Assembly (NCBI GenBank): GCA_029556545.1
Contig: JAKQEQ010000069.1
Location: 1 to 64,000, forward strand
DNA length: 64,000 bases
Direction of reading: 5' to 3'
From: Candidatus Hydrogenedentota bacterium
Lineage (GTDB): Bacteria > Hydrogenedentota > Hydrogenedentia > Hydrogenedentales > JAGMZX01
Translations under genes and position numbers: made by a program
Part shown: one piece after another, positions 1 to 64,000 of the stretch
How positions within the stretch are numbered: position 1 is the first letter of the stretch
Layout: each line of letters opens with the position of its first letter
The notes under the pieces: model-generated
Databases searched by the model: none
Told to the model about the DNA's origin: nothing
The model's input: the letters and a program-made list of their open reading frames with translations, nothing else

Positions 1-1
1 G

Positions 2-1354
2 ATGCTCGAAGTGCGCCAGCGGCAGTACGTCGGCATGGTCGAAATCGAGATCGAGTTGCTTAATGAGGAGTTCACCAAGAGCGCCCGCCTACTGAAACAA
101 TTGGAGGAACTGGCTCGGGTCATTGAGGGTCAGACCCTCGAGACGGATTATGTCTCCCTGTTGGCCATCGAGACGGAGCAGACCGTCGTCCGCGAGATGC
201 AGTTACGCCTCTACGAACTAATCCTCGAGCGAAACCGCGTGAAACAATCCCTGGGCGCGAGCCACCCGCAGGTGCAGAGCCTGAACGGCCAGGTGGCGGG
301 CGCCTCGGCCGATCTGCGAACGGCCATCGCGAACATCCGCCAGGCCACCACCATGAAGCAAGAGGCCACGCGGGCGCGCCTGAATGAATTGAACGCGGTG
401 AAGAAGGAGTTCGACGCCAAACAGCGCGAGATCGATATCCTCGCGGCGAATTACGAACTGTACGCGCAGCGGTACGAGGAATCGATCATCAGCGAGGAAC
501 TCGCGGAGAAGAACGTATCGAGCATCCGCGACATGTCAAAGGCGACCCTGCCTTCGAACCCGGTGCGACCGAACCGGCTGTTGAACCTTATCGTCGCGAT
601 CATCGGCGGGTTCATCATCGCCTTGGGCCTCGCGTTCTTCTTCGAGTATCTCGACCATGGCCTCAAGACGCCGGAAGACGTCGAGCACTACGTGAAGGTT
701 ACGCCGCTCGCCAGTTTCTTCAATCCGCCCGGGCAGCCGCTTGACGGGCGCGAAGCGGAACGGCTGTCGATCATGCTCGATACGATCACGAGCAAGGCCG
801 GCGAGAGCCAGCTTTACGAGGTGACCAGCGCCGTGTCCCACGAAGGCGCGCCGCAAGTGGCCGCGGCGCTGGCGCATGCCTTCGCGAGCGACGCCGATAA
901 CCGCACGCTCCTGGTGGATTTCGCGGGTGATATTGCCGAAGCGCGACGCGCGCCTCATGGGGTCGTGGATATTCTGCTCGGACAGGTCTCCGTCGAAAGT
1001 GCGCTGGACTCCGAGGAGACCCTTGTCGTCCTCGGGCGCGGATCGCATGGCGAGTACCCCGCGCACCTGTGGGGTTCCGAGCGCATGAAGCAGGTGGTCG
1101 AGGCGCTGCGTGGCCGCTTCAAATACATCGTCTTCCATGCCGGACCGGTGTTGCAGGCCCACGACGCGGTCAAGCTGGCCCGCTACGCCGACGGCGTCCT
1201 GCTCGCCATCAAGGCGGACGCCACGCGCCGGGAAGTGGTGGGGCGCGCCGTGCAAATGCTCAAGGACGGCAACGCCACGGTGCTCGGGGCGGTGCTGACG
1301 GAACGGACACAGACCATTCCAAGAGCCGTCTATCGCCGTTTCCTGCGGGCGTAG
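2..1354 (+). CDS. Polysaccharide chain-length determinant (GumC/Wzc-like), 5'-truncated
   Basis: The gene runs in from the left edge, so the ATG at 2 is probably internal. The visible 450 residues start with a long coiled coil (about 1-180), then a PVRP motif (187-190) and one membrane span (about 193-215). This is the usual end of a Wzz/GumC co-polymerase periplasmic domain. The cytoplasmic part resembles a BY-kinase fold, but the P-loop position (about 275-290, TSAVSHEGAPQ) lacks the GKS/T signature and no tyrosine-rich tail is present. It may therefore be a pseudokinase that sets polymer length in exopolysaccharide export at the inner membrane. A GDGNAT-like segment and an RVYRRFLRA end follow. 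The family call is good; the loss of kinase activity is inferred. Confidence 0.8.
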   Translation: MLEVRQRQYVGMVEIEIELLNEEFTKSARLLKQLEELARVIEGQTLETDYVSLLAIETEQTVVREMQLRLYELILERNRVKQSLGASHPQVQSLNGQVAGASADLRTAIANIRQATTMKQEATRARLNELNAVKKEFDAKQREIDILAANYELYAQRYEESIISEELAEKNVSSIRDMSKATLPSNPVRPNRLLNLIVAIIGGFIIALGLAFFFEYLDHGLKTPEDVEHYVKVTPLASFFNPPGQPLDGREAERLSIMLDTITSKAGESQLYEVTSAVSHEGAPQVAAALAHAFASDADNRTLLVDFAGDIAEARRAPHGVVDILLGQVSVESALDSEETLVVLGRGSHGEYPAHLWGSERMKQVVEALRGRFKYIVFHAGPVLQAHDAVKLARYADGVLLAIKADATRREVVGRAVQMLKDGNATVLGAVLTERTQTIPRAVYRRFLRA

Positions 1355-1528
1355 ACAACGAGTTGTTGAAATATTGGGACGCGGCGTCGTGCGGCGCCGC
1401 GTCTTCGGCAAGGAACGAGGGAGCCACCGGTGTGCGGCGCGGCCTTGCCTGGTCAGGCACGATCCCGCGCACGGAGGCTTCACGTATCGGGAACCGAAGG
1501 CGCGGTCAAATTCGTGAGGAGTGCAGGT

Positions 1529-3958
<2,430 letters not shown>

Positions 3959-3974
3959 CACGCGAGTAATCGTT

Positions 3975-4018
3975 ACCCGGGAGCGGGGGCGGCTTGCCCC
4001 CGTTCCCGGGTATTGTTT
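3975..4018 (+). terminator. Intrinsic terminator after the beta-helix gene
   Basis: A 16-base-pair stem (3975-3990 with 3996-4011, one G-U pair) and a 5-base loop are followed by ATTGTTTT. It lies 17 bases past the stop codon of the beta-helix gene. Confidence 0.75.
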
Positions 4019-4199
4019 TGCCGACTTGACGCCCCTCCAGACCTATGGCATGGTTTTCCATAGGAAGGCGACGCTTATCGTTGACGACACGGTCATGCGC
4101 GCGATCAAGCGCGAACACGGCATCAAAACAATGGGTGCTGTTCCGCTATTACCGCTGGATTGCCGGATCTTTGGCGGAGTCGCGGTCGAATCGTGCCGC

Positions 4200-4325
4200 A
4201 TGTCGCGGATAGCGCGGACGACATGTTAGCGCGCTTCAGCGCGCTCCTGTTTGCACCCTGCTTTAGCAGGGGTGTCGGGCGCTTCAGCGCCGCTTCCGTG
4301 CTCGCGCCGACGGCGCGCCTACGGC
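4200..4325. repeat. Cluster of short palindromes between convergent genes
   Basis: The 360-base gap 3959-4318 holds no gene. After the terminator it contains a run of small hairpins: GCGCGCTTCAGCGCGC near 4229, CCTGCTTTAGCAGG near 4257, GGCGCTTCAGCGCC near 4278 and GCGCCGACGGCGCGCC near 4306. The repeated TTCAGCG core suggests a REP-like family. Confidence 0.55.
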
Positions 4326-5347
4326 AAGCTGAGATGGAACTCGTGCCCGTCCCCGGGGCGCACGAGATACGGTAACCCGTCGCGCCAGCGCAGCCGCATC
4401 TTTGACAAGTACCACGTCGCGCCGTTGTCGTCGTTCCCCTGGAAGAACAGATACTGCGCGCCGTCATCGTCGGTGAAGACGCCCGGGTGGCCCGATTCGC
4501 TGTGGTTCCACGACTCGGGCAGCCCGTTCGGCAGCAGCGGCTGATCCGAGACCCGCTTCCACGACAGCCCGTCGTCGCTCACGGCCACACCTATCTGCTG
4601 CGGGTTGTTGTTGTAGCCGCCGGCATAGAACATGTAGAAGCGCCCATCCCGCTTGAGGACGGCCGGGGCCTCGACGCAAGCCGTCTCCCACGGCAATTCC
4701 GGGGCCAGGATGGCCGCGTCGCACCGCTGCGTCCAACTCTCCCGCACGAAACCCGCCGCCGTCGGCGCGGTCGCGACCACCAGCATCTGCCGCTTCATAT
4801 CCGGGTCGCGCGTGGCACAGTAGAGAAGGGCCGTCTCGCCGTCGAGGAACACCTCCGCGTCGATGGCGCGCCCCGCGTTCCAGTCGCCCATCGGGCGAAA
4901 GATCGGATTCGTCGGATTCCGTTCAAAACGGACCCCGTCTTCCGAAACCGCGTGGCAAATGGCGTCCAGACGCCCCTGGCCGTAAGTCTGATAGAAGAGA
5001 TGCACCCGCCCTTCATGCACCAGCGCCGCCGGCGCCGCCAGACCGCGCCGATCATACCGCGCGTCGGGCCGCACCTCGCCCACCTTCGTCCAGGCGACCA
5101 GGTCCCGGCTCTCCGCGATCCCCACCGCGAAACGCCGGTCCGCCAGCCGGGTCGAGTAATAGAGGAGATAGCGCCCCCCGAACTTTACGACGTCCGGGTC
5201 CTTCGCGAAGGCCCCGCCATAGTCCCGGTCCGTGAAATCCATCTCGGGCCGCGCCGCCGCCTGTCCTTCCGGCGCCGCTACGTCCGCCCCGTCCGCCGCC
5301 ATCAGACAGACGGCCACGATACAACAAGACAAACCGTAACGACGCAT
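4319..5347 (-). CDS. Secreted GH43-like glycoside hydrolase (five-bladed propeller)
   Basis: The start at 5347 (MRRYGLSCCIVAVCLMAADG) gives a signal peptide; an upstream in-frame ATG at 5389 would hide it. The 342-residue product carries blade motifs typical of clan GH-F proteins: DPDVVKFGGRYLLYYS near residue 50 with the Asp of the DP pair as likely catalytic base, EAPAVLKRDGRFYMFYAGG, and SGHPGVFTDDDGAQYLFFQG. It probably removes arabinose, xylose or galactose-type sugars from polysaccharide outside the cytoplasm. The exact family (GH43, GH117 or a relative) cannot be fixed by eye. It is convergent with the beta-helix gene and lies just left of the tRNA-Asp integration site. Confidence 0.75.
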   Translation of the reverse strand: MRRYGLSCCIVAVCLMAADGADVAAPEGQAAARPEMDFTDRDYGGAFAKDPDVVKFGGRYLLYYSTRLADRRFAVGIAESRDLVAWTKVGEVRPDARYDRRGLAAPAALVHEGRVHLFYQTYGQGRLDAICHAVSEDGVRFERNPTNPIFRPMGDWNAGRAIDAEVFLDGETALLYCATRDPDMKRQMLVVATAPTAAGFVRESWTQRCDAAILAPELPWETACVEAPAVLKRDGRFYMFYAGGYNNNPQQIGVAVSDDGLSWKRVSDQPLLPNGLPESWNHSESGHPGVFTDDDGAQYLFFQGNDDNGATWYLSKMRLRWRDGLPYLVRPGDGHEFHLSLP

Positions 5348-5476
5348 AACCCTGTTCACGGCCTTGGCCTCACACGATTTCCGACCCATCAGTATACGGA
5401 CCCGGACACATCTATGCCAAGAGATGCCCCAGCGGGCAGGTAATGAAGAGCCAGAACCAGCCGGGGTACCTGCGGG

Positions 5477-7204
5477 TTACGGCTTCTTATTGATGCGCGC
5501 GCCGATGTCAGGTTGATTTGTCGCCTCGGAAACAGGTAGAATCTCTCTGCGCTGTGGGCATTCGTCCACCCCCGAGCGGGGGCGTAGTTCAGTTGGTTTA
5601 GAACGCCGGCCTGTCACGCCGGAGGTCGCGGGTTCAAGTCCCGTCGCTCCCGCCATACTTTCACCCCTCATAATACCCCTGCAAACATTGGTTTCTCCTT
5701 GAAAACCGGGGTTTTTCGCGCCATAGGACAGCATAGAGCCGCTGTTATGGTTTCCTGATACGCTTTCGCCATGCCGCGCCCCTTTTTGACATGAAAAGCC
5801 GCCGCCGCGTGCAACAATCCGTGCAACATCGGGCCGGGCAGTCTTGCGGTCCAGGTCGGGCAGTCTTTCCACCGCGCCCGCCGTGTCGAGCATGGCCGGG
5901 TCCAGGTAGTGTTTCGCCGTCAAGGTCGGCGAATGATGCCTCATGAGCACTTGCGCCGTCGCCAGGGGAACGCCGCCGCCCGCGAGCAGGGAGCAGTACG
6001 TCATGCGCAGCGCGTGCAAGTCCGCCACACGTCCGCGTGCGTCATGCTTCGCGATATTCGCCGCCGCCAAGTCCCGGTCGAAAACCTTCACGCTTGACGG
6101 CGCATTCAGAAACAGCGCCTTGTCCATGTCGAGCCGCGCCGGAATAGGGCCGCCACGCCGCCTAGAATCCGCTCTGCTCCACGATAGGCGTTCCCCTAGG
6201 TACTCGATAAGGTCCGCCGCCAGACCGCCGCGTAGGGGCAGCGTAGCGCCTTTTCGGTTCTTCTCCGCTTCCGCCCGTAGTTGGATGCGCGGTTTCGGCC
6301 CGTCAAGGTCGAGATCGCCTATGCGCAGGGTCCGCGCCTCATTGAACCGCAAGCCGGTAAACGCCATGACCCGGTAGAACAGCGCACGCTCCCGCCCGAG
6401 TCGCCGTTTGTCTTCGAGCACTTCCGGGCGCACGTCCGCCGCCGGTTGCCCTTTGCGCGGGCCTCGCGTAATGCGTTGCACTTCCAGCACGGGCCGGGTT
6501 TCCGCCGCCTCGAAAAGCCGCTCCAATTCCTGCTCCGTCAGCGCCCGCCGCACGTGTCGCCGATCAAGTTCTTCCTTCGCCGCGTGCGTTTCTACAAGCG
6601 GGTTCGTAAGCAGCCGCCCCGTCTTAACGCACCATCGGGAGAAACTCACCATCGCCGCGCGGTAGACGTTGCGCCGCCGCGCCGAAAGTCCCGCCCGCGC
6701 CAGGTCGCCAAGCCATACCTCGAAGCGGGAACGGTTCAAGTCGCGCAAGAGCCGGAAATTGCAGCCGTCGAGTACGCGCCCCAAGTCGGCCCGGCGCTCC
6801 TTGATATGCCGCGCCGTCAGGTCGCGCCGGGTCATGTCGTCGAGGTAGGCGTCCACGTGTTCCACAAGAGGCACGCGCGCATGGTCCGCCGCTTCCGCCT
6901 CGCGTTCCGTGAGCAGTCCCGCCCGTTGCTGGGCCGCGCGCGCAAGCCATGCGGAGTAGACGCGCATCGCCTCGCCTCGGTCTTTGCACCCCGTGTTCTT
7001 TTCGCACAAGATACCCGCCCCGTCGCGGAATCGCCCGGAGTAGGTCGCGCTTTTTTCAAGAACGCGGTCGCCGTTCTTCGATACCCGCCCCTCGTGCTTG
7101 CGCCCGTCCGCGCCCGTCCAGCGCACCCACGCCTTACCCTTGCGCGTGAATCGCTCCGCGCCCTCGGGCATAGGCCTCGATATGCTTTTCTTGAATACGC
7201 TCAT
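5477..7204 (-). CDS. int: Tyrosine recombinase (integrase) whose frame crosses attL into the host tRNA
   Basis: The 575-residue frame carries the tyrosine-recombinase catalytic set: Arg286 (FTGLRFNEA), His397 and Arg400 (DLHALRMTY), His423 or His424 (MRHHSPTLTAKHY) and nucleophile Tyr433. An N-terminal core-binding region (about 110-200) precedes it. It should integrate and excise the element at tRNA-Asp. The frame does not stop inside the element: residues 517-532 are the antisense of the 48-bp core, and the last 43 residues are host sequence antisense to the tRNA and its 5' flank. In an excised circle the same frame would instead enter the 83-codon tail now at 10922-11173, giving about 615 residues. 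The start overlaps the upstream regulator stop (ATGA). Confidence 0.93.
   Translation of the reverse strand: MSVFKKSISRPMPEGAERFTRKGKAWVRWTGADGRKHEGRVSKNGDRVLEKSATYSGRFRDGAGILCEKNTGCKDRGEAMRVYSAWLARAAQQRAGLLTEREAEAADHARVPLVEHVDAYLDDMTRRDLTARHIKERRADLGRVLDGCNFRLLRDLNRSRFEVWLGDLARAGLSARRRNVYRAAMVSFSRWCVKTGRLLTNPLVETHAAKEELDRRHVRRALTEQELERLFEAAETRPVLEVQRITRGPRKGQPAADVRPEVLEDKRRLGRERALFYRVMAFTGLRFNEARTLRIGDLDLDGPKPRIQLRAEAEKNRKGATLPLRGGLAADLIEYLGERLSWSRADSRRRGGPIPARLDMDKALFLNAPSSVKVFDRDLAAANIAKHDARGRVADLHALRMTYCSLLAGGGVPLATAQVLMRHHSPTLTAKHYLDPAMLDTAGAVERLPDLDRKTARPDVARIVARGGGFSCQKGARHGESVSGNHNSGSMLSYGAKNPGFQGETNVCRGIMRGESMAGATGLEPATSGVTGRRSKPTELRPRSGVDECPQRREILPVSEATNQPDIGARINKKP
5578..5655 (+). 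tRNA. tRNA-Asp (GUC), CCA encoded
   Basis: The cloverleaf can be drawn directly: acceptor GGGGGCG (5578-5584) with CGCTCCC (5645-5651, one G-U), D arm GTTC/GAAC, anticodon stem CCGGC/GCCGG with loop CTGTCAC giving anticodon GTC at 5613-5615, T arm GCGGG-TTCAAGT-CCCGT, discriminator G and encoded CCA. The 3' part from 5609 is the attachment core of the integrated element and is kept intact, so the tRNA stays functional. The integrase reading frame crosses it in antisense. Confidence 0.97.
5609..5656. other. attL, 48-bp attachment core inside tRNA-Asp
   Basis: It is identical over 48 bases to 11174-11221; the flanking bases differ on both sides (5608 G against 11173 C, 5657 A against 11222 T). 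It covers the anticodon loop through the CCA end plus one T. Read on the minus strand it is exactly 16 codons, MAGATGLEPATSGVTG, in frame with the integrase. Confidence 0.95.
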
Positions 7205-7431
7205 GCCCTCTTACCTCTCCTTCGAGTCTGCTTGCACTCGATGCCGAAGTACTCCGCGAGCGTGTCAGCCTTGTCGAGCCGCAGTGTGCTCTTGCCCTTC
7301 ACGAAAGCCATGATGCATTGCCGTGGAACGCCGGTATCCCGCTCGATGCCAAGGTACGTCGGCGCATCGAGGATCGCTTGCCGGAGTAGGTCGCTCATGG
7401 AACCCTTCGAGATATGCCGTTGTTTCGCCAT
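7201..7431 (-). CDS. Small HTH regulator of the element (Cro/CI-like)
   Basis: About 76 residues, with a compact helix-turn-helix (TYLGIERDTGVPRQCIMAFVKGKSTLRLDKADTLAEYF region, residues about 23-60) and a basic C-terminus (KQTRRRGKRA). ATG 7431 is preferred to ATG 7437 because an AGGA site lies about 8 bases upstream of it but only 2 bases upstream of the other. Its stop overlaps the integrase start in an ATGA, so the two are translationally coupled and the protein may control integrase or the element's own promoters. The target is not known. Confidence 0.75.
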   Translation of the reverse strand: MAKQRHISKGSMSDLLRQAILDAPTYLGIERDTGVPRQCIMAFVKGKSTLRLDKADTLAEYFGIECKQTRRRGKRA

Positions 7432-7472
7432 GTCCATATTCCTACATTATTTCCGCGCCGTTGTCAAGTGCC

Positions 7473-7901
7473 TTAGACGACATTGATGTCGGATTCATCG
7501 TCGTCGTCATCCGGGTCGAGGGCATCGACCGGGGCCGGGGCCTTCACGCCGCGCGCCCGTGGGGTCAGCCCAAGTTCACGCTCGATGCGGAGCATTGCGC
7601 CGGACAACGAGACGAAATCTCGCGTGCTCATGTTGGGGTCGTCATCCAGCATCGCCCGCGCCGCACAATATCGCCCGAAAAGGGGAAGGGCAAGGGCATC
7701 CACCACGCCGCGCTCGACAAGTCGAGGTAGCGCCTCCTTCCATATGCGCCTGGCGGTCGCGTTCAAGTGTTTCGGCGGATCGGGCACGTGGTCCAGGGCC
7801 ACCGCGCCGCCGCCAGGGGTCGCCGCACTCTGGCGTAGCCGCTGATAGCGTTGCGCCCTCGACAGTTGAGAGATCGGTTTCATTTTCGGTCCGCATTTCA
7901 T
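7473..7901 (-). CDS. P27-type phage terminase small-subunit-like protein (copy 1)
   Basis: The start at 7901 is supported by AGGAGA 8 bases upstream; an upstream in-frame extension to 8015 would overlap the neighbouring gene. The 142-residue product has a basic N-terminus (CGPKMKPISQLSRAQRY), a helical middle (LNATARRIWKEALPRLVE) and the ELGLTPRAR segment typical of P27-family small terminases, then an acidic tail (DPDDDDDESDINVV). Small terminases recognise phage DNA for packaging. The gene to its right, 7945-8331, shares the N-terminal and C-terminal signatures and is probably a duplicate. No large terminase is present in the element. Confidence 0.7.
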   Translation of the reverse strand: MKCGPKMKPISQLSRAQRYQRLRQSAATPGGGAVALDHVPDPPKHLNATARRIWKEALPRLVERGVVDALALPLFGRYCAARAMLDDDPNMSTRDFVSLSGAMLRIERELGLTPRARGVKAPAPVDALDPDDDDDESDINVV

Positions 7902-7944
7902 GGTTGTGTCTCCTATGGTTTCCCGCGTTGTTGTCGGGTCCGCG

Positions 7945-8331
7945 TTAGACGATCTTGAGATGCGATTCGTCGTCATCCGGGTCGATGGGGTCGGTCGGCT
8001 TGACGCCACGGGCAAGCGGCATCATTCCGAATTGCCGGGCAAGCGGTTGAATCACTCGGGTCAGCGCCACACGTTCTTGGGCAGTGCCCGCCCGCTCGAA
8101 GTCCGCGAGCAGGGAGCACAGGATCGCCAGGGCCGGGCCGTCTATCGGCGTCAAAGTGTTCGTCAGTTGCAGGGCGATGCGTTCCCAGTGGCCTTGGGCC
8201 GCCGCGTCAAGCGTGGCCGGGCACTCGGGCATACCCCGCTTTAGTTGCGCGCCCTCGCCTTGCCGCTCTCGAACGTACCGTTGCGCCCTCGACAATTCGG
8301 AAAATGGTTTGTGTTTCGGTCCAGATCGCAT
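7945..8331 (-). CDS. P27-type phage terminase small-subunit-like protein (copy 2)
   Basis: The 128-residue product starts after an AGGGAGA site. It shares with the adjacent copy the N-terminal pattern SGPKHKPFSELSRAQRY, a helical middle (LDAAAQGHWERIALQL), the QFGMMPLARGVK segment (equivalent to ELGLTPRARGVK) and an acidic end (DPDDDESHLKIV). Middle sections are strongly diverged, so this is an old tandem duplication, or two proteins with different recognition specificities. It is separated by 43 bases from copy 1 and probably cotranscribed. The family call rests on the C-terminal motif and helical pattern and is moderately secure. Confidence 0.65.
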   Translation of the reverse strand: MRSGPKHKPFSELSRAQRYVRERQGEGAQLKRGMPECPATLDAAAQGHWERIALQLTNTLTPIDGPALAILCSLLADFERAGTAQERVALTRVIQPLARQFGMMPLARGVKPTDPIDPDDDESHLKIV

Positions 8332-8365
8332 GATTCTATCTCCCTATGGGTTGTATCCCGCCGCC

Positions 8366-8635
8366 TTAGCGAGATATTTTTCGTCTTGAATCCGTGCGTG
8401 CGATTAGCCAATCGGTAGTCGCGCAATCGCTCTGTGAAAACGCACCCCATATCCCCCTCGGGTCGTGTTCCGGTATGACTTCGCCGTCGTTCGTGCGATA
8501 GCGGGCATCCAGGGCCGTGTGAATTGTGCGAGTTGGGCCGGGGCCGGGGTTCGGGCCGAAACCGCCCGAGTTCGGGCCGCTTACAGTAGATGCGCCTATT
8601 CCGAGAGAAAAAGAACCAAACCAAGCCGCGCGCAT
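8366..8635 (-). CDS. Possible small protein of the element, unknown
   Basis: An 89-residue frame between the terminase-like genes and the iteron array. The middle is Gly/Pro-rich and the C-terminal half (ALDARYRTNDGEVIPEHDPRG, then IWGAFSQSD) looks protein-like, with mixed codon use. No clear ribosome site is seen before ATG 8635 and no family is recognised. It may equally be a non-coding spacer next to the repeats. Confidence 0.3.
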   Translation of the reverse strand: MRAAWFGSFSLGIGASTVSGPNSGGFGPNPGPGPTRTIHTALDARYRTNDGEVIPEHDPRGIWGAFSQSDCATTDWLIARTDSRRKISR

Positions 8636-8665
8636 CCACGCCGCCAGCAATGGTATATTAAGATC

Positions 8666-8801
8666 ACCGCAGTGAGTGCGGTAGGTCACAAGGGCAAGAG
8701 ACGCAAGCATCCCCGCAGTGAGTGCGGTAGGTCGCCTGATACCCCCCGCAGTGAGTGCGGGGATACTTTCCGCTACCCCCCGCAGTGAGTGCGGTAGGTT
8801 T
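8666..8801. repeat. Four palindromic iteron-like repeats
   Basis: The 15-bp palindrome CCGCAGTGAGTGCGG (5-bp arms, GTGAG loop) occurs exactly four times, starting at 8667, 8713, 8746 and 8780 (spacing 46, 33 and 34 bases). Three of the four are followed by TAGGT. The last is followed by a T tract, so it could also work as a terminator for a plus-strand transcript. The array directly follows the 3' end of the winged-helix gene (8814-9314). It may be a replication origin, a binding site for the element's own regulator or a packaging-recognition site. Confidence 0.85.
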
Positions 8802-8813
8802 TTTTCGTGTAGC

Positions 8814-9314
8814 CTACCGTGCCTCATGTCGCATCTTCTCCCGGAATTCGCGCCGCCGCTTCTTGCTACGGTTGATCCGCTGCTTGCGCATCGCGTCGAA
8901 TTTATCGAGGGATCGCCGCTCTTCCGGCGTCGGCGTGTAGGACTCCCATCGTGCGGATGGTCGGTATCGGGTCGCCCCACCGGGCGTATCCGGTTGATCC
9001 TCGCCTCGGACCTCGAAGAAACCGACGCGGAGCCATTGCCGCCAGCAAGCGCGAAAACCATTCTCGGATACCTGCACACTCGTCGCGTTCCAAGTGAACG
9101 AAAACGCCTCGCCTTTTTTCTCCCATGCAGTAGCGTGAAAATATGCAGCGAAGACCTCCGGGAGCAGGGCTTGCGCGGTCTTCGTTAGGACTCGATAGGC
9201 GTCGCTCTTGAGTAGGTCGCGAGAGATCGGATAAGTCAGGTCGCCGGGCCGGTGCAGGAAAACATTGAACGGTGATAGCGTCCGCCGCTGCTTTCGGAAT
9301 CTGTCTTTTCCCAT
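8814..9314 (-). CDS. Winged-helix, replication-initiator-like protein of the element
   Basis: ATG 9314 is chosen because a GGGAGG site lies 5 bases before it. The 166-residue protein has a helical core (RDLLKSDAYRVLTKTAQALL) and a strand-rich wing (FSFTWNATSVQVSENGFRACW), a layout like plasmid/phage replication-initiator or helix-turn-helix proteins. A strongly basic C-terminus (KQRINRSKKRRREFREKMRH) fits DNA binding. Its gene lies directly beside four palindromic repeats, as Rep genes often do beside iterons. No catalytic motif of a relaxase or rolling-circle Rep was seen. The replication role is inferred from context. Confidence 0.5.
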   Translation of the reverse strand: MGKDRFRKQRRTLSPFNVFLHRPGDLTYPISRDLLKSDAYRVLTKTAQALLPEVFAAYFHATAWEKKGEAFSFTWNATSVQVSENGFRACWRQWLRVGFFEVRGEDQPDTPGGATRYRPSARWESYTPTPEERRSLDKFDAMRKQRINRSKKRRREFREKMRHEAR

Positions 9315-9395
9315 GCTCACCTCCCTTACCCGACGCGGGCGCAGCCGGTGAGCAAGCCGCAGCCCGCGCCGGGCATGGGGTTACCCCCAAAGTGG

Positions 9396-9614
9396 TTAAC
9401 TTCGCGCCACCGCCCGCGCCTTGCCGCATCCACAGCGCATCACCGCGTCGATGTCGCTACGCCGCCAGCGCCGCGAGCCGCCAAGCGCAACAGGCCGGGG
9501 CAATTGCCCGCTGTCGGCGAAGCGCCAGACGGTTCTCTCGCTTAGCCGCAAGGTCTGCGCAACCTCCTTGACGGTCATCAATTGATCAGCGTTTTCCATT
9601 GCCTTCGTTCGCAT
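9396..9614 (-). CDS. Excisionase-like HTH protein (AlpA/HTH_17 type)
   Basis: The 72-residue protein starts 8 bases after a full AGGAGG site. It contains the MerR-like winged-helix signature LMTVKEVAQTLRLSERTVWR and a following SDIDAVM recognition segment, as in AlpA/Xis-type excisionase or DNA-binding proteins. It probably directs excision or regulates element genes. A strong promoter lies just upstream on the same strand, with an inverted-repeat operator candidate behind it, so it may be the first gene of the element's early operon. Confidence 0.8.
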   Translation of the reverse strand: MRTKAMENADQLMTVKEVAQTLRLSERTVWRFADSGQLPRPVALGGSRRWRRSDIDAVMRCGCGKARAVARS

Positions 9615-9646
9615 CGTGCGAGCCTCCTTGGTTGTCGCTGGTGTTG

Positions 9647-9675
9647 ATGCTACACTATTTTGCAGGGAATGTCAA
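9647..9675 (-). promoter_or_regulatory. Sigma-70-type promoter for the excisionase-like gene
   Basis: Read on the minus strand: TTGACA (9675-9670), a 17-base spacer, then TAGCAT (9652-9647), 33 bases upstream of the start codon at 9614. Confidence 0.7.
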
Positions 9676-9682
9676 GTCTTCC

Positions 9683-9729
9683 CCTGTTGTGAAATGCTAT
9701 CTATATACTGTTAGTATACAGTCAACAGG
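9683..9729. promoter_or_regulatory. Nested inverted repeats, operator candidate
   Basis: The perfect palindrome TATACTGTTAGTATA (9704-9718) sits between CCTGTTG (9683-9689) and its inverted copy CAACAGG (9723-9729), right behind the excisionase promoter. It is much more AT-rich than its surroundings. The rest of the gap 9615-9990 shows no convincing gene. Confidence 0.65.
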
Positions 9730-9990
9730 CAGAATGCCGCCTGTTTACGGGGGTATTGTTGCTTGAAAGCATGCAGAAAACAGGCGCGACAGCCTATGCC
9801 GCCGCGCCCTCGTGGTCGCCGTCGTGGACGTTACGGCCGCCTATACCGCCGCCGCCTCAAAGCGCGAAAGCCCTTGAAAATAAAGGGCGATTGCGAAATG
9901 GCGGCGCAAGTCGGGAAATTTTCCATGAGAAGATCGCGCGAAGGTATACACGCGGAGCCGACCGCCTCATTTCCGCCCGGAAGTACCTTT

Positions 9991-10497
9991 TCATTTCCGG
10001 GTTCGCTCGACCGCCTCACGGATGCTTGCCGCTGATCGCAAAAAGTATAAGTCACTTCCCGCCGCGGCGCTCTTCGCCCGCAGGTCGAGCAAGTCGGCCA
10101 CGTCAAGCAATTCCGCCCGCGTGCCCTCGTAGACTACGAGATCGTCTGGGTCTACACCGTCGAGGAAGTCGAGGAAGTCATCGAAATGGTAGGGCCGCCC
10201 CGCTTTCCCTTGGCAATGCTCTGCGAATAGGTGAATGATGAAATAATCCCAAGGTGGTTGCACCTCCTCGGGCAAGTCCGTCGCGTTGCCGTCCACGAGC
10301 CGGAGCAGGTCGGTGGCCGGTATGCCATGCGGATATTTGCCCTGAAAGTACCGCTGGGTCGCGCCCGAGTCGATGCCCGGATACGCGGTCGCCAGGGCAC
10401 GGGCCGCCAGTGATGCGCCGATATTCGCGCCGGGGTTTCGCGTGAACATGTCTCGATAATGGTCCACGTCTCGAAGTTGCTGTGTCCCTTGGTTCAT
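9991..10497 (-). CDS. Element protein of unknown function, 168 aa
   Basis: ATG 10497 is supported by AAGGAGAG about 8 bases upstream; a longer frame to 10671 has no such site. The product is acidic in the middle (FDDFLDFLDGVDPDDLVVYEG) and mostly helical. It contains GATQRYFQGKYPHGIPATDLLRLVDGN in two pieces, reminiscent of the layout of small phage DNA-binding regulators, but no family is recognised. It lies between the excisionase-like gene and the Cys-rich gene, all on the minus strand. Confidence 0.6.
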   Translation of the reverse strand: MNQGTQQLRDVDHYRDMFTRNPGANIGASLAARALATAYPGIDSGATQRYFQGKYPHGIPATDLLRLVDGNATDLPEEVQPPWDYFIIHLFAEHCQGKAGRPYHFDDFLDFLDGVDPDDLVVYEGTRAELLDVADLLDLRAKSAAAGSDLYFLRSAASIREAVERTRK

Positions 10498-10664
10498 GTC
10501 CTCTCTCCTTGTGCCGTTCACCCTCGGCCCTATGCCGTGGGTTGTTGCCTGTGCTCGATACGTGGCCGTCCACAGTGCGCCAGGAACGCCGACCGGGGCC
10601 GGATGGTGTCTTACCCTTGCCGGGTCGCCGTTCGCGCCGGGAAGCGCACGCCCGTGCGCAAGAA

Positions 10665-10925
10665 TCAGCATAGCGAGGCTTTCACAAGCACCTTGCCGGG
10701 GTCCGCCGCGCGTTTCGGTCGCCTACCCGCCCGGTAGGGCCATAACGGGCAGTCCGTGATCGCGCATCGCGTCACCTCCGCCGGTTGCCCGCCGCAGCAG
10801 TCGATGCACTTCGCGCGCATGGCCTTCATGGGCCGCAAGGCCGGGTCGATGGTGAAATCCCATCCAGTCAACGTGTCGCGCACCTTGCCGGGGTTCCTCA
10901 ATAGCAGTTGCCGAATCTTCTTCAT
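10665..10925 (-). CDS. Phage-type zinc-ribbon-like Cys-rich protein
   Basis: An 86-residue protein with the motif AMRAKCIDCCGGQPAEVTRC followed by DCPLWPYRAGRRP. This Cys pattern (CxxCC...C...CPLWPYR) recurs in small phage and prophage proteins and probably binds zinc; its role is unknown. Its start overlaps the stop of the upstream frame 10922-11230 in an ATGA. In the excised circle that upstream frame would be the integrase tail, so translation of this gene could depend on integrase translation. Confidence 0.7.
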   Translation of the reverse strand: MKKIRQLLLRNPGKVRDTLTGWDFTIDPALRPMKAMRAKCIDCCGGQPAEVTRCAITDCPLWPYRAGRRPKRAADPGKVLVKASLC

Positions 10926-11230
10926 GCCGTAGCATCCTTCGGGTTATCGCCCACGAGTAGCCGCACCAGGGTCGCCCGCTGTTCGGGGTCGAGGTTGCGG
11001 ATCGCCGCCGCCAAGCCTTCGAGAGGGTCGAGGTCCGCACCAGTCGCCGGGGCCGGATCGGGGGCCTCGGAGTGCAACATTTCGGCGTCGGGCGTGCAAC
11101 AATCCGTGCAACGCGGGGTTTCGGAAATGTGTAAGTCCTTGTTCCCCGCGCACTTATCGACAGGGGGCTTCCCGCCTGTCACGCCGGAGGTCGCGGGTTC
11201 AAGTCCCGTCGCTCCCGCCATTGAAAGCAC
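10922..11230 (-). CDS. Detached integrase C-terminal tail at attR
   Basis: A 102-codon frame enters from host flank (GTG 11230 or ATG 11221), reads the attachment core as MAGATGLEPATSGVTG and continues for 83 element-encoded codons ending in AIRNLDPEQRATLVRLLVGD and NPKDATA. The core is read in the same phase as in the integrase at the left end. So in a circularised element this is the natural C-terminus of the integrase; in the integrated state it is cut off from its promoter and catalytic part. It contains CTDCC, so metal binding is possible. As an independent gene it has no clear ribosome site. Confidence 0.8.
   Translation of the reverse strand: MLSMAGATGLEPATSGVTGGKPPVDKCAGNKDLHISETPRCTDCCTPDAEMLHSEAPDPAPATGADLDPLEGLAAAIRNLDPEQRATLVRLLVGDNPKDATA
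11174..11221. other. attR, 48-bp attachment core
   Basis: Exact copy of 5609-5656, holding only the 3' part of tRNA-Asp (anticodon loop to CCA). It marks the right boundary of the integrated element; host sequence resumes at 11222. Confidence 0.95.
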
Positions 11231-11289
11231 TGCGCGGCAATGGGTTACGAAGATTTCCCTTGCCGCGCTTTCTTCATTCCCCCACGCGC

Positions 11290-11442
11290 AAATCCCCTTC
11301 CTCGTTCTCGTCCTCTTCCCCGTTCTCGTTCTCGTGCTCGTTCTCGTACTCGTTCTCTTCCTCTTCCTCTTCCTCTTCCTCGTACTCGCCCTCCTACTCG
11401 CCCTCCTACTCGCCCCAATTCGTGTAATTCGTGTGATTCGTG
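11290..11442. repeat. Pyrimidine-rich hexamer tract and ATTCGTGTA repeats
   Basis: The gap 11231-11574 has no gene. Positions 11290-11414 are a degenerate CTCGTT/CTCTTC hexamer tract. Positions 11417-11442 hold tandem nonamers (AATTCGTGT, AATTCGTGT, GATTCGTGG). Similar nonamers recur near 35518 and a similar pyrimidine tract near 26948. These look like a dispersed intergenic repeat family. Confidence 0.7.
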
Positions 11443-11574
11443 GTCATATACGCTCCGTGGTCATCTGTGCTCCGGCCATCCACGGTTGGCCCCGGGGCCG
11501 GTCCATCCGCGGTTGCGCCGCGCGCCGCCTGTCCGAGACCACGCGGCCCGATCTCCCTCGACGACCTCACGCGG

Positions 11575-13023
11575 TCACACTTCCTCAACGACCTTCACCC
11601 CAAGCAAGTTGCCCAGGTGCCGGATCGCGCGGGTGTGGTCGCCGTAGTAGGCCACCCGGTGCAAGGATGCATAATAGTCTTTCGCGCTCGCGCCCAGCGC
11701 GCCGCCGCCCCAATTGTCCAGCAGCCTTTCCCCATCGCTTACCTCGACGACGATCTCGGTCCGGCAACCGCGCTCTTTGCCCTCGGGAACCTCGGGAACC
11801 TCGATGATGGTCCCCGTAAACAGCAGCAGTGTGTCCAGGTGCACCAGCTTGGTGATGGTGACTTTCTGCCCGATGCGATATCGGACCTCCGTCACGGCCC
11901 CGCCGCGGACCTCCGCGTGACGACGCAGCAGGTAGGGCGACCTCGGACTCTCGGGCCCTTCCATGCGCAACGGCGCCGAGCAGTGCGAGAGGTGAAACGC
12001 GTTCCTCGATGTATCCACGCCCGCCGCATTCCCCAGGAAACCGGCCCGGTTCAGCGCGTGCCGAAAGATCAGCATGGTCAGCAGGCAATCCATGTCGCCG
12101 TCGCAGGCGGCGGGGATTCCCCGGTCGTTCAGGCGCGAAAAGCCCAGGCACGGAAAACCGCGATTAAGCCAGCCCATGCACGTCCCGACGCACAGTCCAT
12201 CAACCCGGTTCTCGGCGATCAGTTGATCCAACGTCAGACTTGCCCTGGCGGCTTTGAGCACGTCCTCCCGGGTCGGTTCGACGACACTCGCCGCCTCGTC
12301 GATCCACGTCTGCGCCTCGCGATCCGCCGCGGTTCCGTCCACCGCCGCCATAATCTCATCATAACGCCCGTCCGCAATCTGTACGAGTTCGACCCCCAAC
12401 CGATCCTTCACCGTCTCCGGCGCATAGGACTCAGGCGTCCCCTTGAACGGCGGAGAAACAAGCACGCGGCTCCGTCGCAGCAACGGCGCCACCCGCAGCA
12501 GCGCCGCCGCGCGCTCCAGATCGTCGTAGTCGGTGCTGTTGAACAGCGTGATCCGGCGCCCCTCCTCGCGCCACGGCTTCACCAGGCACCAGTCGTGCCC
12601 GCCGACGACCGGCAGATGAAACAAGGCCGCCGGGCGACCCTGTTCGAAGACCGTCGGTAGGACTTTCGTCGGGCCGAAGATATGCGCGCTGATGGCCAAC
12701 ACGGGCGCGTCGGGACCCGCCTCGTCAAGCAGGCGCGCGGTCTGCTCGGCATTACTCGCCTGGCCGACAACGAACTCCACGTTGCCAAGGTTCTTCTCCG
12801 CTTCGGCCAGCCGCTCCCGCGCCGCCGCGATCGCCCCTTCCGACAGGCACCAACTACGGTCTCCCGGCTCGCCAGCGATGATCGCGCAGATGCGAACCTT
12901 TGCATCAACAGCGGACGCGGCGGGCGATGCCGCCGCCCCGACCGTCAAATGGCCCGTGGCCAACGCTATCCCGCCCATCGCGCTTGCCCCAAGGAACTCT
13001 CGACGCGTGCAGTGTGTACACAT
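11575..13023 (-). CDS. Tat-exported L-fucose/arabinose-isomerase-like protein
   Basis: The start at 13023 follows a GAGGT site and gives MCTHCTRREFLGASAMGG, a twin-arginine signal. The 482-residue body is organised like the sugar isomerase fold of the L-fucose/L-arabinose isomerase superfamily: an N-terminal alpha/beta region (AKVRICAIIAGEPGDRSW), a middle with DGLCVGTCMGWLNRGFPCLG and AACDGDMDC, where conserved acidic residues would bind metal, and a C-terminal beta-barrel-like domain. Export of such a protein is unusual for a cytosolic isomerase family; related Tat proteins are common in planctomycete-like bacteria. Substrate is unknown. Confidence 0.7.
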   Translation of the reverse strand: MCTHCTRREFLGASAMGGIALATGHLTVGAAASPAASAVDAKVRICAIIAGEPGDRSWCLSEGAIAAARERLAEAEKNLGNVEFVVGQASNAEQTARLLDEAGPDAPVLAISAHIFGPTKVLPTVFEQGRPAALFHLPVVGGHDWCLVKPWREEGRRITLFNSTDYDDLERAAALLRVAPLLRRSRVLVSPPFKGTPESYAPETVKDRLGVELVQIADGRYDEIMAAVDGTAADREAQTWIDEAASVVEPTREDVLKAARASLTLDQLIAENRVDGLCVGTCMGWLNRGFPCLGFSRLNDRGIPAACDGDMDCLLTMLIFRHALNRAGFLGNAAGVDTSRNAFHLSHCSAPLRMEGPESPRSPYLLRRHAEVRGGAVTEVRYRIGQKVTITKLVHLDTLLLFTGTIIEVPEVPEGKERGCRTEIVVEVSDGERLLDNWGGGALGASAKDYYASLHRVAYYGDHTRAIRHLGNLLGVKVVEEV

Positions 13024-13047
13024 GATCCGTACCTCGCTTTCTGTCAC

Positions 13048-13440
13048 CGAACCGATCGGACAAGGCGCGGCTACCCATCCGCGCCGGAATGCGATTCGTC
13101 ATGCACCCGCTTGTCACTCTGACGTTCCCCGCGTGCAACTCCCCGTTACCCTCGCCACCAGGTACTCCACTACCTAGAAAGCACGCTGACGGACAGAAGC
13201 TGTGGATGCTACTCCCCGATTCCCGCAATGACCATCAGCGATCACCATTGGACCACGATCCGCGGCGGGACTTCAACCGGCACGATAGGTCCTTTCCTTA
13301 TCGGGCGCCCTGGAGTGGGATAGCGTGCGGCTTCCCACAAGCAAAAAAGCTCTTGTGTGTTTGGGACCTTTGTGCCATACTGACCCCAACGGCGCCATGG
13401 GGGACGGCAGGGCCGCCGAAAGAGGGAGGAGGACGCCAAG
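13048..13440. other. Intergenic region between divergent genes
   Basis: About 400 bases separate the isomerase-like gene from the subtilase gene. A GGAGG-rich stretch (13424-13443) is the ribosome site of the latter. CACAAG...CTTGTG (13336-13357) is a weak hairpin. No convincing gene is seen; promoters for both directions are expected here but no strong consensus is visible. Confidence 0.4.
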
Positions 13441-13451
13441 GAGGTACTCGT

Positions 13452-16142
13452 ATGCAACCCGCATGGTTAAGGCCCCTCGTGCTTCTTGTCGCGGCAGCGT
13501 CATTCCTTTCCTGCAAGCCCAACAAGTTCACCTACGAAATCTCCTCGGAGGTCATACCGCCGATCCTGATATTGCCCACGGCCGACGGAGGCTCGACCGT
13601 CGTCGAGGCGTATCAAGACGAAAAGGGAGTCCGCACGGACTTTGTGGCGGACGAGGTGGTCATCTCGCCCGAGAACCAGGCCGAGCTGGACCAGTTTCTG
13701 AGTGACTACGGCGGAACCATCATAGATGACAACTCCGTGCCCGAACCGCCGGCATTACTCAAGGCACAGGTGAGGGTGCCCAAGGACGGCTTCCAGGCGA
13801 CCAGCTACACCGTGCGGGTCACGAAATTCCCGGACCTCGCCAATTTTGAAGCGGACGCATCGCGAAGAGGAATGAAAGGCAAGTATCTCTTTTCCTCCGA
13901 AGACGGGGTCAAGTTGATGGCCCTCACGTCCCGCGCAAGAGCGCGCGGGTTGAGGGTGCATCCCAATTTCGTCTGCCTCGGGAATGATATGCTCCATGCC
14001 ACGGAAGAGCAGCCTTCGACCGGCGGCGGCTATGACAACGCAATGGCGTACTTCGCTTTTCACGGGAAGGATGAAATGGGTTCGAGCCGCTCTTCCATCT
14101 ATAAGGCCTGGCAATTCATGGAAGCCGCCGATTACACGTTCCCGCAAGGACACGGCCTCGCCATTCTCGACGGCGGGTTCTGGCTGAACGCCACAGGCGG
14201 GCCGATGCAGAGTCCGTCGGGTATCGGAACGGACCTGCCTCCGTACATCGTACAATACGACTTTCACGAGGACGACTACATCGCCGACGGCGGGAATCCG
14301 AGCAATTGCACCGGGGGCGGCGCATGTCCATGGCACGGCAACAACACCGCCAGCGTTGCGGCCGGCTTCGTCGATAATCGCGCGGCCATCGCCGGTTCGG
14401 GCGGGCAAGTGTCGCAGCCCTACTTGTTCAAGCTCAGGCTCACCACCGACCAGCAGGACCGCGCGCTGCGAACCGCCATGGCCTGGGGTGCTGAAGTGAT
14501 CAACATGAGCTTTGGCGGCCCCTGCAACGACGATTGCATGGAGTACTATGAGGAAGTCAGCGATCTCTACAGTCATTTCCAGGAAGCGTTCGATGCGCGA
14601 ATCATCATTGTCGCCGCGGCCGGCAACGATGCCGTCGATGTCGATGCCTACAATTACATCCCCTGCCGCATCGGCGGCGTGATTTGCGTCGGCGCGCTCG
14701 AAAGCTACAAGTACAACGCCATCAGCTACTCGAACTACGGCGTCAGCGTCGATATCTGGGCCGACACGAACATCCCCGCCATGCCGAACGGCGCGTCGCC
14801 AAACGCTTTACCGACTGCCGGCGGCACAAGCGCTTCCAGCCCCCTCGTCGCCGGCGTCGTCATGATGATGAAGACCATCGATCCCACGCTGAACTCGAAC
14901 CAGATACTGGCAATCCTCCAGAACACCGCGTACAAGATCGGCCCCCAGCTGTCGCCGGACCCCAAAGTCCAGCCCACCGGCTACATGGACGCCTATCGCG
15001 CCGTCCTCGCCACCGCCAACAACCGAATCTTTGAGGACGCTTTCGAGCCCAACAACACAGAGGGGCAGGCGAAGCCCCTGAGTCCGGGCTACTATAAAGA
15101 ACTCACCCTGAACCCCGGCCAGTGGGACTACTACGCGTTCACCCTGAACGAATACGCCGCGTTAGGCTTCGACCTCGAATACATGAAGCCGATGGGTTCC
15201 ATCACCTTCAACTTGCTCGCCGACGCACCCGGCGTCGTCCTGAGCGGCGTTGCGGCGAGCGCACATGGAAAAGGCTACCAGTACAACGCGACGCTTGCCC
15301 CGCCCGGCAACTACAAGCTCCTCTTGAGCGCATATAGCCCGCAATACTATTACATGAACTTCACCAAGAGCGAAACCGGATTGTCTCCCGACGAGTTTGA
15401 AGCCAATAACACGTTTCCCGCCGCAACAAGCCTCCTGCAGACCCCCGGTTCCTGGGACCTGACGCTCCACCAGAAGAATACGGGCGACGTGGATTATTTC
15501 CTTGTCGAGATTCCCGTGTTCAGCGCCATTTCCGGCAGAGCGATCAGTATCCTGGACGCGGATGCGCCGCTGAGGGTGGACGTGCTTGATCCCAATACGC
15601 AGGCCGTGATCAACGCCTACACCGGAACGGAAGTGAAAATGGCCTTTGGCGGCGACGAAGCCGGCAAGAGATATGTCGTCAAAGTCTACAACGCGTACAC
15701 CCGTTACGTCCTCGAAATCCGGACGAAGGCCCCCGATCATCAGTGGGTCTACCTCCTCCCCCATGAACTCTTCTGGTGGGACGATCCCCTTGCCCCGATC
15801 ATGAGAAACATCCTCCGCGACGTCGAGGAATGGGTCGCCTTCACCGCCCCCGTAAGGGGCGCCGATCAAGTCACCCTCCTTGCGCGCGGCCTTGGCATAT
15901 ATCTCTACGACGCGGATATCGCGCCGCTTCAGACCGGCGCGCCCCTCTATGGCGGCGAGAATCTCGGCGCTATCGACGACCTGAAGGTCGGAGAGCGTCT
16001 CGATACTTCAATGCTAATCCCAGGGCAGACCTACCTGCTGCAGATCTATCGGACCCCCGAAGCACAAGATACGGAGGTGCCGGACGTCACCCCCGTCGGC
16101 GCCAACATCCCCTACACGCTGCAAAGCGCCTTTGCGCAATAG
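13452..16142 (+). CDS. Subtilisin-like serine protease lipoprotein (S8) with C-terminal repeats
   Basis: ATG 13452 follows AAGGAGG and gives a lipoprotein signal (LVLLVAAASFLSC, lipid Cys about residue 21); a frame extension to 13089 is discarded. The 896-residue product has the S8 triad: Asp240 (LAILDGG), His295 (PWHGNNTASVAAG) and Ser460 (GGTSASSPLVAG), with AAAGND as oxyanion-hole Asn. About 400 residues follow, with two or three units of the type DxFEPNNT...W(D)YYAFTLN (FEPNNTEGQAKPL, FEANNTFPAATSL), resembling bacterial pre-peptidase C-terminal domains. It is expected to be an outer-surface or periplasmic protease. An N-terminal propeptide-like region of about 200 residues precedes the catalytic domain. 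Confidence 0.9.
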   Translation: MQPAWLRPLVLLVAAASFLSCKPNKFTYEISSEVIPPILILPTADGGSTVVEAYQDEKGVRTDFVADEVVISPENQAELDQFLSDYGGTIIDDNSVPEPPALLKAQVRVPKDGFQATSYTVRVTKFPDLANFEADASRRGMKGKYLFSSEDGVKLMALTSRARARGLRVHPNFVCLGNDMLHATEEQPSTGGGYDNAMAYFAFHGKDEMGSSRSSIYKAWQFMEAADYTFPQGHGLAILDGGFWLNATGGPMQSPSGIGTDLPPYIVQYDFHEDDYIADGGNPSNCTGGGACPWHGNNTASVAAGFVDNRAAIAGSGGQVSQPYLFKLRLTTDQQDRALRTAMAWGAEVINMSFGGPCNDDCMEYYEEVSDLYSHFQEAFDARIIIVAAAGNDAVDVDAYNYIPCRIGGVICVGALESYKYNAISYSNYGVSVDIWADTNIPAMPNGASPNALPTAGGTSASSPLVAGVVMMMKTIDPTLNSNQILAILQNTAYKIGPQLSPDPKVQPTGYMDAYRAVLATANNRIFEDAFEPNNTEGQAKPLSPGYYKELTLNPGQWDYYAFTLNEYAALGFDLEYMKPMGSITFNLLADAPGVVLSGVAASAHGKGYQYNATLAPPGNYKLLLSAYSPQYYYMNFTKSETGLSPDEFEANNTFPAATSLLQTPGSWDLTLHQKNTGDVDYFLVEIPVFSAISGRAISILDADAPLRVDVLDPNTQAVINAYTGTEVKMAFGGDEAGKRYVVKVYNAYTRYVLEIRTKAPDHQWVYLLPHELFWWDDPLAPIMRNILRDVEEWVAFTAPVRGADQVTLLARGLGIYLYDADIAPLQTGAPLYGGENLGAIDDLKVGERLDTSMLIPGQTYLLQIYRTPEAQDTEVPDVTPVGANIPYTLQSAFAQ

Positions 16143-16304
16143 CGGCGCGAACCAGAACAATCGCATTAAGAAGTACGAGCATTCCGCTTCAATGTGAATA
16201 ATTACTCGGGGAGATATGCGAATTCGAGGTGTGGGTGTCTTGCCCTTGATCCGCGTCGCGCGCTGGAGTTCCCGCATCTCGCGGCCGAAGGCCCATGACA
16301 TAGT

Positions 16305-16488
16305 AGCCCAGGGCAACGCCCTGGGAAAATGTGCGCGCCTCAATGTGAAGCCCTGCAAGGGCGTAACAGCCAAAGAGTCCTATATGCGGGGCGCCCTCTG
16401 CCCGCGTGGAATCTTGCCGTCGTGTTTCGCCCTTTCAGGGCTTCTCTTTATATCAGCCATCCCTCTTCCCAGGGCGTTGCCCTGGGCT
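16305..16488. repeat. Large inverted repeat built from CCCAGGGC palindromes
   Basis: The 22-base segment 16305-16326 (itself a palindrome, CCCAGGGCAACGCCCTGGG) is exactly inverted at 16467-16488. Inside, AAGCCCTGCAAGGGCG (16348-16363) faces CGCCCTTTCAGGGCTT (16429-16444), its inverted copy with one change. The whole 184 bases could fold as one long hairpin or a pair of REP-like elements. It yields a spurious plus-strand reading frame. No transposase is nearby. Confidence 0.8.
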
Positions 16489-16611
16489 GTCTTGTCCGGC
16501 CCTTTCAGGGCCGCGCTCATCGCCAAATTGCGCAAACCGCGCGGTTCCCGTAGTCGGGATTATGTGCGAATTCTAATGCGATTGCCCTGGGCGCGAACAT
16601 TGACCTTGCCG

Positions 16612-16745
16612 TAATTCCCGCGAAACCTGTTTCTGCGAAAGCGGGAGCCCCCCAACGTCATTCCCGCGTAACCCGTTCCCGCGACAGCGGGAAGGAATCC
16701 AACACCCCTCCGTCATTCCCGCGCAAGCGGGAACCCAGCACGCCC
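16612..16745. repeat. Three tandem ATTCCCGC...GCGGGAA repeats
   Basis: Three diverged copies begin near 16612, 16659 and 16711 with the pattern (C)GTCATTCCCGCG...CGGGAA, an inverted-repeat family widespread in bacterial intergenic DNA. A further palindrome CGACCCTGAAAGGGTCG lies near 16829. The whole gap 16143-17067 appears to be repeats only. Confidence 0.75.
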
Positions 16746-17067
16746 CGGACAAACGCGACACGTCCGGGAAGCGGACCAACGTGAGTAGCCATAGGTGACA
16801 ACCTACGGATACGAGCACACCCAAGCAAACGACCCTGAAAGGGTCGAACCATAGACGCACAAGCTCGCCAGTGACGATCAACTATCACGTTTGGCCCCTT
16901 ACGAGCCCGCGACAAGGAATATCGCAACGAACGGCGAGGCGTTCGGCTTGGTGATGCAGGTTATCGAAGTCCCCCCCGAGCGCGCTCCGTCCCGCGCCTC
17001 CGAGTTGACCATCGGGCGCGATGAGGGCAAAATGGCGCCAGGTTAAGTCGAAGCTGGATGGCATCTC

Positions 17068-18039
17068 ATGGCGGTGCAATGCGATCTGTGCCCGAAGCAG
17101 TGCGTCATCGCGCCGGGGCAAAGCGGCGAGTGCCGGGTTCGCGTGAACGTGGACGACCGGCTCGTCGCGGTCACCTACGGTTACCCGTGCGCGGTGCACG
17201 TGGACCCGATCGAGAAGAAGCCCCTGTACCATTTTCTTCCGGGCACGCCGATTTTCAGCATCGCGACCGCGGGCTGCAATCTCCACTGCAAGAACTGCCA
17301 GAACTGGGAGATTTCCCAGGCCAACCCGGAAGACACGCGGGCGTATCACCTGCCGCCGGCGGACCTGCTTCGCGCGGCGCGCGAATACGAATGCGTGTCC
17401 ATCGCCTACACGTACACCGATCCGAACGTCTACTACGAATACACGCTGGACTCCTGTGTCCTCGCGCACGAGGCCGGACTCAAGAACGTGCTGGTCACGG
17501 CGGGCTACATCAACCCGGAGCCCATGGACCGGCTGTACCGCCACGTGGACGCGGCAAACATCGACCTCAAGGGCATGACCGAGGAGTTCTACCGCGACGT
17601 CTGCGGCGCGACGCTCGCGCCCGTGCTCGACACGCTCGTGCGCGCGAAGGCGCTCGGCGTCTGGGTCGAGGTGACGAACCTGGTCATCCCCACGCTAAAC
17701 GACAGCAACGAGGCCCTCATCGCCTTGTGCCGCTGGGTAGTCGAGAACATGGGCCGCGATACGCCCCTCCACTTCTCGCGCTTCCACCCGCAGCACCAGA
17801 TGCGCCACCTGCCGCCGACCCCCGCGGACACCTTGGACCGCGCCCGGGCCATCGCCTTGACCGAGGGTCTCGATTATGTTTACATCGGGAATATCCAGCG
17901 ACCCGACGGCGCGACCACGCATTGTCCGGCGTGTGATGCGGTCGTGGTCGAGCGGGTCGGCTACCAGGTCGCGCGGAACCGCCTGCGCGACGGCGCATGC
18001 CCGGAGTGCGCCGCGCGGGTACACGGAGTCTGGCAATGA
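17068..18039 (+). CDS. amrS: AmmeMemoRadiSam system radical SAM enzyme
   Basis: The 323-residue protein has the radical SAM cluster motif Cys70-x3-Cys74-x2-Cys77 (AGCNLHCKNCQNW). It is framed by the family's N-terminal Cys set (CDLCPKQCVIAPGQSGECRV) and a C-terminal zinc-ribbon-like pair (HCPACDA, CPECAARVHG). Length and order match the radical SAM member of the AmmeMemoRadiSam trio, which resembles pyruvate-formate-lyase activases. The reaction is unknown. It heads a tightly packed operon (overlap ATGA with the next small gene) that contains the Memo and AMMECR1 domains in one protein. Confidence 0.92.
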   Translation: MAVQCDLCPKQCVIAPGQSGECRVRVNVDDRLVAVTYGYPCAVHVDPIEKKPLYHFLPGTPIFSIATAGCNLHCKNCQNWEISQANPEDTRAYHLPPADLLRAAREYECVSIAYTYTDPNVYYEYTLDSCVLAHEAGLKNVLVTAGYINPEPMDRLYRHVDAANIDLKGMTEEFYRDVCGATLAPVLDTLVRAKALGVWVEVTNLVIPTLNDSNEALIALCRWVVENMGRDTPLHFSRFHPQHQMRHLPPTPADTLDRARAIALTEGLDYVYIGNIQRPDGATTHCPACDAVVVERVGYQVARNRLRDGACPECAARVHGVWQ

Positions 18040-18224
18040 AACGACGGGGTTTCCTGGCGCTATCGGCCCATGCGGCGCTGCTCGCTCTCGCACCGCTCGG
18101 TTGGGCCGCCCGTCGCGTCTTGCCGGACCGCGTCGTGGTCGCGCTGCGCGGCCTGCCCTATCCGGGAAGAGTATCGCCCTGGAACAGTAAACAGCGGCCC
18201 GGGCCGGGGCCTTGGGCCGGCTAA
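18036..18224 (+). CDS. Small Tat-signal protein between AmrS and Memo genes (62 aa)
   Basis: The start overlaps the stop of the radical SAM gene (ATGA). The 62-residue product begins MKRRGFLALSAHAALLALAP, a twin-arginine-type signal, and ends in a short mature part with YPGRVSPW and RPGPGPWAG. It has no Cys. Position between two members of the AmmeMemoRadiSam operon, coupling of translation and export signal make it a probable component of the system, perhaps a substrate or a membrane-tethered partner. The role is inferred from context only. Confidence 0.65.
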   Translation: MKRRGFLALSAHAALLALAPLGWAARRVLPDRVVVALRGLPYPGRVSPWNSKQRPGPGPWAG

Positions 18225-18251
18225 GAAAGCACAACGCCGGGGGAACGCGTC

Positions 18252-19817
18252 ATGAAACGTGGACACAGCATCGGCCTCTATCTCACCGCTTTCCTTGTGC
18301 TTGGATTGCTTGTCGCGCTGTATGTAACCTTTCCCGTCAAGCCGACGCCGGAATCGCGGCCCGCGCCGCCGGAAAGGCCCAAGAACGTCTTCCATTCGCC
18401 CCTGGCCGGCCAGTGGTACACCGCCGACGCCGCGGCGCTGACCAAGGAGATCGCGGGGTACCTTGACGAAGCCGAAACCGCGCCGCTCGACAATGTCATC
18501 GCCCTGATCCAGCCGCACGCGGGCTATCAGTACTCGGGCCGGGTGGCCGCGCACGGCGTGAAGGCCGTCGCGGGCAAACCATTCCGGCGCGTGATCGTCC
18601 TGGGACCCAGCCACCGCTTGCCCATGGAAAACACGGCCAGCGTTCCCGACGCCACGCATTACGCCACGCCGCTCGGGGAAACGCCGCTCGACCTCGAATT
18701 CATCGACGCCCTGAAACGGCATCCCTGCTTCCAGACCCACCCCTACGCCGACGACGAAGAGCACAGCGTCCAGATTCAACTCCCGCTCTTGCAGCAGGCC
18801 CTCGGCGATTTCCGCCTCGTGCCCATCGTCGTGGGCGATCTCGACGCCGACACGGCCCACGCCATGGCCGACGTGCTCCGGGGCCTGATCGATGACCGCA
18901 CCCTGATCGTCGCCAGCAGCGACTTCACCCACTACGGCCCCCGCTACGGCTATGTCCCCTTCCAGCAGAACGTACCCGACGAACTTGAGAAGCTCGACAT
19001 GGCCGCCTACGAACAGATCGAGAAGAAGGACCTGGACGGTTTCATCGCGTATCTCCGCCGGACCGGCGCGACGGTCTGCGGGCGCGCGCCCATCAGCATC
19101 CTCCTGGCCCTGCTGCCGCCCGCAGCCGAAGCCCGCATGCTGCGCTACGACACCTCGGGCAGGATCACCGGCGACTTCGCGAATTCGGTCAGCTATTTCA
19201 GCATCGCCTTCACGGGAACATGGGGAAAAGGCGAGGCCGTTGCGCCCGCGGCCGCGGCAAGCGCGTTGACGGACGCGGACCAGCACTTGCTCCTCGCGCT
19301 CGCGCGCAAGACCATCGCATACGCCCTCGCGCACCGAAGAGTACCCGAAATCGACGAACTCGGCCTCGAAATCACGCCCAACCTCCGGCAGGTCCGCGGC
19401 GCATTCGTCACCCTCAATGAAAACGAGGCATTGCGCGGCTGCATCGGCGATATCTTCCCGGCGCGCCCGCTCTATAAGGCGGTCCTCGCGAACGCCATCA
19501 ACGCCGCCTTCAACGACCGCCGCTTCACGCCGCTCCAGCCCGACGAACTCGACAAACTCCATATCGAAATCTCCGCGCTCACGCCGCCCGCGCCCGTCGC
19601 GTCTCCCGAAGACATCGTGATCGGACGCGACGGCGTCGTGCTCTCGAAAGACGGCCACAGCGCCGTGTTTCTGCCGCAAGTGGCCCCGGAACAAGGCTGG
19701 GACCGCGAAACGATGCTGAACCATCTGGCGTTGAAAGCGAGTCTCCCCGAGGACGCCTGGCGCGAGGGCGCGACGTTCCAGGTGTTCCAGGCCGACGTGT
19801 TCAAGGAGGCCCAGTGA
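18252..19817 (+). CDS. amrB-amrA: Memo-AMMECR1 fusion (AmmeMemoRadiSam proteins B and A)
   Basis: Residues about 8-26 are a membrane anchor. Residues about 45-320 are a Memo domain with its signature runs: ALIQPHAGYQYSG, VLGPSHRLPM, EHSVQIQLPLLQ, SSDFTHYG and VCGRAPIS; the His and Cys positions match the metal-ligand pattern of Memo proteins. Residues about 335-521 are an AMMECR1 domain with the invariant LRGCIGD (about residue 394). Fusion of B and A in one membrane-anchored chain, after the radical SAM enzyme, shows the three act together, presumably on the periplasmic face. Biochemical function in bacteria is unknown to me. Its end overlaps the next gene by four bases. Confidence 0.92.
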   Translation: MKRGHSIGLYLTAFLVLGLLVALYVTFPVKPTPESRPAPPERPKNVFHSPLAGQWYTADAAALTKEIAGYLDEAETAPLDNVIALIQPHAGYQYSGRVAAHGVKAVAGKPFRRVIVLGPSHRLPMENTASVPDATHYATPLGETPLDLEFIDALKRHPCFQTHPYADDEEHSVQIQLPLLQQALGDFRLVPIVVGDLDADTAHAMADVLRGLIDDRTLIVASSDFTHYGPRYGYVPFQQNVPDELEKLDMAAYEQIEKKDLDGFIAYLRRTGATVCGRAPISILLALLPPAAEARMLRYDTSGRITGDFANSVSYFSIAFTGTWGKGEAVAPAAAASALTDADQHLLLALARKTIAYALAHRRVPEIDELGLEITPNLRQVRGAFVTLNENEALRGCIGDIFPARPLYKAVLANAINAAFNDRRFTPLQPDELDKLHIEISALTPPAPVASPEDIVIGRDGVVLSKDGHSAVFLPQVAPEQGWDRETMLNHLALKASLPEDAWREGATFQVFQADVFKEAQ

Positions 19818-22800
19818 GACGCTTCCGCGGGCCCCTCGTCTTCGCGCTCGGATTCTTCGCGCTCGCGGCGCAGACGCTCCTCTTCCGCGACTTCCTCACC
19901 GCCTTCGAGGGCAACGAACTCGCCATTGCCGCCTTCTTCGCGTCCTGGTTCCTCTGGATCGCGGCGGGCGCGCTGATCGCCCGCTGCCTCCCGCGTCTGA
20001 CCCGCGTATTCGCGCCCTTGACGCTCCTGTACATCCCCGCCTTTATTGCGGAACATTACCTGATTCTCGCGGCGCGCGGTCTTGCCGGCGTGGCCACCTA
20101 CGACCTCTTCCCCTTCGCGCGCATGTTCGCCTTTTCCACGCTGACCAACGCCCCCGTCAGCTTTCTCACCGGACTCTTCTTCACGACCGCATGCGCCTGG
20201 TGGAAGACCGCCCAAGACGCCCCCGATGCGCCTCTCCCCCGCGCTCAATTGCCCGTCGCGCGGGTCTATGCCTTCGAGACCCTCGGCGCCGCCGGGGGCG
20301 GCCTCATGATAACCGTCCTGCCGCTGCTCGAAGTCAGCCCCCACGCGCTGTTTCTCATCACGGCGGCGGTGCTTGTAACGGGCGTGGGCTTCGCCGCGCA
20401 GTCATGGGCGGCGCGAACACTGCCGATCCTCGCCTGCCTGGCCGCCTTGGCCGCGGGCGCGGGCAACGCCTGGACCGCCCGCGACGCGCGATGGAGCTGG
20501 TCGCGCCTCCTGCCGCCGGAGTCCTATCGCGGGCGCTTCATGACCGCGCAAGCCGAGTACCTGTACGGCGAGCGCGAGGGGCAATTCGTGGTGCTGTCCG
20601 GCGGCGGGACCGTCGAGAATCTCCCCGGCGCGGAACAGGGCGCGGAAATCGTCGCCTTGACCCTGGCGCAGCGCCCGGACGCCGAACACATCCTCGTTCT
20701 GGGCACGGGCGCGCTCTCCACGTGCCTGCAATTCCTGCACGTCCCACAAACGGCCTCGGTCACGTGGCTCGCGCCGGACCCGGACTACCCGGCGCGCCTG
20801 CGCGGCATCGTGCCCGCGCCCTATCGAGAGGCCATCGAGAAGATTCGCAGTCCGCGCGCGGACGCACGACGCTTTCTCAAGGAAACGACGGATCAATTCG
20901 ATCTGATCGTGCTGCAACTGCCCGACGCCGCGACACTCGCCGCCAACCGCTTTCACACGCGCGAATTCCTCTCGCTCGTGAAGCGGACCCTGCGCGCCGA
21001 CGGTGTCGCCGCCGTGCAGTTCCCCGGCGCGAGCAACGTGCTCGGCTCCGAATTGGCCCTGCTGGGCGCGTCGGTCATGACCACCCTCGAACAAGTCTTC
21101 CCGCGCGTCGCCCTCAAACCCGGCGAGTCGAGTTGGCTTCTCGGCGGCGATCGCGCGGAACTCAGCGAATCGCCCGCGGTGCTGCGCGACCGTTTCGCGA
21201 CCATTCCCGGCGCGGCGGCGGTGTTTCCGCCCGACGCCCTGCTGGCCCTGTACCCCCCCGACCGCATCGCCTTTCAATGCGCGGCCTATCGCGGCGCGGC
21301 GGAGGCCGTGCCGGACGCGCTCCTGGCCAACACTGACGCGCAGCCGAAAGCGCTCGTGTACGCGCTCTTGCTGGCGTTGCGCCAGGCGGGCTTTGCCACC
21401 TCGGTCAATATCGTGCGCGCCCTCTTCCTGCGCGGCGCGATGCTGATCGCATGCGCTATCGCGATCTACGCGATCTTGCGCCGCCTGTATGCGCGAAGCA
21501 GGCGGCGTTCGGGATCGACCGACCTGTTCGACAACGGTTTCCTCCTCTTCACCGCCGGGTGGCTCGGCATGGCCCTGAGCGTCGTGCTCCTCTTCGCATT
21601 TCAGGCGGCTTTCGGGTCGCTCTACCTCCACATCGGTCTCTTGTCCGCCCTCTTCATGCTTGGCGCGTTCGCGGGCAGCACCGCCGGCGACCGCGTACTC
21701 GCCCGCCGCGAGCAAGAACCGGCGTTGCTCGCGCCCGCGGCGCTGCTCCTGCACCTGCTCCTGCTGGGCGTCGTGGCGTGGACCGCACGCCGCGGCAACA
21801 TGGCGGCGTTCGTCGCCTGTTTCGCGGGCGCGGGCGTGTTCACCGGGTTCTATTTCCCCCTCGCGTCATTCCGCATGCGCCAACACGGCGTCTCCGAGGC
21901 GGCCGCGGGCGCGCGCCTCGAAGCGCTGGACCACGTGGGCGCGGCGGGCGGCGCATTGGTCACGGGCCTGGTCTTGTTGCCGTTATTCGGCGCCGCAACG
22001 ACCCTCGGGCTGCTGGCGCTCCTGCTGGCTGCCAATATCGTGCTGCTTGGCCGTCCCGCCGCCCCATCAACGCCCGCCGACGCCTTCGACCGATGGCGAC
22101 GTCCCGTTGGATACGTCCTCTTCGGCGCGAGCCTGTTCGCCATGATCGCATCCAACGTCATCGCCGCCGCGTTGCCCGACGATGCCCGGCAAGCCTTCGA
22201 AAACGCCGCGCGCGCGCTGCTCCAGACGCCTGAGTTGATGGCCGAGGAAGCGACGCTGCCCGACGGCAGGACAATTACCCGTTACCGCGCGCCCGAACAG
22301 CCCTCCCCTGAAACGCCGTCCGTGTCCGTCTTCAACAGCGCCGATCTCGCCCCGGACGTCATGGGCTTCGCGGGGCCCGTCTCGCTGGCCCTCGCAATCG
22401 ATCCCGACGGCGCGCTCCATGCCGTTCGCGTCGTGGCGTCGCGCGAGACGCCCGCCTATCTCGCCATGATCGCGCCTTGGCTGGATCGGCTGCCCGGCAT
22501 AAGCCCTTTCGATCCCGCCTCCTTCGCGGACATCGACGCCGTCAGCGGCGCGACCATCACATCGCAGGCCGTCCTCCGCACCATCGAGGCGTCCGCCCGC
22601 GAAATCGCGCCCCTGTACCGCGTCGGGTCAATCGCGACCACGCCGGCGTTTACGACCCCTTGGTTCGACGCCGACTTCTGCTGGCTGCTCGCCTTCACCG
22701 GCGCCGCGTTGATCATGCGCTTCTATCCGGGCCGGTGGCGCAGGCGCATCTTCCTGCTCGCCGTCGTGGCCGCGCTCGGCCTCCACCTCAACCTTCAATA

Positions 22801-23365
22801 CTCCGCGCATCACGTGATATCCGCGCTCGCGGGATCATTCCCGCAGCCGCGCCTCACCGGGGCCTTCTTCATCGTCGCGTTGGTCCCGCTTTGCACCCTG
22901 CTCTGGGGCAACGTTTACTGTGGCTACCTGTGTCCCTTCGGCGCGACGCAGGAATTGATCGGCGATCTGCGCCCGAAACGCCTCCGCACCGACCCCGACA
23001 AGCGCATAGGACGCTGGGGGCGCATGGTCAAGTACCTGCTGCTCTTTCTGCTCGTGCTGCGGTTCGCGCCGACCCGTGACTTCACACACATCGACGCCGA
23101 CCCGCTCACCACGTTCTTCAGCGTCCTGCGCGACCGCTGGACCCTGCTCTTCGGCGGCGTCCTGATCGCCCTGTCGTTCCCGTACCGGCGATTCTGGTGC
23201 CGCAACCTGTGCCCGGCCGGAGCGTTCCTCGCCCTGCTGAATCGGCCCCGAATCCTGCGCAGGCTCAGTCCGCCCACGCACCCCGCCCGCTGCGACCTCG
23301 GCGTGCGCAACGCGGAAGAACTGGATTGTATCCGTTGCGACAGGTGCGCCCATGAAAACAAATGA
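19814..23365 (+). CDS. Giant membrane fusion: spermidine-synthase-like, FMN-binding and NapH/NosR-like Fe-S domains
   Basis: The 1183-residue protein has three parts. Residues 1-780 hold two multi-span membrane blocks around a spermidine-synthase-like Rossmann region (VLGTGALSTCLQF, RFHTREFLSLVKRTLRADG) in which the usual catalytic Asp pair is not evident. Residues about 790-940 form an FMN-binding domain with DIDAVSGATITS, where Thr914 is the expected site of covalent FMN attachment. Residues about 950-1183 form a membrane ferredoxin module of NapH/NosR/YccM type: CGYLCPFGATQE, CRNLCPAGAFLALLN and a C-terminal CIRCDRC. It could carry electrons from the membrane to periplasmic AmmeMemoRadiSam partners. 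The fusion is rare-looking and its function unknown. Confidence 0.85.
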   Translation: MRRFRGPLVFALGFFALAAQTLLFRDFLTAFEGNELAIAAFFASWFLWIAAGALIARCLPRLTRVFAPLTLLYIPAFIAEHYLILAARGLAGVATYDLFPFARMFAFSTLTNAPVSFLTGLFFTTACAWWKTAQDAPDAPLPRAQLPVARVYAFETLGAAGGGLMITVLPLLEVSPHALFLITAAVLVTGVGFAAQSWAARTLPILACLAALAAGAGNAWTARDARWSWSRLLPPESYRGRFMTAQAEYLYGEREGQFVVLSGGGTVENLPGAEQGAEIVALTLAQRPDAEHILVLGTGALSTCLQFLHVPQTASVTWLAPDPDYPARLRGIVPAPYREAIEKIRSPRADARRFLKETTDQFDLIVLQLPDAATLAANRFHTREFLSLVKRTLRADGVAAVQFPGASNVLGSELALLGASVMTTLEQVFPRVALKPGESSWLLGGDRAELSESPAVLRDRFATIPGAAAVFPPDALLALYPPDRIAFQCAAYRGAAEAVPDALLANTDAQPKALVYALLLALRQAGFATSVNIVRALFLRGAMLIACAIAIYAILRRLYARSRRRSGSTDLFDNGFLLFTAGWLGMALSVVLLFAFQAAFGSLYLHIGLLSALFMLGAFAGSTAGDRVLARREQEPALLAPAALLLHLLLLGVVAWTARRGNMAAFVACFAGAGVFTGFYFPLASFRMRQHGVSEAAAGARLEALDHVGAAGGALVTGLVLLPLFGAATTLGLLALLLAANIVLLGRPAAPSTPADAFDRWRRPVGYVLFGASLFAMIASNVIAAALPDDARQAFENAARALLQTPELMAEEATLPDGRTITRYRAPEQPSPETPSVSVFNSADLAPDVMGFAGPVSLALAIDPDGALHAVRVVASRETPAYLAMIAPWLDRLPGISPFDPASFADIDAVSGATITSQAVLRTIEASAREIAPLYRVGSIATTPAFTTPWFDADFCWLLAFTGAALIMRFYPGRWRRRIFLLAVVAALGLHLNLQYSAHHVISALAGSFPQPRLTGAFFIVALVPLCTLLWGNVYCGYLCPFGATQELIGDLRPKRLRTDPDKRIGRWGRMVKYLLLFLLVLRFAPTRDFTHIDADPLTTFFSVLRDRWTLLFGGVLIALSFPYRRFWCRNLCPAGAFLALLNRPRILRRLSPPTHPARCDLGVRNAEELDCIRCDRCAHENK

Positions 23366-23600
23366 CGCCGTCTATATCGCGGCGGTCTGCATCGTCGCGC
23401 TGGTCTTCATGGCACTCGTCTGGCGGCCCGCCGGACCCGCCGAAGGACAAGCCGCCCCCACCGGCCTCGGCGCGCCGGGCGTACCGCGCGCCGTCGACTC
23501 CGATCTGATCCTCCGGCTCATCCGCGAACACCGCCTGTCCGACCGCGAAGCCGAGTTCTACCGCGTCCTCGTCGCCCCCGACTCCCCGGGTGTACCGTAG
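23352..23600 (+). CDS. Small single-span membrane protein ending the AmmeMemoRadiSam operon
   Basis: It overlaps the end of the fusion gene by 14 bases and is therefore part of the same operon. The 82 residues comprise one N-terminal span (AAVCIVALVFMALVW), a Gly/Ala/Pro spacer and a polar C-terminus with LILRLIREHRLSDREAEFYR. No Cys or cofactor motif is present. It may be an accessory subunit of the electron-transfer protein; no family is recognised. Confidence 0.7.
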   Translation: MKTNDAVYIAAVCIVALVFMALVWRPAGPAEGQAAPTGLGAPGVPRAVDSDLILRLIREHRLSDREAEFYRVLVAPDSPGVP

Positions 23601-23626
23601 CGGCGGCGCGCAAGCAAAAACAGGGC

Positions 23627-23655
23627 TTGACATATATATTGCGATGCAATATAAT
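23627..23655 (+). promoter_or_regulatory. Consensus promoter of higBA
   Basis: TTGACA (23627-23632), a 17-base spacer and TATAAT (23650-23655) give a perfect sigma-70 consensus, 19 bases before the toxin start codon. Confidence 0.85.
23635..23653. promoter_or_regulatory. HigA operator: palindrome in the promoter spacer
   Basis: TATATTGCGATGCAATATA is a perfect 19-bp inverted repeat (8-bp arms, 3-bp centre) lying in the spacer and overlapping the -10 box. This is the placement expected for autorepression by the HTH antitoxin. Confidence 0.8.
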
Positions 23656-23673
23656 CTGGTATGGAAGCACACA

Positions 23674-23955
23674 ATGATTGTGAACTTCGCGGACAGCTTC
23701 ACGCGGCGGCTCTTTGACGGTGAATACGTCAGGGGCTTTCCGTCCAACTTATGTCCGGTGGCATGGCGAAAGCTCGATATGGTAAATCGGGCACACACGT
23801 TGGAAGATCTGCGGCTGCCGCCGGGGAACCGCTTGGAGGCGTTAAAAGGCGACCTTCGCGGTTTCCACAGCATTCGTATCAACGACCAGTGGCGCATCGT
23901 GTTCCACTGGCGCAACGGCAACGCGGAAGCGGTCCGCGTCACCGATTATCACTGA
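23674..23955 (+). CDS. higB: HigB/RelE-type toxin
   Basis: ATG 23674 starts a 93-residue protein (MIVNFADSFTRRLFDGEYVRG). The C-terminal half carries the HigB/RelE signature: LEALKGDLRGFHSIRINDQWRIVFHW, read here in two parts, with Arg and His positions typical of ribosome-dependent mRNA interferases. Toxin precedes antitoxin, the usual order for higBA. Expression should be driven by the perfect promoter directly upstream and repressed through its palindrome. A longer frame to 23590 is rejected since it would span the promoter. Confidence 0.9.
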   Translation: MIVNFADSFTRRLFDGEYVRGFPSNLCPVAWRKLDMVNRAHTLEDLRLPPGNRLEALKGDLRGFHSIRINDQWRIVFHWRNGNAEAVRVTDYH

Positions 23956-23969
23956 GAAGGGACCAAGAC

Positions 23970-24275
23970 ATGTTGCCCACGAAGCGCGTGACGACCCATC
24001 CGGGGGAAGTGCTGCAGGAAGAGTTCCTGTCGCCGATGGCGATATCTCAATCGGCCTTAGCGCGACATCTTGGCGTGCCCCCCTACACCATCAACGAAAT
24101 CGTCCACGCCAAGCGCGCCGTGTCGCCGCGCATGGCCGTCATGCTCTCGCGGGCGCTCGGCACATCCCCCGAATTCTGGATGGGCCTCCAAGCCGATTAC
24201 GATCTGACGGCCGTGTTACGGACCCGCGAAGGAAAACGCGCGCAAACCATCCCGCCCATAGCGCGGGCCGGTTGA
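23970..24275 (+). CDS. higA: HigA-type antitoxin (XRE family)
   Basis: ATG 23970 lies 14 bases after the toxin stop, with a GAAGGGA site upstream. The 101-residue protein has the VapI/HigA pattern: HPGEVLQEEFLSPMAISQSA, then an HTH of the XRE type (LARHLGVPPYTINEIVHAKR) and FWMGLQADYDL near the C-terminus, the usual end of this family. It neutralises HigB and, through the HTH, should bind the palindrome in the higB promoter. A longer frame from 23751 overlaps the toxin and is discarded. Confidence 0.92.
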   Translation: MLPTKRVTTHPGEVLQEEFLSPMAISQSALARHLGVPPYTINEIVHAKRAVSPRMAVMLSRALGTSPEFWMGLQADYDLTAVLRTREGKRAQTIPPIARAG

Positions 24276-24336
24276 AGCCCTGAAAGGCATAGGCGGGGTC
24301 ACCCTCTCGCGCCCCTGGGCGAAACTCGGCGCACCG

Positions 24337-24702
24337 CTAACTTCCCGTGTCGTCGTCTTCCCGCACGTACCAATCTTCGTGCAGCGACCACTTGCTGCAA
24401 TGCAAGCACACGGTCCACCGCCACGCGTGGCCGCACCCCGGGCAAACACCGTGCGTGTCGAAGGTGTTCCATTCCGTGTCACAAACCCCGAAGAACCCTT
24501 CCGGCGCGGGACATGCCGCACAGAACCAGCGGCTCGACGCGCGCGGACGCCAGTCGCACTCTGGACAGCGAATGCGGCCCCCTCGTTTCTTCGCGGGCGC
24601 TTCGACCGCACCGGGACGCGCCGTCTGGCCGGCGTCCGTCTTCTGGAACAGCGAGAACACGACGCCGAGCAAGAAGGATCGTGTGAGTAAAGGTCTTTTC
24701 AT
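24337..24702 (-). CDS. Zinc-ribbon protein with signal-like N-terminus, function unknown
   Basis: The 121-residue frame begins MKRPLLTRSFLLGVVFSLFQ, a single hydrophobic segment. It then has four CxxC-type pairs: IRCPECDWRP, WFCAACPAP, VCPGCGHAW and TVCLHCSKWS, so two zinc ribbons are expected. The combination RCPxCxWRP...WNTFDTxGxCPxCGxxW...CxxCxxWSxHEDWY recurs as a conserved uncharacterised family in my recollection. The ribosome site is weak. It is convergent with the HigBA module. Confidence 0.65.
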   Translation of the reverse strand: MKRPLLTRSFLLGVVFSLFQKTDAGQTARPGAVEAPAKKRGGRIRCPECDWRPRASSRWFCAACPAPEGFFGVCDTEWNTFDTHGVCPGCGHAWRWTVCLHCSKWSLHEDWYVREDDDTGS

Positions 24703-24730
24703 TTCCCGCCATCCAAAATAAGCCTGTTCC

Positions 24731-26878
24731 CTAACGCAACTCCCACGCGGCAACGGAGACCCCGGGGAAGGTAACGGCTTGTCGTATGCCGACGGAAACC
24801 GGTTCCAGTTCAGCCGCCCCTTCCGCGCGTATGGGTTCGATGACGACGTTGGGGCCGGTCAGGCCGAAGTCATTCGAATTGATTTCGATTTCGGCGGTGA
24901 CGGGCGCATCCGAGACGTTCGCGAAGATCAATACCGCCCGCCCTTCCCGCGGAAGTCGCCACGCGCCGGTGAGCACCGCGGCGGTCGTCACCCACCATTC
25001 GCCGGACCACTGCCAGTCGGCCTTAACGCTCGGCACGTCGCCGATCAGCCGCGGCGGACGCGCCATTTCGCCCGCGTGAAAGTACCGGCGGATCGCATGG
25101 CGCAGCCGAACGGCGCTGCGGAAGAACTCCGCGTTCGGCAGCGCGCGCAGCGCCGAAGGGCCGATCCATCCGATCTGTTCGCCATACACAAGCTGCTGGC
25201 CCGCCTTCATGCGCATCGCGAGATCGACGGTGTCGCCGCCGCGGTATGCACGCCCGAACATCTGGACCGCCCCGCCGTACACGGCGGGGAACGCGGGTAC
25301 CTGCCCGTCGTATTGCCAGTGCCAGGTCAGATAACCGTCAAACTGGTGGATGAACGGCTCCCCGTTGCATTCTGTCGTCAACATACGGTCCGCCCGCATC
25401 TCGCCGCGGATCGATTCGAGCATCCGCCAATACCCCTCGTTCCACCACGCGCCGCCGCCCAACGGGTGCCCGTGCGAGGCGTCCATGCACAGCGCGGGCG
25501 CGGCCGCGGCAACCTGGTCGATATAGACGCCCTTCACCCCCATCTCGTTCTGCAAGCGCAGCACAATATCATTTACCGTTTTCTGCCACAGTGCGGTAGA
25601 CGGGCACATCACGCCCAGCCGCACCGGCGCGCCGTCGGACTCCTTGCTGCCGTAGGTCTCGATGAAAGGCTCGCCGTTCTCGTCCTTCGTCACCGCGGGC
25701 CGCGCGACGCTGCTGAATTCGGCGTCCTCGCCGCCCTTGTCGCGCGTGTCCCACAGGCGGCCATTGATATAGGGCATCACGTAGACATTGTGTTCCTGCA
25801 AGTCGCGCACGGCCTCGGCGAAGCCGTCCTTCGCCGGGAAGTAATGCGGATAGTCGTTGTCGAACGGGATTTGATGCCAACTGTACCAGTGGAAGCCGAC
25901 CGGAACGCCAAGCCATTGCGCGAAGTCCTTGACCTCCTCCACCACGTCCCCCGGCCCGCCGCCCGTCATCGCCCACGCCGACAACTCGCGCATCCACGCC
26001 GTCGTGTCCGGACGGCCGTCCAGCCCCAACCGCGGCCACCAACGCGCCTCGCTCTTCACCCACGCGCGGTAAACCGTGGCCGCGTCGAACCAGTCGCCCC
26101 GGAACAGGCGCCAGACCGCGACGCCGGGCAGACGATACGCGACGGCCTTGCCGCGGTCCGGCGCGTGATGCTCGAAGGCAAGCCGCACGCTCCGCGAATC
26201 GGCGTCGCAATCCAGCAGCAGTTCCTTGACCGACCCCATCGGGTCATGATGCCCGAAATACAGGCCGCACCCCGGACTCGCCCCGGCGTTGTACGCCGCG
26301 AAGAACTGCATGCTCGTCCACCCGCTCGGGTACCGGCCGCTGAACGAGAACCCGCGCGTCCACGGGTCGACTTGAACCTCCCCCGGACCGCGCGGAAACA
26401 GCACCGCCGTATGCTCGCCGAGCGCGCCGACCGCCGCCTGCGGAAACGCGACGTCCCAAACCGTCCAACCATCGCCCGGCGCGACCTCGATGCTCCAATG
26501 GATCGCATGTTCCGATGCGACGGCCCGCGCCGTCACGCGCACGGAAAGCCCCCCGAGACGTTCCTCCTTCGGAGCCTTCCACGTAAGAATGAGTTCGCTA
26601 TCGCCGGATTCCGACGTCACCTCCGACCAGCCCGCCTCCGCGTCCACCGTGACGGATTCGCCCGCCCCGTTCCTCAATGTCACCGAAAACAGCGGCAAAC
26701 GCCGGCCCGACAGCATGTCCCTCCCCGTGATCGTATCCCGCAGCCCTACGACCCGCGCCCCTTCCGGCATGACCTCGACGTCCATGCGCAGTTCCCCCGA
26801 AACGAGGACGTCACCATGCCCGACGCCGGAAATCGCCACCAAGACCGACACAATTACGACGCACACGTTCTTGAACAT
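24731..26878 (-). CDS. Secreted DUF6259-like glycosidase-related protein
   Basis: The start at 26878 follows GGAGGAGGAGGG by 7 bases and gives a signal peptide (MFKNVCVVIVSVLVAISGVG); a frame extending to 27082 runs into repeats. The 715-residue product has an N-terminal beta-sandwich, then a TIM-barrel-like part with GFHWYSWHQIPFDNDYPHYF, VYVMPYINGRLWD, GVYIDQV (candidate nucleophile Asp) and TTECNGE (candidate acid Glu), then a small beta domain. The pattern matches DUF6259-type proteins related to GH101 or alpha-galactosidase-like barrels. The substrate is unknown. Confidence 0.7.
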   Translation of the reverse strand: MFKNVCVVIVSVLVAISGVGHGDVLVSGELRMDVEVMPEGARVVGLRDTITGRDMLSGRRLPLFSVTLRNGAGESVTVDAEAGWSEVTSESGDSELILTWKAPKEERLGGLSVRVTARAVASEHAIHWSIEVAPGDGWTVWDVAFPQAAVGALGEHTAVLFPRGPGEVQVDPWTRGFSFSGRYPSGWTSMQFFAAYNAGASPGCGLYFGHHDPMGSVKELLLDCDADSRSVRLAFEHHAPDRGKAVAYRLPGVAVWRLFRGDWFDAATVYRAWVKSEARWWPRLGLDGRPDTTAWMRELSAWAMTGGGPGDVVEEVKDFAQWLGVPVGFHWYSWHQIPFDNDYPHYFPAKDGFAEAVRDLQEHNVYVMPYINGRLWDTRDKGGEDAEFSSVARPAVTKDENGEPFIETYGSKESDGAPVRLGVMCPSTALWQKTVNDIVLRLQNEMGVKGVYIDQVAAAAPALCMDASHGHPLGGGAWWNEGYWRMLESIRGEMRADRMLTTECNGEPFIHQFDGYLTWHWQYDGQVPAFPAVYGGAVQMFGRAYRGGDTVDLAMRMKAGQQLVYGEQIGWIGPSALRALPNAEFFRSAVRLRHAIRRYFHAGEMARPPRLIGDVPSVKADWQWSGEWWVTTAAVLTGAWRLPREGRAVLIFANVSDAPVTAEIEINSNDFGLTGPNVVIEPIRAEGAAELEPVSVGIRQAVTFPGVSVAAWELR

Positions 26879-26937
26879 ACCGTGTCCCTCCTCCTCCAAA
26901 CTTATAGTCCAGTCCGCCACCGAATGCAAGGACCTCC

Positions 26938-26990
26938 TGCTCCCCTCGTTCTCGTTCTCGTGCTTGTGCTCGTAATCGTAATCGATCCCC
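26938..26990. repeat. CTCGTT/CTTGTG pyrimidine-rich repeat
   Basis: A short degenerate hexamer tract (CCTCGTTCTCGTTCTCGTGC and on) similar to the tract at 11290-11414 lies in the gap upstream of the DUF6259-like gene. It is in the same orientation. Confidence 0.55.
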
Positions 26991-27112
26991 GCTCTTGGCG
27001 CGCAGCGCCGCCTCCGCCTGCCCGGGCACACCGGCTCCGCAGGGGGCGACGCTCGCGAACCGCGGTCGAAAACGCGCTGCATTGCCGCGCCGGGTTGAAT
27101 TTGGTGTCAGTA

Positions 27113-27124
27113 TATGGTACCATA
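27113..27124. promoter_or_regulatory. Palindromic operator candidate of hicAB
   Basis: TATGGTACCATA is a perfect 12-bp palindrome 10 bases before the hicA start codon. A possible promoter TTGAAT (27095-27100), 17 bases, TACCAT (27118-27123) overlaps it. Confidence 0.6.
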
Positions 27125-27134
27125 GAGGCGACGT

Positions 27135-27389
27135 ATGACCTCAAGCCAACACCGCACATTGAAGGCCGTTTTCGAGTCGCCGACACGGGCCGACATCCGA
27201 TGGGCGGATGTCGAAAGCCTCTTCAAGGCACTGGGCGCGGATATCATCGAGCGGCGCGGTTCGCGCGTGTGCATCGTGCTCAACGGCGTGCCGTCCGTGT
27301 TTCACCGGCCGCACCCGGAACGGATCGCCGGAAAGAAAATGGTCGAGTCCGTGCGGGCGATGCTGAAAGCAATGGGAATCGAACCATGA
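27135..27389 (+). CDS. hicA: HicA-type toxin
   Basis: An 84-residue protein of the longer HicA subgroup, beginning SSQHRTLKAVFESPTRADIR, with the double-stranded-RNA-binding-like core LFKALGADIIERRGSRVCI and the conserved FHRPHPER near the C-terminus carrying the catalytic His candidate. HicA toxins cleave mRNA. The stop overlaps the start of hicB (ATGA), and the gene lies just after a palindrome that overlaps a probable promoter. Confidence 0.88.
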   Translation: MTSSQHRTLKAVFESPTRADIRWADVESLFKALGADIIERRGSRVCIVLNGVPSVFHRPHPERIAGKKMVESVRAMLKAMGIEP

Positions 27390-27733
27390 TGACATACAAA
27401 GGCTATTCGGCGGCGGTCGAATTCGACGATAGCGTAGGCGCGTTCCACGGGCGCGTGCTCGGGATACGCGGCGCCGTCACCTTCGAGGCCACCTCCGTGG
27501 CGGGCCTGCGAAAGGAATTCCGCCGCTCCGTGGACGAGTATATCGCCTTCTGTAAGGAACAAGGTATCAAGCCGGAGAAGCCCTACTCCGGCGAACTGCG
27601 TATCCGGCTCGATCCTGACCTTCACCGGAAGCTCGCCATCGCTGCGGAAGTCGCGGGAAAGAGTCTGAACGCCTACATCAATCACCGACTGCACGAATCC
27701 CTTCGGACGGGCAAGAAACTCATGTCCCGGTAG
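27386..27733 (+). CDS. hicB: HicB-type antitoxin with ribbon-helix-helix
   Basis: 115 residues: an N-terminal partial RNase H-like HicB fold (YKGYSAAVEFDDSVGAFHGR, FEATSVAGLRKEFRRSVDEY) and a C-terminal ribbon-helix-helix domain (ELRIRLDPDLHRKLAIAAEV, GKSLNAYINHRLHESL) for operator binding. Both ATG codons at 27386 and 27389 are possible starts. A very long in-frame reading frame extending back to 24779 is a shadow on the antisense of the DUF6259-like gene. Confidence 0.92.
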   Translation: MMTYKGYSAAVEFDDSVGAFHGRVLGIRGAVTFEATSVAGLRKEFRRSVDEYIAFCKEQGIKPEKPYSGELRIRLDPDLHRKLAIAAEVAGKSLNAYINHRLHESLRTGKKLMSR

Positions 27734-27782
27734 CCGATCCCCGCCGGATGAACGCCCCGAGCGATCAACATCGAACGGCTCC

Positions 27783-27870
27783 GTTGTGGCCGGTCTCCCG
27801 CTTGCCCGCAGAAGTGCCTCTGTTGTGGCCGGTCTCCTGCGTGCCCGCCTGAGGCGGGACCGAGCTACCC
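27783..27870. repeat. Dispersed GTTGTGGCCGGTCTCC repeat, two copies
   Basis: The 16-mer occurs at 27783-27798 and 27822-27837, followed by GCCCGCCTGAGGCGGG (palindromic, 27842-27857). An inverted copy is at 43103-43118, at the end of a truncated toxin gene. The gap 27734-28011 holds no other visible feature. Confidence 0.75.
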
Positions 27871-28011
27871 CGCCGACCGAAGGTCTCCCCTCTGTTGTTG
27901 CGGCACACGCCACTCCCACGCAAAACCTGGCAACTCGCTGCAAGACGGCTTCCGCGCCCCCCTCTCTCAACAAAACGCCCCTATTCCACGGACTTCCGAG
28001 CGAAAAAAGAC

Positions 28012-28087
28012 TGGAGCGGGACACGAGGCTCGAACTCGCGACATCCAGCTTGGGAAGCTGGCGCTCTACCGACTGAGCTAGTCCCGC
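28012..28087 (-). tRNA. tRNA-Gly (CCC), CCA encoded
   Basis: On the minus strand: acceptor GCGGGAC (28087-28081) pairs with GTCCCGC (28022-28016), discriminator T, encoded CCA. The D arm is GCTC/GAGC, the anticodon stem CCAGC/GCTGG has loop TTCCCAA, giving anticodon CCC, and the T arm is GCGAG-TTCGAGC-CTCGT (one G-U). All arms pair. No integrated element is visible next to it. Confidence 0.95.
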
Positions 28088-28128
28088 TCCGGTGATAAGC
28101 GGTATGGTACTTGGTCCCTGGGGCGTTG

Positions 28129-30783
28129 TCAATAGGCCCGCGCGGCGGATTCGCGCGCGGCGTCCCGAAGGTGGGTCGCGCGCTTGAAAACGCGCGCCGC
28201 CTCCGCGTCGATCCCGAGCAGTTGCAGGATTTCCTTGGGCTTGGCGAGCCGGCCGCGCGCCGCCGCGGTCGTGAAATGAATCACTACGCGCCCCGGCTCG
28301 CCGGGCGCGGCCCGCAGCGAGGCGATCGCGTCGCGGATATCCACGGACGCAACGGTCGCGCCGCCGCGCCGTTTCTCCGCCTTGCCGCGCCGCGCCACCG
28401 GCAGGGACTCCCGCGCCAGCAGCCGCTCGACGCGCGCGGCAATTTCGTCGATACCGCCCGCGACGCTAATCTCGTAGTCGAACCCGGTCACGAGGCTCAT
28501 GAGCGACGGACCGTGTACGGGCAGTTCCTCCGCGTCGTGGACGTGGAAGCCCGGCGGCAGCGTCGCGCGAAGGCGTTCGATCAACGCGCCCGGCCCGACG
28601 CACTCGCGCAGCACCGCGTCCATGTAGTCGCCTTCCGACTCCTCGCCCACGGGCGCGGCGGTCGAGAACGTCACACGCGGCTGCTGGTGGAATCCCTGCG
28701 AATAGGCCAGCGGCGCCTTCGCCCGCCGCAGCGCCCGCACCCAGGCGTCCTTAACCTCGAGGTGGCTCAAGAGCCGCGCCTCCCTTACTCTGCCGATCCG
28801 AAACCGGATGCGTTGCGCCGGTTCGGCCTGCACTTCCCGCCCATGATTAGATGGAGCCTGGACCGCGTGGGGGACTGGCACAAGCGAGTCTTCGAGACGT
28901 GCCTGTCCCCGATCCTCGCCCCCCCAAGCCACCTCTTCTTCCCGGTGGCCCTGTTCCTGGTTCTTGAGCATGTGCCTGCACAGCTCGCGCTCGCGATAGA
29001 TCACCCCGCACAGGTGGCACTTCCCCGCGCGGCAATCCTGCGCGTACTTGAGTTCCAGCGCGGCGCGCCAGTCCTTCTGGAACCACGACTTCGGTATGAG
29101 CACGTCGATATGGTCCCACGGCAGCCGCTCGTCCGGGTCCCGCTCCCGCAACTGGCCGCGCCAATCGAACCCGGTCTCCTCGATGGCCCGCCGCCAGTGC
29201 TCGATATTCAAGTGCTCGTCCCACGTTTCGAGGCGCGCGCCATGCCGCCACGCCGCCTCGATCAGGTCCGCCGCCCGTCGGTCCGCGCGCGTGATCAGCC
29301 CCTCGATGAACGAGGCTTCCGGCGCGTGGCGTCCGAATTTGATGTTTGGATGTTTGCGTAGTTTTTCGAGTAGAAGCGCTTGTTTGTGTCTTGTTTCGTC
29401 GATATCGATCTGCCGAGACCACTGGAACGGTGTACACGGCTTCGGCACAAACGTCGATACCCCCGTCCGCACGACCGCGCCGCGCCGGACGGCCCGGCCC
29501 ACGTGCAGCGTGCGGATGCACAGGTCCGCGATGGCCTCGACGTCCTCATCGCGCTCGGTGGGCAGCCCGATCATGAAGTAGGTCTTCACGTGGGTCCAGC
29601 CGCGCCGGAACGCCTCGGCGGCCATATCGAGCAGTTCCTCGTCCGGGATGAACTTGTTGATGACCGCGCGCAGCCGCGGCGTGGCGGCCTCCGGCGCGAA
29701 GGTGAGCCCGCTGCGCCTTACGCCCGACACCATGTCGGCCATCTCGACGGCGAACGAATCGAGCCGCAGCGACGGCAACGCCACCGACACGTTGTCCTTG
29801 TGCGCCCGATCCGCGGCCTGCTTCACCAGCGTGCGTGGCCGCGAGAAGTCGCACGTGGACAACGAGACGAGCGTGACGTGTTCGAGGCCGGTGTTGTCGA
29901 GGGTCTCGGCCATGATCCGGTCCACCTCGGGCAGGGTGCGCTCGCGGACGGGCCGCGTCACCATGCCCGCCTGACAGAACCGGCAGCCTTGCGTGCAGCC
30001 GCGGAGCACTTCGAGCCCGACGCCGTCATGAACGAGCGACGCATACGGCACGATGTACCGCGTCGGAAACTTCGCCGCGTTCAGGTCGCGCGCGATGCGC
30101 TTCACGATCTTCGGCCCGTCCTCGCGCGGCACGATGCGCCCGTCATCGAGCGTCTCCATGGGATACAGCGCCGGCACGTAGAACCCGGGCAACTGCGCGA
30201 GCGCTTCGAGTTTCTCGGCGCGCGGCGCGCGCTTCAGCGGGCGCAACGTCTCGACGAGGTCGACCACCGCGTCCTCGCCGTCGCCCACGACGAAGAAGTC
30301 CAGGAACGGCGCCAGCGGCTCCGGGTTGAACACCGTCGGCCCGCCCGCGAACAGGAGCGGCGCGTCCTCGGGCCGGTCCGCGCTCCGCACCGGCAGCCCC
30401 GCGAGGTCAATCGCATTGAGAATGTTCGTGTACGTCAGTTCCGATTGCAGCGTGAAGCCGATGAGGTCCGCCGCCGTCAGCGGGTCCTTCGACTCCTGCA
30501 TAAACAGCGGCAACCCGCGCGCGCGCAGCGCCGCCTCCATGTCCGGCGCGGGCGAATAGCCCCGCTCGCACCATACGTAATCGAGATCATTCAGGATCGC
30601 GTACAGGATATGCAACCCGAGATTCCCGAGCCCGAGCTCATACAAGTCCGGGAAAAACAGACACACCCGCAGGTCCACGTCCGCCGCGCGCTTATGCACC
30701 GCGTTCCACTCCGTGCCGAGATACCGCGACGGCCTCTCGACCCGAGGCAGGATATCGTCTATCAATCTCGCGCTAAGGCTCAT
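28129..30783 (-). CDS. B12-binding-type radical SAM protein fused to DUF2344
   Basis: The 884-residue protein begins with a cobalamin-binding-like Rossmann region (VCLFFPDLYELGLGNLGLHI) and continues with a radical SAM core, where RGCTQGCRFCQAG (about residue 262) supplies the Cys-x3-Cys-x2-Cys cluster ligands. A GKCHLCGVIYRERELC metal site and a C-terminal DUF2344 domain (RIRFRIGRVREARLLSHLEV, PLAYSQGFHQQPRVTFSTA) follow. This is the fused TIGR03960/TIGR03936 arrangement; its substrate is unknown, although a link to tRNA or ribosome modification has been suggested for the family. Confidence 0.88.
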   Translation of the reverse strand: MSLSARLIDDILPRVERPSRYLGTEWNAVHKRAADVDLRVCLFFPDLYELGLGNLGLHILYAILNDLDYVWCERGYSPAPDMEAALRARGLPLFMQESKDPLTAADLIGFTLQSELTYTNILNAIDLAGLPVRSADRPEDAPLLFAGGPTVFNPEPLAPFLDFFVVGDGEDAVVDLVETLRPLKRAPRAEKLEALAQLPGFYVPALYPMETLDDGRIVPREDGPKIVKRIARDLNAAKFPTRYIVPYASLVHDGVGLEVLRGCTQGCRFCQAGMVTRPVRERTLPEVDRIMAETLDNTGLEHVTLVSLSTCDFSRPRTLVKQAADRAHKDNVSVALPSLRLDSFAVEMADMVSGVRRSGLTFAPEAATPRLRAVINKFIPDEELLDMAAEAFRRGWTHVKTYFMIGLPTERDEDVEAIADLCIRTLHVGRAVRRGAVVRTGVSTFVPKPCTPFQWSRQIDIDETRHKQALLLEKLRKHPNIKFGRHAPEASFIEGLITRADRRAADLIEAAWRHGARLETWDEHLNIEHWRRAIEETGFDWRGQLRERDPDERLPWDHIDVLIPKSWFQKDWRAALELKYAQDCRAGKCHLCGVIYRERELCRHMLKNQEQGHREEEVAWGGEDRGQARLEDSLVPVPHAVQAPSNHGREVQAEPAQRIRFRIGRVREARLLSHLEVKDAWVRALRRAKAPLAYSQGFHQQPRVTFSTAAPVGEESEGDYMDAVLRECVGPGALIERLRATLPPGFHVHDAEELPVHGPSLMSLVTGFDYEISVAGGIDEIAARVERLLARESLPVARRGKAEKRRGGATVASVDIRDAIASLRAAPGEPGRVVIHFTTAAARGRLAKPKEILQLLGIDAEAARVFKRATHLRDAARESAARAY

Positions 30784-30858
30784 TGCATGCCCTCTTCGTG
30801 TTCCATCATACAGAACACGCGGGCACGCGGCGAAATTCGGAGGGTGGCGACCGTTCAG

Positions 30859-31872
30859 TTAGTCTTGCTTGATCTTGAGTTCCTTTGTACTTAGACCAAC
30901 TTCCCAGTAATCAATCGGGAAGCCCGCTTTCCGACTTAGAAACTGAAGAAAACCCCTTGAGTCGTCAGTCTCTGGAGCAGGGGAGCAAATAACGCATCGG
31001 GGAAGGCTCGTGCTCTCCGCAAAGTCTCTGTATACATATTCGAGTAGCTGTCCGACGCCTTCCCTGATCGCTTGCACTGCATTTGCGCAAGTCTTTACCT
31101 CGATGTATGCGTGGAATTCAGGATGCGTCACCATCACATCGACACAAGACCTCTCGAGAAAGACATGTTGACCAAATTCTCCTTCCAGCAGTTGGAAGAG
31201 GTGATTCTGGAGACGACGATGAGTAGGGTCATAGCATATCGAGGCCGTCCCTGCACGATGGACACGCTCCACGGGAAGCGGTTTCTGTCGTCCCGATGGC
31301 AATCTTCGAAAGGCCTCTATATCCGCTGATTCCACCTTGTACAGCATGTATCTCGTTCGTTTCCAAACCCTGTCCTCTTCGTCCGCCAGACGGCCGGAGA
31401 CATGGCATTCAGCATCCTCCGGTCGAAAGCGGATGTTGAAGATGCCCGTATTGTAGTCGGAATGTCCAGTCGTGATGCGGCTCGGATTTCCACCGATTGC
31501 ACACACATCGTGGCGCATTTGCTGCAACCAACCCCTCCGCTCATATTCCTCTACCACCCTCTGGCGATCTTCCTCCGTAAGTAACTCGCACTCACGAATC
31601 TCCCCGACGTAGTACCGCTGCCGGTCAGGGGAAATCGCATAAAGTAGAAGGTCTATGACTTGCCCTGACTCAATCTGTCGGGTCCGGTTGAGGGCTTCCA
31701 CAAAACCGTAATGATAACCGTCCAGTTGACGCGAGTAATCGAATAGCCACTCCTCATGTCCGAAGCCCGTCTTACCCACATAGGCATCATTGCCTTCTAA
31801 TTGACGCGCCTCGCCCGTTGGTCGCCGCCAACCTTGTGAATTCCAGCAAAGCCGTGCGAGATAGGACGCCAT
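30859..31872 (-). CDS. Predicted PD-(D/E)XK nuclease-like protein, possible defence gene
   Basis: AGGAGG lies 10 bases before ATG 31872. The 337-residue protein has an N-terminal domain with W..P.GEARQLEG, GFGHEEWLFDY and LDGYHYGFVEALN, and a C-terminal nuclease-like domain: VDVMVTHPEFHAYIEVKTC (Asp, then Glu-x-Lys) and a downstream GQLLEYVY, the layout of the PD-(D/E)XK restriction-endonuclease fold. It lacks a helicase or methyltransferase partner in the window. Base composition is visibly lower in GC than its neighbours, which suggests recent transfer. A modified-DNA-dependent or solitary restriction role is an inference. Confidence 0.6.
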   Translation of the reverse strand: MASYLARLCWNSQGWRRPTGEARQLEGNDAYVGKTGFGHEEWLFDYSRQLDGYHYGFVEALNRTRQIESGQVIDLLLYAISPDRQRYYVGEIRECELLTEEDRQRVVEEYERRGWLQQMRHDVCAIGGNPSRITTGHSDYNTGIFNIRFRPEDAECHVSGRLADEEDRVWKRTRYMLYKVESADIEAFRRLPSGRQKPLPVERVHRAGTASICYDPTHRRLQNHLFQLLEGEFGQHVFLERSCVDVMVTHPEFHAYIEVKTCANAVQAIREGVGQLLEYVYRDFAESTSLPRCVICSPAPETDDSRGFLQFLSRKAGFPIDYWEVGLSTKELKIKQD

Positions 31873-32055
31873 GGCCTGGATACCTCCTGTTTATACTCAC
31901 TGAGTACTCGGGCCTCACCTCGTAACACCGCGGTGCCATGCCGATGCCCCACGTCACGAATACCCTGCACCACAGCCTTGCGTTTGCTTACGCGGCGAGA
32001 AGCATCGATGCGCCGCATCAAAGGATCAAAGAACCAAAGAATCAAATGACCTACA

Positions 32056-34281
32056 TCATCTTCGCGAACGCGAACGCACCGCGAACACCCGGCCGTTGCC
32101 CGAGTAGTCCCGGTCGGCCCAGTCCTCGCCGCCGTTGCGGAAGCCGAAGCGCCACGCCGACGACGAATCGCGCGATTCCGCCCATACCCACCAGCCCGTG
32201 GTATTAAACACGGGGTCCATGTTCCGCCTGCCCACACCCGGCTGATACAGTCCGCGCAACTCCTCCCGGTTAGGCATGCGCCAGCCGCCGCCCGCCATCT
32301 TGCATGAGGCGACCCACTGTTCAGCCTCCTCGTAAGTGGTATCCCGGTCCGGCCCGACCAGCCATTCGAGGCCGGTCTGGGCATCGAAAATCACGCCCTC
32401 CGCGGAAACGGTGAAGCGTGTTTTCTTATCCGCTGCCAGCGGCTTTTCCTCCAATGCCAACTGCTCTCCGTTGCCCGGCGCTACGGTCTGCGCCTGCTCC
32501 GAACGCGAACGCACCGCGAATACCCGGTGGTAGCGCAAGCCGTTCCGGTAGTCCCAGTCTTCGTTGCCGTTGTTGAAGAGGAAGTACCACGCCGACGACG
32601 GATCGCGCGATTCCGCCCATACCCACCATCCCTCGGTCGTGAATGCAGGGTCCATGTTCCGCCTGCCCACACCCGGCTGATACAGTCCGCGCAACTCCTT
32701 CCGGTTAGGCATGCGCCAGCCGCCGCCCGCCACCTTGCATGAGGCAACCCACTGTTCAGCCTGGTTGTAATCGGTATCCTGGTCCGGCCCGACCAGCCAT
32801 TCAAGGTCGGTCTGGGAATCAGCTATAACGCCCTCCGCGGAAACGGTGAAGCGTGTCTTCTTATCCGCTGCCAGCGGCCTTTCCTCCAATGCCAACTGCT
32901 CTCCGTTGCCCGGCACTACGGTCTGCGCCTGCTTCGGACGCGAACGCACCGCGAACACCCGGTTGTCGCTCGAGTCGTCCCGGTTGATCCAGTACTCGTC
33001 ACCGTTGTGGAAGCGGAAGTCACTCGCCGACGACGAATCGCACGGTTCCGCCCATACCCACCAGCCCCCGGTCTTGAACACAGGGTCCATGTTCCGCATG
33101 CCCGCACCCGGCTGATATAACCCACGCAATTCCTGCAGGTTAGGCATGCGCCAGCCGCCGCCCCCCACCTTGCATGAGGCAACCCACTGTTCAGCCTGGT
33201 CGTAATCGGTGTCCTGGTCCGGCCCGACCAGCCATTCAAGGCCGGTCTCGGAATCGAAAATCACGCCCTCTGCGGAAACGGTGAAGCGTGTCCTGCCGGG
33301 CGCGACGGCCATCGGCGGGGCTTCCACGCCGGGCGGGGGCGGGCCGGGTTTCGTGGCACCTGGAACCGGCGCGGGCTTCTCGAAGCCGAGCATGAGAGGG
33401 TTCGGCTGGGGCTTGAGGCTTTCGCGGAGGGCGGCGGCCATGGCGCGGCCATCGAGATAGCGATCGACGGGCCGCTTGCTCAGGGCCTTGAGGATGACGC
33501 GGCTGAGCGCCTCCGGGACGTTGACGTTGAGTTCGTGAGGCGGCGCGGGGTTCGCATTGATGACATGATACATGACCGTGGTCAGGACCTCGCCCGTGAA
33601 AGGCTTCTCCCGCGTGAGCAGTTCGTACAGCATGACGGCGACGGAGAAGAGGTCGGATCGCCCATCGACCTCCTGTCCCATGCACTGTTCGGGACTCATG
33701 TAAAACGGCGTGCCGATGAGGGCGCCCTCCTGCGTCAGCGTCGAGTCGGACATGTGGGCGATCCCGAAATCCGCCACCTTAATCGGTCCGCCCGGCGGCG
33801 TCATGATATTGGCCGGCTTGATGTCGCGATGAATGACACCCCGGTCATGCGCGCTGGCTAGGGCCTCGCAGATGGCCGCGCCCATCTCGGCGACGGTCTC
33901 GGGGTCTACGTGGCGCTTTTCCTCGATGACTTTGCGCAGATCGCCCCCTTCGAGAAACTCCATGACAATGTAACCGATGCCATTCGCTTCGTCAGCGTCG
34001 TGGATGATGATAATGTTGGGATGGTTCAGCGCGCCTGCGGCGCGGGCCTCGCGCAGAAACCGCTTCATCATTTCATCAGCGTTCGGGGATGACTCGATCT
34101 TGTCACGGCGGACGGTCTTGATCGCGACGCGGCGCTCGATGTTCGGGTCGAGTCCCTCATAGACGACGCCCATCTCGCCTCTGCCAAGTTCGCGCACGAT
34201 CCGGTAGCGCCCCAGGTGGTCCGGCATGTTCGTGGCGGTCACGCGCGTGGTTTTCTCCCCTTGATTACGATCACGGATCAT
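32056..34281 (-). CDS. Ser/Thr protein kinase with three tandem DUF1566 (C-type-lectin-like) domains
   Basis: ATG 34281 is preceded by AGGTG. Residues about 10-285 form a Hanks-type kinase with GRGEMGVVYEG, the VAIK Lys, HRDIKPAN, DFGIAH and SPEQ. After a Pro-rich linker (about 290-325), three near-identical units of about 120 residues follow (33293-32929, 32853-32494, 32418-32056), each TRFTVSAEGVI...EWLVGP...GGGWRMPN...WVWAE...RVFAVRSR. These match DUF1566/Lcl domains of the C-type-lectin fold. Differences concentrate in a 22-codon segment before RVFAVRSR, where 12 of 13 variable codons have the form NNC. No membrane span is visible, so the lectin-like domains probably bind an intracellular ligand. 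Confidence 0.88.
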   Translation of the reverse strand: MIRDRNQGEKTTRVTATNMPDHLGRYRIVRELGRGEMGVVYEGLDPNIERRVAIKTVRRDKIESSPNADEMMKRFLREARAAGALNHPNIIIIHDADEANGIGYIVMEFLEGGDLRKVIEEKRHVDPETVAEMGAAICEALASAHDRGVIHRDIKPANIMTPPGGPIKVADFGIAHMSDSTLTQEGALIGTPFYMSPEQCMGQEVDGRSDLFSVAVMLYELLTREKPFTGEVLTTVMYHVINANPAPPHELNVNVPEALSRVILKALSKRPVDRYLDGRAMAAALRESLKPQPNPLMLGFEKPAPVPGATKPGPPPPGVEAPPMAVAPGRTRFTVSAEGVIFDSETGLEWLVGPDQDTDYDQAEQWVASCKVGGGGWRMPNLQELRGLYQPGAGMRNMDPVFKTGGWWVWAEPCDSSSASDFRFHNGDEYWINRDDSSDNRVFAVRSRPKQAQTVVPGNGEQLALEERPLAADKKTRFTVSAEGVIADSQTDLEWLVGPDQDTDYNQAEQWVASCKVAGGGWRMPNRKELRGLYQPGVGRRNMDPAFTTEGWWVWAESRDPSSAWYFLFNNGNEDWDYRNGLRYHRVFAVRSRSEQAQTVAPGNGEQLALEEKPLAADKKTRFTVSAEGVIFDAQTGLEWLVGPDRDTTYEEAEQWVASCKMAGGGWRMPNREELRGLYQPGVGRRNMDPVFNTTGWWVWAESRDSSSAWRFGFRNGGEDWADRDYSGNGRVFAVRSRSRR
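32086..33035 (-). repeat. Three hypervariable C-terminal segments of the DUF1566 repeats (DGR-like)
   Basis: Aligned segments lie at 33035-32955, 32605-32524 and 32170-32089. At variable positions the three codons are, for example, cgc/tac/gac, ggc/ctc/cgc, cgc/aac/cac, gcc/gac/atc and ggc/cac/aac. Third bases do not change at these sites, while silent changes occur at neighbouring constant codons (gag/gaa, ggc/ggt). Confidence 0.7.
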
Positions 34282-34299
34282 GTTAGCACACCTGCGCAA

Positions 34300-34756
34300 G
34301 TAAGGAACTATGTCAGAATGTCATACGCCCGCAGCATCAAGTGATCCCCACCTCTTGGACACGCTCTTGGGGACGTTACTTGGTGATATCCACCCGTTAC
34401 ACCCATCCATTCGCCTTTTGTGACAGAAACGGACGCTCAGAACCCGGAGGTGTCGACCACTCCCTTCCGTTCTCTGTTCATCCAACCCAAACTATCATGC
34501 TTGGCTTCTCCTGTCAACGGCCCGCGCCGGGTATGTCCCCGCCTCTGGGCTTCAGCAACTATCCGGAACCCGTTTCCCGCAACGACTCGACCGACTCCGA
34601 AACGCGCTCTTGCCGTACGGGCGTCGACGCTTTGCGGACCTCAGATTTGCGTTCGACCGTCATCATTCTGAACGCTCCTACGGTGCTTAGCGTGCCACCT
34701 CACGGCATCGGAGAGCATCGAGGCGACGCTGTGAATCTCCGTCGTCATTCGGCAAG
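34300..34756. other. Low-GC region without a convincing gene
   Basis: About 450 bases lie between the kinase start and the PIN-partner gene. It is lower in GC than the flanks, contains only short frames without ribosome sites, and includes a TTGGACACGCTCTTGGGGACG stretch near 34355 in two pieces that may be a remnant of a dispersed element. Promoters of the kinase gene are expected near its right edge. Confidence 0.35.
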
Positions 34757-34945
34757 TCAGTCCTGCCGCCTCTTGTGACCGCGCGGCGCGACTCCTGTAG
34801 GCACGGGAGGTCTGACCATGCGCTCTGGATGTTTCTTCGCGGCTTCGCGCAAATGACGAAAGAGCTTTCCCACGTCGTTGCCAACGTCGCGCGCCAATCG
34901 GTCTTTCATTCGGTAGACTTCTCGTAGAATCGGATCGGGCTTCAT
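34757..34945 (-). CDS. Small partner of PIN toxin (probable antitoxin)
   Basis: A 62-residue basic protein (MKPDPILREVYRMKDRLARD, then VGKLFRHLREAAKKHPERMV) starting 3 bases past the stop of the PIN gene. Proteins of this style (KxDPIL.E.....D.LA....D...LF..LR...) often accompany PIN-domain genes starting with LETTIPSY, so it is probably the antitoxin. It has no visible DNA-binding domain. Confidence 0.65.
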   Translation of the reverse strand: MKPDPILREVYRMKDRLARDVGNDVGKLFRHLREAAKKHPERMVRPPVPTGVAPRGHKRRQD

Positions 34946-34948
34946 TCC

Positions 34949-35425
34949 TTAATCTCCCAGTAGCTCTTCCGGCGTACACACTTGTGGAGTAAACAATCCT
35001 CGCCTGTCATTCAGCGTCCTCAGGCGGCGGAGCGCAAATGCGTTTGCAAGGTGTTTGAGATTCCACGTACAGAGGAACTGCATCCGGTAGACGCTGGCAA
35101 AAGCCAGGTGCGCCGCGTCACCGGACCTATCTGATGGCACAATTCGCTCTCGAGCGTATAGTTCGGTCAAGCGTTCCACCGCCGATGTCGCCTCCAGGAC
35201 CGGGAACTGCGCGAGAAATTCATAGCGTCTGCCTGCTGCTTGGCTATCCCCTCGATTGGCCTCTTCCAGCACCACATCCGAAACAAACATCACGAAATGC
35301 CCGCGAGCGCGTCGCCACCAAGCGCGGGTTATCTCTTGTCTCGCAAGAGAAACGACATCCCGCGATGGCGTTGCCAACAAATAGCTTGGGATTGTTGTTT
35401 CCAGGTATAGCGTCGGTTTTTCCAT
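34949..35425 (-). CDS. PIN-domain ribonuclease (VapC-like toxin)
   Basis: ATG 35425 gives MEKPTLYLETTIPSYLLATP, the N-terminus of a PIN subgroup in which the usual first Asp is replaced by Glu (LETT). Later acidic residues that would bind metal are in VSDVVLEEANRGD, AHLAF (SGDAAHLAFASV with Asp) and FLCTWNLKHLAN. The 158-residue product is expected to be an RNase toxin. An in-frame extension to 35473 is possible. Toxin-first order with a small downstream partner is seen. Confidence 0.8.
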   Translation of the reverse strand: MEKPTLYLETTIPSYLLATPSRDVVSLARQEITRAWWRRARGHFVMFVSDVVLEEANRGDSQAAGRRYEFLAQFPVLEATSAVERLTELYARERIVPSDRSGDAAHLAFASVYRMQFLCTWNLKHLANAFALRRLRTLNDRRGLFTPQVCTPEELLGD

Positions 35426-35517
35426 TACAAGTCCATGATCGCCTTGAGGTGGGCACATTTTCAAGTCAGCCATTCACACAGTCATGCGCAGCCGCTGCCG
35501 CCTGCCTGCACCTCTTC

Positions 35518-35543
35518 ATTCGTGAAATTCGTGTCATTCGTGC
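35518..35543. repeat. ATTCGTG nonamer repeats
   Basis: CATTCGTGAAATTCGTGTCA and a further CATTCGTGC repeat at about 9-base spacing. They belong to the same family as 11417-11442 and lie in a 350-base gap between the PIN gene and the ABC permease gene. Confidence 0.65.
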
Positions 35544-35776
35544 TCGATGCCCTGTTATGGCCGGCTCCCTTCCGGCAAAAGCGACGCGGGTTTGACCCGC
35601 AAGTAAGCGTCGGTTATGCTCCGCTGGTTCGAGACAGGGACGGAATGAAGGGACTGCCCGACCATCCGGCGAGTCCTCTTCTCCCAAACGATGATGATGA
35701 AGAAGGACGCCGCCGTAGGCCGTACTCTTCGCTCCCGGTTTCTGTCCGACGATTAGGGAGGACTTCAAGACACGCC

Positions 35777-36754
35777 ATGGTAACCCGCGCGACAACGAAG
35801 TGGACGGCTTTCGCGGCGCTGGTGGCGCTTTCCGCGCTCTTTCTGATGCCGTTCGTGTGGATGGTGTCGACTTCGCTCAAGCACGAGGCCCGCATCTTCT
35901 CGGGGCGGTGGATGCCCGAGACCGACGTGCGCGACGCCGAGGACCGCCCCATCGTGCGGTATCGCGGCGCGGACGCGGCCCTGCTCGGCGTCGCGGAAGA
36001 TGGCCGCTACCGCGTGCTCGTCGGCAACACGGAGGCGCTGGCGTTCCAGGACGAAGTCGAGATGCGGCTCCGGCCCGGATTTCACTGGCGCAACTACACG
36101 CGCGCGTTCGAGATGATGCGCTTCACCCGCAACCTCCGCAATACGCTCTTCGTGTGCTTCACCACCGTCCTGGGGACCGTGCTGTCTTCGTCGTTGGCGG
36201 CCTATGGTCTGTCGCGCATCCCGTGGCGGGGCCGCGAATTCGTCTTCTGGCTTGTGCTCGCCACGATGATGGTCCCTTACCAGGTGACGCTTATCCCGCT
36301 TTTCGCGGTTTACGCCAAACTCGGCTGGATAGGCACGTTCAAGCCGCTTATCCTGCCGTATTTCTTCGGCGTGCCCTTCTATATCTTCCTCTTGCGCCAG
36401 TTCTTCAAGGGCATCCCCGAGGACCTCAGCGCCGCCGCGCGCATCGACGGCTGCACCGAGTTCGGCATATACGCGCGCATCATTCTGCCGCTGGCCAAGC
36501 CCGCCCTTGCCACGACGGCGCTCTTCATGTTCCTCTGGCAATGGGGCGACTTCCTGAGCCCGCTCGTCTACCTCCAGGACGACCGCCAATACACCCTCGC
36601 CGTGGCGCTCCAGCAGTTCCAGAGCCAGCACGAGAGCGCCTGGGGCCCGCTCATGGCCATGTCCACCGTCATCACCCTGCCCGTGATCGCCCTGTTCTTC
36701 TTCACGCAACGGACCTTCATCCAGGGCATCACGCTGACCGGCCTCAAGGGATAG
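35777..36754 (+). CDS. Carbohydrate ABC transporter permease (MalG-like), orphan
   Basis: The 325-residue product has an N-terminal span (WTAFAALVALSALFLMPFVW), then about 75 extracytoplasmic residues (EARIFSGRWMPETDVRDAED and on) that are longer than usual for MalG-type permeases, followed by a typical six-helix MetI domain. The ATPase-coupling EAA loop is EDLSAAARIDGCTEFGIYAR, and a QGITLTGLKG end matches the family. It would import a sugar or oligosaccharide. No partner permease, binding protein or ATPase lies in the window. ATG 35777 has a GGGAGG site about 15 bases away, so a slightly different start is possible. Confidence 0.85.
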   Translation: MVTRATTKWTAFAALVALSALFLMPFVWMVSTSLKHEARIFSGRWMPETDVRDAEDRPIVRYRGADAALLGVAEDGRYRVLVGNTEALAFQDEVEMRLRPGFHWRNYTRAFEMMRFTRNLRNTLFVCFTTVLGTVLSSSLAAYGLSRIPWRGREFVFWLVLATMMVPYQVTLIPLFAVYAKLGWIGTFKPLILPYFFGVPFYIFLLRQFFKGIPEDLSAAARIDGCTEFGIYARIILPLAKPALATTALFMFLWQWGDFLSPLVYLQDDRQYTLAVALQQFQSQHESAWGPLMAMSTVITLPVIALFFFTQRTFIQGITLTGLKG

Positions 36755-36771
36755 GACGCGGCGCATAGGAG

Positions 36772-36814
36772 GTGGGGCGTCCCGCCCCACACTACCGGGG
36801 GCAGGATGCCCCCG
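36772..36814 (+). terminator. Two GC hairpins after the permease gene
   Basis: GTGGGGCGTCCCGCCCCAC (36772-36790) and CGGGGGCAGGATGCCCCCG (36796-36814) are perfect 8-bp-arm hairpins. There is no T tract, so these may be dispersed palindromes rather than terminators. Confidence 0.5.
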
Positions 36815-36907
36815 CTCCTCTGCGCGAGGCGCGCGGGGCGTTTATGCGATAATGCCCGGGGCGTGTCTTGGGTCGTATTCTGGATCACGATTCTGGAGAA
36901 AAACGCC

Positions 36908-37465
36908 GTGACGCGACGCCGGAAACCGGGTATTTTCTGTTTCGAGGGCGACTGGTCGCCCGACCTGCGCACGCGCACCTCGGTGCGCCGCCTGCTCGAG
37001 TTCCTCAGCCAGGAGGAGCGTATCGATTTCATCTATCGCGACATCGGAACCCCCGAGGAACTGACGTACTACGTCAACCGGTGGCGATTACGTTCCTATG
37101 CGGCCTTCAACATCGGCTACTTCGCTTTTCACGGCGAACCCGACGCCATATTCATCGGGAAGAACCGTTTGAACTTGGTGGATATCGGCGAAATGCTGAA
37201 CGGCGCATGCGCGGGAAAGGTCGTGTATTTCGGCAGTTGCTCGACGCTGGGCGCGTCGCCGAACGACGTGCGGCGCTTCAAGAGGATGACCAAGGCGAAG
37301 TGCGTGTGCGGTTACACGAAGGACGTCGAGTGGCTGCAATCGGCCTCCTTCGAACTGCTGCTGTTCGACGCGCTTACGTACTACCAGCGCATCGACGCCG
37401 TCGAAAACTACCTGCGGCGTTTCGAGGCCCTGAAACGCCAACTCGGGTTCAAGATGTACCGCTGA
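36908..37465 (+). CDS. CHAT-like (DUF6642-type) protein
   Basis: GTG 36908 follows a GGAG site; the longer frame to 36806 lacks one. The 185-residue protein has GIFCFEGDW near the start, IGYFAFHGEPDAIFIG (His in a His-Gly context) and CAGKVVYFGSCSTLGAS (Cys in GSCST). The spacing matches the His/Cys dyad of caspase-like CHAT proteases, on a smaller chain of DUF6642 type. CHAT proteins in bacteria act in signalling and defence-linked cleavage; the target here is unknown. No gasdermin or effector partner is adjacent. Confidence 0.6.
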   Translation: MTRRRKPGIFCFEGDWSPDLRTRTSVRRLLEFLSQEERIDFIYRDIGTPEELTYYVNRWRLRSYAAFNIGYFAFHGEPDAIFIGKNRLNLVDIGEMLNGACAGKVVYFGSCSTLGASPNDVRRFKRMTKAKCVCGYTKDVEWLQSASFELLLFDALTYYQRIDAVENYLRRFEALKRQLGFKMYR

Positions 37466-37519
37466 CAAGCCCGCTGTGCTACCATCCGCACCTTACAACA
37501 ACCACGAGGGCAATATCCG

Positions 37520-39319
37520 ATGAATACGGCGATCTTCTTCGCGTTGATCCTGGGCGCGGCGGGCGCGGCCGACGACCCGCACGCATTGACCGTCCAACCC
37601 ACGGCCTTCTACGTCGCGCCCGACGGCAGCGACCATAACCCCGGCACACAGGAAGCGCCGTTCGCGACGCTCCACCGCGCGCGCGACGCGGTGCGCCATT
37701 GGGTCTACCAGGGGCTCGAAGCGGGCATCATGGTGTATATCCGCGGCGGCATGTATTGGCTGGATGCGCCGGTCGCCTTCGGGCCGCAGGACTCCGGGAC
37801 AGACGCGCACCGCATCGCCTATCGCGCGTATGAGGATGAGACGCCCGTGTTCAGCGGCGGACGCCGCATCACCGGATGGGAAAAAGGCGCGGATGGGCGC
37901 TGGACGGTGACGCTGCCGGATGTCGCGTCGGGAACCTGGTATTTCCGGCAGTTGTTCCGCGGTGACGCGCGCCTGCCGCGCGGTCGCTTCCCGAACGGGG
38001 ACGCGCTGCTGCGGGTAACGACGGTAAACCCGGAAGTCACCGAAATCACGCTGGGCGACGCGCCGCCGGTCGCTGATCTCGCGGGGCGCGACGCGGAACT
38101 GGTCGTGTATCAGAACTGGTCAATCACGCGGGCGCGGATCGTGTCGAGCGCGGGGCCGACGCTCCGAACCAGTCATCCCGCGGGCTGGATCGGGCACGGC
38201 GACGCCACCACCACAAGCCCCGGCAAGCCCTGCTACCTCGAAAATGCCCTCGAATTCGTCGATGCGCCGGGCGAATGGCATCTCGATCGGCGCACCGGCG
38301 TACTGACGTATTACGCGGCGGAAGGCGAAGACCCGAACGCGACCGATATGATCGCGCCCCGGCTCGAGCGCCTGCTCATTGTCCGCGGCGCACCGGACGC
38401 GCCGGTGCGCAATCTGTATTTCGCCGGCCTGACCTTCGCTCACGCGGAGTGGCCCTTGCCCGAGTTCGGCTACGTCGGCATCCAGGCGGGGCATCACGGC
38501 ACGACGATGGACGCGCCGACCTTCGTGCTGCCCGGCGCGCTCGAATTCAGCCACGCGACGGGCTGCGGCCTGAAACGGTGCTGCGTCGCGCACGTGGGCG
38601 CGTGCGGCGTGGTTTTCGGCGCGGGCTGCCGCGACAACATCGTCGCGCACTGCATCCTCGAAGACATAGGCGGCAACGGCGTCATGGTGGGTTGGCGCGG
38701 CGACGAATTGCCCCGGCGCAAGGGACTCCTCGGCGACTACTCGCTCTCCGCGGATTGGACCGATCCGCGCTTCGTGCCGCGCAATAACGCGGTGACGGAC
38801 TGCACGCTGCGGCGTTGCGGCGCGGTGAACCACGGGTGCGTCGGTATTTTCGACGCCTTCAGCGACGGCACGCGCATCGCGCACAATCTCGTGACGGATA
38901 TGCCGTACACCGGTATCTCGATCGGCTTCCGCTGGGACGAATCCGAAACCAGCCAGCGCAATTGCCTCGTCGAATACAACAAGGTCCACGACGTGATGAA
39001 GATGCTGGCGGACGGCGGCGCAATCTACACGCTCGGGTTCCAGCCGGGCACGGTCCTGCGCGGGAACCTGTTGTACGACGTACACCGCAGCGCATTCGCC
39101 CACGGCGGCGCGCCGAACAACGGCATCTTCTTCGACCAGGGAAGCAAGGGTTACTTGGTGGAACAGAACATCATTTACGGCACGTCCGGTGAATCCGTCC
39201 GCTACAATCAGACGGGGCCCGACAACCTCAACCTGCGCGAGAATGTCTTCGGGGTAACGCCCGAGAACCGCGCCTTCCCCCACGAGGCGGCGCGCAAGGC
39301 GGGGCCGCGCGACGAATGA
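37520..39319 (+). CDS. Secreted right-handed beta-helix hydrolase (GH141-like)
   Basis: Signal-like start MNTAIFFALILGAAGAADDP, then FYVAPDGSDHNPGTQEAPFA, the entry of GH141/pectate-lyase-like beta-helix enzymes. A helix body follows with IRGGMYWL, IAYRAYEDETPVFSGGRRITGWE, DIGGNGVMVGW and GGAIYTLGFQPGT; Asp/Glu candidates are in the DIGGNG and DGGAIY loops. At 599 residues the length fits a GH141-type fucosidase/xylanase relative. It overlaps the next gene by four bases and forms a secreted carbohydrate-active run with the two following genes. Confidence 0.8.
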   Translation: MNTAIFFALILGAAGAADDPHALTVQPTAFYVAPDGSDHNPGTQEAPFATLHRARDAVRHWVYQGLEAGIMVYIRGGMYWLDAPVAFGPQDSGTDAHRIAYRAYEDETPVFSGGRRITGWEKGADGRWTVTLPDVASGTWYFRQLFRGDARLPRGRFPNGDALLRVTTVNPEVTEITLGDAPPVADLAGRDAELVVYQNWSITRARIVSSAGPTLRTSHPAGWIGHGDATTTSPGKPCYLENALEFVDAPGEWHLDRRTGVLTYYAAEGEDPNATDMIAPRLERLLIVRGAPDAPVRNLYFAGLTFAHAEWPLPEFGYVGIQAGHHGTTMDAPTFVLPGALEFSHATGCGLKRCCVAHVGACGVVFGAGCRDNIVAHCILEDIGGNGVMVGWRGDELPRRKGLLGDYSLSADWTDPRFVPRNNAVTDCTLRRCGAVNHGCVGIFDAFSDGTRIAHNLVTDMPYTGISIGFRWDESETSQRNCLVEYNKVHDVMKMLADGGAIYTLGFQPGTVLRGNLLYDVHRSAFAHGGAPNNGIFFDQGSKGYLVEQNIIYGTSGESVRYNQTGPDNLNLRENVFGVTPENRAFPHEAARKAGPRDE

Positions 39320-41352
39320 CGGGACGGCGCGTGTCGAAAGGCGGGCGAAGCGCGCCGCCGTTCCTGCCCATACTGGCGTTGCTCGTGTGCGCAACGGCGC
39401 TGTCCGCCGTTTCGCGGGAAGAAGACGCCGTGGATTTCCATGAGGTGGTCTCGGCGCCCGAGTTCGCCGCGCGGCGCGCGGCGTATGTCTCCCATATCGC
39501 CGAAAGCGAAGGCGGCGGCACGTTTGCGCAACTCGTGCGCATGGCCGCGGGCCGCGCGCCTGACTGGCGGCCCATCGAACGCAGCCTCGATAAGATCGAC
39601 CATCGTCACGACTGCGCGGACTTCGATCTGCACGGGCTGCTTCGGCTCTTGTACCAGTTTTCCGGAAGTCCCGGGCTTTCCTCTGAACAGTGGGACCGCA
39701 TCCGCCGCACGGTCCTCGGGTTCAAGTACTGGCCCGACGAACCGGGCGTGGATTCGATGTGCACGTGGTCGGAAAATCACCACATCCTCTTCGCCTCGGC
39801 GGGGTACCTCGCGGGGCAGCGGTATCCCGACGCCGTATTCACAAACTCGGGCAAGACGGGCCGCGACCAGATGGCGGTCATGCGGCCCCGCGTCATGCGC
39901 TGGCTCGAATTGCGCTTCCGCACCGGCTTCAGCGAGTGGCTCTCGAATGTCTACTACGACGAGGACCTCGTCGCGCTCCTGAATCTCGTGGATTTCTGTG
40001 ATGACGAAGAGATAGCGACGCGCGCCGCGATGGTGCTGGACCTTCTGTGCGCCGACATCGCGTTGAATAGTTTTCGCGGCGTCTTCGGCGGCACGCATGG
40101 CCGCACCTACGAGAACGAACGTAAGTACGCCCGCCACGAAAACACCACCGCGACACAATACCTCTTGTTTGGGCGCGGCGCGGCGCACGCCGGCGGCATC
40201 AGCGCGCCGTGCCTCGCGTTGAGCGAGCGCTACCGGCCGCCGCGCGTCCTCTTCGAGATAGCGAACGACCTGCACGCCCGCGACACGGAAATCCGCCAGC
40301 GCATGGGCATCCGCGTCCGCGACGCCGCGCGCTGGGGACTCGGCTTCAAAAGTGTCGAGGACGGCATGACGTGGCTGAGTCTCGAAGCCTACGCGCACCC
40401 GCTGACGATAAATCTGTTCGTTGACATGCTCGATGCGTTCAATTGGTGGGAGAACGCCTTTTTTGAAGATGCGAAAGCCTTTCGGAGACTGCTTGGTTTC
40501 TGCCGTAACTGGCGTGTCCTCCCGCTGGTGGCCCTCTTCTTCCGACACGATGTCTGTCGCAACACGCGTGAAGAGGTCAACATATACACCTACCGCACGC
40601 CCGACTATATGCTCAGCACCGCGCAGGACTATCGCAAGGGCTATGGCGGCGATCAGCAGCACATCTGGCAAGCGACGCTCGGCCCCGACGCCGTCTGCTT
40701 CACGTCGCATCCGGCGCGCCGCCATGGCCGCTCGCCAAATTATTGGACGGGCTACGGCACGCTGCCGCGCGCGGCGCAGATCGAGAACGTCGTCATCGAA
40801 ATCTACAACGTCGCGCGCAAGCCGAGCTTGTATGTCGCCAACGAGCTCTTCTTCACCCATGCGTGGTTGCCCCGCGACCGCTTCGAAGAATGCATCGAGC
40901 GCGACGGCTGGGTCTTCGCGCGGCGCGGCGACGGCTACCTCGCCTTCTACTCGCAGCATCCCTATCGCTGGCAGACCGAGCGCGGCGACGATCAGGACCG
41001 CGAAATGATCGTGGACAGCCCGCGGAACGTCTTCATCTGCGAGATGGGCCGCCGCGCGACGGACGGCGAGTTCACGGAATTTGTCCGCCGCATCCTGGAT
41101 GCGCCGGTCGTCATCGACGGCCTGCGCGTCACGTATCAGTCGCCGTCGCAGGGACACATTGCGTGGGATTGGACCGGCCCGCTGCTGCATAACGGCGCGC
41201 CAGTGGAATTGCGCGAATACCCGCGCTACGATAGCCCCTATGGACGCGTCGCGTTCCCGAATGACGCCGCCGTGTTTCGCTGCAACGGCCACTGGCTCGA
41301 ACTCGAGTGGGCTGCCGCGCGGCGCGAAGCAAGCGCGTTTCTGGAACCCTAA
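39316..41352 (+). CDS. Large secreted protein of unknown function, probably alpha-helical toroid
   Basis: A 678-residue protein with an N-terminal hydrophobic segment (FLPILALLVCATALSA). The sequence includes MCTWSENHHILFASAGYLAG, NVYYDEDLVALLNLVDFCDD and QHIWQATLGPDAVCFTSHPA. The helical repeats followed by a beta-rich C-terminal part are reminiscent of (alpha/alpha) toroid polysaccharide lyase or unsaturated-glycan hydrolase proteins, but no known catalytic motif is certain. Translational coupling to the beta-helix gene suggests joint action on a polymer. Confidence 0.6.
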   Translation: MTGRRVSKGGRSAPPFLPILALLVCATALSAVSREEDAVDFHEVVSAPEFAARRAAYVSHIAESEGGGTFAQLVRMAAGRAPDWRPIERSLDKIDHRHDCADFDLHGLLRLLYQFSGSPGLSSEQWDRIRRTVLGFKYWPDEPGVDSMCTWSENHHILFASAGYLAGQRYPDAVFTNSGKTGRDQMAVMRPRVMRWLELRFRTGFSEWLSNVYYDEDLVALLNLVDFCDDEEIATRAAMVLDLLCADIALNSFRGVFGGTHGRTYENERKYARHENTTATQYLLFGRGAAHAGGISAPCLALSERYRPPRVLFEIANDLHARDTEIRQRMGIRVRDAARWGLGFKSVEDGMTWLSLEAYAHPLTINLFVDMLDAFNWWENAFFEDAKAFRRLLGFCRNWRVLPLVALFFRHDVCRNTREEVNIYTYRTPDYMLSTAQDYRKGYGGDQQHIWQATLGPDAVCFTSHPARRHGRSPNYWTGYGTLPRAAQIENVVIEIYNVARKPSLYVANELFFTHAWLPRDRFEECIERDGWVFARRGDGYLAFYSQHPYRWQTERGDDQDREMIVDSPRNVFICEMGRRATDGEFTEFVRRILDAPVVIDGLRVTYQSPSQGHIAWDWTGPLLHNGAPVELREYPRYDSPYGRVAFPNDAAVFRCNGHWLELEWAAARREASAFLEP

Positions 41353-41401
41353 TGGACGGAATGGACCCGGCGAGAGGTCAAACCCATAGGAGCAACACGC
41401 C

Positions 41402-42541
41402 ATGCTGACGCTTGCGTGCTTCTTGCTTGCCGCACAGCCGGAGGCGGCTTTGGACATGGTGGACCGGCACGTCATGGTTTACTACGAGCCGGGCCGCTTC
41501 GGCGGCTGGCCCGCGAACCACGGCATCTGGATTTGGGGCAACGAAATCCTGGTCGGCTTCTCGCGCGGGTATTACAAAGACCTCGGCCCGCATCGCCACC
41601 ACATCGACCGCGAGAAGCCCGAGGAATTCTGCCTCGCGCGAAGCGTCGACGGCGGCGAAACGTGGGCCATCGAGCACCCGAACGACAAGGGGCATCTGCT
41701 GCCGCAAGGCAAGGCGCTCCACGGCGTCGAATTGCCCGGCGTCGCGATCAAGCCCGCGATACCCTGCCCCGGCGATGTCGATTTCACGCACCCCGACTTC
41801 GCCATGACGCTGCGCATGTCGGACATCAACGCCGGGCCCGCGCGCTTCTATTACTCCTATGATCGCGGGCACACCTGGGAGGGACCCTTCGCGTTTCCGA
41901 ACTTCGACACGCCGGGCGTCGCCGCCCGCACGGACTATATCGTGGACGGCCCCCACGCTTGCACCGTCTTTCTCACCGCCGCCAAGCGCAACGGCACGGA
42001 GGGGCGTCCTTTTTGCGCGCGCACGACCGACGGCGCGAAGACGTGGGAATTCGTCTCCTGGATAGCGCCCGAGCATCTGGGCTTTGCGATCATGCCCGCC
42101 ACCGTGCGGCTCTCCGACACGGACCTGATCACCGTCGTCCGCCGCCGCGAATGGTATAAGCGCTGGCTCAACGCCTATGTCTCCCGCGACAACGGCGCAA
42201 CGTGGGAACCCCTGAACGACCCCGTCGAGACCCTCGGCGAAGGAAACCCGCCCAGCCTTATCAAACTGCGCGACGGACGCCTCTGCCTCAATTACGGCTA
42301 TCGCGCCGCGCCGTTCAGCATTTGCGCGAAATTGAGCGATGACGGCGGCCGGACCTGGAGCGACCCGATAGTCCTGCGCGACGACGGCGCGAACCGCGAC
42401 ATCGGCTACTGCCGCGCCGTACAGCGACCCGACGGCAAGGTCGTCACCCTCTACTACTTCAATGACCTCAAAACGGGGCCCGAGCGCTACATCGCCGCCA
42501 CCATCTGGCAGCCGCCGCCGCACGAAACCACTTCGGAATAG
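41402..42541 (+). CDS. Sialidase-like Asp-box beta-propeller
   Basis: AGGAG lies 9 bases before ATG 41402. The 379-residue protein has five Asp-box-type motifs SxDxGxTW: SVDGGETW, SYDRGHTW, TTDGAKTW, SRDNGATW and SDDGGRTW, with an RDIGY segment near the end. These mark the six-bladed BNR propeller. It may be an exo-sialidase or a related exo-glycosidase; the catalytic Arg triad could not be verified by eye. A hydrophobic N-terminus (MLTLACFLLAAQP) suggests export. It follows two carbohydrate-active genes. Confidence 0.8.
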   Translation: MLTLACFLLAAQPEAALDMVDRHVMVYYEPGRFGGWPANHGIWIWGNEILVGFSRGYYKDLGPHRHHIDREKPEEFCLARSVDGGETWAIEHPNDKGHLLPQGKALHGVELPGVAIKPAIPCPGDVDFTHPDFAMTLRMSDINAGPARFYYSYDRGHTWEGPFAFPNFDTPGVAARTDYIVDGPHACTVFLTAAKRNGTEGRPFCARTTDGAKTWEFVSWIAPEHLGFAIMPATVRLSDTDLITVVRRREWYKRWLNAYVSRDNGATWEPLNDPVETLGEGNPPSLIKLRDGRLCLNYGYRAAPFSICAKLSDDGGRTWSDPIVLRDDGANRDIGYCRAVQRPDGKVVTLYYFNDLKTGPERYIAATIWQPPPHETTSE

Positions 42542-42551
42542 GGCGGGCTAT

Positions 42552-42690
42552 CACCACAGAGGCACGGAGAACACGGAGGCAACTCAGAGATACAGTTTGC
42601 AGTTCAGGCTTCAGCCTGCGGCAAGCAGCGTGAGACCAACCACACCGTCCTATACTCCCTCTCCCCGAGAAAGAGGGTTGGGGTGAGGGT
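42552..42690. repeat. Dispersed intergenic repeats
   Basis: ACCACAGAGGCACGGAGAAC (42553-42572) shows a 10-base ACGGAG periodicity, and GAGAAAGAGGGTTGGGGTGA (42666-42685) is a widespread intergenic motif of planctomycete-like genomes. The gap 42542-42836 has no gene apart from these. Confidence 0.55.
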
Positions 42691-42836
42691 TCCAACGGGA
42701 GATCGGCCACAACAGCGTTGGCGCGATAACGCCGACCGATATCTGTATGTTATGATCAATTCGGCAAAGACGCGTGCGGCGGCGAGAGTGGTTTCCCGTA
42801 CTCTACAACACATGCCGCGCGTGTGGAGACTTACAC

Positions 42837-43067
42837 ATGGAATATAAGGGCAAAGTACAAGGGAATACCATAGTTTTGGATCACCCCACCGACATGCCTG
42901 ACGGCGCGGTCGTCCGCGTCATCGTCTGCGAAAGCGAACCCAATATCGCGCCAAATTCACAAGCATTGTCCGATCTCCTGCTCCAATTCGCGGGGAAAGG
43001 GAGCGGTCTCCCCGATGATATGTCGGAGAACCACGACCATTATCTCTACGGAACACCGAAGCAATGA
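42837..43067 (+). CDS. Antitoxin-like protein (VapB/AF2212-type)
   Basis: ATG 42837 follows GGAG by 8 bases. The 76-residue protein starts MEYKGKVQGNTIVLDHPTDM and continues PDGAVVRVIV, the beta-hairpin pattern of VapB/AF2212-like antitoxins. Its stop overlaps the start of a PIN-type toxin remnant (ATGA). Without its toxin it is an orphan. Confidence 0.7.
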   Translation: MEYKGKVQGNTIVLDHPTDMPDGAVVRVIVCESEPNIAPNSQALSDLLLQFAGKGSGLPDDMSENHDHYLYGTPKQ

Positions 43068-43132
43068 ACGCCGTGTTCGCGGATGTTTCTTACCGACATT
43101 CTGGAGACCGGCCACAACATAAGTTGCGCTAG
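43064..43132 (+). pseudogene. Truncated PIN (VapC-like) toxin
   Basis: ATG 43064 opens a frame MNAVFADVSYRHSGDRPQHK, ending at TAG 43130. The first ten residues match the start of PIN toxins (xxVFADTSYY), after which the sequence switches to the inverted copy of the dispersed 16-mer (43103-43118). The remaining toxin of about 120 codons is absent, so only the antitoxin survives. Confidence 0.7.
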
Positions 43133-44097
43133 CCGCGCGGGAACAGCGGGTTCATCCCCTGCGCCAAGGTTGCCAGCCGCTGCGTTTCTTCCTCGGTAAT
43201 CGGCGCCAGATCGTCGCGCAGCGCGAGCGCATCGCGGTAAAGTTTCTCGTCGCCCGGCGGCAGCACGCTGACAATAGCCTGACTCAAGGCCCAGCGCAGC
43301 GCGAGCGACGCCTCCTCGGGCGATTCAATGGGTTCGTACCATCGCTTGCCCTGCCGCTTTTCCGGGGGCGTGCCTTCGGGCCATTTCTGGCGCGCGAGCG
43401 CCTTCAACGCGATACAGGGAACGCCCTTTTCCCGCGCTTTCGCCAGGACCGATGCGCCGAAGTCCGCCTTCAGCCACGGCGCATAGCTGACCGGGTAATA
43501 GAAGAAATCGAAGTCATGACGGTCCATTGCCACAAGCGCGGCTTCGTTCGAGTGCGCGGAAAACCCTAGCAGTCGTATCTGCCCCGCCTTCTTCCGCTCG
43601 AGCAGGAATTCCATCGCGCCACCCGCCGCGAATGCCGGGTCCACGTCCTTTTCCACATGCTGAATGCCGTGCACGAGATACATGTCGAAGTAGTCCGTTC
43701 CCAGAATCGCGCAGGACCGCTCGAACTCGCGCCGCGCCCCTTCTTGCGTGCGTTCGCGGGTTTTCGTGGAAAGGACGATGTGGGCGCGGTGCGGCTTGAG
43801 GGCCGGCGCAAGCATCTCTTCCGAGTTGCCGTAGGAGGCCGCCGTGTCAAAGTAGTTCACGCCCGCGTCCAGTGAATCCCGCACGACGCGCGCCACGGCC
43901 TCCGGCGTGTTGTCCCGCGCGACAATCCCGCTGAACCCGATCACGGAAAGTTGCAGCCCGCTCTTGCCCAGCGGACGTTTCGGCAATGCGGTTTGCGCGA
44001 CGACCTCGTGCCCGCCCGCGTCGCCTGACCACGCGCCGCGCGAAGCCACGAGCGCCGCCGTAGCCGCTACCTTCCCCATGAATTCGCGTCGTTTCAT
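43129..44097 (-). CDS. Tat-exported aldo/keto reductase
   Basis: The start 44097 follows GGGAGA by 8 bases and gives MKRREFMGKVAATAALVASR, a twin-arginine signal. The remaining AKR barrel has LGKSGLQLSVIGFSG, GVNYFDTAASYGNSEEML (catalytic Asp and Tyr of the family) with the Lys in LSTKTRER, and YLVHGIQ. An NADPH-dependent aldehyde or sugar oxidoreductase is likely; an exported cofactor-dependent enzyme is typical of these Tat-rich lineages. The gene is convergent with the small antitoxin gene and divergent from the lactonase gene. Confidence 0.85.
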   Translation of the reverse strand: MKRREFMGKVAATAALVASRGAWSGDAGGHEVVAQTALPKRPLGKSGLQLSVIGFSGIVARDNTPEAVARVVRDSLDAGVNYFDTAASYGNSEEMLAPALKPHRAHIVLSTKTRERTQEGARREFERSCAILGTDYFDMYLVHGIQHVEKDVDPAFAAGGAMEFLLERKKAGQIRLLGFSAHSNEAALVAMDRHDFDFFYYPVSYAPWLKADFGASVLAKAREKGVPCIALKALARQKWPEGTPPEKRQGKRWYEPIESPEEASLALRWALSQAIVSVLPPGDEKLYRDALALRDDLAPITEEETQRLATLAQGMNPLFPRG

Positions 44098-44235
44098 CGC
44101 TGGCATCTCCCGCGCCGGATCATCGACATTGTCGGTCCGCGATGGTTTCGGTTGATCACGACCATGCATCGACACGTTCTATTATGACATATTGAGTCCC
44201 GAAACGCGGGGTCTTGCAGAGCGAGGGACTGCATC

Positions 44236-45381
44236 ATGGCGATTACATGGAAATGGATGGATGCGCTTTGGATCGGCGCGGTAGTGCTGCAAGCGGCGTC
44301 GCACGCAGCGGATGACATCGCCTCCCGGTCGTTGTTGCCGGTCTATATCGGCACGTACACCAGCGGCGCGAGCGAAGGCATCTACCTCCTGCGCCTGCAC
44401 ACGGTGGAAGGCCGACTCGACAGCATCGGGCTCGTCGCGAGGATCGAGAATCCGTCGTTCCTGGCGCCACATCCGACGCGGCCATTGCTTTACGCCGTCG
44501 GCGAAACCGGGGACGGCGGCACGGTCAGCGCCTTCGCCATCGACCGCGACAGCGGCCGCCTCGAATTGCTGAACCGGGAGTCGTCGGTCGGCGCAGGGCC
44601 GTGCCATGTCGTCGTGGACCGCGCCGGAAGGCACGCGATCGTGGCCAACTACGGCGGCGGCAGCGTCGCCGTGCTGCCCATAGACGCGCAGGGCCGCCTC
44701 GGGCCCGCGTGCGCCTTCATCCAGCACGAGGGATCGAGCGTTCACCCGCAACGCCAGCAGGGTCCCCACGCCCATTCCGTGACGCTCGACGCCGCCGGAC
44801 GCTTCGTATTCGCCGCGGACCTTGGCCTCGACAAGATAATGGTCTACCGCTATGACGATGCGCGCGGGACAATCGAATCCAACGACCCGCCTTTCGCGGC
44901 AATCGCGCCCGGCGCGGGACCCCGTCACTTCGCGTTCCACCCAACCGGTCGCTTCGCATATGTAGTCAACGAATTGGACAACACCGTGACGGCGTTCGCC
45001 TACGACGCCGCAAGCGGACGCCTCGATACGCTGCATTCGGTCACGACACTGCCGGACGACTTCAAGGACGCAAACACCACCGCCGAGATTCGCGTGCATC
45101 CCTCGGGCCGCTTGGTCTATTGCTCGAATCGCGGCCACGACAGCATCGCGGCGTTCGCCGTCGACCTCGAAACCGGACGCCTCGCGCCGCTGGGGCGGAC
45201 CGCCACTCAGGGCCGCACCCCGAGAAACTTCAACATCGACCCCTCGGGGCGCTTCCTGATCGCGGCCAACCAGGCCACCGACACCGTCGTGATCTTCCGC
45301 ATCGATCCCGACACCGGCGGCCTCTCCCTCGCGGGCACACCGGTGTCCGTGCCCACGCCGGTTTGTGTGGCCTTCCCCTGA
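44236..45381 (+). CDS. Secreted lactonase (6-phosphogluconolactonase-like seven-bladed propeller)
   Basis: Hydrophobic N-terminus (WIGAVVLQAASHAADDIASR), then the repeat pattern of the Pgl/carboxy-cis,cis-muconate cyclase family: YIGTYTSGASEGIYLLRL, ENPSFLAPHPTRPLLYAVGE, GAGPCHVVVDRAGRHAIVAN, GPRHFAFHPTGRFAYVVNEL and TPRNFNIDPSGRFLIAANQA. The 381-residue length fits. It hydrolyses a lactone, probably outside the cytoplasm; the substrate may be a sugar-acid lactone from polymer degradation. Confidence 0.88.
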   Translation: MAITWKWMDALWIGAVVLQAASHAADDIASRSLLPVYIGTYTSGASEGIYLLRLHTVEGRLDSIGLVARIENPSFLAPHPTRPLLYAVGETGDGGTVSAFAIDRDSGRLELLNRESSVGAGPCHVVVDRAGRHAIVANYGGGSVAVLPIDAQGRLGPACAFIQHEGSSVHPQRQQGPHAHSVTLDAAGRFVFAADLGLDKIMVYRYDDARGTIESNDPPFAAIAPGAGPRHFAFHPTGRFAYVVNELDNTVTAFAYDAASGRLDTLHSVTTLPDDFKDANTTAEIRVHPSGRLVYCSNRGHDSIAAFAVDLETGRLAPLGRTATQGRTPRNFNIDPSGRFLIAANQATDTVVIFRIDPDTGGLSLAGTPVSVPTPVCVAFP

Positions 45382-45460
45382 GTGCGTCTGGCACTCGCGA
45401 TAAATACGATGCCGCGGACACAGCAGTTCTGGTCGCAACAAACGACGTCCAATCCCATTC

Positions 45461-45782
45461 ATGCGCGGCGATACCCCGATAACTCTGCCTCCTCGCGCGG
45501 CGGCGCTGCTCATCCTTGCGCTGAGTTGCGTCGCGGGCGCGCCGTCGCGGGCGCGAGTACCACGACGCCATTACCGAGGCCATGGCGTCCGTTGGTCCCT
45601 CGATCACCGTCACGACCGTTACGGCGTGTATCGGTTTCTTCGCGCTGGGTCGCTCGACCTTCCTCCCGTTGCGGTACTTCGGGAACCTCTCCGGCATCGC
45701 CATGGTCGTGGCGCTGGCGGCGGACCTCTTGCTCGTCCCCGCCGCGCTTGCCCTGCGCCGGACCGCGCGACCGCCCGGCTGA
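45461..45782 (+). pseudogene. Remnant of RND/MMPL transporter
   Basis: The frame from about 45552 to 45782 encodes REYHDAITEAMASVGPSITV, then TTVTACIGFFALG and GIAMVVALAADLLLVPAAL, the last two helices of an RND/MMPL-type transporter. The rest is missing. A short signal-like frame (MRGDTPITLPPRAAALLIL) starts at 45461 in a different phase, so an internal deletion plus frameshift is possible. No intact transporter gene lies nearby. Confidence 0.6.
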
Positions 45783-45894
45783 GTACGTTTGAGATTTCAG
45801 ATCGACGGCTGGAACCTGCAAGTTGAAGCGTACGCGCCTTTTTATTAACACTCTTACTTCACACTTGCGGAAAGCAGTATCAGGAAGGAACAAT

Positions 45895-46629
45895 ATGCGT
45901 TTGTCGGTGCTATTGTGTTTGGCGGCATGCCTGACTTCATTGATCGCGGACGCGGCCGGTCTCGAAGATTACCGGGATCGGATCAACGCCCTGCGCCTGA
46001 GTTATGACGCGGAGGGCGCGGAAAAGCTGCTCCCCGAAGTCGTCCGTTTCGCGGCGGATCACCCCGACGCCGAGGCGCGGGAACTCGTGGCGCGGCTCGG
46101 GCTCTTGGTCGCCGAATTGCTCCGGTACGAGCACGAGAAGGGGGATTTCAAGACCAGCGAGAAACGCGCCCTCGGCGATCGGATTGACGAGGCCGCCCGC
46201 GTCGCCCATGAAGCCCTCGACCAGCTCCCCGAGACGTCGGAGCACCTTCGCATGCGTGCGGACCTCTGGGCGACCATGATCCGCACCAATTATCAGGGTA
46301 AGCGGTTCAGCAGGCACATGGATAATGCCGCCGCAGCGGCTCTAGCCAAAGGGCCGGACAACCCCCACGCCTATGTGACCGCGAGCAAGCGCCTCGTGTT
46401 CGCGGAGCGCAAGCACGGCGGCGATATCGACAAGGGAATGGCCATGCTCGACAAGGCGCTCGCGCTCGACCCGGCCTGCGAATCGGCGCTGGTTATTCGC
46501 GGTCTTGCCCACGAGGAAAAGGGCGACCTCGACAAGGCCCGGGAAGACTGGCGGCGTGTCCTCGAAATCAATCCCGCGTGCCGTCCCGCCCAGGAACACC
46601 TCGACCGGCTCAACACACGGGACAAGTAG
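45895..46629 (+). CDS. Secreted TPR-repeat protein
   Basis: ATG 45895 follows AGGAAGGA. The 244-residue product has a signal peptide (MRLSVLLCLAACLTSLIADA) and a helical body; the C-terminus shows TPR units (MAMLDKALALDPACESALVI, AREDWRRVLEINPACRPAQE). It is a periplasmic or outer-membrane scaffold of unknown partner. It converges on miaB, and the two genes overlap by 20 bases. Confidence 0.75.
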   Translation: MRLSVLLCLAACLTSLIADAAGLEDYRDRINALRLSYDAEGAEKLLPEVVRFAADHPDAEARELVARLGLLVAELLRYEHEKGDFKTSEKRALGDRIDEAARVAHEALDQLPETSEHLRMRADLWATMIRTNYQGKRFSRHMDNAAAAALAKGPDNPHAYVTASKRLVFAERKHGGDIDKGMAMLDKALALDPACESALVIRGLAHEEKGDLDKAREDWRRVLEINPACRPAQEHLDRLNTRDK

Positions 46630-47977
46630 CCCGGGCCGCCTCGCGGCGCTCGCCGATCAATGTCCCCTCGAGCCAGTGGCCCGCGTAGCCGGTGACGCGC
46701 ACCGCGACAAGGTCGCCGATCTCGAGGTGCTCACCCCGGACGCTGATCGCGCGATAGCCGTCGGTGCGGCCGTTCATCACGTGCCGCTTGCGCGGGTGCG
46801 CCCCGTCGATGAGCACCTCTTGCGTCGCGCCGACGAGCGCCCGCTGGCTCTCTTCGTTGATGCGTTCCTGCAGCGCGATAACGCGCGCAAGGCGTTCCTC
46901 CTTCGCCTCCCGGGGCACGTCGTCCGGGAGGTCCGCGACAGGCGTGCCGGGGCGCGGGGAATACTTGAACGGATAGACCTGGCTGAACCGCGCCTGTTCG
47001 AGGCAATACAGGGTGCGCTCGAAATCCGCCTCCGTTTCGGTCGGAAAGCCGACGATGAGGTCCGTGGTAACCTCAACGCCCGGCGCGACCGACCGCAGAT
47101 ACCGCACCTTTGCGAGGTACTCGTCCAGCGTATGATTCCGCCGCATGATCTCGAGGATGCGGTCCGAACCGGCCTGGAAGGGAAGATGGAGATGCTTGCA
47201 GATGCGCTTGCGCGACGCCATCAGGTCCGACAAGGCTTTGTTCCAGTCCTTCGGATGCGGCGCGGTGAAACGGATGCGTTCGAGGCCGTCGACCTGTGAG
47301 AGGTCGTCGAGCAACTGGTGGAAGCGGTAGTCGCGCGAAGCCTGATACGAATTGACGTTCTGCCCGAGCAGCCAGATTTCCTTAGCGCCGCGCGCCACCA
47401 GGCTCCGCGCCTCGCGCAAGATATTCTCCGCCTCGCGGCTCACCTCGCGGCCCCGCGTGTGCGGCACGATGCAGAACGCGCACATGTTGTTGCAGCCCTT
47501 CGTGATGGCGACGTACGCCTTCACGCCGTCCACGTGGCCGCGCTCGACCCACTCCTCCGGGATGAAGTTCTGTATCTTCCGCTCGCGCGGCAGCCACTGG
47601 GTCGCGCAGACGCGCTCGCCGCGCTTGACCGCCGCGATCATCTCCGGCAGCCGGAACAGGTTGTCCGGGCCGAACACGAGGTCCAGCGTCTTCTCGCGTT
47701 CGAGAAGCCGCTCGCCCTCCTGCTGCGCCACGCAACCCGCCACACCGATGATCAGGTCTGGGCGCGCCGCCTTCCGCCGCCGCAGCGCCCCGAGCAGGCT
47801 GTAGACCTTATTCTCGGGGTTATGCCGCACCGAACACGTGTTCATGAGGACCAGCGACGCGTCCTCAGGCGAGTCCGCGATGTCGTAACCGATTTCGCGC
47901 AGGAGGTCCATCATGCGGAAGCTGTCATGCTCGTTCATCTGACAGCCGAAGGTCTTAATATAGGCTTTTTCCGGCAT
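46610..47977 (-). CDS. miaB: tRNA-2-methylthio-N6-dimethylallyladenosine synthase
   Basis: The start 47977 gives MPEKAYIKTFGCQMNEHDSF. The 455-residue product has the three N-terminal cluster Cys (FGCQMN, NTCSVR, AGCVAQ), the radical SAM cluster KGCNNMCAFCIVPHTRGRE and a C-terminal TRAM domain (TQEVLIDGAHPRKR, DLVAVRVTGYAGHWLEG). It adds a methylthio group to isopentenyl-A37 in tRNAs reading UNN codons, using two 4Fe-4S clusters. HPKDWNKALSD and the tRNA-recognition features match MiaB rather than RimO or MtaB. Confidence 0.95.
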   Translation of the reverse strand: MPEKAYIKTFGCQMNEHDSFRMMDLLREIGYDIADSPEDASLVLMNTCSVRHNPENKVYSLLGALRRRKAARPDLIIGVAGCVAQQEGERLLEREKTLDLVFGPDNLFRLPEMIAAVKRGERVCATQWLPRERKIQNFIPEEWVERGHVDGVKAYVAITKGCNNMCAFCIVPHTRGREVSREAENILREARSLVARGAKEIWLLGQNVNSYQASRDYRFHQLLDDLSQVDGLERIRFTAPHPKDWNKALSDLMASRKRICKHLHLPFQAGSDRILEIMRRNHTLDEYLAKVRYLRSVAPGVEVTTDLIVGFPTETEADFERTLYCLEQARFSQVYPFKYSPRPGTPVADLPDDVPREAKEERLARVIALQERINEESQRALVGATQEVLIDGAHPRKRHVMNGRTDGYRAISVRGEHLEIGDLVAVRVTGYAGHWLEGTLIGERREAARATCPVC

Positions 47978-48130
47978 CGCGTCGGTTCCACGGCGGGACT
48001 GATTCGGGAGTGCGCCAAGCGAGCGCTGTCTCACGGAAACCGGGGCGTCTCGTCCCGGCCTTCTCACGCGATCAGTATACCATCCCTCCACGCGGCCCGG
48101 CAAAGGGCGGCGCGACAGCGCCTCCCCTTC

Positions 48131-49066
48131 CTACGAGGCCCGCCCTCGCACACGCACCTCAATCACTATCACAACGTCCCCTTTGCTCTCTTCGTCCGAG
48201 TCGATCGGTTCCACGTATTTCCTTACGCGGATGCGCCGTTGACCGTTGTGTACGCGCGTCCGCCGGCCGCGCGCCCCCCCTCTCCCGCCCGCCTCACGCG
48301 CCCCGCGCCTTGGCCGAATGCGGCGCAACCGGCCCGGCGCCCTCACTTCGCCGTCGTCGGTTTCGCGGTCCGTCGCGGCGGCGGCCACGTCCCGGGCCTG
48401 TTGTTCGAGTTCTTGAAGCAATGTTTCCGCTTCCATAAGCCGCTGTTCAGGCGCGGCGGTCTCGTCCACGACCCGAATCGCCAACCCGCGATCGACCGTG
48501 GGCAGCGGCGGCGAGGCCATGTCTTCCTCGCGCGAGATCTCGTCGATGAGACTATCGAGCGACTTCAGCGTTTGCGATGCATCCCCCAGTTCTTCCTCGC
48601 CGAAAAGCGCCGCGGTCCGTTCCACCGGCCTCGCTTCACGTTCGATGACTTCGTCGCCGTCGGCGAGCGTTCCGAACGCCGTGCTCCACGCGTTATCCCA
48701 AGGTGGCGGCGACTCCGCCGGAGTTTCGGACGCCTCCGCGGTTCGCGCCGTGGACGACACTTCTCGCGTCAGGTCCGCAATCAATTCGCGCAGCGCATCC
48801 GCGGACCGCGACCGCGCGGAAGACGGCGCGGCGGTCGGCGGCATCGTCCCCTCGGAGAAGGCGGTCCGGTCCTTGGCGGGGCGTGTCAGCCCGGTCATCT
48901 GAATGAATTCAAGGTCTGTTGCGGAGTGCCGGCCAGGTATACCGCTGAGACACCGGCTATCCGTCAACCGCTCGTGCAGCGCGAGATCGATCGCGTCGAT
49001 CCGTTCCTGGACGGCGCTGCTCTCCCAGCGCTCGCGCGCGGCCCGCGTTGTCCGGTTCATGGCCAT
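48131..49066 (-). CDS. Hypothetical protein coupled to the ExeA-like gene
   Basis: ATG 49066 lies 1 base past the stop of the upstream ATPase gene, so translation is probably coupled. The 311-residue protein is largely polar and low complexity. It has acidic helical stretches (LIDEISREED, LLQELEQQARDV) and a basic C-terminus (GRLRRIRPRRGAREAG) ending in KGDVVIVIEVRVRGRAS. No family is recognised. It may be the partner that the ExeA-like ATPase acts on or a membrane-free scaffold. Confidence 0.6.
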   Translation of the reverse strand: MAMNRTTRAARERWESSAVQERIDAIDLALHERLTDSRCLSGIPGRHSATDLEFIQMTGLTRPAKDRTAFSEGTMPPTAAPSSARSRSADALRELIADLTREVSSTARTAEASETPAESPPPWDNAWSTAFGTLADGDEVIEREARPVERTAALFGEEELGDASQTLKSLDSLIDEISREEDMASPPLPTVDRGLAIRVVDETAAPEQRLMEAETLLQELEQQARDVAAAATDRETDDGEVRAPGRLRRIRPRRGAREAGGRGGARGRRTRVHNGQRRIRVRKYVEPIDSDEESKGDVVIVIEVRVRGRAS

Positions 49067-49067
49067 C

Positions 49068-50087
49068 TCAGCGCGGCCCTTGTCGCGACCGGGCGCCGCG
49101 CAGCAGGAGTTGCGTGGCCCGCTGATCGCGCGACCAGCGGTCCCATTGCGCGTCATCGCCCGCATCGTTCGCGGGTTCGAAAGACTTCGCGGCCGGGGCG
49201 CGCCCCTTGAACTCTTCCATCACGGCCGCGGCGACCCGCGCCCGCTTATCCGGATTGGGAACGGTCGTCTTCTCGATAGTGTGCAAGATTAGGTCGGGGT
49301 TCACGCGGCGCGCGTTGAGCTGCGCGGCAAGGAGCAGCGCGTTGCGACACAGCGTGACGATAAGCCGGGGGTTCCCTTCGGCGTAGGCGTGAATTGCCCG
49401 CAGCGCCGCTTCGTCGAACTCCGGCCCCGCGCCGGGCCGCGCGCCCGCGCATTCGAGCCGATACTCGATGAACCGCCGCATCTCCTCGAAATGGATGGGC
49501 TGGAGGGTGTAGCTCATGTCGATCCGCTGCTCGAAGTTGGGCGCCGCGCGCAATACCCGCACCCACTCGATCTGGGCGAACAGGACCAGGTTGAGCAGTT
49601 TGTGTTGCTGGGTCTCGATATTCTGGATCAGGCGCAGCAATTCGATCTGCCCGCGCTTGTTCAGGTTCTGGCTGTCGTCGATAATGAGCGTGTTGATCTG
49701 GTCCCGGTGCGCCAGGAGATACTGGTACAGCGCATCCATGCCGGCGCCTATCGAGGGCGTCTCGCTCCGCAGACCGAACTGCGTCACAATCGCGTCCAAC
49801 AGCGCGAGACTCGTCCACGAGGGAATGGGCGAACCGACCACCGCCGTGTTGTAGCGCCGGGGATCGGCTCGCATCCCGACAAGCAGCTTGCGCAACAGGG
49901 TCGTCTTGCCGGTTCCATATCCCCCCAGGACCACCGCGATGCCCTGACGGGAGTCAATGCTGTTCCAGAGGCGGAAAAGACACTCCTTGTGCTCCCGCGT
50001 CGCATAGAAATAGGCCGGATCCGCCGTCGGCGCGAAGGGCTGCTCGCGCAGACCGAATGGTGTCAGATATGTCTGGGACTCGTCCAT
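49068..50087 (-). CDS. ExeA-like AAA+ ATPase
   Basis: The start 50087 (MDESQTYLTPFGLREQPFAP) fits the ExeA/TniB-like N-terminus; upstream starts at 50108 and 50111 are possible. The 339-residue product has Walker A (GGYGTGKTT), Walker B (LIIDDSQNL), a sensor-like segment (LVLFAQIEWVRVL) and an Arg-rich second domain. ExeA-type ATPases assist assembly of type II secretion pores through peptidoglycan; similar proteins occur in transposons as TniB. No transposase or secretion gene is near. Confidence 0.8.
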   Translation of the reverse strand: MDESQTYLTPFGLREQPFAPTADPAYFYATREHKECLFRLWNSIDSRQGIAVVLGGYGTGKTTLLRKLLVGMRADPRRYNTAVVGSPIPSWTSLALLDAIVTQFGLRSETPSIGAGMDALYQYLLAHRDQINTLIIDDSQNLNKRGQIELLRLIQNIETQQHKLLNLVLFAQIEWVRVLRAAPNFEQRIDMSYTLQPIHFEEMRRFIEYRLECAGARPGAGPEFDEAALRAIHAYAEGNPRLIVTLCRNALLLAAQLNARRVNPDLILHTIEKTTVPNPDKRARVAAAVMEEFKGRAPAAKSFEPANDAGDDAQWDRWSRDQRATQLLLRGARSRQGPR

Positions 50088-50111
50088 GCACTGGAGCCGC
50101 GCCGCCATCAA

Positions 50112-50374
50112 ACCCGCCGCGAGGTCTGCGCGCCGCTGTTTCGCCGGGAAGATCAGCCGACGGCCTCTTGTTTTCTCTCGGCAATTCTCATTCTAGTCGA
50201 GTTCTTCATTTCTGTCAACAGATTAGCGGCGTTCCGCGCCGTTGCATGGAGGTAGGGACGGTATGGACAACCCCATCGGCTATGCGCTTTTGCTGCCGGT
50301 TCTTGGTTTCCCGTTTCCTTGCATGGTATAACTTCACCGAGTTTCAGCCTGCGTTTGACTGGAGCATGGACCAC
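50112..50374. other. Divergent control region of the ExeA-like and HD-GYP genes
   Basis: About 260 bases between divergent genes. AT-rich stretches at 50160-50225 could hold promoters for both directions, but no clear paired boxes were identified. Confidence 0.4.
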
Positions 50375-52087
50375 ATGGCGCAAGAACAACTGGTTGCCCT
50401 GACCGGCCCTGAAGCGGGGAAGGCCTTCCCAATCAACGGTGCCCTGACCATCGGGAGAAATCCGGACAGTTCGGTGCAACTCGAGGACCTTCAGGTCTCG
50501 CGCCGCCACGCCAAGATCGAGCAGACCGACCGCGGAACCATCCTCCGAGACCTCGGCAGCGGCAACGGGACCTACGTCGGCAACCGTCGCATCCTCGAAT
50601 ATCGGCTGTCCCATGGGGACGTCATCCGGATTGGCGAACAGGAATTCCGCTATGAAGGCGCCGTGACGCGGGACGCCGCGGAGCCCAAGGTGGACAGCGG
50701 CGTGCGCTTCGAGACAGGCGGCAACAAGCAGGTGTCGGCGAGCAGCGCGGACCATCTCTTCGAGACCTTCTTCCAGGCGCCGCGCGAGGCGCCCAGTCAG
50801 GAGCAACTGCGGGAAGCGCAGCAGCGGCTTCAGGCGGTATACGCCGCAAACCAGGTGATTACGAGCGAGCGCGACCTGCACCGCGTTTTCGCAGTTATCA
50901 TGGACCAGATTTTCGGCCTGGTTCCCGCCCACAACGGCGTGATCCTCCTGCGCGACAAGGACAGCGGCGAACTGGTGACGGAATACGTCAAGACCGGCCG
51001 CGCCGCCGCTGAAGTCGTCATAAGTTCATCCATCGTCCAGCGGGCCGCGGAGCGGGGCGAGGCGGTTATCACCCGCGACGCGGCGGACGATTCCCGCTTT
51101 GAGGCCGGCATGAGCATCATCGCCCAGAACATCTCGTCCGCCATGTGCGCGCCCCTGCGGCACCAGGACGAGACGCTCGGGGTGATCTACGTCGATACCC
51201 GCGGCACGACCAACGCCTTCGTCCAGAGTGACCTGCAACTGCTCGTCGCCCTGGCGGGCCCGGCGGCCAGCGCCATCAAGAACGCCCAGTACGTCCACAT
51301 GCTGGAGAAGGCTTACGCGGACACCCTCGTCGTCCTCGCCGACACCATCGAGATGCGGGACAAATACACCGTGGGCCACACGTGGCGCGTCACCAATTTC
51401 GCCATGGCCATTGCGCGGGAAATCGGGTGGAGCGAAGAGAAAATCCGAGAATGCGAAATGGGCGGCGTGCTGCACGATATCGGCAAGATCGCTATCGAGG
51501 ACGCCATCCTCGGGAAGCCGGGCCGCCTTACCGAAGAGGAATTCGCAAAGATCAAGGTGCATCCCGAGCGCGGCGCGCGGCTGTTGCAGGACGTCGAGCG
51601 CCTGCACCCGCTGATCCCGTATTGCCTGTACCATCATGAGCGCTATGACGGGCACGGCTACCCTTACGGACTATCCGGCGAGGAGATTCCCATCGAGGGA
51701 CGCGTAGTCGCCGTGGCCGATACGTTCGACGCGCTCACGAGCAACCGCCCTTACCGCAAGGGGCTTGACCCCGATTTCGCGCTTGGCGAGATCGAGAAGG
51801 GGCGGAGCACGCAGTTCGATCCCGAGGTAGTGGATGCCTTTGTCCGCGCCTATCGCGCCGGCGGCATCAACCGTGTGTTGCAGGACTTCCTGAAAAAGGA
51901 CGAGAAGAGCATCGTCTGTCCCTTCTGTAGCACTTATATCCAGGTACCGGACGGCACGCAGGCGGGCGACAAGTTCGACTGTGGCGTCTGCCATCGGCGT
52001 ATCGGGTTGCGAGAACAGAACGGCGCGTACTTCGGCGAACTCATGCCCCAGAGCAGCGCGATGATGCAGCCCCACCTCAACGCGTAA
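50375..52087 (+). CDS. FHA-GAF-HD-GYP signalling protein with zinc ribbon
   Basis: ATG 50375 (or 50366) starts a 570-residue protein. Domains: FHA (about 25-95, IGRNPDSSV, SRRHAKIE, GSGNGTYVG) for phospho-Thr recognition; GAF (about 150-310); HD-GYP (about 320-500) with HDIGK and HHERYDGHGYP, giving cyclic-di-GMP phosphodiesterase activity; and a C-terminal zinc ribbon (VCPFCSTYIQ, FDCGVCHRRIG). It may link Ser/Thr kinase signalling to c-di-GMP turnover. It is divergent from the ExeA-like gene. Confidence 0.9.
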   Translation: MAQEQLVALTGPEAGKAFPINGALTIGRNPDSSVQLEDLQVSRRHAKIEQTDRGTILRDLGSGNGTYVGNRRILEYRLSHGDVIRIGEQEFRYEGAVTRDAAEPKVDSGVRFETGGNKQVSASSADHLFETFFQAPREAPSQEQLREAQQRLQAVYAANQVITSERDLHRVFAVIMDQIFGLVPAHNGVILLRDKDSGELVTEYVKTGRAAAEVVISSSIVQRAAERGEAVITRDAADDSRFEAGMSIIAQNISSAMCAPLRHQDETLGVIYVDTRGTTNAFVQSDLQLLVALAGPAASAIKNAQYVHMLEKAYADTLVVLADTIEMRDKYTVGHTWRVTNFAMAIAREIGWSEEKIRECEMGGVLHDIGKIAIEDAILGKPGRLTEEEFAKIKVHPERGARLLQDVERLHPLIPYCLYHHERYDGHGYPYGLSGEEIPIEGRVVAVADTFDALTSNRPYRKGLDPDFALGEIEKGRSTQFDPEVVDAFVRAYRAGGINRVLQDFLKKDEKSIVCPFCSTYIQVPDGTQAGDKFDCGVCHRRIGLREQNGAYFGELMPQSSAMMQPHLNA

Positions 52088-52121
52088 GGACGCGCATGCT
52101 CGTGGATTCCTCGGCTGGCCG

Positions 52122-52195
52122 TATGCGCCACGTACGTGGCACGGGCATCTTGCCCGTGATGACAGACCAAGGGCGGTGACGCCCGTGCCACCCTT
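52122..52195. repeat. Dispersed GGCACGGGCATCTTGCCCGTG-type palindrome
   Basis: The CACGGGCATCTTGCCCGTG palindrome followed by CAAGGGCGGTGACGCCCGTG is the element that produces HGQDARAT peptides in antisense, a familiar dispersed repeat of verrucomicrobial and planctomycete genomes. It lies between the HD-GYP gene and the PKD-like gene and may serve as terminator. Confidence 0.6.
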
Positions 52196-53124
52196 TATCG
52201 CACCGTCACGCGCCATTCGCAACGATAATAGCCGGCTCTTGTCCCGCCTTGCGGCATGCGGGCCACGCACTCGACTTTATAGACGCCGGGCTGATCGAAA
52301 CGGTGACTGTATCGCGTCCCTGTACCGACGGACGCCCCGCCCAGCCGCCATTCGTAGTCCCCGTAGCCGGTCGGTCCCTCGCACGTGAGGGTGGTCCCCA
52401 CGGCAACCGTCGTCTCCTGCGCCGGATAAGTCCGCACCGTTGACGCACCGCTCCACGGAATCGCAGGGGTACCCTGCCCGCGGCGCGCCTCCAGGCGCAC
52501 CCGTAATTCCCCGGGCTGATCCAGGACGTGACGCAAGCGGCTCTCGCCGATGCCTTCGAGCACCTCGCGGTCGTTGACGCGCCACGAATACCAGGTATCC
52601 GATCTCAACTCGGCGAAATCCAGATCCAGCACCTGGCCTTCATAATAATATGGCGGCAGCGCCTTCGATACCACGGTATAGCCGCCGCTCGACGTGCCCG
52701 GAGGCAACCCCGCCATCTCGTGTTCGAGGGTGACGATCACGCGCGCGCGCCGCTCCTCCTTGCCGACGCGAAACACCAGGTCGTAGGTCCCGCGCTCCGT
52801 GTTGCCGGGTCGGGCGCGCAGCACGACCTGCCCCGGTTCCCCGGCCGATTTCAGTATCTCGAACATCCAGCCGTAGCCGCCGGCAATCTCCGCCTTGATC
52901 TCCGACGCGGGAACGGGAACGCTGCTCCGGGTCACGCTAAATCGGACCTCGCCGACCGTGGAAGGAAAAATCACCTCGACTGGGCTCACATGTAAGGCGC
53001 CTAGGGGCGGCGCCGGCTCGATACGCACGACTTCCGCGGCCCCTGCGCCGAGGCAGGCGGCCAGCGCGCAACACCACAGAACCGTGATCCCGCTGCGATG
53101 CCCTCGATTTCCAGCTGTGTTCAT
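52195..53124 (-). CDS. Secreted protein with PKD-like domains, unknown role
   Basis: The start 53124 follows GGAG by 9 bases and gives a signal region (SGITVLWCCALAACLGAGAA). The 309-residue product has beta-rich parts: SPVEVIFPSTVGEVRFSVTR, WYSWRVNDREVLEGIGESRL and a PKD-like unit (YEWRLGGASVGTGTRYSHRF, then DQPGVYKVECVA). No catalytic motif is seen. It is probably a structural or adhesion protein. Confidence 0.65.
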   Translation of the reverse strand: MNTAGNRGHRSGITVLWCCALAACLGAGAAEVVRIEPAPPLGALHVSPVEVIFPSTVGEVRFSVTRSSVPVPASEIKAEIAGGYGWMFEILKSAGEPGQVVLRARPGNTERGTYDLVFRVGKEERRARVIVTLEHEMAGLPPGTSSGGYTVVSKALPPYYYEGQVLDLDFAELRSDTWYSWRVNDREVLEGIGESRLRHVLDQPGELRVRLEARRGQGTPAIPWSGASTVRTYPAQETTVAVGTTLTCEGPTGYGDYEWRLGGASVGTGTRYSHRFDQPGVYKVECVARMPQGGTRAGYYRCEWRVTVR

Positions 53125-53383
53125 GGCATTCCACTCCATCTATCGAGACCCTGTCGCGCGCCGCGCCGTCCCGGCGGGCAAAGCACGGTGCGTCCCGGGC
53201 GTCGACGTTCTTCAGCCTGCCTATACAAACACCCCGAGGCGCGCATGCGCTTCCTTCCTTGATCCGCCCTCTCCGACGGAGGTTCCCGGCAAGAACCTTC
53301 ACCGGCCCCGCCCGATGCAACGCGCGCCTCCGTCTATGTTACACTCGATGCCGCGCGCTATTGCGCCGACATGGAGCATTCCC

Positions 53384-53938
53384 ATGTACGCCTCAATTCC
53401 AGCATCCAATCGCCGACCACGCATCAAGGCCGGCGCGGTCCTGGCGCTGGGCCTTGCGCTAATCATATACGCGCCCGGTTGCGCGAAGGACTTGCAGCCC
53501 ACGCCGTCGCCCACCGCCCCTGTCACCCTTGAAACGCCGCAGGGGCCGACGCCGCACGCAGGCGGCTTCGCCACGCCGCGCCAGACCCTCGACACGCTCC
53601 AGGCGGCCGTACACGCGAGAGATCTCGGGCGCGTCGCGAGCGCCTTCACCGCCGCCTTTCGCCCGCAAATCGATCAATGGGTGCGGGACGCCGGCGCGGA
53701 CACGGTACTGGACTTTTTGCGCCAGGGCCTCGACGCGCGCCCCAGAATCGAGGAATACGTCATTGTGGCGCACCAACCGCCCCACGGCGTGCAATGGACC
53801 GTCGTAACGGACAACTGGCCCGAGGCCGCCGCCGCCTATGATGCCGCTCTGCGAGATTATGGCGCCTCTGTGGAACTGTTCCACGCCGGTCTCCCTTGGC
53901 GGTGTGAACAGGAGGGGTGGCTGCTGACCGCGTGGTAA
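53384..53938 (+). CDS. Lipoprotein of unknown function
   Basis: ATG 53384 follows GGAG by 7 bases. The signal segment (AVLALGLALIIYAPGCAKDL) has an APGC lipobox, so the protein is lipid-anchored. The mature part is Pro-rich, then has FATPRQTLDTLQAAVHARD, a nuclear-transport-factor-2-like start, and WLLTAW at the end. The body (about 110 residues) fits a small cone-shaped binding domain, but this is only a suggestion. Length 184 residues. Confidence 0.65.
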   Translation: MYASIPASNRRPRIKAGAVLALGLALIIYAPGCAKDLQPTPSPTAPVTLETPQGPTPHAGGFATPRQTLDTLQAAVHARDLGRVASAFTAAFRPQIDQWVRDAGADTVLDFLRQGLDARPRIEEYVIVAHQPPHGVQWTVVTDNWPEAAAAYDAALRDYGASVELFHAGLPWRCEQEGWLLTAW

Positions 53939-54022
53939 TTCGGCCCCGCGATTACTCGTTTTCGGTCCGGAATCTCGCCACCCTTGTCTTGCCTGCTTCG
54001 TCTTGATACAATACGCAACACC

Positions 54023-55429
<1,407 letters not shown>

Positions 55430-55520
55430 TCTCCGGTCCGGCCATTCCCCCGAGAAACACCGAGCCGCCGATCCCTTCGACCGGCGGCCCGGAAAAAGCC
55501 TGACTATTTCGCTGATCCGC

Positions 55521-56765
55521 TTACTTCTTGCGACGGATGCTCACCGCGCCGGCAAACGCACACAATCCCGCGAGCAACGCAACACCGATGCCGCCCGCGA
55601 CGGGCAGTTCCGTGACCACTTGCAGATAGAACGGCGCGGAACCCGCCTCGACCACCGCTTTCGTGCCGTCATCATAGGTGATCACGACCTTGTACCAACC
55701 CCCGTTCTGCAATTCCACCGGATCGAAGACCAGCGAGGAGCCGATCTCATCGGGAATCTCGACGAAGGCCGTGCCTTCCGAGTTCAGCCGGCTCCACTGA
55801 TAAGTGAGCGCCGTAATCCCCTGCACCACGCGCGCGCGCAACTCGACGCGCGACCCCACCTGGACCGGCGTCGTGCCGAGAATCCGCACCAATTCACCCT
55901 CCCCTTCGCCTTCGCCTTCGCCTTCGCCTTCACCTTCGCCTTCGCCTTCCGCGCCGGGCTGCAGCGGGTCCAACACCGCGTCGATATAGTCTTCCGCGGT
56001 CTTCGCGAGCGCGTACAGGTCATATTCCTGCCGATTCGTGAAGCCGTCGCCGTCCGCGTCGCCGTCAGGGCTCAAAGCCCCAGGCGGGACCGTGTTGGTG
56101 AAGGCTGCGGGGTCTGTAGGCAGGATGGCCAACTTCAGCGCCGCATTCACGACCCCTCCCAGCCAGATTACCGTAGCCACCGAGTCTTCATCGCCAATCG
56201 TGGCGTAGGTGGAGACTACCTTGACCAAGTTCGTAAGGAGGACGGTAATCTTATCTTTCTGCACCTGAGTCAACAGTGGAAGTTCCTGCTCGGCAAGTTC
56301 CACGTCGATGAGGTTGAACGCGATGGTGAGAACGGCGGGACTGAGCAATATCCCTCCCACAGCCGTGAAGTTTGCCTCGTTGGCCGTCGCTACCGACGCC
56401 GCCGTGACGCCCGCTACAGTCTGGCCCGGGAGCGTGCCCGAGGCAAGACCGGTATAGGCAGTGGGGTTGTTGATCAGTTCGTCGATTACTCCGAACTCGA
56501 ACGCGCCGTCCAACATGCCGTTGGGGTGCGGCAGGTCTTCCCCTTCTCCCGGGGGCCCTCCGTTGAAATCGGCCACCGCGCACGCGAAGGCCTCGATGAG
56601 CCCGACCGTGTCCCCGAGCAGCGCCACCAACGGCAACAAATCGGGGTCACCGGTCAAGGCAACCATGTCGTCCATGAGTTGGCACGTGTTCTGGCCTTGC
56701 GCATACACCGGGCCCGTGAACATCATGCTTGCCCCTACGGCACACAACACAAGAAGCTTTTTCAT
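55521..56765 (-). CDS. Cell-surface protein with Glu-Gly linker and LPxAG sorting-like tail
   Basis: Signal peptide (MKKLLVLCAVGASMMFTGPV), then a helical domain, a calcium-loop-like DGDADGDGFTNRQEYDLYAL near residue 245, a Glu-Gly linker, an Ig-like domain, and a C-terminus with LPVAGGIGVALLAGLCAFAG followed by AVSIRRKK. The LPxAG motif, hydrophobic stretch and basic end resemble PEP-CTERM-type sorting signals. The linker and calcium loop link it to the beta-helix protein at 1.5 kb as part of a surface apparatus. Promoters are expected in the region 56766-56960. Confidence 0.8.
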   Translation of the reverse strand: MKKLLVLCAVGASMMFTGPVYAQGQNTCQLMDDMVALTGDPDLLPLVALLGDTVGLIEAFACAVADFNGGPPGEGEDLPHPNGMLDGAFEFGVIDELINNPTAYTGLASGTLPGQTVAGVTAASVATANEANFTAVGGILLSPAVLTIAFNLIDVELAEQELPLLTQVQKDKITVLLTNLVKVVSTYATIGDEDSVATVIWLGGVVNAALKLAILPTDPAAFTNTVPPGALSPDGDADGDGFTNRQEYDLYALAKTAEDYIDAVLDPLQPGAEGEGEGEGEGEGEGEGEGELVRILGTTPVQVGSRVELRARVVQGITALTYQWSRLNSEGTAFVEIPDEIGSSLVFDPVELQNGGWYKVVITYDDGTKAVVEAGSAPFYLQVVTELPVAGGIGVALLAGLCAFAGAVSIRRKK

Positions 56766-57490
56766 GACTCATGTTCCTTCTTGCCGCGGATCACGCGGCA
56801 TCGCGGTCACTCGGCCCGCAGCCTTTGACCCAGCCTCACACTATAAAGCCTCGTCTCCTCCGGTCGCCTGAGGGCCTCTTCCCAGATATACACTTACTCC
56901 GACGAGAGACCTTCAACGCCGACACCCTAATCGTAAGCTAAGCACCCTCTCTCTGTCAACCTTTTTTTGCATCCGTCTTCCTGGTCTTGCGGGAGTACCC
57001 GGTCGATGATACGGGAATCCGCGTGAGTCCTGCTTTCATCGAGCGGAAAATCGGCGACTCACGCAAAGGCCCCGTCGCCAATGCCCCGGTGCCCCCCACC
57101 GCGAGGGTCTCGCAATCCAACGCGGCCTTGGCCTATAAGAGCAATAACGGCAGATACTTACGGTGCGTTTATCACCCAAGGTGCCAGTGGGGAGAAAGAG
57201 GACCTAAAGGACCGAAACGACCCAAAGGACGACCACCGCCGAAGGTTGGAGGCGAAGTGGAAGGCCTTGATCTCCGCGCGGGCGGGCGGCACGATGGGCG
57301 TGCTAACGCTCAAAAGCGGGGCGACCCTTGATCTCCGCGCGGGCGGGCGGCACGGTCCTTGTCCCTTGTCCCTTCCCCCTTCCCCCTTCTCCCTTCCCCC
57401 TTTCCCCTGCACGGCTCGCACACAGAAAACTGAATGAAACGTTCGTCGTGTCGTCTGGTACGATGAATGGTGAACTACTTGGGAAAGGAG
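56766..57490. other. Long intergenic region with repeats
   Basis: About 730 bases without a convincing gene. It contains an exact 29-base direct repeat (57265-57293 and 57326-57354), a CCCTTCCCCC-type pyrimidine tract (57360-57412) and short frames lacking ribosome sites. The left part probably contains the promoter of the surface protein gene. Confidence 0.5.
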
Positions 57491-57496
57491 ACCCAT

Positions 57497-57622
57497 ATGA
57501 AGCACCTGAAACGGATCACCTTGCAGCAGGCCCAGGCAAAGGACGGCGAGGAGATAATCTTCTTCCAGCTTTACTTTACAGTCTTGGCGTTCATGATTTC
57601 AGCCGCCTTGGGCGACAAGTAG
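57497..57622 (+). CDS. Small hydrophobic protein, 41 aa
   Basis: AAAGGAGA lies 5 bases before ATG 57497. The product, MKHLKRITLQQAQAKDGEEI and 21 further residues, has one hydrophobic segment (IIFFQLYFTVLAFMISAAL) and a charged N-terminus. A second tiny frame (MKTTSREFATKLEDAAASR, 57624-57683) follows after one base. A strong hairpin ends the unit. It could be a small membrane peptide, a leader or a peptide precursor; no family is recognised. Confidence 0.5.
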   Translation: MKHLKRITLQQAQAKDGEEIIFFQLYFTVLAFMISAALGDK

Positions 57623-57623
57623 C

Positions 57624-57683
57624 ATGAAGACGACGTCGCGGGAGTTTGCGACGAAGCTCGAGGACGCGGCCGCCTCGCGGTGA
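57624..57683 (+). CDS. Tiny frame after the 41-aa gene (19 aa)
   Basis: The codons MKTTSREFATKLEDAAASR end at TGA inside the terminator-like hairpin. It starts one base after the upstream stop, so it may be read by reinitiation. Very short, so only weakly supported. Confidence 0.25.
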   Translation: MKTTSREFATKLEDAAASR

Positions 57684-57698
57684 GGCGGCCGCCGCGCA
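57666..57698. terminator. Hairpin terminator between convergent transcripts
   Basis: GCGGCCGCCTC (57666-57676), a 5-base loop and GAGGCGGCCGC (57682-57692) form a perfect 11-bp stem, followed by CGCGCATTTT. It ends the small-protein unit and separates it from the membrane acyltransferase-like gene. Confidence 0.7.
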
Positions 57699-57737
57699 TT
57701 TTCCGCCAAACGGAAACGTTGCGCGACTCCTGATCGG

Positions 57738-59045
57738 TCAGGCGCTCCCTTGTTCGGGCACGGCGACGGGGTGGTAGAGCACTTCGCTGACCTGGAGGCG
57801 ATGAGAGTAGCGGCCACGCAGCCGGCCCACAACATGGACCGCCCACCATTCGAAACTGTACTTGAACTCGACCTTCTCCCACAGGCGCAGCAGGCCGTGC
57901 CATAGCGCGATCTGCATGCCGCCGAACAGGAACAGCCCAAGATAGCGCGCGGGCAGCGGCGCGCCCGCGAAGAGGGGCAGGTACCAGGTCAGGTTTATCA
58001 CGCACAGCACGCTTTCGCAGATGTAGGCCGTCATGCCCATCAAACCGAAGCGGCGGACGCCCGTGGTGCGCTGCGCAATGGCGGCGCGCCGGGCCGCGTC
58101 CTGATACTCGAATCGCCCGATGAAATAGGTCAGAACCATGAGCATCAGGCCGAGGTTCAGGAAGTGCAGTTGCACCGGTAGCGCCGTACCCACCCGCTCG
58201 GGACCGATCGGCACGCCCGCATACAGGAGGATAAGCCCGCCCACGGCCACGCAGAAAACGCCGAATCCGTAGCCGAAACGACGCAGATGCGCCAACGCCT
58301 CATGCCGCGCGAGGGCAATCCCCAGTACCGCGCCGAACAACGAGAACCCCGCGTTCGGGAAGGTGCTGTGCGGAGGACCGATGATCAGTTTCAACGCGAG
58401 GGCCGTCGGTACGTCGCGGTCGGTAACCGCGGCGAAGAACGAGGTGTCAAGCGCCTTGTGCAGCCACGGCGCCGCCAGGAACCACAGCAGGCCCAACGTC
58501 ACCAGAACGGCATAGTTGCGCCGCGCGTGCGCGAATCCGTCGCCGCGCCAAAGCAGCCACAGCACGCTCGCCACGATTACCCCCGCCATGGCGACAAGCG
58601 CCACCGCATCCGTGAAGAACAGGAGGTCCACGTCGGCCTTCGCCAGGCGGCCCTGTTCCAGGGAGCCCGTGACAAAGGAGAACCGTTCCGCACCGTTGAA
58701 AACGACGCGGAAGTGCAGCATCGACATGTGAATCAGCGAGCATACGTAGAGGAAGGCGCTATTGTAGTATACGCCGCGCACATGCGCGCCCAAAGCGTGT
58801 CCCCGGCCCTGCGCCATGAGGTAGTGCAACACGTAGGCCGTGGCCGCGCCGCTGATCAGCGCGAACACGGGCGCCCACGTGCCCAGAAGGATCAGGGGCG
58901 AAAACAGGACCATGGTCCACGTCTGAATTTCCTGCCGCTCGATGAGCGCGCCGTTCCAGAGCATCACGTGGCCGAGCGCGTGGAACAAGATAACGAATAT
59001 GATGAAAAATCCTCGAAGCGCATCCAGTACCAATAGACGTTTCAT
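57738..59045 (-). CDS. Multi-span membrane protein, acyltransferase/DUF418-like
   Basis: The 435-residue product starts KRLLVLDALRGFFIIFVILF, followed by about ten hydrophobic spans. DALRG and the C-terminal MGMTAYICESVLCV, LFGGMQIALWHGLLRLWEKV, then FKYSFEWW resemble the YeiB/DUF418 and heparan-N-acetyltransferase-like (DUF1624) membrane families. Candidate role: transfer of acyl groups to an envelope glycan. No active-site His is certain. Confidence 0.75.
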   Translation of the reverse strand: MKRLLVLDALRGFFIIFVILFHALGHVMLWNGALIERQEIQTWTMVLFSPLILLGTWAPVFALISGAATAYVLHYLMAQGRGHALGAHVRGVYYNSAFLYVCSLIHMSMLHFRVVFNGAERFSFVTGSLEQGRLAKADVDLLFFTDAVALVAMAGVIVASVLWLLWRGDGFAHARRNYAVLVTLGLLWFLAAPWLHKALDTSFFAAVTDRDVPTALALKLIIGPPHSTFPNAGFSLFGAVLGIALARHEALAHLRRFGYGFGVFCVAVGGLILLYAGVPIGPERVGTALPVQLHFLNLGLMLMVLTYFIGRFEYQDAARRAAIAQRTTGVRRFGLMGMTAYICESVLCVINLTWYLPLFAGAPLPARYLGLFLFGGMQIALWHGLLRLWEKVEFKYSFEWWAVHVVGRLRGRYSHRLQVSEVLYHPVAVPEQGSA

Positions 59046-59393
59046 GCGGCGTGACCTCTGGGCCTTCGCCGGAAGGCCGGCGGTTGCGGTTGTCTCCCGT
59101 TCGAAATCAATGCGGACACGATGTGCGGGCTACGGTCCCTCCCAGGTCCGTACTGCGCCCTCGCGGACGCATAGAGATACCGCCACGGCAGGATTTTGTT
59201 ACAAACGCCCGGGGAAGCCCGTGGAAATCAGCGACAAGCCGCTCGTCTTGGGGTTTGTGCGAGGATTCCGTCCGGCAACTTGCGCCGAAGGCGGGCGTCA
59301 ACCTGCCCGGAGGCGACCCAACCCACGCGCGGGCCCCTCAATCGGGCCCGGACCACGCCGGGAATCGTCGGGGAGTCTTTGAAAGGCAACCTG
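59046..59393. other. Intergenic region
   Basis: About 350 bases between two minus-strand genes. No gene or strong repeat is visible. The promoter of the membrane protein gene is expected near 59050-59150. Frames in this gap lack ribosome sites. Confidence 0.35.
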
Positions 59394-60431
59394 TTACGGC
59401 AACGCCTTGATCTCGACACGGCGGTTCAATTGCCGGTTTGCCGGGGTATCGTTGGGCGCAGCGGGTTGCGACTCGCCGAAGCCCTGGGTTCGCATTCGCG
59501 CGGGGGCGACGCCGCGCTGTTCGAGGGCGTCGCGGACCGCGTCGCTGCGCTTCTCGGACAGGGTCTGATTGTAGGATTCCGCCCCACGCGCGTCGGTGTG
59601 GCCATCGAGGGACACCGTCATTTGGGGATCGGCGTTCACGGTGGCGGCAGCGGCGTCAATTACCGGAACGGCGTCCGGGCGGATGTCGCACTTGTCGAAA
59701 TTGAAGTACACCGTTCCGAGATGGCGCCCTCCCGCCGGATACGGCGCGACACCCTGGGCTAGAAACACTTCGCGTACAAACTGTTGCATCCCTTCGTCGG
59801 TGACGATATGGGACGCCGGACGGAACATGCCGCAAGCGCTCAATACCGCCATGTTTTCGAGCAGCGTGCCGCCCGCCGGGTCATCGCCGAACTGGACGGT
59901 GTGAATGCAAATCTTCGCCGGATAGCTGTTGACAATGGCCGTGCATACGTCAAGCACGGCGGACGTGTCGGACCTGCCGTCGGAGAAGATCACGAGCGCC
60001 GTGTTGCCGGTCGTTTCGTCGAGGCCGGGTTTGAGCCGTTCGAGCACGAGGGCGAGCGGGGTCGAGCCCTTGAGCCAGTACAACTGCGAGACGGCGTGCA
60101 GGAACCCGGCGCGATCAAAGCGGTCGGGATTGTGTTTGATCCAGCGCGCGGTGGTTTCGCCGCCGAAGGCGAGCATGGCCGCGGTGTAGTCGCCGGACGG
60201 CATGGCGGTGGCGAAGGAGCGCGCCAACTCCTTTGCAAGGGGGAACTTGTCGGCGCCGCACATCGAGCCGGAGGCGTCGACAATGAGAATCACGTTGTCA
60301 ATCTTGATGTATTCGTTCGGCTGCGGCAGGACTTGCGCCGCGAGACTCGCTTCCGGGCCGCGCATCGATTGGCAACCGCCGGCGATCACGTTAACCGACA
60401 GAACCACCGCGACAAGAAAACCCCGACTCAT
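59394..60431 (-). CDS. VWA-OmpA lipoprotein
   Basis: The start 60431 follows AAAGGAG and gives a lipoprotein signal (MSRGFLVAVVLSVNVIAGGC). The 345-residue product has a von Willebrand factor A domain (MIDAS DASGSM at about residue 55, then STPLALVLERLKPG and IFSDGRSD) and a C-terminal OmpA-type peptidoglycan-binding domain (VYFNFDKCDIRPDAVPVIDA, LDGHTDARGAESYNQTLSEK). It probably anchors a metal-dependent adhesion domain to peptidoglycan. Confidence 0.9.
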   Translation of the reverse strand: MSRGFLVAVVLSVNVIAGGCQSMRGPEASLAAQVLPQPNEYIKIDNVILIVDASGSMCGADKFPLAKELARSFATAMPSGDYTAAMLAFGGETTARWIKHNPDRFDRAGFLHAVSQLYWLKGSTPLALVLERLKPGLDETTGNTALVIFSDGRSDTSAVLDVCTAIVNSYPAKICIHTVQFGDDPAGGTLLENMAVLSACGMFRPASHIVTDEGMQQFVREVFLAQGVAPYPAGGRHLGTVYFNFDKCDIRPDAVPVIDAAAATVNADPQMTVSLDGHTDARGAESYNQTLSEKRSDAVRDALEQRGVAPARMRTQGFGESQPAAPNDTPANRQLNRRVEIKALP

Positions 60432-60527
60432 GGCGCACTCCTTTCGCATCGGAAACTCCGCACTGCTCGTTCCCATCAACGACCAACCCATATCATAAGC
60501 GGATGTGCTGAAGAACGCAATTCCATG

Positions 60528-62156
60528 TTACACGCCCGCAACGGATTCCCACTTTTCGGCCCAATCGGGACGAAGCCGCGCCTGGACTTCCCAGATGTCG
60601 AGCATGGTCAGCGCGGCCATGCTCTCGACGACGGGAATCGCGCGGGGCACGATGCAGGGATCATGGCGGCCATGTACTTCGATATCGCGCTCATGGCCCG
60701 CTTCGTCGATGGTGCGCTGCGGTTTGGCGATGGACGACGTGGGTTTGACGACGAGGCGCAGCATGATCGGCTCGCCCGTGCTGATGCCGCCGAGAATGCC
60801 GCCGCAGTGGTTGCTGAGGAAGCCGGTCTTGTCCATGTTGTCGTTCGATTCACTGCCGCGCAGCCGCGCCAGTCGGAAACCAAGCCCCACCTCGACGCCT
60901 TTGACCGCGCCAATGGTCATGAGCCCGGCGGCCAGGCGCGCATCGAGCTTCGCGAAGACCGGATCGCCGAGGCCGGGCGGCACGCCGAGAATATCGAGCT
61001 GGATAATCCCGCCGACGGAGTCGCAATCCTTTCGCGCGGCAACGATGGCCTCGGCCATCTTCTCCGCCGCCGCGGCGTCCGCGCACCGGACCGGGTTTTG
61101 CTCGATGACGTCGTAGTCGCAGGTCTCGGCGGGAATGCCGGCGACTTCGACGGCGTGCGCGACGATGCGGACGCCGCGCTTGGCGAGAATGTCGCGCGCG
61201 ACCGCGCCGCAGGCGACGCGGCAGGCCGTTTCGCGGCCCGAGGACCGCCCGCCGCCGCGATAGTCGCGCAGGCCGTACTTGCGGTAGAAGGTGAAGTCGG
61301 CGTGGCCGGGCCGGAAGAGGTCCTTGATGTTGTCGTAACTGCCTGACTTCTGGTCTTCGTTGTAGATGATCATGCAAATGGGCGCGCCGGTGCTCTTGCC
61401 CTCGAAGACGCCGGAAAGAATGCGCACCTTGTCGCTCTCTTTGCGGCGGGTGACGAGATTGCTCTGGCCGGGGCGGCGCCGGTCGAGTTCCCGCTGGATG
61501 AGTTCCTCGTTGATCTCGATGCCGGGCCGGACGCCGTCGAGGACCGCGCCGATGGCGGGGCCGTGGCTCTCGCCGAAGGTGGTCACGCGAATAATCTCGC
61601 CATAGGTGTTCGCCGACCGACAATGGATCGCCAGTTCCTCGCTAATGCGGTCGAGCACCTGCGCCGCGAGTTGCTCGGGCGCGCCGTCGGTCGTATCGAT
61701 CACGATGTCCGCATAGGGCCGCAGCACGTCCTCCCGAATCGCGGCCTGATCCTCGTACTTCTTGCGGCCCTCCGGGCCGACAAGCCACGGAGGGACGCCG
61801 TCCTTTATCGCCCGCTCCCAGAGCACGGCGGGGTTCGCGGTGAGGTAGACCAGCAGCGCGTTATTGCGGAGCGTGCGGCGCGAGTCGGGGTCCATCATGA
61901 TCGAGCCGCCGGTGATGATGATATGCCAGTCTTTATCGGCGCATTGATGGGCCGCGTCGCGTTCGAGTTGGCGGAAGAAGGCCTCGCCGTGCTCGGCGAA
62001 AATCTCGCGGTAGCGCATCCGGTGGCCGTCGCGCTGCTCGTGGAGGTCCTCGATGAGGCGATCGGTCTCGACGGTGCGAAAGCCCGTCCTTTCCGACAGG
62101 ATCCCGCCTATCGCGCTCTTGCCCGCGCCCTTGGGCCCTGCCAATACGATCTTCAT
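60528..62156 (-). CDS. aroK-aroC: Bifunctional shikimate kinase-chorismate synthase
   Basis: The start 62156 follows GAAAGGA. Residues about 1-170 are shikimate kinase (MKIVLAGPKGAGKSAIGG with the P-loop, ETDRLIED, FFRQLERDA, ITGGSIMMD). Residues about 180-542 are chorismate synthase (EIIRVTTFGESHGPAIGAVL, RRRPGQSNLVTRRKESDK, HADFTFYRKYGLRDYRGGGR, SNDNMDKTGFLSNHCGGILG, RHDPCIVPRAIPVVES), which needs reduced FMN. The fusion joins steps 5 and 7 of the shikimate pathway. The step between them, aroA, lies 108 bases upstream on the same strand, forming an aroA-aroKC operon. Confidence 0.95.
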   Translation of the reverse strand: MKIVLAGPKGAGKSAIGGILSERTGFRTVETDRLIEDLHEQRDGHRMRYREIFAEHGEAFFRQLERDAAHQCADKDWHIIITGGSIMMDPDSRRTLRNNALLVYLTANPAVLWERAIKDGVPPWLVGPEGRKKYEDQAAIREDVLRPYADIVIDTTDGAPEQLAAQVLDRISEELAIHCRSANTYGEIIRVTTFGESHGPAIGAVLDGVRPGIEINEELIQRELDRRRPGQSNLVTRRKESDKVRILSGVFEGKSTGAPICMIIYNEDQKSGSYDNIKDLFRPGHADFTFYRKYGLRDYRGGGRSSGRETACRVACGAVARDILAKRGVRIVAHAVEVAGIPAETCDYDVIEQNPVRCADAAAAEKMAEAIVAARKDCDSVGGIIQLDILGVPPGLGDPVFAKLDARLAAGLMTIGAVKGVEVGLGFRLARLRGSESNDNMDKTGFLSNHCGGILGGISTGEPIMLRLVVKPTSSIAKPQRTIDEAGHERDIEVHGRHDPCIVPRAIPVVESMAALTMLDIWEVQARLRPDWAEKWESVAGV

Positions 62157-62175
62157 GCTGGTCCTTTCTCGATAA

Positions 62176-62263
62176 CGGGGACAGTCCCCGGCTTCGGAAA
62201 CGTGCGGGTACGGCGACCCATTCCCACGCGGCACACGGACAAACACGGACGAACACGGACACC
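62176..62263. repeat. Palindrome and ACACGGAC repeats between aroA and aroK-aroC
   Basis: CGGGGACAGTCCCCG (62176-62190) is palindromic, and ACACGGACAAACACGGACGA (62234-62253) shows a 10-base period. The gap lies inside the aro operon and may act as attenuator or processing site; no leader peptide was seen. Confidence 0.55.
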
Positions 62264-62264
62264 C

Positions 62265-63542
62265 TCAAGTGATAAGACGCGTCTTTGCGCCGAGTGCGTT
62301 CAACGACTCAATGAATGTCGGAAAGGTCACATTGACCGCCTCGAAGCCGTGGATGGTCGTCACGCCGGGCAGCCCCGTCGCGGCGACGGCCAAGGCCATT
62401 ACAATCCGATGGTCGCCGCGGCCGTCGACCTCAGCGGGGCGCAACGCGCTCTCGTGGACCACCAGGCCGTCCTCGAGTTCCTCGATGCGCGCGCCGAGTC
62501 TTGTCAGTTCTTCGCGCATGGCGGTGATGCGGTCCGTCTCCTTGAACCGCGCCTGCGGCACGTTGACGAGCCGCGTCTCACCCCGTGCGAAGCAGCCCAG
62601 GACGGCCATCATCGGCAGCGCGTCCGGCGTTGCGTTCAGGTCGATTTCGCGGCCATCGAGGCGGCCCGCAGCCACACGGATGCCGTCTTCCGCGACATGC
62701 ACCGCCGCGCCCATCGCGCGCAGATAATCCACCACCGCCTTGTCGCCCTGCGGGTCGCCCATGTCGAGGCCGAGGGCCGTCACCTCATTCTCCGGCAGCG
62801 CGCCCGCCGCGAGGAAGAACGTCGCCGACGAGAAGTCCGCCGGAATCACGCAATCGACGGGCGGGTACGCCTGACCGCCCGGAATATGAAATTCGCTCAG
62901 GTCTTCCGCGTGCTCGACGCGGATGCCCGCGCGGCGCAGCCACGCCAGGGTCATGTGTACGTAAGGGACTTCGTGCAGCACCGGCACGCGCAGCCGCGTA
63001 TCGCCGTCGCCGAGCGGCGCGTTGATCAACAGCGACGTGACGTATTGGCTGCTCATGGCCTCCATGGTCGTGTCGCCGCCGCGCAGGCGGCCCTGGACCA
63101 CGAAGGGCGGGCAGCCGTTGCCGCGCGTCGCGCGCACGGTCGCGCCCAAGTCGTTCAGGGACGCTTCGAGGACGCCGCAGGGCCGCCGCCGCACCTGTTC
63201 GTCGCCCGTCAATACGGCCGTTCCCGAGGTGAGCAAGGCCGCGCTGCCGAGGGCGACATTCATCGTCGTGCCCGAGTTCGCCACGTCGATCACGTCGTCG
63301 GGAACGCGCAATGCGCCGCCCGTGCCGTGCACCCGCCACAACTCGCCTGCATCCTCGATGGCCGCGCCAAGGCCGCGATAGGCGCGAAACGCCGCGCGGG
63401 CGTCCGCCGAATCGAGCGGCTGGCGAATGACACTGACGCCGTCGGCCAGGGCGCTGATTGCGACCGCGCGAATAGTGTGCGACTTCGACCCGGGAATCCG
63501 GACCGCGCCGCGAAGATTCGAGCCTTCCACCAGCAATTTCAC
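62265..63542 (-). CDS. aroA: 3-phosphoshikimate 1-carboxyvinyltransferase (EPSP synthase)
   Basis: GTG 63542 follows CAGGAGA by 7 bases. The 425-residue product has both domains of the family: SNLRGAVRIPGSKSHTIRAV, VANSGTTMNVALGSA, LTGDEQVRRRPCGVLEASLN, MEAMSSQYVTSLLI, VDCVIPADFSSATFFLAAGA, TPDALPMMAVLGCFARG and FKETDRITAMREEL. It condenses shikimate-3-phosphate with phosphoenolpyruvate. It is cotranscribed with aroK-aroC. Confidence 0.96.
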   Translation of the reverse strand: MKLLVEGSNLRGAVRIPGSKSHTIRAVAISALADGVSVIRQPLDSADARAAFRAYRGLGAAIEDAGELWRVHGTGGALRVPDDVIDVANSGTTMNVALGSAALLTSGTAVLTGDEQVRRRPCGVLEASLNDLGATVRATRGNGCPPFVVQGRLRGGDTTMEAMSSQYVTSLLINAPLGDGDTRLRVPVLHEVPYVHMTLAWLRRAGIRVEHAEDLSEFHIPGGQAYPPVDCVIPADFSSATFFLAAGALPENEVTALGLDMGDPQGDKAVVDYLRAMGAAVHVAEDGIRVAAGRLDGREIDLNATPDALPMMAVLGCFARGETRLVNVPQARFKETDRITAMREELTRLGARIEELEDGLVVHESALRPAEVDGRGDHRIVMALAVAATGLPGVTTIHGFEAVNVTFPTFIESLNALGAKTRLIT

Positions 63543-63580
63543 AAGAACGTCTCCTGAGACCGCGCGCGCCGCTCATAATT

Positions 63581-63654
63581 GGACGATATGGACGGGATGG
63601 ACGGCATGGACACCCGGCAACCGGCCGCATTCGTCCAACCCGTCCATATCGTCC
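63581..63654. repeat. Perfect 16-bp inverted repeat upstream of aroA
   Basis: GGACGATATGGACGGG (63581-63596) is exactly inverted at 63639-63654, with 42 bases between. The arms contain repeated GGACGG/TGGAC units. It lies 39 bases upstream of aroA on the minus strand and could act as a regulatory or dispersed element. Confidence 0.65.
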
Positions 63655-63747
63655 GTGGGAATACTTGCTGTCCATGCGCAGTGTTTATTAGAATGCATCA
63701 TATTAGGCACGCAAGTATGCGTGCAAACCGTCCAGGATGATTCAAGC

Positions 63748-64000
63748 ATGCGGGAACAGCGAGACAAACAGACGCAAGCGCCCCTCGCGCGCGGCGCGGC
63801 GCTCGTGTTTCTGGCGTGTCTCCTGGCACTGCCGCCGGGCGTGGCGGGCGCGGTGATCTGCATCTGCCACGATGGCCACATGGCTTTCGAGACCGCGTGC
63901 GAACCGGCGAATTGCTGCCCGGACGTCGAGTCGGCGGCCGACGCCGGCCCGAAAGCGCCTTGCAAGGACCCCGAGAGTCACTCCTGTTCCGACATTCCAC
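63748..64000 (+). CDS. Secreted Cys-rich protein, truncated at right edge
   Basis: AGGA lies 10 bases before ATG 63748. The frame (84 codons, no stop) starts with a basic N-terminus and a hydrophobic signal (ALVFLACLLALPPGVAGAVI), then CICHDGHMAFETACEPANCC. Cys and His residues at regular spacing suggest metal binding. The rest lies outside the window. It is divergent from aroA. Confidence 0.65.
   Translation, partial: MREQRDKQTQAPLARGAALVFLACLLALPPGVAGAVICICHDGHMAFETACEPANCCPDVESAADAGPKAPCKDPESHSCSDIP

Follow-up and report, generated by a model that had tools for sequence, protein, structure and literature searches.

Our findings support a model where a tyrosine integrase (Int) has its C-terminal tail exchanged when its element inserts into a tRNA gene; probably, this is an evolved and reversible swap of the kind known from phage Mx8, operating on tRNA targets with a conserved C-terminal module and bringing about an integration-dependent change of Int. 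That the swap is an evolved feature is strongly supported by the comparison of reading frames among related elements, an effect on the activity or direction of Int is plausible by analogy with phage Mx8, and a coupling of int to the next gene is possible, not general. The family is distributed across Hydrogenedentota and other members of the PVC group, with attP lying entirely within the 3' part of int.

The element from which the analysis starts lies in a 64,000-nucleotide stretch (hereafter the window) of Candidatus Hydrogenedentota contig JAKQEQ010000069.1 (assembly GCA_029556545.1), where 5.5 kb are integrated in tRNA-Asp (table 1). With an intact tRNA at one end, a 3' tRNA fragment at the other, and an integrase between them, it is a tRNA-targeted integrative element; the maximal exact repeat shared by attL and attR is 48 bp, extension past one mismatch giving 50/51 bp. 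An HTH_17 match (E 4e-12), a weak Phage_AlpA match (4e-4), and two phrog_83 small-terminase matches may point to a PICI-like phage satellite, a class defined by small size, int, an AlpA-type HTH, a small terminase, and helper-phage packaging. Gene content varies among the elements related to it.

Table 1. Features of the integrated element and its target, in positions of the window
Feature	Position	Strand	Evidence or remark
Tyrosine integrase gene, integrated (attL) form, 575 aa	5477..7204	-	PF00589, E 1.9e-12
tRNA-Asp (GTC), intact at attL, integration target	5578..5655	+	ARAGORN
attL core, 48 bp	5609..5656		Exact repeat
Integrated element between cores	5657..11173 (5517 bp)		Main genes all on the minus strand
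Candidate arm-type Int site inside int, two GTTGCACG 12 bp apart	5807..5827	-	Exact 21-nt repeat, layout common to relatives
Small Cro-like HTH gene, stop overlapping the int ATG (ATGA)	7201..7437	-	Weak Pfam HTH_26 match, below cut-off
Cys-rich gene, 86 aa, ATG overlapping the tail stop (ATGA, 10922-10925)	10665..10925	-	Homologues in other elements
Int tail severed by integration (83 codons + stop), phase continuous with int across the core	10922..11173	-	Homologous tails in relatives
Conserved helical hairpin at tail end	10952..11026	-	Alignment, purifying selection in relatives, AlphaFold2 pLDDT ~90
Candidate arm-type site matching that in int, located in the tail and read in another phase	11092..11112	-	Exact 21-nt repeat
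attR core, 48 bp, 3' tRNA-Asp fragment	11174..11221		Exact repeat

The integrase displays R286, K315, H397, R400, H423, and Y433, all invariant among 23 aligned relatives, and belongs to the tyrosine recombinase family; Y433 stands upstream of the core, which starts at codon 517. Its frame is element-encoded up to 5657, then crosses the core, and ends in 43 host-encoded residues. A codon boundary falls exactly at the core edge (5656), the 48 bp making 16 codons, and the frame at attR (10922-11230, minus strand) reads the core in the int phase, while the other two phases there close within it; the exact repeat and the frames thus bear out the equal phase that the original prediction had assigned to the two ends. 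It had further proposed that the circle form would gain an 83-residue element tail, in agreement with the uninterrupted 615-aa ORF that runs from the annotated ATG once the ends are joined in silico, 83 element residues replacing the 43 from the host. The latter had all been taken as antisense to tRNA-Asp: their count holds, yet only about the first 10 are antisense to the tRNA, the remainder being antisense to its upstream flank. As read from the two junctions, integration keeps the catalytic protein whole, severs 83 codons, and appends residues antisense to the tRNA and its flank. The window Int shows the structural traits of the Mx8 type: attP within the int coding sequence, a frame open in both configurations, and a catalytic part retained after integration. 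Nevertheless, a single open run is weak evidence in GC-rich DNA (one of the length of the window tail occurs at 10% in shuffled sequence and at 26% of same-strand positions of the window), and the case therefore depends on the relatives, namely on recurrence, matching phase, and a conserved tail.

Across the window genome and 67 other Candidatus Hydrogenedentota genomes (n = 68), close integrases were found in 23. The int ORF enters the antisense 3' end of a tRNA at 30 of the 34 loci sampled in this phylum, with many isotypes represented and each of the three reading phases in use, and the antisense tRNA plus flank append between 3 and 43 residues on integration in the elements examined. The notion that any antisense frame of a tRNA would supply a stop was rejected (134/291 frames). 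Where attR could be located by an exact repeat (20-58 bp; eight elements), the int phase remains open for 59-86 codons past the attR core in 8/8, the other phases reaching at most 29 and mostly stopping inside the core. A strict test was confined to attL/attR pairs on the same contig (the window, L057, L071, L070, L068, L042, L059, L054, L115, L111, L075, and L051 from Hydrogenedentota; L132 and L140 from other lineages): the tail is in phase with int in 14/14, with a chance of ~2e-7 if phase were free. Agreement rises to ~21/21 tails (20 distinct tails and one resolved apparent exception) with a wider set, in which same-genome integrases were matched via the core, some partners lying on other contigs and a few being loose (L214, L219). 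An apparent mismatch of L217/L221 with L051 was traced to a second copy of the hairpin lying 400 bp downstream, and the true attR copy agrees in phase. Integrases crossing att are permitted by Islander, given that integration can alter the gene in an Mx8-like manner (PMC4383910); weak profile matches without a good tRNA context (L211, L218, L222) were left out of the counts. Taken pair by pair, these frames show the severed tail to be kept in phase whatever tRNA or reading phase is used, and the attR side of relatives, rather than unrelated or frame-broken, carries a conserved in-frame tail. Catalytic region, core, and tail also stand in one ORF at a natural junction on G109 contig 270 (L272:9694-10866; tRNA-Ser), apparently between two tandem elements, and in decayed form at a tRNA-Lys core of the window genome (L063) and in G016 (L225); the joined ORFs observed are all tandem junctions or decayed copies. 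Elements derived from MAGs may partly be decayed.

The severed tails of Hydrogenedentota have in common, at their C-terminal end, a motif of the form LaaALrxLxxdeRxxLxxLL. A profile built from ten tails matches in 17/68 genomes of the phylum, nearly all also with the integrase, and about two thirds of its 30 hits, including nearly all strong ones, have an in-frame 3' tRNA fragment ahead, which extends from the acceptor end as far as about position 27-30. Pfam, NCBIfam, and PHROGs offered no family covering the tails above noise, and sequence identity of the hairpin is low between subfamilies. In close pairs, hairpin codons read in the int frame give pN/pS values of 0.09/0.75, 0.10/0.61, and 0.14/0.70; pN is below pS in 253/276 pairs in this frame, compared with 162/274 and 70/276 in the other two (pairs being non-independent). 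By these substitution patterns the hairpin is under purifying selection, and in the int frame only. On the window attR ORF, AlphaFold2 models the end of the tail as a helical hairpin with good confidence (pLDDT ~90), confidence being low in the rest. A passive by-product, where attP merely sits at the end of int and the frame simply continues through the core into a functionless tail, would fit the fact that open runs of such length are not rare in GC-rich DNA, and the arm sites by themselves would suffice to conserve the DNA; yet the uniform phase of the 14 same-contig pairs over different tRNAs, the conservation of the hairpin beyond the arm site, and the depressed pN restricted to one frame make this very unlikely.

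Could the attR tail instead be an independent small gene, active in the integrated state, with the fused frame incidental? It is a conserved ORF, and it often overlaps the start of the next gene. A separate gene is, however, very unlikely, since 20/23 attR copies have no Shine-Dalgarno-linked start (nor does the attR ORF of the window have one of its own); moreover, the int phase is maintained through the core, and in relatives without a tRNA core the hairpin is fused directly to Int (L127, L169). The tail might also act with the opposite polarity, as a degradation or inhibitory element rendering the circular form unstable and the integrated form stable, for which there is a precedent in a repressor whose gene holds attP close to the 3' end and whose phage form bears an ssrA-like tag (PMC6109161). 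We regard such a role as most improbable here: no common ssrA-like end occurs among the tails compared, their C-termini vary widely (DATA, ETRV, ENIT, GGRA, GEPH, GGGQ), and conservation sits in the internal helical hairpin.

A different use of the joined frame would be expression coupling, with int of the circle translated into the left operon, so that the genes there would stay silent until excision or entry. The main genes of the window element do lie on one strand, and in 13/23 tails the stop codon overlaps the start of the following gene (ATGA in 9, GTGA in 4). As the main purpose of the arrangement it is, even so, rather unlikely: 10/23 tails have no overlap, several overlaps open very short frames (a frame of at least 45 codons follows only 7 of the 13), and the conserved hairpin is left unexplained. 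The circle-only coupling to the Cys-rich gene originally proposed is partly supported: the overlap itself is recurrent, and the genes downstream of tails differ among elements. A universal ATGA coupling was rejected on the same counts.

Within both coding parts we also found candidate arm-type sites. In the window, a 21-nt exact repeat, GTTGCACGGATTGTTGCACGC, is placed 171 nt before the core, in int, and 58 nt after it, in the tail, the two copies being read in different phases. The same layout, an ~8-mer occurring twice with 12-bp spacing, is observed in most of 17 elements examined, about 110-210 nt before the core and 47-69 nt after it; the repeat sequence is private to an element or its close kin, yet common to both its arms, and a few repeats score no better than shuffles. 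By analogy with lambda-type anatomy, these matched repeats of 12-bp period are likely arm-type Int sites. Their candidate copies flank the core from both coding parts, so that the whole attP would be inside the int coding sequence. The candidate arm-type repeats of the window are GTTGCACGGATTGTTGCAC repeats. Neither the matched repeats nor the Mx8 precedent figured in the first reading of this DNA.

Outside Hydrogenedentota, single-sequence scans of genome and viral contigs yielded zero relatives, but alignment-based scans placed the integrase family in Planctomycetota, Verrucomicrobiota, and Lentisphaerota as well. Among isolates, Paludisphaera soli JC670, Cerasicoccus frondis, and Puniceicoccaceae K14 have an integrase of this type. 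Searched by tblastn at E 1e-5, 50,697 phage records gave no match to the window Int, nor was a clear tail evident at the far ends of viral contigs. Most long-tailed integrases beyond the phylum run into antisense tRNAs, in-phase attR tails being seen in a Lentisphaeria element (L132) and in L140. A second tail profile picked up a similar motif, WPxLPxxIRAGILAMV, in 21/33 genomes or records, and 20/30 inspected loci have an in-frame tRNA fragment ahead, some matches being short; such tails, analogous to those of Hydrogenedentota, are present in Planctomycetota and Verrucomicrobiota. Short-tailed relatives, which cluster on the tree, stop before the att site and integrate without such a tail, which is thus unnecessary for recombination as such. 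Tentatively, and with rather less confidence than for the tail swap itself, one may hypothesize a general control in the PVC group, in which a modular, C-terminal helical tail beyond an intragenic attP is lost on integration and returns with excision, and would serve as a directionality switch encoded by recombination.

How might the tail swap operate? In the model that we favour, of an evolved and reversible exchange, the circle would produce Int at full length, tail included, as the form suited to integration, in which the tail would help the recombination complex to assemble or become active. Int of the integrated state, deprived of this tail, would have altered, probably lower or different, activity, which would stabilise the integrated state, and excision would give the tail back, as reported for Mx8. 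The joining of int to the left genes of the element in the circle may add expression coupling. If this holds, many small orphan ORFs with a terminal motif like that of the second profile would be severed integrase tails; the model would account for a class of small hypothetical ORFs beside tRNA fragments, as well as for integrase C-termini that run antisense into tRNAs. The intragenic att is the rule here in a bacterial clade, with many tRNAs and a conserved severed module, and its elements provide a natural series for asking how a recombinase records its own reaction in its sequence and thereby controls direction.

The principle is already known from phage Mx8, and a limited literature search returned no description of a version that spans a clade, is built on tRNAs, and severs a conserved module. 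Mx8 integration is reported to exchange 112 C-terminal Int residues for 13 (PMC4701971, PMC6070905), the modified Int being described as less active in one (PMC4701971) and as changed in specificity in the other (PMC6070905). In these same accounts the Int of Myxococcus phages Mx8 and Mx9 (IntP to IntX) resembles ours in having attP inside a tyrosine integrase gene, with the catalytic part left and the C-terminus replaced. The window family differs in several respects: the 3' end of a tRNA serves as its core, it draws on many tRNAs and on each of the three phases, its severed module shows conservation throughout a bacterial clade, and both coding parts contain arm repeats. Streptococcal ICEs in rumA likewise have att within the integrase gene and an excised form with another C-terminus (PMC4701971), yet theirs is a serine integrase with a protein-gene target. 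Integration-dependent immunity in mycobacteriophages (BPs, Brujita) also places attP in a regulatory coding gene whose C-terminus integration changes (PMC4557955, PMC6109161), and some actinobacterial phages share this arrangement on a repressor gene (PMC6109161); there, the gene encodes a repressor, with an ssrA-like degradation tag in the phage form, while the window gene encodes an integrase. Finally, the suicidal (SSV-type) integrases, described as found only in Archaea, similarly hold attP inside the integrase gene, often in relation to a tRNA, and integration breaks the gene (PMC8371274). In that system the catalytic part is split from the N-terminal part; in the window Int, with Y433 upstream of the core, the catalytic domain stays whole and only the C-terminal module is lost.

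Within the tRNA-Asp-integrated element of the window, two phage small-terminase-like genes lie in tandem and overlap each other; no capsid or large terminase genes were recognised in the element, which is possibly a phage satellite. When compared by eye, its 168-aa protein resembles the 188-aa and 292-aa proteins of the elements at L054 and L068, two Hydrogenedentota loci with attL/attR pairs; these counterparts could represent a common core gene, perhaps with a role in replication. The element also carries four copies of CCGCAGTGAGTGCGG, a short hairpin (stem CCGCA/TGCGG, loop GTGAG), and these are possible iterons or protein-binding sites. Host DNA presents low-complexity repeats of its own: a Gly-Glu repeat region within a large protein (window 3492-3680) and, immediately beyond attR, an array of CTCGTT/CTCTTC hexamers (window 11283-11414).

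Coordinates of element genes, repeats and tail-related features
Feature	Location	Strand	Note
Small-terminase-related gene 1	window 7473-8015	-	phrog_83, E 6e-13
Small-terminase-related gene 2	window 7945-8331	-	phrog_83, E 6e-8
CCGCAGTGAGTGCGG, 4 copies	window 8661-8794		within 135 bp
168-aa protein gene	window 8814-9320	-	no family match
Tail hairpin, two copies (G016:C40)	L231:7681-7848 and 8094-8186
Apparent large serine integrase	L273:4198-6717

The severed integrase tail may also occur in further arrangements. In one Hydrogenedentota genome (G016, contig C40), the tail hairpin is present twice: another one, lacking a tRNA fragment, lies 400 bp downstream from the attR copy, which suggests tail duplication or the relic of an earlier insertion. 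In a viral-contig relative (L172, IMG/VR, 37 kb), the ORF extends 204 codons beyond the catalytic region, crossing a sense-orientation tRNA-like stretch (GDTGSNPVGTT) and continuing into an additional tail; this could be an attP form with a different layout. At locus L273, the C-terminal end of an apparent serine integrase comprises an antisense tRNA-like stretch followed by the same type of tail (WxxLPxxVRAGI): either the gene has come to adjoin a relic attR by chance, or serine integrases may be further carriers of the tail module.

Follow-up and report, generated by a model that had tools for sequence, protein, structure and literature searches.

A bounded integrative element of 5.6 kb (positions 5606-11221) was found inside a tRNA-Asp gene of an uncultured Hydrogenedentota bacterium, in the 64,000-nucleotide stretch of DNA analysed here (the window). 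It encodes two small terminases and is probably a minimal phage satellite that uses small terminase to redirect packaging. Small terminase (TerS) is the phage protein that selects DNA for packaging. The anatomy of the element, the predicted TerS fold, the recurrence of TerS in related elements and the reading frame of the integrase across the attachment site are evident from the data; packaging by a helper phage, a DNA site shared by both terminases and a helper of the P27/HK97 type are inferred.

Structure of the element and its small terminases

The element is delimited by 51-nt direct repeats (98% identity, start-to-start spacing 5565). Pfam, PHROG and NCBIfam profile searches found no TerL-like, portal or capsid genes inside it, and together with the repeats they bore out the first-pass annotation, which had described a 5.6-kb element without portal, capsid or large terminase. 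A search for the empty integration site in a sister genome returned only short tRNA-sized matches. The features of the element are as follows.

5477-7204, minus strand: tyrosine integrase, integrated state, 575 aa (PF00589 1.9e-12; PHROG 1 integrase 1.2e-27)
5606-5656, plus strand: attL core, the 3' part of tRNA-Asp (tRNA gene 5578-5655), repeated at 11171-11221
5807-5827, no strand assigned: possible arm-type integrase site, left copy (exact 21-nt repeat with 11092-11112)
7201-7437, minus strand: Cro/C1-type HTH regulator, adjoining the integrase as in relatives (HTH_26 0.0012, below the cut-off)
7473-7901, minus strand: TerS1, P27/HK97-type small terminase, 142 aa (PF05119, PHROG 83, AlphaFold fold)
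7945-8331, minus strand: TerS2, paralogue of TerS1, 128 aa (identity to TerS1, PHROG 83, tblastn)
8332-8660, no strand assigned: non-coding gap beside the TerS genes, candidate cos/pac-like place (from position; no coding call)
8661-8800, no strand assigned: four iterons CCGCAGTGAGTGCGG, putative origin (four exact copies)
8814-9320, minus strand: Rep, probably starting at 9314, a small initiator-like protein with a winged helix (AlphaFold; family in 11 of 68 genomes of the phylum)
9396-9614, minus strand: AlpA/Xis-type excisionase (Pfam HTH_17 4e-12; TIGR01764 over cut-off; PHROG 66 8e-13)
9991-10497, minus strand: orfA, 168 aa, no family match (coding score and ribosome site)
10665-10925, minus strand: orfB, small Cys-rich protein, possible zinc ribbon (homologues near Rep in L023, L024 and L028)
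10922-11221, minus strand: orfC, integrase C-terminus in the excised circle (int frame through att; similar tails in relatives)
11092-11112, no strand assigned: possible arm-type integrase site, right copy (exact 21-nt repeat with 5807-5827)
11171-11221, plus strand: attR core, direct repeat

Immediately beyond attR, short repeat units of the CTCGTT/CTCTTC type are arrayed at window positions 11283-11396.

TerS1 and TerS2 lie in tandem on the minus strand and are 40% identical. Both start at an ATG with a good ribosome site (AGGAGA for TerS1, whose ATG is at 7901, and AGGGAGA for TerS2). They have in common the motif GPKxKPxSxLSRAQRYxRxRQ and an acidic C-terminus, so an earlier description of two adjacent paralogues with a common N-terminal motif and acidic C-terminal ends was confirmed, with both ORFs at the stated positions. 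TerS1 scored above the cut-off of Pfam Terminase_4 (P27, PF05119; 25.8 vs 24.7 bits) and TerS2 below it (18.7 vs 24.7 bits). Both matched PHROG 83, "terminase small subunit" (1e-11 for TerS1, 6e-8 for TerS2), and TerS2 matched phage TerS by tblastn (5e-5). The NCBIfam TIGR01558 equivalog cut-off of 45.6 bits was reached by neither (24.8 and 16.3, respectively), and on these sequence scores the pair are diverged members of the family, not P27 equivalogs. No close relatives of either protein were found in viral (IMG/VR) or genome contig collections.

Structures were predicted with AlphaFold for TerS1 and seven other TerS sequences. The core of TerS1 was modelled with confidence (blocks between residues 41 and 110, pLDDT 87-95), and in a second-look structural alignment the first match was HK97 TerS (6z6e; Z 8.6, rmsd 2.9, 81 residues), followed by a second HK97 TerS structure (8pop, Z 8.3); the next chain after HK97 scored Z 4.7. 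The named top matches of the model in BFVD were nearly all small terminases. Foldseek alone against the PDB placed HK97 TerS at rank 2 with a non-significant E of 4.7, and a profile of the TerS set, run on sequence alone against solved structures, had no match. Because helical bundles can get such Z scores by chance, a caveat of the structure tool itself, the assignment is based jointly on the gap in Z, the sequence families and the BFVD matches, which support a predicted HK97 TerS fold for the core of TerS1 (residues 37-118). The structure prediction that had been proposed for these proteins thus favoured TerS, with HK97 TerS as the best solved match. The "P27-like C-terminal segment" of the first-pass annotation was right as to the P27 likeness and too narrow as to its extent, since the whole core takes part.

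The similarity between the two paralogues is concentrated at the ends, where 17/24 residues of the N-terminal tail and 16/24 of the C-terminal part are identical, against 18/80 of the core (Fisher p 3e-7). The identical residues are encoded by differing codons in 8/17 cases in the tail, 9/18 in the core and 8/16 in the C-terminal part. Since silent changes are about equally frequent in the three parts, the ends are not recent copies and have been held at the protein level; recent gene conversion as the source of the similar ends was ruled out by the same equality. The sequence-reading substructure of HK97 TerS is built from residues 3-23 of one subunit together with residues 125-145 of its neighbour, and the ring from residues 24-124 (PMC11331095). 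The equivalents of this clamp are conserved between TerS1 and TerS2 while the ring cores differ, which suggests, by analogy with HK97, that the two proteins would recognise a single DNA site through two rings, and not a separate packaging site each. We infer that they may build separate rings that differ in their partners, or assemble in one mixed ring. The earlier proposal that the duplicate covers two helper packaging systems therefore needs to be changed, one site being more likely.

The element also has what appears to be its own replication unit. The iteron CCGCAGTGAGTGCGG is present in four exact copies beside Rep and nowhere else in the 6.1-Mb assembly. Rep matched no family, and its AlphaFold model was nearest to RepA_N and DnaD N-terminal domains, with middling Z scores of 5.9-5.1. 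Four-copy repeat arrays of their own, different in sequence, were found at or near the Rep genes of two relatives (L022 and L024). Rep and its repeats are the picture of an initiator with iterons, a putative function, and the Rep-like gene with four unique iterons corresponds, on predicted function, to the replication unit of PICI-like satellites. Homologues of the HTH regulator occur in L020, L022 and L027. In the homologues of orfB the matching segment is repeated within the protein, and orfB is a possible zinc-binding partner of Rep. Judged by position, a cos/pac-like site may lie in the gap at 8332-8660.

Integrase frame and distribution of related elements

In the integrated state, the final codons of int fall in the tRNA gene and in host DNA, and the frame crosses att. 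The integrase of the window is 575 aa long when integrated and 615 aa in the circle, where 82 codons past att are read through orfC. The same arrangement, with attP within the int frame, was found in the window and 13 bounded relatives, in which the circle adds 56-99 codons past att (in L092 and L095 the frame is extended only with the crossover set at mid-repeat, and the L059 locus itself breaks off within the integrated gene). The median open length past att in all 14 was 78 codons in the int frame and 9.5 in the other two frames. Tails were similar among the 12 elements read at the repeat edge: most contain a CTxxCT-like stretch, and the end resembles LAxALxxLxxxDRxxLxxLL. In the window, the CTxxCT stretch coincides with the exact 21-nt repeat that flanks att (5807-5827 and 11092-11112), and these repeats are perhaps arm-type integrase sites.

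Integration of phage Mx8 gives its int gene a new 3' end and alters integrase activity (PMC6070905), and the integrases of Mx8 and SSV extend over attP (PMC4383910). The element likewise has attP in the int frame and an integrase C-terminus that, as predicted from the frames, is changed by integration. Excision would restore an integrase tail of 56-99 residues across the family, as in Mx8, and by the same analogy the exchange of tails is plausibly a switch of integrase activity. The split integrase should thus distinguish the integrated from the circular state at the molecular level, a predicted mark that can be searched for in existing reads.

Rep-like genes were found in 11 of 68 Hydrogenedentota genomes, and a scan with an integrase profile recovered 79 loci, mostly from Planctomycetota; the first-pass term "Hydrogenedentota-type" is too narrow for such an integrase family. 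A bounded set was drawn from the integrase-scan loci, the Rep-linked elements and one further locus, L034. Seventeen elements, that of the window included, were flanked on both sides by tRNA-derived repeats at a spacing of 5.2-10.1 kb. P27-type TerS was found in three bounded relatives (L073, L091 and L092; PHROG 83 4e-20, 3e-16 and 7e-7), with weak matches in two others (L089, 0.011; L061, 1.3e-4). L031 and L086, whose boundary was not visible, also carry it, as does L034, whose integrase is a different one. The latter is a 9.6-kb element bounded by tRNA-Val (1294-10943); besides P27-type TerS it encodes a primase/helicase-like protein and two recombination enzymes, a tyrosine integrase and a serine recombinase, and it has no recognised structural genes. 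Profiles for HK97-type TerL, portal, capsid and protease, searched across 95 loci, matched only in a true prophage (L032), the search for structural genes being fullest for HK97 types and less full for other families. TerS thus recurs in small elements without HK97-type structural genes, and its relatives are not always part of complete prophages; had they always been, this would have spoken against a satellite. Several large cargo ORFs of the relatives matched nothing. Two HTH proteins that resembled small terminases by eye (L025 and L026) were unconfirmed by the checks and left out of the count.

The family can do without TerS, since about half of the complete relatives had no recognisable gene of the P27 type. 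The presence of TerS, mapped on the integrase tree, required 6 changes among 16 scored elements, indicating that TerS is a mobile module that was repeatedly gained or lost. The genome of the window contains a second related element (L020, contig C101) with the gene order xis-rep-hth-int and no TerS; its cargo is, by eye, a type I restriction system. Other relatives carry an EcoRI-type methylase (L089) and, by eye, a PIN-domain-like gene (L059). One 9.3-kb tRNA-bounded planctomycetal element (L054) encodes a large terminase of the lambda GpA type (2867-4948; PF20454 5e-22), with no HK97-type portal or capsid match.

Rep and the integrase, as single queries against the viral contigs of IMG/VR, found no close relative. 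Related integrases were present in four IMG/VR records of 27-59 kb (L134-L137), which have no HK97-type TerL and may be fragments; the integrase family may therefore also be linked to full prophages. Two other IMG/VR contigs, L139 (9.5 kb) and L143 (10.6 kb), contain P27-type TerS, a prohead-protease-like gene and an integrase; they had no match to HK97-type TerL, portal or capsid, may be fragments, and are possibly another type of satellite in virus collections. A third, L142 (9542 bp), has an 87-bp terminal repeat, a distant integrase and, by eye, AlpA-like and large primase/helicase-like genes, and is perhaps a complete small circular element.

A full-text search of the open-access literature found no papers linking phage satellites with Planctomycetota or Hydrogenedentota. 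The family is widespread in these two phyla, is apparently unreported and likely consists of phage parasites.

Proposed packaging cycle and alternative explanations

An integrase, a specific att site and the lack of recognised structural genes are what is found in PICI-like satellites, and all are present here. The term "satellite" in the first-pass annotation is upheld by the TerS fold, the satellite-like anatomy, the lack of structural genes and the recurrence in small non-prophage elements; its phylum label is too narrow, and a duplicate for two packaging systems is the less likely reading. In the cycle we propose, the element would excise when a P27/HK97-type helper infects or is induced, and would then replicate from the Rep/iteron origin, so that 5.57-kb units become concatemers. 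Once bound to a cos/pac-like site of the element, one or more TerS rings would bring in the large terminase of the helper, which would pack satellite DNA into helper capsids. On integration, with attP inside int, the integrase tail would be exchanged for a host-encoded one. A broader reading, which we hold tentatively and consider unlikely in full, is that a tRNA-targeted satellite family in Planctomycetota and Hydrogenedentota swaps TerS to track changing helpers, that the two rings of the window serve the same site and two different motors, and that every integration rewrites the integrase, which every excision then restores.

The 6.1-Mb, 96%-complete genome of the host was searched for a resident helper, and none was found: it gave no match for the HK97-type TerL, portal and capsid families (PF03354, PF04860, PF05065). 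The element is therefore no recognisable remnant of a prophage of this kind, and a helper would have to be external or of another type. That the TerS genes are leftovers of a prophage, or passively captured, and have no present function is accordingly quite improbable: they do lie at module edges, where phage recombination is common, and no helper is known, but both copies are intact with good ribosome sites and constrained ends, the att repeats are near-identical, and TerS recurs without HK97-type structural genes in several small elements.

A somewhat better case, still improbable, can be made for an interference element, a defence-type cargo island in which TerS poisons phage packaging through mixed rings or occupation of cos and the element itself is not packaged. 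In several relatives TerS occupies the variable cargo zone, which in others holds the restriction system, methylase or PIN-like gene described above, and two diverged copies would suit poisoning by mixed rings. However, the ends that match the HK97 DNA-binding clamp are under protein-level constraint, genes for replication and excision are part of the element itself, and interference and packaging can coexist. The least probable explanation is an integrative plasmid-like element that spreads by conjugation or natural uptake and uses TerS-like proteins for its own copy control or partition; the Rep/iteron unit resembles those of plasmids, but neither a relaxase nor a coupling protein appears in the gene lists, and packaging is what the fold and family of TerS suggest. 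Packaging by a helper, as in the cycle above, remains our preferred explanation.

Comparison with known systems

The family supplies many small, well-bounded candidate satellites in Planctomycetota and Hydrogenedentota, and explains puzzling terminase genes outside prophages in uncultured groups. Two diverged TerS proteins with conserved putative DNA-reading ends and divergent rings also offer a clean test of how satellites adapt to helpers.

HK97 gp1 (P27/Terminase_4) resembles TerS1 in the core fold (residues 37-118), with a basic N-terminal arm and helix before it and a conserved segment after it, but identity to gp1 is 16% and the TerS genes here are not beside a large terminase. VEIMEs and tycheposons are also integrative elements, transduced in marine bacteria and in many cases possibly satellites (PMC10803314); their hosts differ and the likeness is one of description. 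PICMIs of the Vibrionaceae are similar in size (about 6 kb), in having few core excision and replication genes and in the lack of capsid remodelling, and a 6.1-kb PICMI without capsid genes can be packed as an eight-copy concatemer (PMC10803314). PICMIs adjoin fis and lack terS, whereas this element lies in tRNA-Asp with two terS genes, and it thus lacks the defining site of a PICMI. With the Mx8- and SSV-type integrases the element shares the replacement of the integrase end upon integration; here, in contrast, this is found in a family of small tRNA elements, most with a similar C-terminal tail.

In outline the element also resembles PICIs (SaPIs and those of Gram-negative bacteria), which are small and integrative and have a specific att site, an integrase, an AlpA-type regulator and their own replication unit (PMC6092414). 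Some PICIs carry a terS homologue that redirects packaging, the role to which TerS is likened here for an element known from its sequence, and others use the cos or pac of the helper (PMC6092414). No capsid-size or induction genes were recognised in the element of the window. It differs from PICIs further in belonging to other phyla, in its size (5.6 kb, compared with an average of about 9.5 kb), in its two diverged P27/HK97-type TerS proteins and in having attP inside int.

Follow-up and report, generated by a model that had tools for sequence, protein, structure and literature searches.

The operon at positions 17068-23600 of the window (the whole 64,000-nucleotide stretch of Candidatus Hydrogenedentota DNA analysed here) probably encodes an extracytoplasmic AmmeMemoRadiSam (AMR) system, centred on a radical SAM enzyme (rSAM) that is made in two pieces and leaves the cytoplasm by the Tat route. 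The gene content, the truncation and split of the enzyme, the export signals and the co-occurrence of these traits can be read from the sequences themselves. Beyond these, export of the rSAM is quite likely, delivery of electrons to it stands at about even chances, and transport of S-adenosylmethionine (SAM) by the large membrane protein of the operon is a tentative and rather doubtful proposal.

A conserved operon with export signatures

Gene calling and profile searches placed five genes on the + strand, the ATG of TatS overlapping the stop of the rSAM gene. The genes and their main domains are:

17068..18039, +, rSAM, the AMR radical SAM enzyme in a short form (TIGR04337 408.1 bits, cut-off 220)
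18036..18224, +, TatS, 62 aa, twin-arginine signal, starts MKRRGFLAL, C-terminal W-A-G
18252..19817, +, Memo-AMMECR1 fusion (TIGR04336 219.5 bits, TIGR04335 179.2 bits)
18252..18380, +, N-terminal hydrophobic anchor or signal of Memo-AMMECR1 (sequence, hydropathy 2.9)
18402..19205, +, Memo domain (PF01875 200.9 bits)
19296..19802, +, AMMECR1 domain (PF01871 176.5 bits)
19814..23365, +, 1183-aa membrane protein, MFS/SpeE-like/FMN/Fe-S (PF04205, PF12801, PF01564, structure comparison)
20525..21343, +, spermidine-synthase-like (SpeE-like) domain, residues ~238-510, inserted in the MFS fold (Z 24.4 to 1uir)
22364..22588, +, FMN-binding domain (PF04205 44.4 bits, cut-off 22)
22862..23347, +, NapH/NosR-like membrane Fe-S domain (PF12801, Fer4_5, 74.7 bits, cut-off 22)
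23352..23600, +, small single-pass membrane protein, conserved tail LSDREAEFYR

Every component that the initial annotation had named here, namely the radical SAM enzyme, the small Tat protein, the anchored Memo-AMMECR1 fusion, the 1183-residue protein and the small membrane protein, was recovered at its place. As in AMR systems generally, all three AMR proteins exceed their curated cut-offs within one operon, proteins A and B being adjacent (cut-offs 99 for TIGR04335 and 26 for TIGR04336). A search of 40 genomes gave 11 further full-length carriers, and 9 of these show the gene order as well, which is thus not due to chance; the five genes are a conserved operon, of a type present in several phyla besides Candidatus Hydrogenedentota. 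Absence of the large fusion protein from the surroundings of AMR genes had been set beforehand as an observation that would speak against the interpretation in the initial annotation. Instead, it lies beside AMR genes at 30 of 38 fusion-bearing loci from named genomes: the rSAM is visible at 27, Memo alone at two and just the AMMECR1 end at one. No AMR gene was seen in reach at the other eight (L062, L064, L069, L073, L074, L079, L080, L085), at least three of which are short contigs.

Unlike in other AMR systems, Memo and AMMECR1 are fused and membrane-anchored in the window, and the rSAM lacks its N-terminal segment and is accompanied by a separate Tat protein and a dedicated MFS/FMN/Fe-S partner. 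Export or membrane signatures predicted on these parts tie the system together. No account of exported AMR rSAMs, or of AMR genes beside FMN/Fe-S proteins, was found in the open-licence library searched. Burroughs et al. 2019, cited in PMC7159879 as the source on Memo-AMMECR1 systems, may describe part of it.

A radical SAM enzyme probably split from its N-terminus

Residues 3-322 of the window rSAM align to positions 12-333 of the TIGR04337 model, the first 11 positions, an N-terminal ARYFxKL-type segment, being absent. The enzyme otherwise matches PF04055 (68.9 bits, cut-off 29.5) with an intact CX3CX2C cluster motif, which is present in all 126 tabulated rSAMs. By comparison, a Tat-fused rSAM (L087) aligns from model position 1, and in its predicted model the pLDDT rises from about 37 in the signal to 92 at residues 41-50, with strands at 44-46 and 52-54, so that the N-terminal segment is predicted to be folded core. 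An aromatic pair ahead of the first Cys was missing from all 36 rSAMs whose Tat protein is separate and present in 72 of the 90 others.

TatS carries a twin-arginine motif followed by a hydrophobic stretch, MKRRGFLALSAHAALLALAP, and the host genome encodes TatC (193.7 bits); TatS, and through it the rSAM, is accordingly a predicted Tat substrate. Intermediate forms occur in one other phylum: in all four of its genomes, the gene after the short rSAM encodes a tiny Tat-type protein with KEA[RKM]FY, the normal N-terminal motif of rSAMs and the very one missing from the short enzyme; at one of these loci (L393) the tiny protein is in frame with the rSAM, and none of the four ends in Gly. Further genomes, among them those of KSB1, WOR-3 and Neomarinimicrobiota, carry the Tat signal on the rSAM itself. 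A basal class-A member, L309, ends LKEGSWSG, which also speaks for the split. The tail of the window TatS (W-A-G) does not contain the KEAxFY motif. All 27 small Tat ORFs that follow non-Tat-fused rSAMs at loci located via the large fusion protein end exactly in [WF]xG, a figure preferable to the class-A count, which is partly circular as that class was found with this pattern; of the 3051 ORFs in L051-L090 that are 40-110 aa long, these small Tat ORFs included, 20 have the same ending. Because of its position, its Tat signal and the intermediate forms, the window TatS looks like the missing N-terminal piece of the rSAM, kept as a separate Tat-targeting subunit, and that it docks on the rSAM is likely.

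Such an arrangement resembles hitchhiker Tat export, described for hydrogenase and formate dehydrogenase subunits (PMC10924467), where a partner that is folded and contains its cofactor depends on the twin-arginine signal of another subunit. Two things differ here: the subunit with the signal has apparently been split off from the very enzyme it would escort, and this cargo would belong to the radical SAM enzymes.

A transporter fold fused to a predicted electron conduit

The 1183-residue protein had been annotated with spermidine-synthase-like, FMN-binding and NapH/NosR-like Fe-S domains; all three stand, but an MFS transporter fold had been overlooked. This fold takes up residues 1-749. In the AF2 model (pLDDT 86.1) it has two six-helix halves, and model residues 1-752 match VMAT2 (9kqa; Z 29.1, 344 aligned, 3.8 Å) and FLVCR2 (9qu4; Z 25.2, 356 aligned, 3.6 Å). 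The inserted domain scores exactly at the PF01564 cut-off (22.9 bits). A role for it in polyamine synthesis was set aside, as the catalytic Asp (DxxDP region, position 368) is absent from all 33 homologues; the ribose-binding-type Asp322 is invariant among them. The architecture, a SpeE-like domain set into a membrane domain, is shared with the fused MFS/spermidine synthases of NF037959 and with PRK03612-type polyamine aminopropyltransferases, from which the window protein differs in lacking the catalytic Asp and in falling below the NF037959 cut-off (21.7 bits, cut-off 40); an unfused relative in L246 exceeds it (42.3 bits). We count seven hydrophobic segments ahead of the SpeE-like domain and eight more from there to the FMN domain; on this count the SpeE-like domain may lie outside, at odds with a classical MFS protein, whose central loop would be inside.

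The predicted flavinylation site of the FMN domain is T914 (codon 22553-22555), and all 33 homologues keep G912, A913 and T914; the host genome has two ApbE flavin transferases. The Fe-S domain contains two CX3CP motifs and CX11CX2CX2C, and of these eight cysteines four are invariant and four conserved in 31-32 of the 33 homologues. Scores against the NosR profile NF046105 (58.3 bits, cut-off 1000) and TIGR02163 (34.8 bits) are below cut-off. That electrons cross the membrane by an FMN/Fe-S path is hence a well-supported prediction. NapH-like flavinylated electron-transfer proteins likewise combine, in one protein, a PF12801 membrane Fe-S domain and an FMN domain that is extracytosolic with the motif [ST]GA[TS] (Meheust et al. 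2021, PMC8238504), and the window protein shares FMN_bind and Fer4_5 above cut-off, the GAT motif and the CX3CP cysteines. In contrast to these proteins, its FMN/Fe-S part is preceded by a whole MFS and spermidine-synthase-fold module and has an AMR rSAM as partner; the words radical SAM, spermidine and Memo are absent from the main text of PMC8238504.

The small membrane protein, without a Pfam match, forms one chain with the large protein in some relatives, where it follows the C-terminus of the latter. Its tail was found in 37 of 42 loci, five giving none, and resembles the missing rSAM strand in the form LSDxEAxFYR. This similarity (LS..EA.[FY][YW]) is suggestive of a second donor of that strand, but the tail may also be an unrelated helical hairpin.

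Export signatures travel together

Our rSAM-driven survey comprised 96 AMR rSAMs, 31 of export type and 65 without an export signature, sampled from 40 of the 52 places of one search and 60 of the 89 of another with duplicates merged. Four rSAM ORFs lacking a recognisable N-terminal CxxC (three from the survey, one from the fusion loci) were left out, and class labels were corrected by hand from the N-termini: L293 and L294 from false Tat to cytosolic, L324 from Tat to transmembrane anchor, L318, L323 and L320 as transmembrane anchors, L075 and L316 into class A, and L243 set apart. A transporter part lay within 7.5 kb of 13 of the 31 export-type rSAMs as opposed to 0 of the 65 others, at a threshold of 90 bits that leaves a weak match at L290 (42 bits, 4.9 kb away) uncounted. 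A signal or anchor was present on the adjacent Memo, a feature tabulated for the 21 of 96 rSAMs that have one, in 12 of 12 cases with export-type rSAMs versus 0 of 9 with others. Among the 30 rSAMs found through the large fusion protein, Memo bore a signal in 26 of the 27 with an adjacent Memo, the sole miss being L077, for which the script measured no N-terminal stretch.

At the genome level, the transporter was present in 16 of 18 export-type genomes versus 0 of 4 with short rSAMs without TatS, whose Memos have no signal either. The export-type genome G088 gave no transporter match, and in G101 the match is a 59-position fragment only; the export-type Memos of G219 and G230 are below the hydropathy threshold and show lipobox-like cysteines by eye. 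Separate FMN or Fe-S partners are found beside only a few Tat-fused rSAMs. In a quick tree (SH-aLRT only, midpoint root), the export-type rSAMs all belong to a single clade (65 rows, SH-aLRT 96), in which the four TatS-less short rSAMs are nested. On this tree the export type changed only twice independently, both times as expected (sign test p 0.5), and its co-occurrence with the other traits is therefore not significant once kinship is counted.

Alternative readings and a working model

Could the rSAM instead stay in the cytoplasm, with TatS, Tat-like and transmembrane segments as uncleaved inner-face anchors and a modified substrate crossing by the MFS part? SAM transport would then be unnecessary, and the clade members L318, L323, L320 and L324 indeed carry plain transmembrane anchors rather than Tat motifs; a non-Tat N-terminal helix, found on 4 of the 96 surveyed rSAMs, could reflect cytosolic anchoring, or a Sec route ill-suited to a cluster enzyme. 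However, twin-arginine motifs outnumber plain anchors, the Memo-AMMECR1 proteins of the same operons bear secretion or lipoprotein signals, and the FMN domain family is extracytosolic, which together leave this reading unlikely.

Memo and AMMECR1 are distributed from archaea to humans. The candidate metal ligands H89, H121 and C276 of the window Memo match H49, H81 and C244 of human MEMO1, whose dioxygenase-like site accommodates iron or copper and whose primary molecular function is still termed unknown (PMC11081632). The metal site of MEMO1, and the anchored, adjacent Memo-AMMECR1, would agree with the model of the initial annotation, where the FMN/Fe-S protein feeds Memo/AMMECR1 outside and the rSAM is a separate, cytoplasmic maturase. 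Such a model leaves both the rSAM truncation with a Tat-bearing partner and the Tat-fused rSAMs unexplained, and seems quite improbable. The predicted electron path itself is kept, with its conserved FMN/Fe-S motifs and the two ApbE proteins, but the recipient proposed was probably incomplete: since the Tat evidence points to the rSAM, and enzymes of the radical SAM superfamily require one-electron reduction, the rSAM is a likelier or additional recipient.

Least probable of all is that TatS is a RiPP-like substrate, modified by the rSAM at its C-terminal W-x-G, exported by Tat and then handled by Memo-AMMECR1 outside; its invariant tail spoke for this, as did the closest solved folds to the rSAM in structure comparison, the pyruvate formate-lyase activating enzymes, whose target is a glycine within a peptide, but its weight fell with the four intermediate-phylum TatS proteins, which carry the rSAM N-terminal motif instead of a terminal Gly, and with the Tat-fused systems, which have no such peptide nearby and keep the other parts.

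Radical SAM enzymes normally sit in the cell interior. In the export model that we favour, the rSAM would fold and gain its iron-sulphur cluster there, whereupon TatS, as its N-terminal segment, would bind it by the C-terminal tail and carry it through the Tat translocase as a hitchhiker, perhaps remaining as an anchor. Outside, the rSAM would act together with the membrane-anchored Memo-AMMECR1. Electrons would cross the membrane within the large protein, passing from its Fe-S clusters on the cytosolic side to the FMN domain with its covalent flavin on the outer side; this domain would take the role that flavodoxin plays for cytosolic radical SAM enzymes. The MFS and SAM-fold (SpeE-like) domains might move SAM out, or else products or substrate across; we know of no precedent for SAM outside the bacterial cytoplasm. 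Memo's extradiol-dioxygenase-like site suggests that the substrate is an oxidisable group, aromatic or otherwise, located at or within the membrane. That all parts apply jointly is speculative and, as a whole, somewhat unlikely: an rSAM would work outside after Tat export in the company of its own N-terminal strand, the flavinylated Fe-S conduit would supply its electrons and the fused transporter its SAM, and the LSDxEAxFYR tail would tether it to the large protein.

An exported AMR subclade with a dedicated redox and transport partner would narrow the role of Memo and AMMECR1 to one that depends on electrons, probably on SAM, and on a substrate accessible from beyond the cytoplasm. If true, both proteins gain a workplace and a testable job. 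The radical SAM superfamily would then be active in more places than is known today: radical chemistry would occur on the outer face of the membrane, where one purpose-built protein would cover both needs of the rSAM, electrons and SAM.

The operon and its surroundings

The operon consists of five genes on the + strand (17068 to 23600) whose ends overlap or are closely spaced, and it lies in a draft genome of 6.1 Mb that is 96% complete; within the named collection, its relatives are MAGs of Candidatus Hydrogenedentota.

Features of the operon and its flanks
13089-16142: subtilase-family (S8) protease, upstream of the operon (PF00082, 75.2 bits)
Gene 1, + strand: AmmeMemoRadiSam (AMR) radical SAM enzyme (rSAM)
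Gene 2, + strand: Tat protein of 62 aa (TatS)
Gene 3, + strand: Memo-AMMECR1 fusion with a hydrophobic anchor at its N-terminus
Gene 4, + strand: membrane protein of 1183 aa
Gene 5, 23352-23600, + strand: single-pass membrane protein of 82 aa
23590-23955: HigB-like toxin gene, directly downstream of the operon (PF05015, 76.5 bits)
23751-24275: HigA-like reading frame, recognized by eye, overlapping the HigB-like gene and 3' of it

The AMR proteins score above their curated cut-offs, and by membership this is an AMR system. Loci L002, L003, L004 and L047, elsewhere in the same genome, hold another three Memo genes plus a second rSAM of the AMR type (254 bits); at L004, a Memo with a hydrophobic N-terminus adjoins a separate AMMECR1 gene. 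The S8 protease has a lipoprotein-like stretch near its start, and between it and the operon (about 16640-16780) lie cattcccgcgnaagcggga-type repeats like repetitive extragenic palindromes.

TatS as a probable detached segment of the radical SAM enzyme

A tiny RR-motif protein is encoded directly 3' of the rSAM in nine relatives examined, and likewise in 27/27 fusion-found loci whose rSAM lacks its own Tat signal; these proteins share an exact C-terminus, W-x-G (once F-x-G), with the remainder divergent. The rSAMs with a separate TatS (class A) start right at the first CxxC, that of the window from position 12 of the family model TIGR04337. In KSB1, WOR-3, Neomarinimicrobiota and other rSAMs, a Tat signal at the protein's own N-terminus precedes the usual (K)EARYYEKL...VxC segment, and the Tat-fused rSAM of locus L087 matches the model from position 1. 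A small phylum links these two forms: in all four genomes examined, the gene after a short rSAM encodes a tiny protein whose N-terminus is of Tat type and which contains the missing rSAM segment (KEARFYKIL, KEAKFYKVFK, KEAMFYKVFR or KEAMFYRVI). In one of them (L393), the tiny protein is in frame with an rSAM that has lost its last zinc-ribbon cysteines, an arrangement compatible with either a true fusion or an overlapping start. The TatS of L309, the basal member of the window's clade, ends in LKEGSWSG and looks intermediate. In the AF2 model of the L087 rSAM, which among solved folds comes closest to pyruvate formate-lyase activating enzymes, the N-terminal segment lies within the folded core. 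We conclude that TatS is most likely the detached, Tat-bearing N-terminal segment of the rSAM; that the window TatS docks on the enzyme is inferred from its position and the intermediate forms.

The 82-aa membrane protein, or else the large protein itself, finishes in a conserved LS..EA.[FY][YW] motif (37/42 related loci) resembling the N-terminal KEARFYEKL segment of the rSAM; this motif could act as a second donor of the strand, or be a helical hairpin with no relation to it. One Armatimonadetes MAG (G101, locus L250) has a cluster of three AMR-type rSAM genes, two of which show clear Tat signals.

The 1183-aa membrane protein

The initial annotation described the five genes correctly but missed the MFS fold of the large protein. 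In its AF2 model (pLDDT 86.1, pTM 0.83), residues 1-749 align with the MFS transporters VMAT2 (Z 29.1, 344 residues, 3.8 A) and FLVCR2 (Z 25.2, 356 residues, 3.6 A), and structure comparison as well as Foldseek place a spermidine-synthase (SpeE-like) fold in the middle of the MFS part (1uir, Z 24.4, 286 residues, 3.4 A). Because the catalytic Asp of this fold is absent in 33/33 homologues and the glycine-rich loop is degenerate, with Asp322 and Asp363 invariant, the domain may serve to bind a nucleoside-type ligand and have no synthase activity. Conservation extends to the FMN and Fe-S motifs, which fit those of NapH-like flavinylated conduits (PMC8238504). The genome contains TatC and two ApbE genes.

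Full-length homologues occur in 12/40 genomes searched, including this one. In nine of the 11 others, the same gene order recurs, with the rSAM and Memo-AMMECR1 immediately upstream; one (L037/L052) is cut by a contig start, the contig beginning with the end of AMMECR1, and in another (G012) the rSAM is on a different contig. Scanning the named genomes yielded 80 loci. The first 40 included 38 with the fusion, 30 of which have AMR genes in reach, from Hydrogenedentota, Planctomycetota, Lentisphaerota, Kiritimatiellota, Verrucomicrobiota, Nitrospiraceae and Proteobacteria MAGs. The remaining 40 match the Fe-S part only; among them L116, from an Armatimonadetes MAG, adjoins an AMR-type rSAM, a 560-aa NapH-like Fe-S protein lying directly upstream of this weak match (276 bits). 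At L087 and L089, of which the second is from a Neomarinimicrobiota MAG, separate genes around the AMR genes encode the MFS/SpeE part and an Fe-S protein, and at L037, L039 and L040 the small membrane protein is fused to the C-terminus of the large protein. The homologue at L036/L084 (G015) contains one in-frame TAA, reflecting either a pseudogene or a sequencing error.

Export signatures across radical SAM enzymes

After some were dropped and duplicates merged, an rSAM-driven survey comprised 96 rSAMs, 31 of them export-type (seven with TatS, one intermediate, 19 Tat-fused and four bearing a TM anchor). The MFS/SpeE part lay within 7.5 kb of 13/31 export-type versus 0/65 other rSAMs (Fisher p 5e-8, kinship ignored), and adjacent Memos had an N-terminal signal in 12/12 export-type versus 0/9 other cases. 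Whole-genome searches of 22 of the surveyed genomes, which are drafts, found the MFS/SpeE part in 16/18 export-type genomes versus 0/4 with a short rSAM but no TatS, and the Memos of these four carry no signal. In a tree of 126 rows, all export-type rSAMs and the four without TatS fall in one 65-row clade (support 96). Since the four form their own group beside class-A members inside this clade, it looks as though TatS, the Memo signal and the transporter were lost together in them. With only two independent changes on the tree, the co-occurrence of export type, Memo signal and transporter is thus suggestive and not significant.

A proposed model for an exported system

We propose that the rSAM folds in the cytoplasm, where TatS would bind the folded enzyme, and that the Tat translocase would export both together; outside, the rSAM would work with the anchored Memo-AMMECR1. 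Electrons would travel via Fe-S and then FMN. Because radical SAM enzymes need one-electron reduction, and given the co-occurrence, we infer that these electrons are delivered to the rSAM. The transporter part would move SAM, products or substrate, SAM transport being the weakest step of the model. The iron site of MEMO1 resembles extradiol dioxygenases (PMC11081632), and the window Memo retains the H, H and C corresponding to its residues. As far as searches of the open-access literature show, the proposed exported, split-enzyme version of an AMR system, served by this partner, counts as a new variant.

Follow-up and report, generated by a model that had tools for sequence, protein, structure and literature searches.

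The window studied here is a stretch of 64,000 nucleotides from a MAG of 6.1 Mb (195 contigs, 96% complete); the relatives within its order that bear a name belong to Candidatus Hydrogenedentota. It encodes a Ser/Thr protein kinase which is followed by three lectin-like DUF1566 (Lcl_C) units. The variable codons of these units are almost certainly of diversity-generating retroelement (DGR) origin, and the gene as a whole is likely to represent a DGR-diversified three-lectin array on a kinase that has become an orphaned relic target. That a DGR acts on the kinase gene in this organism today seems rather unlikely. A DGR works through a reverse transcriptase (RT) that misreads adenines as it copies an AAC-rich template; the resulting cDNA is substituted for the corresponding 3' part of the target. 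AAC codons are thus turned into NNC codons, while the other bases remain fixed.

The coordinates of the gene and its parts are summarized in Table 1. The three DUF1566 units that the original prediction placed behind a Ser/Thr kinase were recovered, together with the Pkinase match, as units of 117 codons each which align without gaps. The likelier start of the protein is the ATG of MPDHLGRY near position 34227, because the paralogue and the relatives align from MPDHLGRY. Identity among the units is 76-79%, and with a second family gene on contig C57 of the same genome it is 70%; the linkers between units are nearly identical. Units 1 and 2 are internal and unit 3 is C-terminal; by inspection the 3' end typical of DGR targets is found at unit 3, and this stretch is a candidate for the homing-initiation side. 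The kinase gene is closely followed, on its own strand, by an ORF of 337 aa (window 30859-31872, minus strand). Pfam and PADLOC gave no match for it; its C-terminal part looks nuclease-like by eye and it is a possible operon partner of the kinase gene.

Table 1. Features of the kinase-Lcl_C gene (positions in the window).
Feature	Position	Strand	Details and basis
Kinase-Lcl_C gene	32056..34299	-	747 aa as listed, TTG start; ORF
Ser/Thr protein kinase domain	33457..34206	-	PF00069 E 3e-48, residues 32-281
Lcl_C unit 1	32938..33288	-	alignment of units
Lcl_C unit 2	32503..32853	-	alignment of units
Lcl_C unit 3, C-terminal	32068..32418	-	alignment; modelled as C-type-lectin fold
Variable codons, unit 1 (unit codons 89-108)	32962..33021	-	template homology over 32935-33039
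Variable codons, unit 2	32527..32586	-	template homology over 32500-32604
Variable codons, unit 3	32092..32151	-	template homology over 32064-32169; no private non-A change
3' end common to the family's DGR target genes (CGCGAAGATGATGTAGGTCATTTGATTC...)	32015..32067	-	after unit 3 only

By inspection the kinase part contains the glycine loop, VAIK, HRDIKP and DFG motifs. Its closest relative is encoded on contig C100 of the same genome and is 84-85% identical. Between these two paralogues dN is 0.08 and dS 0.76 (dN/dS about 0.1), so that on the sequence comparison the kinase domain is under purifying selection with its catalytic motifs intact. The C100 kinase has homologues in the genomes G001, G018 and G051. 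What the window protein lacks in comparison with kinases of the C100 type is, again by inspection, a hydrophobic segment and additional C-terminal sequence. For that reason we infer that the gene arose from a duplicated membrane kinase whose C-terminal half was swapped for the lectin array. No other fusion of a kinase with Lcl_C on the same ORF was found among the other related loci; the longer Lcl_C proteins tested carry mostly caspase-like domains, and also PKD, SH3 and CarboxypepD_reg. PADLOC also matched the kinase (PD-T4-6 and others), but these matches extend over no more than the kinase domain and were not accepted as evidence for a role in defence.

For unit 3 a structural model built with 46 relatives reached a pLDDT of 96. 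The best PDB match is the C-terminal domain of Legionella Lcl, and C-type lectins come next. The unit is accordingly modelled as a ligand-binding fold of the C-type-lectin type.

Variation between the three units is concentrated in unit codons 89-108, where 13 codons change the amino acid. The number of 13 differing codons originally given holds for this segment; the full 22-codon stretch to which it referred contains 14, including codon 88 (AGT/TGG/TGG). A recount confirmed that 12 of the 13 codons are NNC in all three copies, the thirteenth being TCG/TTG/TCG. Of the 21 codons that change the amino acid elsewhere in the units, only 3 are NNC (Fisher 9e-6) and 5 show third-base variation. Silent third-base changes are seen at the constant codons 95, 97 and 110 and are absent from the 12 variable ones, in agreement with the original prediction; outside codons 89-108 they are common. 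Between units dN is 0.39-0.48 and dS 0.09-0.23 in the variable segment; for the remaining codons the values are 0.08-0.09 and 0.17-0.22, respectively.

A scan of genome contigs for the Lcl_C family yielded 76 loci, mostly from Desulfobulbaceae and other Deltaproteobacteria. At two of them a complete DGR lies beside the Lcl_C gene, namely L068 (Desulfobulbaceae UBA11700) and L101 (Desulfoarculaceae KA05). Both show the order Lcl_C target, bAvd-type gene (assigned by PF22296, which was tested in L068), template, and DGR-type RT with IGNLTSQ. Over the aligned 80 bases all mismatches between template and target fall on template adenines (13/13 and 15/15, respectively). The L068 template reads DSSSAWNFNFNNGNENWNNRNNSNNNRVFGVRSRPRR and encodes SSSAWNFNFNNGNENWNNRNNSNNN; it corresponds to the ancestor deduced from the window units when each NNC is taken back to AAC. 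With this template, which comes from another phylum than the window genome, as reference, 13, 14 and 20 of 30 adenines are mismatched in units 1, 2 and 3, compared with 8, 9 and 5 of 69 other bases, so that even unit 3 keeps five non-A differences. The units differ among themselves at 19 of 30 template adenines versus 7 of 69 other bases (p 1e-7, L068 template as reference). The targets of these two elements belong to the Lcl_C family of the window units (60-66% identical) and have the same kind of 3' end. The elements differ from the window gene in being complete, in having a single-unit target without kinase, and in an RT with a MutS_I-like C-terminus.

The RTs in question (L068 11050-12585 and L101 11080-12624, both plus strand) are about 512 aa long, and their C-terminal part matches MutS domain I with E 7e-8 and 2e-3, respectively. 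At L106 of Desulfobacterales (981-1603, plus strand) the Lcl_C target is followed by a stop-bearing fragment of a DGR-like RT, apparently another decayed element.

We also looked for the element in the window's own genome, where the original prediction had proposed to search for a DGR RT and a template repeat. Neither is in the assembly: in spite of its 96% completeness there is no RVT_1 match of any kind, and an IUPAC degenerate pattern as well as blastn with the window DNA and the foreign template returned the variable regions only. A weak match on contig C137 was put down to chance; the long ORF around it is unrelated and, by inspection, helicase-like. The second family gene, on contig C57, encodes a lipoprotein-like protein of 231 aa whose variable codons are again NNC; the constant codons of its segment keep the same bases, though the matched DNA is only 76% identical. 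About 0.8 kb downstream of this target, on the same strand, lies the start of a bAvd-like protein, 45 residues long and 64% identical to the bAvd of the intact L068/L101-type element. It is cut off there, and the sequence that follows overlaps, in our reading, with an opposite-strand ORF for a methionine sulfoxide reductase-like protein; neither a template nor an RT follows the remnant on this contig. This truncated bAvd is the only Avd in the assembly; PF22296 matches on C140 and C192 fall below the cut-off, lie on other contigs and were rejected as the missing Avd. In the related genome G018 a homologous target is likewise followed by just the first residues of a bAvd-like protein (MTHYEHLPIY). 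The orphan target and truncated bAvd of C57 point to a DGR of the Lcl_C/bAvd type which was once present and has decayed. Together with the A-restricted codon pattern and the family template and RT found elsewhere, they support the DGR reading. The notion that the kinase sensor "is or was" diversified is thus upheld for the past, given the family's DGR in other genomes and its template, which agrees with the window segments at almost every non-A position; for the present it finds no support in an assembly that lacks RT and template and holds a decayed remnant only. The same genome encodes, at G000:C161:7046-7870 (L001, L002), a protein of 900 aa in which two divergent Lcl_C domains occur together with long EG-rich repeats.

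The units do not share the same recent history. Outside the variable region 14, 11 and 13 changes in 249 bases are private to units 1, 2 and 3, respectively. At the 75 non-A sites of the region the corresponding numbers are 3, 4 and 0, where about 4 would be expected for unit 3 (these are small numbers). This is suggestive of units 1 and 2 having drifted at non-A sites at about the rate of their flanks, which unit 3 did not. As its non-A sites show no drift, unit 3 is probably the copy rewritten last, a conclusion resting on few sites. Rewriting of the C-terminal copy, with the other units produced by duplication, fits this drift and the fact that unit 3 alone has the DGR-target 3' end. A three-CLec target of Thiohalocapsa PB-PSB1 likewise showed, at several sites, more frequent variation in its third variable region than in the two before it (PMC10907252).

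The apparently fresh rewriting of unit 3 would also be expected if the gene were still an active remote target, with RT and template present in the living organism and missing from the assembly. Repeat-rich DGR loci may assemble or bin badly in a MAG of this kind, complete DGRs exist in a same-genus genome and in G051, though with another target type, and remote kinase targets have been reported from cyanobacteria (PMC7517822). We nevertheless hold this to be improbable in view of an assembly without any RT, the broken DGR remnant of C57 with its counterpart in G018, and the drift of units 1 and 2. There is also a minor chance that the variable codons were acquired ready-made. In that case units copied from DGR targets would have been multiplied by duplication or recombination, and no rewriting in place would ever have occurred in the kinase gene itself. 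Unit 3 has the 3' flank found in DGR target genes, the linkers are nearly identical, and C57 is a possible kind of donor. On the other hand, the identities among the units and to C57 mark the units as a separate group, and divergence is far greater at their variable codons than in the flanks, which argues for rewriting between or after the duplications, be it here or in a lost donor. Ongoing diversification in trans, by an RT and template that are phage-borne, carried by a mobile element or unassembled, is a slim prospect; if true, a single kinase would receive input from three ligand sensors on the same polypeptide, each rewritten separately. Positive selection on the lectin loop without any retroelement, with NNC produced by the codon bias of a GC-rich genome (natural DUF1566 variation, in the original wording), has hardly any chance of being right: third-base C is indeed commonest in the kinase part (47%), but pure codon bias is contradicted by the uneven distribution of NNC within the same units, by third-base C at 84% in the segment's codon columns of near homologues versus 18% in other variable columns, and by the template of complete DGRs, which has A at exactly these positions.

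In the reading we favour, that of an orphaned DGR target, a soluble Ser/Thr kinase would carry a three-lectin array that was diversified by a DGR of the DUF1566/bAvd/RT type. The resident DGR would then have decayed with the loss of template and RT, leaving the kinase as an orphan target whose last rewriting took place in unit 3. By analogy the lectin array may act as the kinase's ligand sensor, either controlling its activity or selecting its substrates, and present three different binding surfaces on one chain. DGR lectins have been viewed as sensors on signalling or conflict proteins (PMC7517822, PMC10907252), and the kinase and caspase-like partners of Lcl_C agree with that view.

Targets with a kinase-CLec architecture, with DUF1566 or with three tandem CLec domains have all been described before. 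What is new is the combination of a kinase with three DUF1566 units, in Hydrogenedentota and orphaned from its element. From cyanobacterial DGRs, Ser/Thr kinase-CLec variable proteins and remote targets have been reported (PMC7517822). Like the window gene these have a Ser/Thr kinase followed by a DGR-type CLec, often distant from the RT; they differ in having usually one CLec, an RT in the genome and another phylum of origin, and DUF1566 is not named in that paper. DGR 4/5 of Thiohalocapsa PB-PSB1 has three tandem CLec domains per target, and kinase domains also occur among the targets (PMC10907252); its triple-CLec targets contain a vWA domain instead of a kinase, and the DGR is active. DUF1566 is described as the Pfam domain found most often in DGR targets (PMC6642488, PMC4159848), and several variable regions within one ORF were found in 31 of 271 multi-VR DGRs (PMC6642488). 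In contrast to the window gene, the DUF1566 targets of these two studies lie beside their own RT, and PMC6642488 mentions no kinase fusion. A large survey described remote targets as beyond its own reach (PMC8144416). Our search for DGRs in Hydrogenedentota found nothing in the papers that it covered. On the orphan-target reading Hydrogenedentota would join the lineages with DGR lectins on signalling kinases, and two designs known separately, the kinase target and the triple tandem lectin, would be united in one gene. It would also be a readable case of the fate of a DGR: with RT and template no longer in the assembly, target copies persist, duplicate and keep the kinase intact. Orphan targets missed by RT-centred surveys could be found from the codon signature alone.

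Related elements of another target type occur in the same-genus genome G001 and in the genome G051, which have complete DGRs with FGE-sulfatase-type templates. These were rejected as trans drivers for lack of a match between their templates and the Lcl_C segments. The locus on G001:C154 (L031, L056) consists of an RT with IGNLTSQ, a PF22296 gene, the template RVVRGGSWNNNPRNCRSANRNNDTPDNRNTNNGLRLLR and FGE-sulfatase-like targets, two segments of which mismatch the template at A only (19/19 and 16/16). Two more FGE-type DGRs are found on G051:C268 and C695 (L133, L134) of Hydrogenedentota, with 20/22 and 18/18 mismatches at A. At L052 (G051:C129, 3116-5524, plus strand) a protein of 803 aa contains three tandem Lcl_C units of the window family between a CarboxypepD_reg-like N-terminus and a TonB_2-like C-terminus, and has no kinase. 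A virus record of 18.2 kb (IMGVR_UViG_3300025317_000053; L137/L138), in which RVT_1 gave no match, encodes three Lcl_C genes of the window family at 885-1697, 2971-3393 and 8754-9221 (plus strand) and shows that the target family travels on phages. The segment of one of these genes is almost equal to the unmutated template (SAWNFNFNNGSENWDDRDHSNYGDRVFAVR).
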